Assembly: GCA_021792315.1 (NCBI GenBank)
Contig: JAJYUX010000034.1
Coordinates: 1 to 15,965 of the forward strand
From: an archaeon
GTDB taxonomy: Archaea > Thermoproteota > Nitrososphaeria > Nitrososphaerales > CADDZS01
Direction of reading: 5' to 3'
Length of the DNA stretch: 15,965 bases
The position numbers and the translations under genes are program-made. Shown piece by piece: positions 1 through 15,965 of the stretch. Within the stretch, counting starts at the first letter, position 1. The number at the start of each line of letters is the position of its first letter. The notes under the pieces were generated by a model. That model saw nothing but the letters and a program-made list of their open reading frames with translations. It was not told where the DNA came from and did not search any database.

Positions 1-294
1 GATGGTGTCTCTGCCATTGGTATCGATTTCACGCAGACTTCACTCCGATCTATTGAGAAAGTGAGATTTGGAGAAAAAGCGCTTGCGTGTGGATGCGTAG
101 ACGGGAGGAATTCTTTGATTGAATCTCCCGAGTGGATTGCGTCTTTCTGTCTCGAAGCAATCCGAACATTAAAACCGAAGGGGATAGTTGTCTTACCCAG
201 TTCAGAATTGAAGTACCTTCCCCGACCCTATGCTAACGAGAAGATTAGGTCGATTGGAAGCGCCTGCGAAATGCTGCGAAAAAAGGTGAAGTGA
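1..294 (+). CDS. MetE N-terminal-domain (Meth_synt_1-like) protein, 3' part
   Basis: The frame is open from base 1 to the TGA at 292-294, so only the C-terminal 97 residues are present; an internal GTG at 61 is not a real start. Seen: an IGIDF segment, then GCVDGRN, then LPSSELKYLP and a final helix ending in LRKKVK. This order matches the end of the N-terminal domain of cobalamin-independent methionine synthase (pattern G-V-V-D-G-R-N, then P-S-C-S-L-L-H-V-P, then a closing helix). In full-length MetE that domain helps bind the polyglutamate tail of methyl-tetrahydrofolate. Here it ends in a stop codon 4 nt before the gene for the catalytic domain, so MetE appears split into two polypeptides that probably act together. 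The Cys of the P-S-C-S word is Ser here, which should not matter because the zinc site is in the other domain. The assignment rests on short motifs, so another MetE paralogue is possible. Confidence 0.7.
   Translation, partial: DGVSAIGIDFTQTSLRSIEKVRFGEKALACGCVDGRNSLIESPEWIASFCLEAIRTLKPKGIVVLPSSELKYLPRPYANEKIRSIGSACEMLRKKVK
284..289 (+). promoter_or_regulatory. Shine-Dalgarno site of the MetE catalytic gene
   Basis: AGGTGA lies 9 nt before the ATG at 299, inside the last codons of the upstream gene. It complements the 3' end of archaeal 16S rRNA. It supports the ATG at 299 and translation of the two MetE parts from one transcript. Confidence 0.6.
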
Positions 295-298
295 ATTC

Positions 299-1546
299 AT
301 GGCAAACAAGATCGTATCTCAACCATTCCCAACTCAAGAAATTGGAAGCATAACCAAACCAAGTTGGAGGGTGAAGGGGGTTTCAAGCGACGGTAGGATC
401 ACAAGTAAAGATATCGAAGAGGCAACTAGCTGGGGGGAAAGACTGAACGTACCAGATTACGATTCGCTCGTTGAAGCGCTTCGCAGGATTTCAACGTCTG
501 ATTCTCCGATTTCAGAAGTGGACAAAATAACGATTCGCAATTTTTCAGTGAAGTACGTCCTTGCACTTTTTGGTAAGACAGGACTTGACAGAGTCTATTC
601 CGGAGAACAATGGAGAGTCGAGATGTATGAACACTTGGTGCGAAATATATCCGGCTTCAAACTACTCGGATCAGTACATTCGTTCGATTACAAGTATTTC
701 ACAAAAGGAGCAGCGGTGGAGAAGCCGAAATTCGCGCACCCGATTCATCTGGAAGAGTTTGAATTTGTGAAAGAGCACACCAAGAAAGAAATCAAAATAC
801 CAATCACCGGTCCATACACTGTTGTCGACTGGTCATTCAACGAATTCTACGAGACTCAGCTTCGAAAGCGCTATGCGAAGAAGAGGCGAATAGATCTCAG
901 AAGAACCTACTTCGAAGCTCGAAGAAGATTCATTCTGGATCTCGTAAAGAACGCCCTCAGACCTGAATTGGAGTTGCTAATTCAGAACGGTGCAGAGTGG
1001 ATTCAGATCGACGAGCCAGCTATTACCACGAGACCAGATGCTGAGGAGATGGAGTTATTCGTTGAGGCGACAAACTCTCTGACCAGAGGTTTGAAGTGTA
1101 CCTTCAGTCTTCACAACTGCTACAGTGATTACAAACTCTTAGCTCATTACGCGAGCAGATTGAAAGACGTAAGTCAGCTTGCGCTTGAGTTTGCAAACAG
1201 AGACAGCACGAATGTAGGAGTGGATTCAGATTCTAGGCCAGGCTATTCAGATTTGCAGCATTTCGTGGACGAAGGTTATGACGGCAGCTTTGGCCTCGGC
1301 GTAACCCACGTTCATGATTTCTCAGGTCCATCTGGCAGCGGTGCCACCGTCGAAGGCAGAAACATCATTGAATCTCCCGAGCTTGTGAGAGACAGAATAT
1401 TATTCGCTGCCAAGCTCCTTCACGATCCTTCTAAGATCTCTGTAAACCCGGATTGTGGACTCAGAACGAGATCGTGGGATGTAATTTACAAAAAGCTTCA
1501 GGCAATGATGGAAGGGACAAAACTTGCCAGAAAAGAGATCAGCTAA
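299..1546 (+). CDS. metE: MetE catalytic-domain protein (cobalamin-independent methionine synthase, C-terminal type)
   Basis: Likely transfers a methyl group from a methylated pterin to homocysteine to make methionine in the cytoplasm. Seen in order: FPTQEIGSI near residue 10, SGEQWRVEM at 101-109 (family: HGE..R.DM), PITGPYTVVDWSF at 168-180, IQIDEPA at 235-241, LHNC at 271-274, LEF at 296-298, and NPDCGLRTR at 383-391. His272, Cys274, Glu297 and Cys386 form the complete His-Cys-Glu-Cys zinc set known from MetE, and Asp238/Glu239 match the substrate-binding IDEP. The 415-residue length corresponds to the C-terminal half of a full MetE with some extra sequence. ATG start with a Shine-Dalgarno site; the 3' end overlaps the next gene by 23 nt, suggesting coupling. 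The Arg/Lys-rich run at 189-211 is an insertion-like feature. The MetE family is secure; the exact methyl donor (folate or another pterin) is inferred. Confidence 0.9.
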   Translation: MANKIVSQPFPTQEIGSITKPSWRVKGVSSDGRITSKDIEEATSWGERLNVPDYDSLVEALRRISTSDSPISEVDKITIRNFSVKYVLALFGKTGLDRVYSGEQWRVEMYEHLVRNISGFKLLGSVHSFDYKYFTKGAAVEKPKFAHPIHLEEFEFVKEHTKKEIKIPITGPYTVVDWSFNEFYETQLRKRYAKKRRIDLRRTYFEARRRFILDLVKNALRPELELLIQNGAEWIQIDEPAITTRPDAEEMELFVEATNSLTRGLKCTFSLHNCYSDYKLLAHYASRLKDVSQLALEFANRDSTNVGVDSDSRPGYSDLQHFVDEGYDGSFGLGVTHVHDFSGPSGSGATVEGRNIIESPELVRDRILFAAKLLHDPSKISVNPDCGLRTRSWDVIYKKLQAMMEGTKLARKEIS

Positions 1547-2801
1547 ACACAAGGGAAAGATTCCATCCACCACCGTCATCGGAAGTTATCCGATCTTCAT
1601 CGCTGACGAACTTGTAAAACAATTCAAAGAGTTTCCTGACGAAGTAGACGATCCTGTAAAGACAAGCATAGAGCTGGCTGTCAGGGATTTCATCAGCGCC
1701 GGGATCGAATATCCTTCTACGGGACAAACGAGAGACTCTTTTATCAGGCTCTTTCTGGATCCCGAGAGAGTCGAAGGAATAGAGATAAATGGCTCTGAGA
1801 TCACAGTCACGGGGAAAATAAAACGCAATGCACCAATCCGCCTCGACGACGTCGTTCGCGCCACGCAATTTGTTCCCAGCTACTACGGGTTCAAGGAGCC
1901 AGTAACTGATCCATATACGCTAGCGAGAAACTGCAGAATCCAGGGATCTGTCTATTCTGACATAAGAGAACTTACCTTTGCGATTGCTAAAGAAATAGTT
2001 GGACCCGAGCTTCAATCACTTTCAAAATATGTGGACTATCTGCAGTTGGATGCGCCCTATTATTCATTTGAACCTTTCAAAGACTACATCAAGCAAGTCT
2101 ACGAAGAGACACTTGCGGACATGAAAGTTCCTGTTGTCTTGCACGTTTGCGGAGATTCCTTCACTATATTCAAGGAGCTGACAAAATTGCAAGTCGATGT
2201 GATTAGTCTCGACTTCACGTACAATGATAAATTACTAGATGAAGTGGCATCGCGCAATTTCGATCAGACAATCGGGGTAGGCTGCGTAAGCACAGGTAAC
2301 ACAATAGTTGAATCTGTGAAGACGATAGGAAACATTTTGCAAAGAGTGTCCAAGCGGATAGGCGAAGAGAGGATACATTTTGTACATCCCGCATGCGGTG
2401 AAAGAAACCTCACAAAGGATGTCGCTTATCAAAAAAACGTGAACCTCACTCTGGCAAGGAACGAAGTATTTCTCGGGCAACCACAGGCCGCACGAAGCGT
2501 TACTCTGAGCGAAAGTGAATATGATCCGAACGGTTACTTCTTGATTCAAGTAGACTCTCACGCCCAGCAGATAGTCGTTTCCTTCAATTCTTATGAAAAC
2601 GTCCCGAAGTTCCGGTGCCAATCGGCGAGCGGTGAGAAATTGATTGCCGCCATAGTTGACAGTAAGATAATCAGCAGTACTGAGCACGGAAAAAGACATC
2701 TTGGTTATGTTGGCTATGAATTGGGAAAAGCCGAAACTGCTCTCAAGAGCAAGGTACCCTACAGGCAAGATAAACCCCTGACTTTGCCGGGTACATACTA
2801 A
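1524..2801 (+). CDS. MesA/core-MetE-like methyltransferase with C-terminal DUF4346-like domain
   Basis: Residues about 14-315 have the MetE/UroD-like barrel words TTVIGSYP (16-23), AGIEYPSTGQTR (59-70), LQLDAP (173-178), LHVCGD (206-211) and HPACGE (288-293). The opening words resemble the folate-independent MesA/MesB group of core methionine synthases more than classical MetE. His207, Cys209 and Cys291 match zinc ligands; the position of the zinc Glu reads Asp230 in my by-eye alignment, and IDEP reads LDAP. Residues about 330-418 form an added domain with DPNGYFLIQVD, EHGKRHLGYVGYEL, KAETAL and YRQD, the pattern I know as DUF4346, also found on MtrA-like corrinoid proteins. This hints at, but does not prove, a corrinoid or pterin partner. 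TTG start at 1524, overlapping the previous gene by 23 nt; no later ATG precedes TTVIGSYP. It probably acts with the neighbouring MetE parts and reductase; the exact reaction is unknown. Confidence 0.75.
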   Translation: MPEKRSAKHKGKIPSTTVIGSYPIFIADELVKQFKEFPDEVDDPVKTSIELAVRDFISAGIEYPSTGQTRDSFIRLFLDPERVEGIEINGSEITVTGKIKRNAPIRLDDVVRATQFVPSYYGFKEPVTDPYTLARNCRIQGSVYSDIRELTFAIAKEIVGPELQSLSKYVDYLQLDAPYYSFEPFKDYIKQVYEETLADMKVPVVLHVCGDSFTIFKELTKLQVDVISLDFTYNDKLLDEVASRNFDQTIGVGCVSTGNTIVESVKTIGNILQRVSKRIGEERIHFVHPACGERNLTKDVAYQKNVNLTLARNEVFLGQPQAARSVTLSESEYDPNGYFLIQVDSHAQQIVVSFNSYENVPKFRCQSASGEKLIAAIVDSKIISSTEHGKRHLGYVGYELGKAETALKSKVPYRQDKPLTLPGTY

Positions 2802-2821
2802 TCTGCGAAGTCGATCGTTTC

Positions 2822-3715
2822 TTGCGACTCTCCGAGACAATCCACGCAGGCAATTTCGCTAAAATCGTCGAGCTTTTCCCTCCGGGCTTGCCCTCTCCAG
2901 AGTCGTTGAAGGAAACCCAACGTTTCGATCTGACTCTCAGGTTTGAGAGACTCGTCGAGAGTGTGACCGAACTAGAGGCTCTCGCAGATGCGTTTTCTCT
3001 CCCGGAGCTAAAGGATGGAATAAGGATTCATCTGAATACTGTTGCTGTGGCTTCGGAATTGAAGAGGCGAACTGGAAGTGATATCATACCAACTGTTACA
3101 CTTCGTGATGCGAACAAGCAGAGTATCCTGGGCATGATTTCTTACGCGATATTCGCGGGATTGGAAAATCTGCAAATAGTCAGGGGTGACCCTTACTTTG
3201 ACGACTCCACTGTCCCAAAAAATGTGTACGACATTTCCAAGGTATCCAGATTGGTAACATTGGTCAGAAAAATCGAGTCACATTCAACCAATTCTGATCG
3301 CATGTGCATACTAGCTCCGATCAACATGATGATACTGAACGACCAAAAATACCTCAAGACCGTCAGAGATAGGCAGGCATCGGGCGTCGATATCTTTGTG
3401 ACGGAGTCACTTTTCGAGAGGATAGACAAGTATCTTGATAGAGTTGTTAAACTTCGAAAGAACGGCGTCAAGATTCCCCTGATTCACAATGTTTTCGCCT
3501 TTAGAGATTATGAGGATGCCATCGCGTGCAAGCAGAAATTTGGGTGGCTGATCTCCGACGAAGAGTTGCATGGACTGAAGACCAGAGGTCCAAGATTTGG
3601 CTTGGAGGCGGCAAAGAAGAGGTACTACGATCTGCTGGATCGCCGCGACATTATTGAGGGAGTGTGCATTTCTACTCGTGGCAACCCAGAGCTCGTGAGA
3701 CAGATTACGAGTTAA
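2822..3715 (+). CDS. metF: Methylenetetrahydrofolate reductase-like protein
   Basis: Predicted to reduce methylene-tetrahydropterin to the methyl form that the methionine synthases upstream would use. Seen: VELFPPG (16-22), matching the FEFFPP word that carries the catalytic Glu of MetF (Glu17 here); TVTLRDANKQSI (91-102); IVRGDP (119-124), matching the flavin-contacting GDP word; and RQASGVDIFVTE (184-195), close to the family's AGAdf-iTQ. At 297 residues it has the size of the bacterial catalytic domain without the eukaryotic regulatory part. TTG start 20 nt after the preceding stop, so most likely in the same operon. The pterin used (tetrahydrofolate or tetrahydromethanopterin type) and the electron donor cannot be told from sequence; a related F420-type or ferredoxin-linked variant is possible. 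Confidence 0.8.
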   Translation: MRLSETIHAGNFAKIVELFPPGLPSPESLKETQRFDLTLRFERLVESVTELEALADAFSLPELKDGIRIHLNTVAVASELKRRTGSDIIPTVTLRDANKQSILGMISYAIFAGLENLQIVRGDPYFDDSTVPKNVYDISKVSRLVTLVRKIESHSTNSDRMCILAPINMMILNDQKYLKTVRDRQASGVDIFVTESLFERIDKYLDRVVKLRKNGVKIPLIHNVFAFRDYEDAIACKQKFGWLISDEELHGLKTRGPRFGLEAAKKRYYDLLDRRDIIEGVCISTRGNPELVRQITS

Positions 3716-3785
3716 AGCAGTCGCAGTTAACTATAGAACAAACTAAAGTATCTGATTTTGAAAGTAATATGTGGATTAATGACAA

Positions 3786-5312
3786 TTGAGCGAAATCAGG
3801 GTTAGACGTTCAGGACTGATTACTTTCGCAATAAAACTCGGAAGTACTCTCACCGGCCTAGCCTTCGTAGTTCTGGTAACAAGCAATCTTAGCCAGTCTG
3901 ATTTTGGCCTGTGGCAGCTAATATCCAGAGTCATCGGATACATCATCTTTGTCGTCAACATCCTTAATTTCTGGACGCTTCGATACCGCGCTCGAGGAAA
4001 CATAATCGGCAAGACTGTAATGTTTGGATCTGCTATTTTCTCACTCGGACTCTCGGTAGCGTTCATCATTCTCTCATTTGGAATAGCCGGAACGGTTACG
4101 GGTGCTTCAGGTTCTCATACAAACATTTACTATTTTCTGATCTCCACGCCACAGGTTCCCCTCTACATATTCTCAGGAGTGATGGAAGCAATTCTTTGGG
4201 GTTCTGCCCCCGCGAGAGCTAGTTTTGGCTTTGGGGTATTCGAAATTGCCAAAGTTGTGATCGGCGCAATAACGGTGGCTGTTCTTCACATGTCTCTTAC
4301 TGGGGCAATTCTTGCGATCATAGGCGCACAGGCGATTCAGATAATCACGATTCTTGCCATGACGCCCAGAGAATACAAAGACATGATTTCCATTCAAATT
4401 CTATCAAAGATGATAAAGACCGGCTGGTTGGCACTGTTGAATCAGCTATATCCACTGGTCGTGAACTTTGATTTTCTTTTAGTGGCACTTATCACGGGTT
4501 CAACTATCCCTCTGGCGCTCTACGGAGCGGCTTTTACTTATGGATCTATAGTCACGTATTCCGGATGGATCGCTTATGGATTGTACGCAGGAATCCTTGG
4601 AGGAGTCGACCCGAAGAAATCTGCCAATCAGGTTTTCGAGCTCCAATACCTCTCAATAATACCCATGGTTCTCGGCGAGATCGTTCTCTCTTACCGCCTT
4701 CTCCACTTATTCAAGGCCGCATACACGACAGCCGTCCCAATTTTGGTAGTTTTGGCAGTCGCCTCCGCGTTCAGTGCCATGAGCCAAACCTTTGACAATG
4801 TCATAACAGCAATCGATACGACAGATGCTACCGAGAACACCGGCTTTGCATTTTATCGGAAGAGCAAACTGTTTCTCATCGCGAAAATAAACATCATACT
4901 TTCGATAAGCTACCTTGTGAGCGTTAGCGTTCTCTCTGGCTTCCTAGACCACAGTTCGTCAATATTGTTTGGGTTCCAGACCTACACCCTCGTGGGATTT
5001 GCGTGGGCTCTCTCAACTCTCATCATGTGGGTGGTGGCAGTTGCAATAAAGCTGAGATATGTTAGGCAGATTACGAATGTCCTAGTGCCAATTCGGACTG
5101 GCGTGGCATTTCTTCTGGGTGCCGTTGCTTACACTTTTATTCTGTACTTTCTGTCAGGTTACCTAGGAATCCACGGCGGCGAAGTGGTTCAGGCGCTGTA
5201 TGTACTCTTCATCGGCATTGTGGGTCTTGCAGTTTATGCTGCCATAATTCTTGCAATTAGTACCTCAATGCGAACCTTGGTTCGATTCGCCCTAACCTCT
5301 CTGAAGAAATAG
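3786..5312 (+). CDS. Multi-spanning membrane protein, polysaccharide flippase (Wzx/MATE-like)
   Basis: A 508-residue, strongly hydrophobic protein with about 12-14 predicted membrane segments spread over its length, short loops and a positively charged N-terminus (RVRRSG). The start, with SGLITFAIKLGSTLTGLAF followed by an LSQSDFGLWQL-type segment, resembles oligosaccharide flippases of the Wzx/RfbX group, which move lipid-linked glycans across the cytoplasmic membrane; the word YGLYAG and the pairs of hydrophobic helices fit. Starts at TTG 3786: stop codons at 3777 and 3780 close the frame upstream and no ATG lies near, so this is the only good start. No glycosyltransferase lies beside it here, so the cargo is unknown. 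It is 70 nt downstream of the reductase gene and may have its own promoter. Function is inferred from overall pattern, not a catalytic motif. Confidence 0.65.
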   Translation: MSEIRVRRSGLITFAIKLGSTLTGLAFVVLVTSNLSQSDFGLWQLISRVIGYIIFVVNILNFWTLRYRARGNIIGKTVMFGSAIFSLGLSVAFIILSFGIAGTVTGASGSHTNIYYFLISTPQVPLYIFSGVMEAILWGSAPARASFGFGVFEIAKVVIGAITVAVLHMSLTGAILAIIGAQAIQIITILAMTPREYKDMISIQILSKMIKTGWLALLNQLYPLVVNFDFLLVALITGSTIPLALYGAAFTYGSIVTYSGWIAYGLYAGILGGVDPKKSANQVFELQYLSIIPMVLGEIVLSYRLLHLFKAAYTTAVPILVVLAVASAFSAMSQTFDNVITAIDTTDATENTGFAFYRKSKLFLIAKINIILSISYLVSVSVLSGFLDHSSSILFGFQTYTLVGFAWALSTLIMWVVAVAIKLRYVRQITNVLVPIRTGVAFLLGAVAYTFILYFLSGYLGIHGGEVVQALYVLFIGIVGLAVYAAIILAISTSMRTLVRFALTSLKK

Positions 5313-5317
5313 AGAAT

Positions 5318-5396
5318 TGTGCCCCGGCTCTGACACTAAGCGCTCATCGGCATGCAATCTAGTTGCCTTTACCTTTCGCTAGCTCTAATCCGGGGC
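5318..5396 (-). ncRNA. Candidate H/ACA guide RNA hairpin 1
   Basis: On the minus strand GCCCCGG (5396-5390) pairs with CCGGGGC (5327-5321), and ACA follows at once (5320-5318). Inside lies a pocket of ATTAGAG (5389-5383) opposite TGTCAGAG (5335-5328), then an upper stem CTAGCG (5382-5377) with CGCTTAG (5342-5336, one bulged T). A purine-rich internal loop with GATGA on its 3' side (kink-turn-like) follows, capped by GGCA/TGCC. The upper stem is 15 nt from the ACA, within the 14-16 nt rule for archaeal H/ACA guides. Such RNAs, with L7Ae, Cbf5, Nop10 and Gar1, direct rRNA pseudouridylation. The segment is visibly more GC-rich than its surroundings. Found by hand-folding only. Confidence 0.45.
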
Positions 5397-5421
5397 GCCA
5401 GAAAGGGACACCTTTGCAATC

Positions 5422-5478
5422 TGTTTCGCTTCTGGGTAAACCTCATTCATCACTGATCAGATGAGGCCGTCGAAGCGA
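5422..5478 (-). ncRNA. Candidate H/ACA guide RNA hairpin 2 with K-loop
   Basis: On the minus strand TCGCTTC (5478-5472) pairs with GAAGCGA (5432-5426); after one A comes ACA (5424-5422). The pocket is GACGG (5471-5467) opposite TTTACCCA (5440-5433). The upper stem is CCTCAT (5466-5461) with ATGAGG (5446-5441), capped by CTGA, TCA, GTGATGA. That cap is the exact CUGA/RUGAUGA pair that L7Ae binds as a kink-turn or K-loop. The upper stem is 16 nt from the ACA. It lies 25 nt 5' of hairpin 1 on the same strand and 57 nt after the pheT stop, so both may be processed from the 3' end of the trpS-pheS-pheT transcript or from a two-hairpin RNA. Confidence 0.5.
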
Positions 5479-5535
5479 TTTGTCGATCGCCCGTGATTCC
5501 TTTCCGGCAAAGATTATCTGGTTCTTGCCCAGTGT

Positions 5536-7185
5536 TTATTCTTTTAGAAACGTCTCAAGGTTAATCTCAAAACCGACTGCGGGAACTTTCAAACCATATC
5601 TTTCGAGTGTGGCTGGAGAAATCTCGCCAACCAACCCGATCACTGCAGTTCCTCCCTCATTTCTTAATGAAATTACCGCATATCTTCCTGATGCAAACAA
5701 ACTGCTGTTGTCCATCGAAGCAACGTAGGATACCGAATCCTTGCCATCAAGAGTCAGTTTCAAGAAAGCATCGACCACAGATCGAATCACGCTGTAGTTC
5801 GCCGAGGAATCCGCTATGAGGACACCGGCATGCTCTTCTTCATCAACTTGCAAAATGCTCGAAGAAGAGCGCTTGAAGACTGGAGCCTGTTCGAAAATCT
5901 TCTGAGGGTATTCTTGATGGGTGGAGTTCCCGAGAACAGTAAGCAAAGATCTGAGAATATCCCCGCGCAGATACTCATAGTTCTGCGACTTGGAATCATC
6001 GACTTTGAGTGCCCCGGCAGCTACCTGATCGGCACCAGTTAGTGAGAGATTCCAAATCTCAGTGAGCCCTAGGCCGACAAGTCCCTCGATCATTCTGTCA
6101 AGTCTATTCTGCCTTCCTGAAAAGGAACCGACCAGAGAAGTCTGCACGCTTTGCGGCTTTATCAACTGAATTCCGAATCCCAGTGCAACCTCTTCGACCA
6201 AGTCAATCGGATGAATTATGTCGTGTCGGTACCTTGGAATTGCGACGCTCCCGTTTGCATAGGTTCCGATCCTGCTGCGACCCAAGCAGTGCTCAGCTTG
6301 CCTCATTGTGAAATCATAGCCGATGATGCTCTTTGTCAGGTCGAGGTCAAATCGCATAGTCTTTGGTGTCATGTTTGGCGTCGTTACGGATCCCTGCGGC
6401 CTGTGAATTTCAACTGAATATACTCTGGCCCCTGAATCTGAGAGCATGGCGGCTATGATGGCAGTTGAAGTATCCACGACTCTGTCATCGGTTCCTGTGA
6501 GGTCGACAAACACCTTTGTCTGTCCTGCCGCGAGTCTCGTGAGATCACCGTTGATTATGGGCGGCATTGAGAGAAGGCTTCCATGCGAATCTTCTAGAAT
6601 CGGATATGATCCAGATGAGAGTAACTTCCCGTACGAAATACCCTGCTCGATTCCTGTCAAGATTTGACTGATAGTTTGCCTTTCCTTCGAACCCAGCGGA
6701 GGAAAGGAGTAATTCTGATCTCTTGTGGCCTGGTACATTATCTGATTCGTGATAACTTCTGCATTGTGAATGCCAATTGCAACCTTTGACCTCCGCCTTC
6801 CGATTCCATTGTGGAGATCTTCTTGCATTGTGATCAGTTGCTTGATCAGTTCGTCTGTTAACGTGATTTCCGCATATATTGCATGGATGAATGGTCTTAC
6901 ACTTTTGATTTCGTCGCCTACAACAGAAACTCTGTATTTAGATGGAAGGAACACATACTTCGGTGCTCCAAGCTCTAGTCCTAGAATTCCGACGAGTGAT
7001 CGGGCAATTCCAACCTCACTTGAAAAGTCGGGTCGATTGGGGCTGTATTCTACACTGACAACATCTTCCGAGCGGTCCTCAATATCCAATCCGAGATATG
7101 GAAGCGTCTCGAAAATCTTTTCCTCATCAACCTTGTTTCTGCAAAACTGCTTCAACCTAGCGAGAGAAAGCTGTATGACGGGCAT
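5536..7185 (-). CDS. pheT: Phenylalanyl-tRNA synthetase beta subunit (archaeal type)
   Basis: Forms the (alpha-beta)2 PheRS that charges tRNA-Phe; the beta chain carries the editing domain and a catalytic-like module. Seen: SPNRPDFSSEVGIAR (48-62), the B1-region word; MPPIING (207-213) in the B3/B4 editing domain; the B5 word YRHDIIHPIDLVEEVALGFG (319-338); and GEISPATLERYGL (520-532) near the end. At 549 residues it has archaeal/eukaryal length and lacks the bacterial EMAP-like and C-terminal anticodon domains. ATG start 6 nt after the pheS stop, with a weak AAGGTC ribosome site overlapping that stop, so it is co-translated with pheS. Last protein gene of the trpS-pheS-pheT operon. Nothing is broken in the reading frame. 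Confidence 0.96.
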   Translation of the reverse strand: MPVIQLSLARLKQFCRNKVDEEKIFETLPYLGLDIEDRSEDVVSVEYSPNRPDFSSEVGIARSLVGILGLELGAPKYVFLPSKYRVSVVGDEIKSVRPFIHAIYAEITLTDELIKQLITMQEDLHNGIGRRRSKVAIGIHNAEVITNQIMYQATRDQNYSFPPLGSKERQTISQILTGIEQGISYGKLLSSGSYPILEDSHGSLLSMPPIINGDLTRLAAGQTKVFVDLTGTDDRVVDTSTAIIAAMLSDSGARVYSVEIHRPQGSVTTPNMTPKTMRFDLDLTKSIIGYDFTMRQAEHCLGRSRIGTYANGSVAIPRYRHDIIHPIDLVEEVALGFGIQLIKPQSVQTSLVGSFSGRQNRLDRMIEGLVGLGLTEIWNLSLTGADQVAAGALKVDDSKSQNYEYLRGDILRSLLTVLGNSTHQEYPQKIFEQAPVFKRSSSSILQVDEEEHAGVLIADSSANYSVIRSVVDAFLKLTLDGKDSVSYVASMDNSSLFASGRYAVISLRNEGGTAVIGLVGEISPATLERYGLKVPAVGFEINLETFLKE

Positions 7186-7191
7186 GTGTTC

Positions 7192-8697
7192 TTAGACCTT
7201 CGTCAACTGAAGATTTCTCAACCATTCGAGATTTGCTCCGAAAAGCTGTCTTATGTCACTGACTCCATACCTCAGCATTACTAATCTGTCCAAGCTCAGC
7301 CCCCACGCAAGAACTGGATTCTTCACTCCGAGAGGATGAGTGACCTCTGGTCGAAAAACACCCATTCCACCCAGTTCCATCCATCTCTTCGTGTCTTTGA
7401 CATATGCCATCGTCTGCAGGGATGGTTCAGTATAGGGGAAGTATGTGGGCCAGAATTTTATTTCGCTAAACCCAAGTTTGGAATAGAATTTCGACAAAAC
7501 ATAGATGAGGTTTCTCAAGTTCAGCTTTTCTCCAACCATTACACCTTCTATCTGAAAGAACTCCGGATTGTGCTTGTAGTTTGACTTTTCATTCCTGAAT
7601 ACTCGTCCGATGGAGAATACTCTAGCGTCATCTGGTTTGTTCTGCGCGAGATAGGAGATCGTAACGGCAGTTGTATGAGTTCTGAGAACCACTCTGGATG
7701 CTTCCGCTTCCTTCCATTTGTACTGCCATCCGGCAGAGCCTGTTCCAGCACCATTTTCATGCGCGTTACTGATTCCCTTTATCTGCTCCTTGAACCCTTC
7801 AAGGTTTGCTCGCAAATCCGACAGATAGAATGTATCCTGCATCTCTCTTGCCGAATGTTCCTGAGGGATAAACAGTGCGTCAAAATTCCAGAGTGCGCTC
7901 TGGCTAATCGACCCAAAGATCTCTTCGAACCCAAGTGAGACAAATGTTTCACGAACTTCATCCATGAACAATCGCATTGGATGCCTTCTGCCCCCGTAAA
8001 TTGTTGGTGCTGGTGATGTGACGTCCAGTGCCCTAAGCGACTTGTCTTTCCATTCACCGCTTTGCAGAATCCTTGGTGTAATCGCATCAATTTCATCTGT
8101 TGATGTCGTGGCTATTGACTTGCCCCGTGGTGTAAGAGAGACGAAGAGCGACTTAGACGAATTTATCTCGATGTATCCATCCCTCCTCTTTCGAAGCTCG
8201 TTAATCAAATCAGTTTCGTCATTAGAAAATTCTACCGAAGGAACGGGGCCTTTTTCAGCTAATTTCTGCAGTATTATCTCTTCAGGTTCTTTTCCTTCGG
8301 CGCTCGGTGTCGAGAAAAGTGCACCAGACTCAATTCTTACCCAACCGTTGTTCTTGGATTTTCCGAGAGCTACTGCAAACTCTTCGCCCATTGTCTTTGC
8401 AACTGAATTGACTTCTGTGTTACTCAAACTCTTGATTAGGTTCACCAATTTCCTCTCCGGCAAGCCGACCTTCAACACTGTCTGACCCTCTGGTCCTAAT
8501 GAGTAGGTAGTTACTTCCTTCTGATCTGTCTGAATCAGATCCTTAGCCTTGAGCCATTCCACACCTCGCCTTACCTGATCTATCGAAAGATTACTAGTGC
8601 TGACGAGTTCATCCAAACCAATGCGACTGTCTGTAGAAACACGAAGGGAGCCAAGAATTGTCTTCTCAATTGGATGAAGAGGAGAAGACTCTGTCAT
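7192..8697 (-). CDS. pheS: Phenylalanyl-tRNA synthetase alpha subunit (archaeal type)
   Basis: Catalytic class II synthetase subunit that activates phenylalanine. The first 200 residues hold winged-helix-like segments that in archaeal and eukaryotic PheRS contact tRNA. The catalytic core begins at about 236: RRHPMRLFMDEVRETFVSLGF (motif 1, starting at 237), FDALFIPQEHSAREMQDTFYL (starting at 272, typical of archaea and eukaryotes), GRVFRNEKSNYKHNPEFFQIE (motif 2, starting at 364) and GMGVFRPEVTHPLG (444-457) with GLSLDRLVMLRYG (466-478, motif 3). 501 residues, the expected length. Its ATG overlaps the trpS stop by 4 nt (ATGA), so translation is coupled; pheT follows after 6 nt. The frame is intact. 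Confidence 0.97.
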   Translation of the reverse strand: MTESSPLHPIEKTILGSLRVSTDSRIGLDELVSTSNLSIDQVRRGVEWLKAKDLIQTDQKEVTTYSLGPEGQTVLKVGLPERKLVNLIKSLSNTEVNSVAKTMGEEFAVALGKSKNNGWVRIESGALFSTPSAEGKEPEEIILQKLAEKGPVPSVEFSNDETDLINELRKRRDGYIEINSSKSLFVSLTPRGKSIATTSTDEIDAITPRILQSGEWKDKSLRALDVTSPAPTIYGGRRHPMRLFMDEVRETFVSLGFEEIFGSISQSALWNFDALFIPQEHSAREMQDTFYLSDLRANLEGFKEQIKGISNAHENGAGTGSAGWQYKWKEAEASRVVLRTHTTAVTISYLAQNKPDDARVFSIGRVFRNEKSNYKHNPEFFQIEGVMVGEKLNLRNLIYVLSKFYSKLGFSEIKFWPTYFPYTEPSLQTMAYVKDTKRWMELGGMGVFRPEVTHPLGVKNPVLAWGLSLDRLVMLRYGVSDIRQLFGANLEWLRNLQLTKV

Positions 8698-9899
8698 AGC
8701 TCTGACCTCTTCCTAAGATCACCATCAATGTCCTCCACAACGAACTCATCAATCCTGCTCTCTGCCTTGGCTCGCTTTGCTTGATGCTCGTCAATGAATT
8801 TACGTACACGTGGGGCGAGCATCTTCTTGCAATCCCCGCAAAGCAATTTTCCACTCTTGCATTCCTCGTAAATATTAGACAAATTGTTGTCGTTTTCTTC
8901 GAACATAAAATAGTAGTAATGGTAGACTGGACAAATGTCAGGCTGACCTCCCAACTTTCGCTGCTCTTCGACCGTGGATCTGCCGCCTGTGAATGAGGCG
9001 AGAATTTTCTTTTCCACTTCCTTCGGAGAATCGGTGGTAAATATTGCAGTCTCCGGCTGACTAGCGCTCATCTTGCCTCCTTGCCCTAAACCTGGAATGA
9101 ACTTCGAGTGTACCTGAGCTGGTTTGTAGAATCCCAGCTTTGGTGCAACTTCCCTGGCGATTCCCCTCCAGTAAGGATCTTGGTCAATCGCAGCAGGAAT
9201 CAGGCACGGTATGTTATGTTTCTTAAGCACTGAGGGCAGGAAGCACGGGGTAGCCTGGAGAGCGGGAAAGAAGACCATGCCAATGTCAGTGCTGTTTTCG
9301 AATCCGAATACTGCCTTTGCCGTACTGAAAGTAGTGTGCTTTGCGACCTTGGCAGCGATTGAATAGAGCGTCTTCATGTAGCCTGTGTCTGTAAAAACAA
9401 AAGTCTTCTTCGGATCAAAACCAAGTGCGATGAGGTCTAGTGTATTTTCCCTCGCCAGTTTCTTTGTTTGTTCCAAAGAAAGCTTGTCTGAATTGTAGTA
9501 TTTTTCGTCGTCTGTCATCTGGAAATACAACTCCGCGTCGAACTTGTCCTGGAGGTACTTCGTGAAAATCCAGGGTAAAATGTGACCTAGATGAACTCCT
9601 CCAGAGGGTCCTCTTCCAGTATAGAGAAAGAATTTCTCCCCTGCCTCGTATCGGGAGAGAATCCAGTCTAAATCCCTGTGTGAGTAGAAGATCTTCCTTC
9701 GCAGGAAAAGATGTATTTCACCAGTTAGTCTTTCGAATTGCGATAGAAGCTCGGGCGTGATCTTAGAGGTGCCGAATCGCTCAACTAACTTATCGTAATC
9801 AATTTCTCCTTCTACTTCCCACGGAGTTACAATAAACTCGCCGGGCTTTGTATTTTCTAAGGTCACTTCAAATCGCCGCTGAAAAATATTGTCGTGCAA
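8694..9899 (-). CDS. trpS: Tryptophanyl-tRNA synthetase (archaeal/eukaryal type)
   Basis: Class I synthetase that charges tRNA-Trp. Seen: TGRGPSGGVHLGHILPW (94-110), holding the HIGH-type signature as HLGH; AAIDQDPYWR (236-245), the tryptophan-pocket word of the archaeal/eukaryal form; and KMSAS (276-280), the KMSKS signature in its archaeal/eukaryal version. A C-x-x-C pair (Cys354, Cys357) sits in LLCGDCKK, common in this group. 401 residues. Start at TTG 9899; no ATG or GTG fits better upstream of the conserved N-terminal EFIVTPWEVEG stretch. First gene of the operon and divergent from asnB across a 185-nt gap. A weak AT-rich element (ATTATTT at about 9914-9920, minus sense) may be its TATA box. 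Confidence 0.96.
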   Translation of the reverse strand: MHDNIFQRRFEVTLENTKPGEFIVTPWEVEGEIDYDKLVERFGTSKITPELLSQFERLTGEIHLFLRRKIFYSHRDLDWILSRYEAGEKFFLYTGRGPSGGVHLGHILPWIFTKYLQDKFDAELYFQMTDDEKYYNSDKLSLEQTKKLARENTLDLIALGFDPKKTFVFTDTGYMKTLYSIAAKVAKHTTFSTAKAVFGFENSTDIGMVFFPALQATPCFLPSVLKKHNIPCLIPAAIDQDPYWRGIAREVAPKLGFYKPAQVHSKFIPGLGQGGKMSASQPETAIFTTDSPKEVEKKILASFTGGRSTVEEQRKLGGQPDICPVYHYYYFMFEENDNNLSNIYEECKSGKLLCGDCKKMLAPRVRKFIDEHQAKRAKAESRIDEFVVEDIDGDLRKRSEL

Positions 9900-10084
9900 G
9901 CTTGGGTGTGCTCAAATAATCCAAAACTCGTTCACACGAAGTGACTTCAATCCTGAAACCCGATGCCAATCTCGAATAGCGCCTAGAAAAACTTTCTCGA
10001 TTCGTTCAACCCACTGGGTCACTGAGGACACTCCGCTTGCGTTCTAAACCTCAATATAGCTGATCGGGAAATTGAGTTACTGCC
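9900..10084. other. Divergent intergenic region trpS/asnB
   Basis: 185 nt between two TTG starts that point outward. It must hold both promoters. I see one good TATA-like element for asnB and a weak one for trpS, and no RNA gene or repeat. Confidence 0.5.
10053..10058 (+). promoter_or_regulatory. TATA-like box of asnB
   Basis: AATATA, centred about 29 nt before the TTG at 10085. In archaea transcription starts about 22-27 nt after the TATA centre, so the asnB message would be leaderless or nearly so. This agrees with the lack of a Shine-Dalgarno site before the TTG. Confidence 0.45.
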
Positions 10085-11926
10085 TTGTGTGGAATTGGCG
10101 GCTGCCTGGGCATTGAAGCGTCTTCGGAATTAGCGCACAAAATGTCTGCCCTCATAAAACACAGAGGTCCAGACGACTATGGTGAATACGTAAGCAATGC
10201 TGTTGCACTCTTTTCAAACCGATTGAGCATAATAGATCTAGAGGGCGGTCACCAGCCAATTTTCAACGAAGATGAAAATCTGGTCATCGTCTTCAACGGA
10301 GAGATCTACAACTTTCTTGAGCTAAAGCAGGATCTTGAGAAGCAAGGTCACAAGTTTAGAACGAGATCAGATACGGAAGTGATTCTTCACGGCTTTGAAC
10401 AGCACGGAGTGCAGATCTTTTCTCTACTTGATGGAATGTTTGCTATTGCGATCTGGGACATCAAGAAGAAACGCTTGATTCTGGCGAGAGACAGAGCTGG
10501 TGTGAAACCACTCCACTATGCCAGGGCTCAGAATGGCGATCTAGTTTTTTGTAGCGAGGTCAAAGGGATTCTGGCCCACAGCGCTACCTCGGCCGTGGTG
10601 AATCCAGAGGGCTTGTACTATCTTGTTGCGCTTTACTATGTTCCTTTCGAACAGACTCTCTTTTCAGGAATCCTCAAAGTTCCTCCCGGGCACTATTTTG
10701 ATTCTGATACAGGAAATGTTCTCGCCTACTGGTCACCGCCGAGCTTAAGACAGAACTTCTGCCCCGAAACGACAGTAGTAAGAGACGCTTTAGAGCAATC
10801 TGTAAGGAGACAACTCATCTCGGACGTCGAAGTGGGTGCGTTCCTTTCTGGTGGCCTCGATACATCATCCATAGTAGCTTTTGCGTCGAAATATTATCCG
10901 CGCAAACTGAAGACATTCTGCATGGGTTTCGGTCATGAGGATGACGAGCTTGACTCTGCGAAAAAAGTTGCAGATCACTTTGGAACTGAGCATTACTCAT
11001 TCACAATTACGGACAAGGCGACTCTTGAGCTATATCCTGATATGATATGGCATTCAGAATTGCCGAAACTCAATACGTACAGCTGGTTTGTAAGTCAGTT
11101 CGCCAGAAAGTACGTCAAAGTCTGTCTTAGCGGACTAGGGGGAGACGAACTTTTCTTCGGTTACCCCACTTCATCCAGATACATTGCGTTCGAGAGAGCC
11201 CAGAGTCTCATGAAGGTTCCCGGCGCTTCGCTACTATCGGCCTTCACGAGTGGAAAGAAGAAGCAGCTTCTGGCAAACGTAAAAAATCGAGCAGCCACGT
11301 ACATCACAGCAGTTTCACCGGCTTTTGGATCTCTCGATAGGTACATCTTTGCGCGGCCAATAACGCAGTACAAAGATGCTCTCGAATCAAAGATTAGGAA
11401 TGCATACTTCCAGAACAACAACCTGTTTGTACAACAGGCAGTTTATGCGGAATTTGGCACCAAACTCGTTGATGATTTTCTTTCTATTGACGATTCCATG
11501 AGTATGGCACATTCACTGGAAAACCGAGTTCCACTGCTCGACAATCAGCTTCTGGATCTGATGCTTCCTGTTTCGTACACTTACAATTACGAAAATGGGG
11601 GAGGCAAGACACTTCTCAGAAGTGCGATGACAGGCATCTTACCGGATGAATGTTTTAGAAAACCAAAGCAGGGATTCAGTCTTGATGTCGTAAAATGGTG
11701 GTCGGGTGAGCTTGGGGTACAAATAAGAAACACAATAAGCGAGTCACCCGTTGTAAAACAGTACTTTGACGTAACTGCCTTAAAGAACCTGTTTCCATTC
11801 GCGAAAGATTCCTTCAGCACAGTTTCACTACTTTGGACAGTGTATGCATTTCATATTTGGAATGATTTGTTCGTCGAAAATGGAAAGGATCGTCTCAGAG
11901 CACATGTCGCTAGAATGGCAGGTTAG
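10085..11926 (+). CDS. asnB: Asparagine synthase (glutamine-hydrolysing)
   Basis: Makes asparagine from aspartate, ATP and glutamine. The chain begins MCGIGGC: Cys2 is the glutaminase nucleophile once Met is removed, which fixes the unusual TTG start. The class II amidotransferase domain shows HRGPDDYG (26-33), NRLSIIDL (45-52), NGEIYN (71-76) and Asp96 in RSDTE. The synthetase domain carries the pyrophosphate loop SGGLDTS (255-261), where most relatives have SGGxDSS. Further on, LSGLGGDELFFGY and SMAHSLENRVPLLD are typical AsnB words. 613 residues, full length. Single gene with its own promoter; its last 4 nt overlap the convergent molybdopterin gene. Related enzymes also amidate surface-glycan or peptide substrates, but the motif set here fits a standard asparagine synthase. 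Confidence 0.93.
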   Translation: MCGIGGCLGIEASSELAHKMSALIKHRGPDDYGEYVSNAVALFSNRLSIIDLEGGHQPIFNEDENLVIVFNGEIYNFLELKQDLEKQGHKFRTRSDTEVILHGFEQHGVQIFSLLDGMFAIAIWDIKKKRLILARDRAGVKPLHYARAQNGDLVFCSEVKGILAHSATSAVVNPEGLYYLVALYYVPFEQTLFSGILKVPPGHYFDSDTGNVLAYWSPPSLRQNFCPETTVVRDALEQSVRRQLISDVEVGAFLSGGLDTSSIVAFASKYYPRKLKTFCMGFGHEDDELDSAKKVADHFGTEHYSFTITDKATLELYPDMIWHSELPKLNTYSWFVSQFARKYVKVCLSGLGGDELFFGYPTSSRYIAFERAQSLMKVPGASLLSAFTSGKKKQLLANVKNRAATYITAVSPAFGSLDRYIFARPITQYKDALESKIRNAYFQNNNLFVQQAVYAEFGTKLVDDFLSIDDSMSMAHSLENRVPLLDNQLLDLMLPVSYTYNYENGGGKTLLRSAMTGILPDECFRKPKQGFSLDVVKWWSGELGVQIRNTISESPVVKQYFDVTALKNLFPFAKDSFSTVSLLWTVYAFHIWNDLFVENGKDRLRAHVARMAG

Positions 11927-12579
11927 TTCTTTTTCCGTCCGTAAGCCTTTATCCTGTTTTTTACGATCTCAGCGTAACTCAGGCCGGCATACCGTTCCTC
12001 GTTCCATGGGTCCGCCGAGTTCGAGTAGCCACGAATCTCCCAGAAACCAGGTACGTCTTTCTCGCTGAGCCAGATTCCTTTTAGCCATTTTGCTGACTTG
12101 TAGAAGTATCTTTTAGGAACGAGCATTCTGACCGGGCCGCCATGGGCGGGTTCGAGATCCCTTCCATCCGCTTTGAATGCAATCATCACGTCGTCATCGT
12201 ACAAGAGGTCGATAGGGAGATTCGTTATGAAGCCCTGTTCGCATTGGAAAATTGCAAAGTGGGCTTTGGGAGTGGGCTTTGCAATTTCCATTAGATCCTT
12301 GAAACGAACGCCCTCCCACATCACGTCGAACCTACTCCAGCTGGTGACACAGTGAATATCGCAAACCTGAACAGTTCGTCTCAAGTTGAGTAATTCAGAA
12401 TAAGAGATTGATAGTTCATTCTCGACTTCGCCATGGACGCGCAAACTCCAAGACTCTTTGGATATGTTTGGAATTGATCCTGCGTAGAGAACTGGCCATC
12501 CCTTCGTTAGAACCTGACCCGGAGGAAGACGCTCCTGAAGAGTGCTGGTCGTTTCCTCACTTTGAGACATATAAAACAT
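11923..12579 (-). CDS. Cytoplasmic molybdopterin oxidoreductase (sulfite-oxidase/YedY fold)
   Basis: Binds molybdenum pterin; the substrate is unknown. Seen: a VCDIHCVTSWSRFDVMWEGV stretch (72-91), where Cys77 in HCVTSWS matches the molybdenum-ligating Cys of the family; then EPAHGGPVRMLVPKRYFYKS (143-162) and KWLKGIWL (164-171), the second half of the cofactor pocket. 218 residues, the size of short YedY-like proteins. There is no Tat twin-arginine signal and no C-terminal dimer domain, so it is probably cytoplasmic, unlike MsrP or sulfite oxidase. Two in-frame ATGs, 12579 and 12570. A TTAAAT box on the minus strand at 12598-12603 lies about 22 and 31 nt away, so either may be used, and leaderless starting at the second is attractive. 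Convergent with asnB and divergent from the glycosylase gene. Confidence 0.85.
   Translation of the reverse strand: MFYMSQSEETTSTLQERLPPGQVLTKGWPVLYAGSIPNISKESWSLRVHGEVENELSISYSELLNLRRTVQVCDIHCVTSWSRFDVMWEGVRFKDLMEIAKPTPKAHFAIFQCEQGFITNLPIDLLYDDDVMIAFKADGRDLEPAHGGPVRMLVPKRYFYKSAKWLKGIWLSEKDVPGFWEIRGYSNSADPWNEERYAGLSYAEIVKNRIKAYGRKKN
12570..12576 (+). promoter_or_regulatory. TATA box of the DNA glycosylase gene
   Basis: TATAAAA on the plus strand, about 43 nt before the ATG at 12616, giving a predicted short leader of about 15 nt. The box sits inside the first codons of the divergent molybdopterin gene. Confidence 0.5.
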
Positions 12580-12597
12580 CGATTGAAGCTTTGGACA

Positions 12598-12603
12598 ATT
12601 TAA
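12598..12603 (-). promoter_or_regulatory. TATA-like box of the molybdopterin gene
   Basis: TTAAAT read on the minus strand, about 22 nt before the ATG at 12579 and 31 nt before the in-frame ATG at 12570. Together with the plus-strand box at 12570-12576 it makes a very compact divergent promoter. Confidence 0.35.
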
Positions 12604-12615
12604 GAGTTCTTCAAA

Positions 12616-13209
12616 ATGGAAACGATACTTCGTAAAAATTTCTACTCAAGATCTCCTGTTCGTGTTGCGAGGGACTTGATTGGCAAGCTATTAGTAAGGA
12701 AACTGAATGAAGATACTCGACTTGACGGAATAATCGTGGAAACCGAAGCATACGGCGGGGCCTGCGACCCTGCAAGTCATGCTTATCGCGGAATGACAAA
12801 GAGAAATGAGGTCATGTTCGGAGAATCTGGCTATGCCTACATCTATTTCACGTATGGATTTCATCACTGCCTAAATTTCGTCACAGGAACCAAAGGAACT
12901 GCCAGTGCTGTTCTAATACGCGCCCTTGATCCTAGAAGTGGATTGGAAACAATGCAGGCCCTTAGGAAAAAGACAGCCGCAAATGACATTGCGAGTGGTC
13001 CGGGAAAACTTTGTCAGGCCCTTTCAATCGACCTAAAGCTCAACGGTATAGACATCACATCTTCAAGCAGTCCGATATATGTTGTCGACATAAAGGAGAA
13101 ACCGGTGGTGAAGGTCTCGTCTCGTATCGGAGTGAGCTCGGGTTCAGATAGGAAGTGGAGGTTCTATGTATTGGACAACCCTAATGTCTCGAAACATCGA
13201 CCAAGTTAA
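12616..13209 (+). CDS. 3-methyladenine DNA glycosylase, AAG/MPG family
   Basis: Base-excision repair enzyme that removes alkylated purines such as 3-methyladenine and hypoxanthine. Seen: VETEAY (41-46), with Glu44 as the likely catalytic residue and Tyr46; DPASHAYRG (51-59) with His55; KRN (62-64) and MFG; AYIYFTYGFHHCLN (74-87), with Tyr77 where human AAG has Tyr159; IRALDP (101-106); and ASGPGKLCQAL (126-136). All pocket residues I can align to human AAG (Glu125, Tyr127, His136, Tyr159) are kept. 197 residues, the usual prokaryotic length. ATG start 36 nt from the divergent molybdopterin gene; a single gene. The family is more common in bacteria and eukaryotes than in archaea, so transfer is possible, though nothing in the gene itself shows this. 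Confidence 0.92.
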   Translation: METILRKNFYSRSPVRVARDLIGKLLVRKLNEDTRLDGIIVETEAYGGACDPASHAYRGMTKRNEVMFGESGYAYIYFTYGFHHCLNFVTGTKGTASAVLIRALDPRSGLETMQALRKKTAANDIASGPGKLCQALSIDLKLNGIDITSSSSPIYVVDIKEKPVVKVSSRIGVSSGSDRKWRFYVLDNPNVSKHRPS

Positions 13210-13340
13210 CTTGCGAGTGAAACGTCTTTGACAAGGGAATCAGGCTCTCTCGCCATTGCGAGACACGTACAGGTACGGGATTTTGCCAATGTGGAAGTAT
13301 TCTCTGTCAAATCAAAGAGCATTAGTTAGAGAGATTGCCA

Positions 13341-13577
13341 ATGGTGAAGACGTCCAAAGCAGGATCATCTAGATACGATTCGGTAGAGGGCACTTTTCCT
13401 CAGTGCAATTTCCTTTTTCGGGGAAAGGATGGAGTCATGTATTGTTTGTACGATTTTGAGCAGATTCAGAAGAATAGTCCAAGGACCGAGGATTCGATGC
13501 AAGGTATCCTTTCAAGAAATTTGGACGTTCTTCACTACTTAGTTGACTACAAAGAAGGACACGCAAATTCCATATGA
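13341..13577 (+). CDS. Small hypothetical protein
   Basis: About 78 residues starting MVKTSKAGSSRYDSVEG from the ATG at 13341 (a TTG at 13335 and a GTG at 13344 are alternatives). The middle holds FPQCNFLFRGKDGVMYCLYDF with two Cys residues, and the rest is mixed and soluble, without membrane segments or a recognised motif. I do not recognise it. It is 131 nt after the glycosylase gene and overlaps another small frame by 35 nt. No clear ribosome site or TATA box is seen. It could be genuine, a fragment of a decayed gene, or chance. Confidence 0.35.
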   Translation: MVKTSKAGSSRYDSVEGTFPQCNFLFRGKDGVMYCLYDFEQIQKNSPRTEDSMQGILSRNLDVLHYLVDYKEGHANSI

Positions 13578-13698
13578 CTACACCTCTCTTATGGATCTAA
13601 ACGAAGAAGAGCTCCAAGATATCTCAAGCAAGGGTTTGATATCAAAAATCCTTAGTCGACAACGCCCCATTTTTACGCGTAAGCCTCGCAAGTCGTAA
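13543..13698 (+). CDS. Possible small ORF, 51 codons
   Basis: Opens with TTG right after an in-frame TAG and runs to TAA at 13698; an internal ATG at 13591 would give 35 residues. The sequence is protein-like: a polar start with KKDTQIPYDYTSL, an acidic helix LNEEELQDISSKG, then LISKILS and a basic tail RKPRKS. It sits in the +1 frame relative to the preceding ORF and overlaps it by 35 nt, so the two could be halves of one frameshifted gene. Function unknown; real coding is uncertain. Confidence 0.25.
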   Translation: MTTKKDTQIPYDYTSLMDLNEEELQDISSKGLISKILSRQRPIFTRKPRKS

Positions 13699-13808
13699 CC
13701 AAACTTGATGCTAGAAAGATTGGAATTCCGGAAGACGATCACGTAATGTCCCATCGAACTAATTCTTCGATCAATGGGAAAGTTAATCTACCCGTTTTGG
13801 AAGATACC
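13699..13808. other. 5' flank of 5S rRNA gene with a hairpin
   Basis: Holds an inverted repeat TCCCAT (13749-13754) / ATGGGA (13774-13779) with an inner CGAA/TTCG pair, then an AT-rich GTTAATCTA (13782-13790) preceded by GGAAA. The latter is a weak TATA/BRE candidate about 23 nt before the 5S 5' end. Confidence 0.35.
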
Positions 13809-13928
13809 TGTCAGCCGGCCATAGCGTGCGGGATCGACCTGGACTCATTCCGAACCCAGAAGTCAAACCGCATGTCGCCGTCATATTAGTGAGGTGCGTG
13901 AGCCCTCGTGAGGTGGCGGTGCTGGCAC
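13809..13928 (+). rRNA. rrf: 5S ribosomal RNA
   Basis: The central block GACCTGGACTCATTCCGAAC followed by CCAGAAGTCAAACCGC (13835 onward) is the hallmark loop B/helix III region of archaeal 5S rRNA. Helix I forms between TGTCAGC (13809-13815) and GCTGGCA (13921-13927) with one T-G wobble; helix II pairs GTGCGG with CCGCAT; the IV/V arm runs from CGCCGTCATA to GAGGTGGCG. The length of about 120 nt fits. No 16S or 23S rRNA is near, so the gene is unlinked, as in many Thermoproteota, Thaumarchaeota and Thermoplasmata. The ends are set by helix I and may shift by 1-3 nt. A T-rich TTCTTCCATTTT tract (13930-13941) follows and may end transcription. Confidence 0.92.
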
Positions 13929-14182
13929 CTTCTTCCATTTTCACTCGTGATCTCGACCATTTCAGCAAGCCCTTTTGGGTCAATGTACAACCTTTGTACA
14001 ACCTTTTCTGAAACTGCGGTGCTCAACTTGTCCAAATAGTAATTGCTTGGCGAATAAGAACCGTTGATAAAGTCCCTGACCATCTCTGCAATGCTTGTGT
14101 AGCCACTCTGCCTTAGTTTCAGATTAAGGGCCGCTATCTGTTCCTCATTGAGCTTGACTCCAATCGTTCTACGTTGAACCAT
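13886..14182 (-). CDS. Ribbon-helix-helix DNA-binding protein, 3' end overlapping 5S rRNA
   Basis: 98 residues. The first 41 form an RHH domain: a basic beta strand RRTIGVKL, helix NEEQIAALNLKLRQSG and helix SIAEMVRDFIN, as in CopG/NikR-type repressors. A second region (about 48-80) carries LDKLSTAVSEKVVQRLYIDP, possibly for multimerisation or ligand binding. ATG start at 14182, with a TTTAAA box (14217-14222) about 37 nt upstream. The last 13 residues (about 86-98, rich in His and Arg) are encoded by the complement of the 5S rRNA 3' end, so the natural C-terminus may have been cut and replaced. Likely a small transcription regulator; target unknown. It lies downstream of the large winged-helix protein on the same strand. 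Confidence 0.7.
   Translation of the reverse strand: MVQRRTIGVKLNEEQIAALNLKLRQSGYTSIAEMVRDFINGSYSPSNYYLDKLSTAVSEKVVQRLYIDPKGLAEMVEITSENGRRCQHRHLTRAHAPH
13930..13941 (+). terminator. Pyrimidine-rich end of 5S transcript
   Basis: TTCTTCCATTTT directly after helix I of the 5S rRNA. Archaeal RNA polymerase often stops at T-rich tracts. It lies inside the antisense ribbon-helix-helix gene, so the evidence is only positional. Confidence 0.3.
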
Positions 14183-14216
14183 TATGAGTTCTCTGTCAAA
14201 CTCGTGTCCGCTCGAA

Positions 14217-14222
14217 TTTAAA
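14217..14222 (-). promoter_or_regulatory. TATA box of the RHH gene
   Basis: TTTAAA, palindromic, about 37 nt before the ATG at 14182, predicting a leader of about 10 nt. Confidence 0.4.
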
Positions 14223-14427
14223 GATACAAGTGGATGATAATCCGTCTGAGGTCGATCATTTCAGATCAGCCAAATAGTGTGATCGTGCAATTAAACGACC
14301 CTGCCCGTACTGGTGCCCTAATCCTGCCACCATATGAAGGGCCCCTCTTACTCATTCACACGGGGGGGACGTTTCGTCTTATGAAACCCACTATGGACTT
14401 CAAATACAAAGTACCAAGGCCCCTTCC

Positions 14428-14444
14428 AAGGAACGGCGTTCCTT
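14428..14444. repeat. Perfect inverted repeat (hairpin)
   Basis: AAGGAAC, loop GGC, GTTCCTT: 7 bp with a 3-nt loop. On the minus strand it lies about 90 nt after the stop of the large winged-helix protein; it could be a transcript end structure or an operator. Confidence 0.4.
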
Positions 14445-14535
14445 TATGAAGCGAGTTATGGAGTTTAAATATTCACTTTAGGTGTTGGTTCGCAAGGGCG
14501 GGCTTGTCCTTAATGGATGAGATCCGTAAATCAGG

Positions 14536-15965
14536 TCACGGCTGAGTTGACAACTTTGCAGGACAGGTCAGAAAATAGCCCCCTCTCTGGCCTAGCCTAG
14601 ATTCTACTTTCCCGAGGTCATCGATAAGGTGCTTCATTCTTCTCGAAGTTGTTCTATCAGAAAGTCCGATTTTAGAGGAAAGTTCTCTCAAACTGACACC
14701 TGGACTGCTCTTGATAACTTCTATTATGAGATGATCCATGCTTGCGTAAGGACTATTCGCAGCCTCAGATATCAGACCGTTGTCGGGAATGTCGCCACTA
14801 TTACAACGGGACTCTTTGAATGTTTGTTGTATTTTGCTCATCTCTTCTTCTGGAATATTGGCAGTATTCGTTCCTTGATTGGGAGAAACATTATCCGGTT
14901 TTCGAGTTGAATCATCTGTCTGTTGCCTACTCTCAGAGCACTTCCCACACTGTTCTGAGACATCCTTGATAGTTTGTTCCTCATCGTCGAATAGTTCGGC
15001 CGTGAGAGGCTCGGTGGTCGTGTACACCTTTCGCCTAGAATCCTTCGGATCAACTGCCTCCTCCAGAAGGCCGCATCCTACTAAACCTTTGATGTGGAGG
15101 TCTCTCGTTGTAGTAGGAGAGATTTGAACTCCTAGGACTGACTTGGCAACATTGTATATGTCTTCGAAACGGAACTGCTCCATCTGCGATTTTGTGAGCT
15201 GTTCATATATCATGGCTGTATCAAGTGCTATTCCTCGACGAGATGGTGCAACAAGCGGTTTGAAATCCGACAGTACCTCGATGAAATCCTTTGCTGATGC
15301 AATCAGATAACCGTCTGAGTCCTTCTTTCGTTGCTGATACTGAATAACTGAATTTGCTTTGATAACACGTAGCAGATGGCGGAAGAAACGCATGTCTGAC
15401 GGGCCTGATTTCGAGTAGTGCTTTGCAAGAACCTTTGCATATGGTATCTTGACCTTGAACTTGCCATTCTGTTTTGTCTGGGACCACAGCTCGTAAAACA
15501 CTGCTTTCCATACCATCGTAGTCTGGTTATCCGATTCCCGAAGTGCGTCTGGCTCTTCTGCGATACTTGCTTGTTGAGCAATGGCGTCTTCAACTTTTGA
15601 AAGACTGATTTCAGGCTGATCAACAATAAACCTTGTTGCTAGAGCCGCTGGAAGATTAGATAACGTTCCGCAAAGAATAACGGCGGGCCAACCTTGAATC
15701 AATGCCGTCATGGTAGCTAACCGTCCGTCAGATGTCTTGTCTGTGAACTTGTAGGAAATCTGTTCGGCGTCGTGAGAGAGAATCGGAAGCAATTTGTCTA
15801 ATGTCTCAGCTTCAGGAGGCTCTGTAAAGATCATTATCTTCCCAGAGAGATCTACTCGATAAGTGAACTCATCAACTTGCTCGCCGCGTTCATGGATGAG
15901 TGCAGTTGGACTCAGTCCGCCAATTATCCAAACCTGTTCTTCCGGGAGGAATTTTGAGATGTTGA
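14536..15965 (-). CDS. Large protein with ATPase-like segment and C-terminal winged helices, 5' end outside the window
   Basis: The frame stays open to the right edge (last in-window codons encode NISKFLPEEQVWIIGG), so the ATG at 15834 is internal and at least 475 residues are present. Upstream of that ATG are GLSPTALIHERG and YRVDLSGKIMIFTEPPE; just after it are LLPILSHDAEQISYKF and GWPAVILCGT. A hydrophobic strand ending in an acidic residue, SHD, then a second buried strand looks like a Walker B/sensor region of a AAA+ or helicase-type ATPase; Walker A would be outside the window. Two winged-helix-like segments follow: one around IYEQLTKSQMEQ to CGLLEEAV, and one at the end (IIEVIKSSPGVSLRELSS, then TTSRRMKHLIDDLG). 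A low-complexity, polar linker with scattered Cys separates them. Probably a DNA-handling protein, perhaps of plasmid, viral or integrated-element origin; function not recognised. Confidence 0.6.
   Translation of the reverse strand, partial: NISKFLPEEQVWIIGGLSPTALIHERGEQVDEFTYRVDLSGKIMIFTEPPEAETLDKLLPILSHDAEQISYKFTDKTSDGRLATMTALIQGWPAVILCGTLSNLPAALATRFIVDQPEISLSKVEDAIAQQASIAEEPDALRESDNQTTMVWKAVFYELWSQTKQNGKFKVKIPYAKVLAKHYSKSGPSDMRFFRHLLRVIKANSVIQYQQRKKDSDGYLIASAKDFIEVLSDFKPLVAPSRRGIALDTAMIYEQLTKSQMEQFRFEDIYNVAKSVLGVQISPTTTRDLHIKGLVGCGLLEEAVDPKDSRRKVYTTTEPLTAELFDDEEQTIKDVSEQCGKCSESRQQTDDSTRKPDNVSPNQGTNTANIPEEEMSKIQQTFKESRCNSGDIPDNGLISEAANSPYASMDHLIIEVIKSSPGVSLRELSSKIGLSDRTTSRRMKHLIDDLGKVESRLGQRGGYFLTCPAKLSTQP

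Follow-up and report, generated by a model that had tools for sequence, protein, structure and literature searches.

A conserved two-hairpin RNA encoded behind pheT in Nitrososphaerales, probably an archaeal box H/ACA guide

Behind pheT on the minus strand of a Nitrososphaerales contig, we found a gene for an RNA of about 195 bases that folds into two hairpins (about 5318-5511). As judged from its sequence and from those of its relatives, this RNA is most probably, at about 0.9, an archaeal two-hairpin box H/ACA guide sRNA. Its 3' hairpin (hairpin 1) has a well-supported predicted target in helix 69 of 23S rRNA, and for its 5' hairpin (hairpin 2) the peptidyl-transferase loop is the favoured candidate. 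All positions refer to the window, the whole stretch of 15,965 nucleotides that was analysed.

Results

Structure of the two-hairpin RNA

The gap downstream of pheT on the minus strand is 223 nt long, and the window's pheT is 63% identical to that of the Nitrososphaerales MAG L001. Within this gap the sRNA gene was placed at 5318..5511 (minus strand) by conservation and a covariance model, with an approximate 5' end that was set from an AT-rich box and from stem P1. The first-pass annotation had described two tandem H/ACA hairpins at 5318..5478 of the minus strand; both were found there by sequence, coordinates and folds, and the element proved to be longer than that extent. Folding of the region, which the annotation had proposed as a check, produced both hairpins, and for 5300-5535 the z-score was -3.67, with none of 200 shuffled sequences equally stable.

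Hairpin 1 (5318..5396, minus strand; fold and covariation) consists of the lower stem GCCCCGG (5390-5396)/CCGGGGC (5321-5327), the left guide strand AUUAGA (5384..5389), the right guide strand GUCAGAG (5328..5334) and an ACA at 5318-5320. The stretch 5335..5348 (minus strand) carries the bulged strand GAU-GA of a K-turn and the 3' strand of the upper stem, the strands of which pair in relatives. Folded alone, hairpin 1 gave a z-score of -1.99, and 8 of 200 shuffles were as stable. The K-turn was read by eye and is clearest in L021 (the same RNA as L038), where the upper stem has eight pairs, one bulge and two sheared pairs, thus ten layers; the upper part in the window, also read by eye, has seven pairs, one A-G mismatch and an AA/GA variant. 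Ten layers from the pocket were counted by eye in the window and in some relatives. Such a count from pocket to K-turn or K-loop is given as a mark of productive guides in the available part of PMC4652768. By an automatic check, at least five of eight positions of the upper strands paired in 43 of the 63 RNAs that could be parsed (70 tried), the 14-nt distance to the ACA being fixed by the search pattern and thus not independent in this check.

Hairpin 2 (5422..5478, minus strand; fold and covariation) consists of the lower stem UCGCUUC (5472-5478)/GAAGCGA (5426-5432), the left guide strand GACGG (5467..5471), the upper stem CCUCAU/AUGAGG, the right guide strand UUUACCCA (5433..5440) and an ACA at 5422-5424. 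It is capped by the exact K-loop words CUGA-UCA-GUGAUGA (5447..5460, minus strand), as had been noted at first sight, and these would be the L7Ae site; similar words occur in many relatives, and varied ones in others. Folded alone, hairpin 2 gave a z-score of -2.93, and 3 of 200 shuffles were as stable.

Both hairpins thus have a lower stem, a two-sided pocket and an upper stem by folds and covariation. The 7-bp lower stems read in the first pass were found in both, as was the ACA directly after the lower stem in hairpin 1 and 1 nt after it in hairpin 2. The distance from upper stem to ACA stood at 16 nt for hairpin 2; for hairpin 1 it is 14 nt, not 15 nt, on the reading that uses the upper stem supported by relatives, and both lie within the range of 14-16 nt. 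In relatives the distance in hairpin 2 is 15-16 nt by reading. Since productive H/ACA folds have the closing pair 14-15 nt from the ACA (PMC4652768, in the part available), hairpin 2 of the window lies outside that narrower range. Pairing of the lower strands was also better with their own partners than with swapped ones, at 6.66 versus 5.29 of 7 pairs for hairpin 1 and 5.71 versus 4.49 of 6 pairs for hairpin 2.

The spacing of 25 nt between the hairpins was confirmed; this spacer, however, is not empty: P2 and P1, two more stems, have their 3' strands in it. The outer stem P1 pairs the strand GCCGGAAAGG (5499..5508, minus strand) with CCUUUCUGGC (5397..5406) by folding, and an outer stem with different letters was seen in single-sequence folds of seven of the eight window-clade relatives, the exception being L015. 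Enclosed by P1 in the window fold is the closing stem P2, in which GCGAUC (5485..5490, minus strand) pairs with GAUUGC (5416..5421), 6 bp in the window. For 59 RNAs (window included, L150 left out, a start of 0-2 nt after the ACA permitted), the mean length of P2 was 8.1 bp with the own partner versus 4.3 bp with swapped partners; at least five pairs were formed by 53 of the 59 own partners, but also by 45% of the swaps. P2 begins at 0 nt after the ACA in 49 of the 59. With P2 starting right after it, the hairpin 2 ACA becomes part of an internal loop. The ACA described in PMC4652768, PMC7991803 and PMC3608112 follows the lower stem as a 3' element, and a closing stem like P2 was not found in the parts of these three papers available to us.

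Conservation and covariation

Searched at the DNA level, 400 genomes of the order yielded 15 with matches, eight of them clear relatives; the other seven were set aside, as their matches were only 21-36 nt long. The nearest relative, the genome of L001, has one place with 178 nt at 84% identity, and its other seven matches had E values of at least 0.5. Guide strands, ACA boxes and K-loop letters are common to the nine sequences including the window, and the stems change in step. The covariance model built from these nine sequences matched 163 of 400 genomes of the order (E <=0.01, one match per genome listed), which is an undercount, as G090 and G135 are absent there and were found in the phylum search. 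It also matched 158 of 400 genomes of the class (E <=0.01), a sample that has many genomes in common with that of the order, and 26 of 300 genomes of the phylum (E <=0.001). Among these 26 were five further loci, four of them two-hairpin and more diverged (two of the four near-identical); locus L172 of this search has hairpin 1 only. Because the scores of the five are low (23-31 bits), membership outside the class is no more than possible.

Compensatory changes in relatives had been proposed as a check, and the stems were found to covary. In an alignment of 51 sequences, 90.2% of cells were paired, and the covariation score was 0.490 versus 0.154 for shuffled alignments (0/500 reach it) and at most 0.092 for slid ones, the alignment having been fitted to the covariance model, which favours this score. 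Pairs altered on both sides numbered 17 of 24, a count reached by 23 of 500 shuffles. The first-pass annotation had argued that two such hairpins in one gap were unlikely by chance; chance can now be excluded because of conservation, namely the 84% identity in the nearest relative, the matches in 163/400 genomes and the covariation far above shuffled and slid controls.

Among the 51 model matches, 48 carry [GA]ACGG followed by ACCCA (absent in L168, L170 and L171), 46 carry GUCAG near the 3' end and four GUUCAG, with neither in L169, and 50 end in ACA. The right guide strand of hairpin 1 reads GUUCAG, with an extra U, in L036, L050, L055 and L165. When 87 loci were parsed for both hairpins, four lacked hairpin 1 and 22 were called hairpin-1-only; nine of these 22 were parser errors (window included), one was cut by a contig end and 12 are seemingly single. 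As the parser required the guide words, the word count in the model matches is the fairer one. The loci with hairpin 1 only are L089, L090, L092, L093, L144, L151, L152, L161, L162, L168, L170 and L171; several of them lie directly behind pheT, with hairpin 2 lost or elsewhere.

No family of Rfam 15 matched the RNA above its gathering score, in the window or in 15 relatives' loci; at relaxed thresholds four weak matches to this stretch appeared, with no H/ACA model among them. The Rfam search also detected a tRNA in locus L055. An exact DNA pattern of the RNA had no match in viral contigs.

Hairpin 1 and helix 69 of 23S rRNA

The right guide strand GUCAGAG of hairpin 1 pairs over 7 bp with CUCUGAC of 23S helix 69, and (A)AGA of the left strand pairs with UCU(U), around an unpaired UC. 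The pocket is thus complementary to rRNA around an unpaired UN, more weakly so in L046. For five guides on two rRNA loci this site ranked top, with 7+3 to 7+5 contiguous pairs, and helix 69 is intact in 10 of 11 rRNA loci (11 of 12 fetched loci used). The pair AAGA/GUCAGAG was matched as well on rRNA by 26 of 20000 shuffled guides; in shuffles of single sequences, 0, 4, 6 and 18 of 1000 did as well, 18 being the value for the window. L046 pairs by 5+3 only, equalled by 227 of 1000 shuffles. The hit depends on the pocket register chosen for hairpin 1: for L041 one register puts the site on top and another leaves it out of the top sites, and for L046 it is top in two of three registers. By helix 69 numbering, we take the target U of CUCUGAC[U]CUCUU to be E. 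coli U1921, the equivalent of yeast Psi2264. Yeast 25S Psi2264 is listed under snR3 in the available part of PMC8307265. A target of hairpin 1 in helix 69 at U1921 is, as a prediction, well supported.

Two loci, L076 (G007) and L083 (G072), have a 23S gene whose sequence is interrupted within helix 69 or immediately behind it. In L076 about 740 bases lie between CUC and UUAAGG, inside the stretch that hairpin 1 would pair. An intron in helix 69 would make guiding by hairpin 1 dependent on splicing.

Hairpin 2 and the peptidyl-transferase loop

The words (G)ACGG and ACCCA(G) of hairpin 2 match CUGGGU-UUAGA-CCGUC in the peptidyl-transferase loop, GACGG pairing with CCGUC, and ACCCA plus the next G pairing with CUGGGU. 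This was the single place in the 16S and 23S rRNA of one genome, and the site is present in 10 of 11 rRNA loci. A match as good was given by 62 of 20000 shuffles for GACGG/ACCCAG, by 428 of 20000 with the shorter ACCCA and by 158 of 3000 with GU allowed, the spacer range and the words having been chosen after the site was seen. Between the arms of the match that draws on every conserved word, five bases of the target stay unpaired; we take these to be U2585, U2586, A2587, G2588 and A2589. For 2584 and 2586 this numbering is the same as in the table of PMC2584109, as far as that paper was available, and even a three-base spacer is called an anomaly in the available part of PMC4652768. The loci L164-L166 carry AACCCA, which would extend pairing to U2585 and leave U2586 first in line. 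On this complementarity we lean towards U2585/U2586 of the peptidyl-transferase loop, reached with a non-canonical spacer, as the target of hairpin 2, and hold this with little more than even confidence because a spacer of 4-5 bases breaks the UN rule.

Two canonical sites compete with this one, 16S GGUGAA[U]ACGUC and 23S GGGURAG[U]UCCGAC, which presumably correspond to about E. coli 16S U1376 and about 23S U1955. The guide of the window forms 6+4 pairs at the former and 7+3 at the latter, both sites are conserved in the rRNA loci, and at the 16S site the variable pyrimidine of UUY-ACC faces a G. Neither, however, uses all the conserved letters, GACGG and ACCCAG, and the canonical sites are weaker than the match that does; both drop from the top sites with the guides that carry CCACCCAG or UCACCCAG (L057, L048), and the best canonical score was reached by 40-47 of 1000 shuffles. 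Canonical guiding of either site is therefore an unlikely, if still appreciable, alternative.

Somewhat less probable again is that the H/ACA-like RNA is real and hairpin 2 helps rRNA to fold instead of guiding a modification. The five-base spacer at the peptidyl-transferase loop and the ACA closed by P2 would suit such a role, against which stands the retention of H/ACA parts, such as the ACA and, for many relatives, the words of the K-loop.

Returning to the reading in which hairpin 2 acts on U2585/U2586, the RNA may represent an H/ACA variant with a P2-closed ACA in hairpin 2 and arms that straddle 4-5 unpaired bases in U2585-A2589, a proposal that we put forward tentatively, with odds somewhat against it. 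A P2-closed hairpin 2 with the guide words of the straddled spacer is kept in relatives across the order, and this combined geometry was not found in the parts of the literature that were available.

Gene context and expression

The conserved upstream neighbour is pheT (5536..7185, minus strand, by Pfam). Of 80 loci, 58 have a same-strand pheT match upstream, 55 of them within 170 nt; the remaining three are more than 170 nt away, short C-terminal matches with E up to 0.25 are counted, and 12 of the 22 loci without a match had less than 170 nt of upstream sequence. In L018 and L021 the RNA is present with no pheT in the 1.5 kb examined upstream. A TATA-like box, AATAAAC (5534..5540, minus strand), overlaps the pheT stop and lies some 26 nt before the putative 5' end; other members of the window clade carry a TTAAA- or ATAAA-like word at this position. 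In archaea a TATA box is expected at about -30 to -26. Over 59 relatives this interval, counted from the 5' end of P2, had an A+T fraction of 0.78-0.88; single columns elsewhere, e.g. at -49 and -35, reach 0.80-0.81. Because of the AT-rich box at -30 to -26 and of the relatives without pheT upstream, an own promoter appears likelier than processing from the trpS-pheS-pheT mRNA, which the first-pass annotation had suggested and which found no support. For the same loci and box, and with guide words that match rRNA, it is very improbable that the RNA acts in cis on the pheT mRNA, as a 3' UTR element or a terminator, even with pheT upstream in 58 of the 80 loci.

The other side of the RNA, at 299-5312 on the plus strand, carries a row of genes, two for MetE-type methionine synthase-like proteins and one for an MTHFR-like protein. 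The MTHFR-like gene of L001 faces the RNA gene directly; in the window a 508-aa ORF without a Pfam match (3786-5312) lies between the two, and L018 carries a relative of this ORF beside its RNA. The only Rfam match above gathering score in the window is a 5S rRNA gene at 13811-13930 on the plus strand (70.7 bits); no 16S or 23S rRNA gene was found in the window.

Identity and proposed mechanism

The H/ACA reading of the first pass gained support from the covarying stems, the kept ACA and guide words, the K-loop and K-turn and the target complementarity of hairpin 1, as well as from the H/ACA protein genes in relatives: Nop10 and Cbf5 (DKCLD) were each found in 10 of 10 relatives' genomes, and Gar1 in 9 of 10, over its cut-off in five. 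A box C/D methylation guide, with CUGA as D' box and UGAUGA as C' box, was rejected as highly implausible, since its weak Rfam match to sR44 scored 15.5 bits against a cut-off of 45 with the terminal C and D boxes mismatched, and since these words cap a covarying stem, like an H/ACA K-loop.

The following model is drawn from sequence analysis. The RNA would be transcribed, probably from its own promoter behind pheT, and each hairpin is expected to bind Cbf5, Nop10, Gar1 and L7Ae, so placing a uridine of 23S rRNA in the active site of Cbf5. Hairpin 1 would then direct Cbf5 to pseudouridylate the bracketed U of CUCUGAC[U]CUCUU in helix 69 (E. coli U1921), and hairpin 2 would most likely act on the peptidyl-transferase loop at U2585/U2586.

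Discussion

An RNA of similar make-up is HP1/HP2 (Hvo1/Hvo2) of Haloferax volcanii, which we take to be sR-h45. Its two H/ACA hairpins are assigned to U2586 (Psi2621) and helix 69 (PMC2584109, PMC4652768, in the parts available), and the parallel with the target pair predicted here is striking. According to the same partial sources, the two differ in several respects: Haloferax HP2 is assigned to U1915 and U1917, whereas hairpin 1 is predicted for U1921; a long spacer separates the Haloferax hairpins; the guide of hairpin 2 is off register, unlike that of the Haloferax hairpin; and no P2 stem is described in the available parts of PMC2584109 and PMC4652768. Pf7/Pab40 of Pyrococcus and Afu4 of Archaeoglobus likewise have several H/ACA hairpins and a target in helix 69 (U1915), as far as the sources at hand describe them; Pf7 has three hairpins instead of two, and its target is U1915 instead of the predicted U1921. 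Yeast snR3 is listed as the guide of 25S Psi2264, the position predicted for hairpin 1 (PMC8307265, in the part available); snR3 is a eukaryotic snoRNA, and the likeness is one of target, not of descent.

In the open-access literature, no paper on this RNA was found by title or abstract among the matches listed, which is weak evidence of novelty; the available parts of PMC5069720 and PMC4836417 likewise contain nothing on it. On this weak evidence, we regard it as a previously undescribed RNA of a known kind, the archaeal H/ACA guide, without an Rfam family; it could become one. According to PMC7991803 (in the part available), pseudouridines are few in archaeal rRNA, and H/ACA RNAs therefore few as well. 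Should the off-register hairpin 2 work, H/ACA guide rules would have to be widened; if it does not guide, the RNA may help rRNA folding. With this RNA the order gains a conserved, probable pseudouridine guide, whose predicted targets are two core sites of the ribosome, one of them the position of yeast Psi2264.
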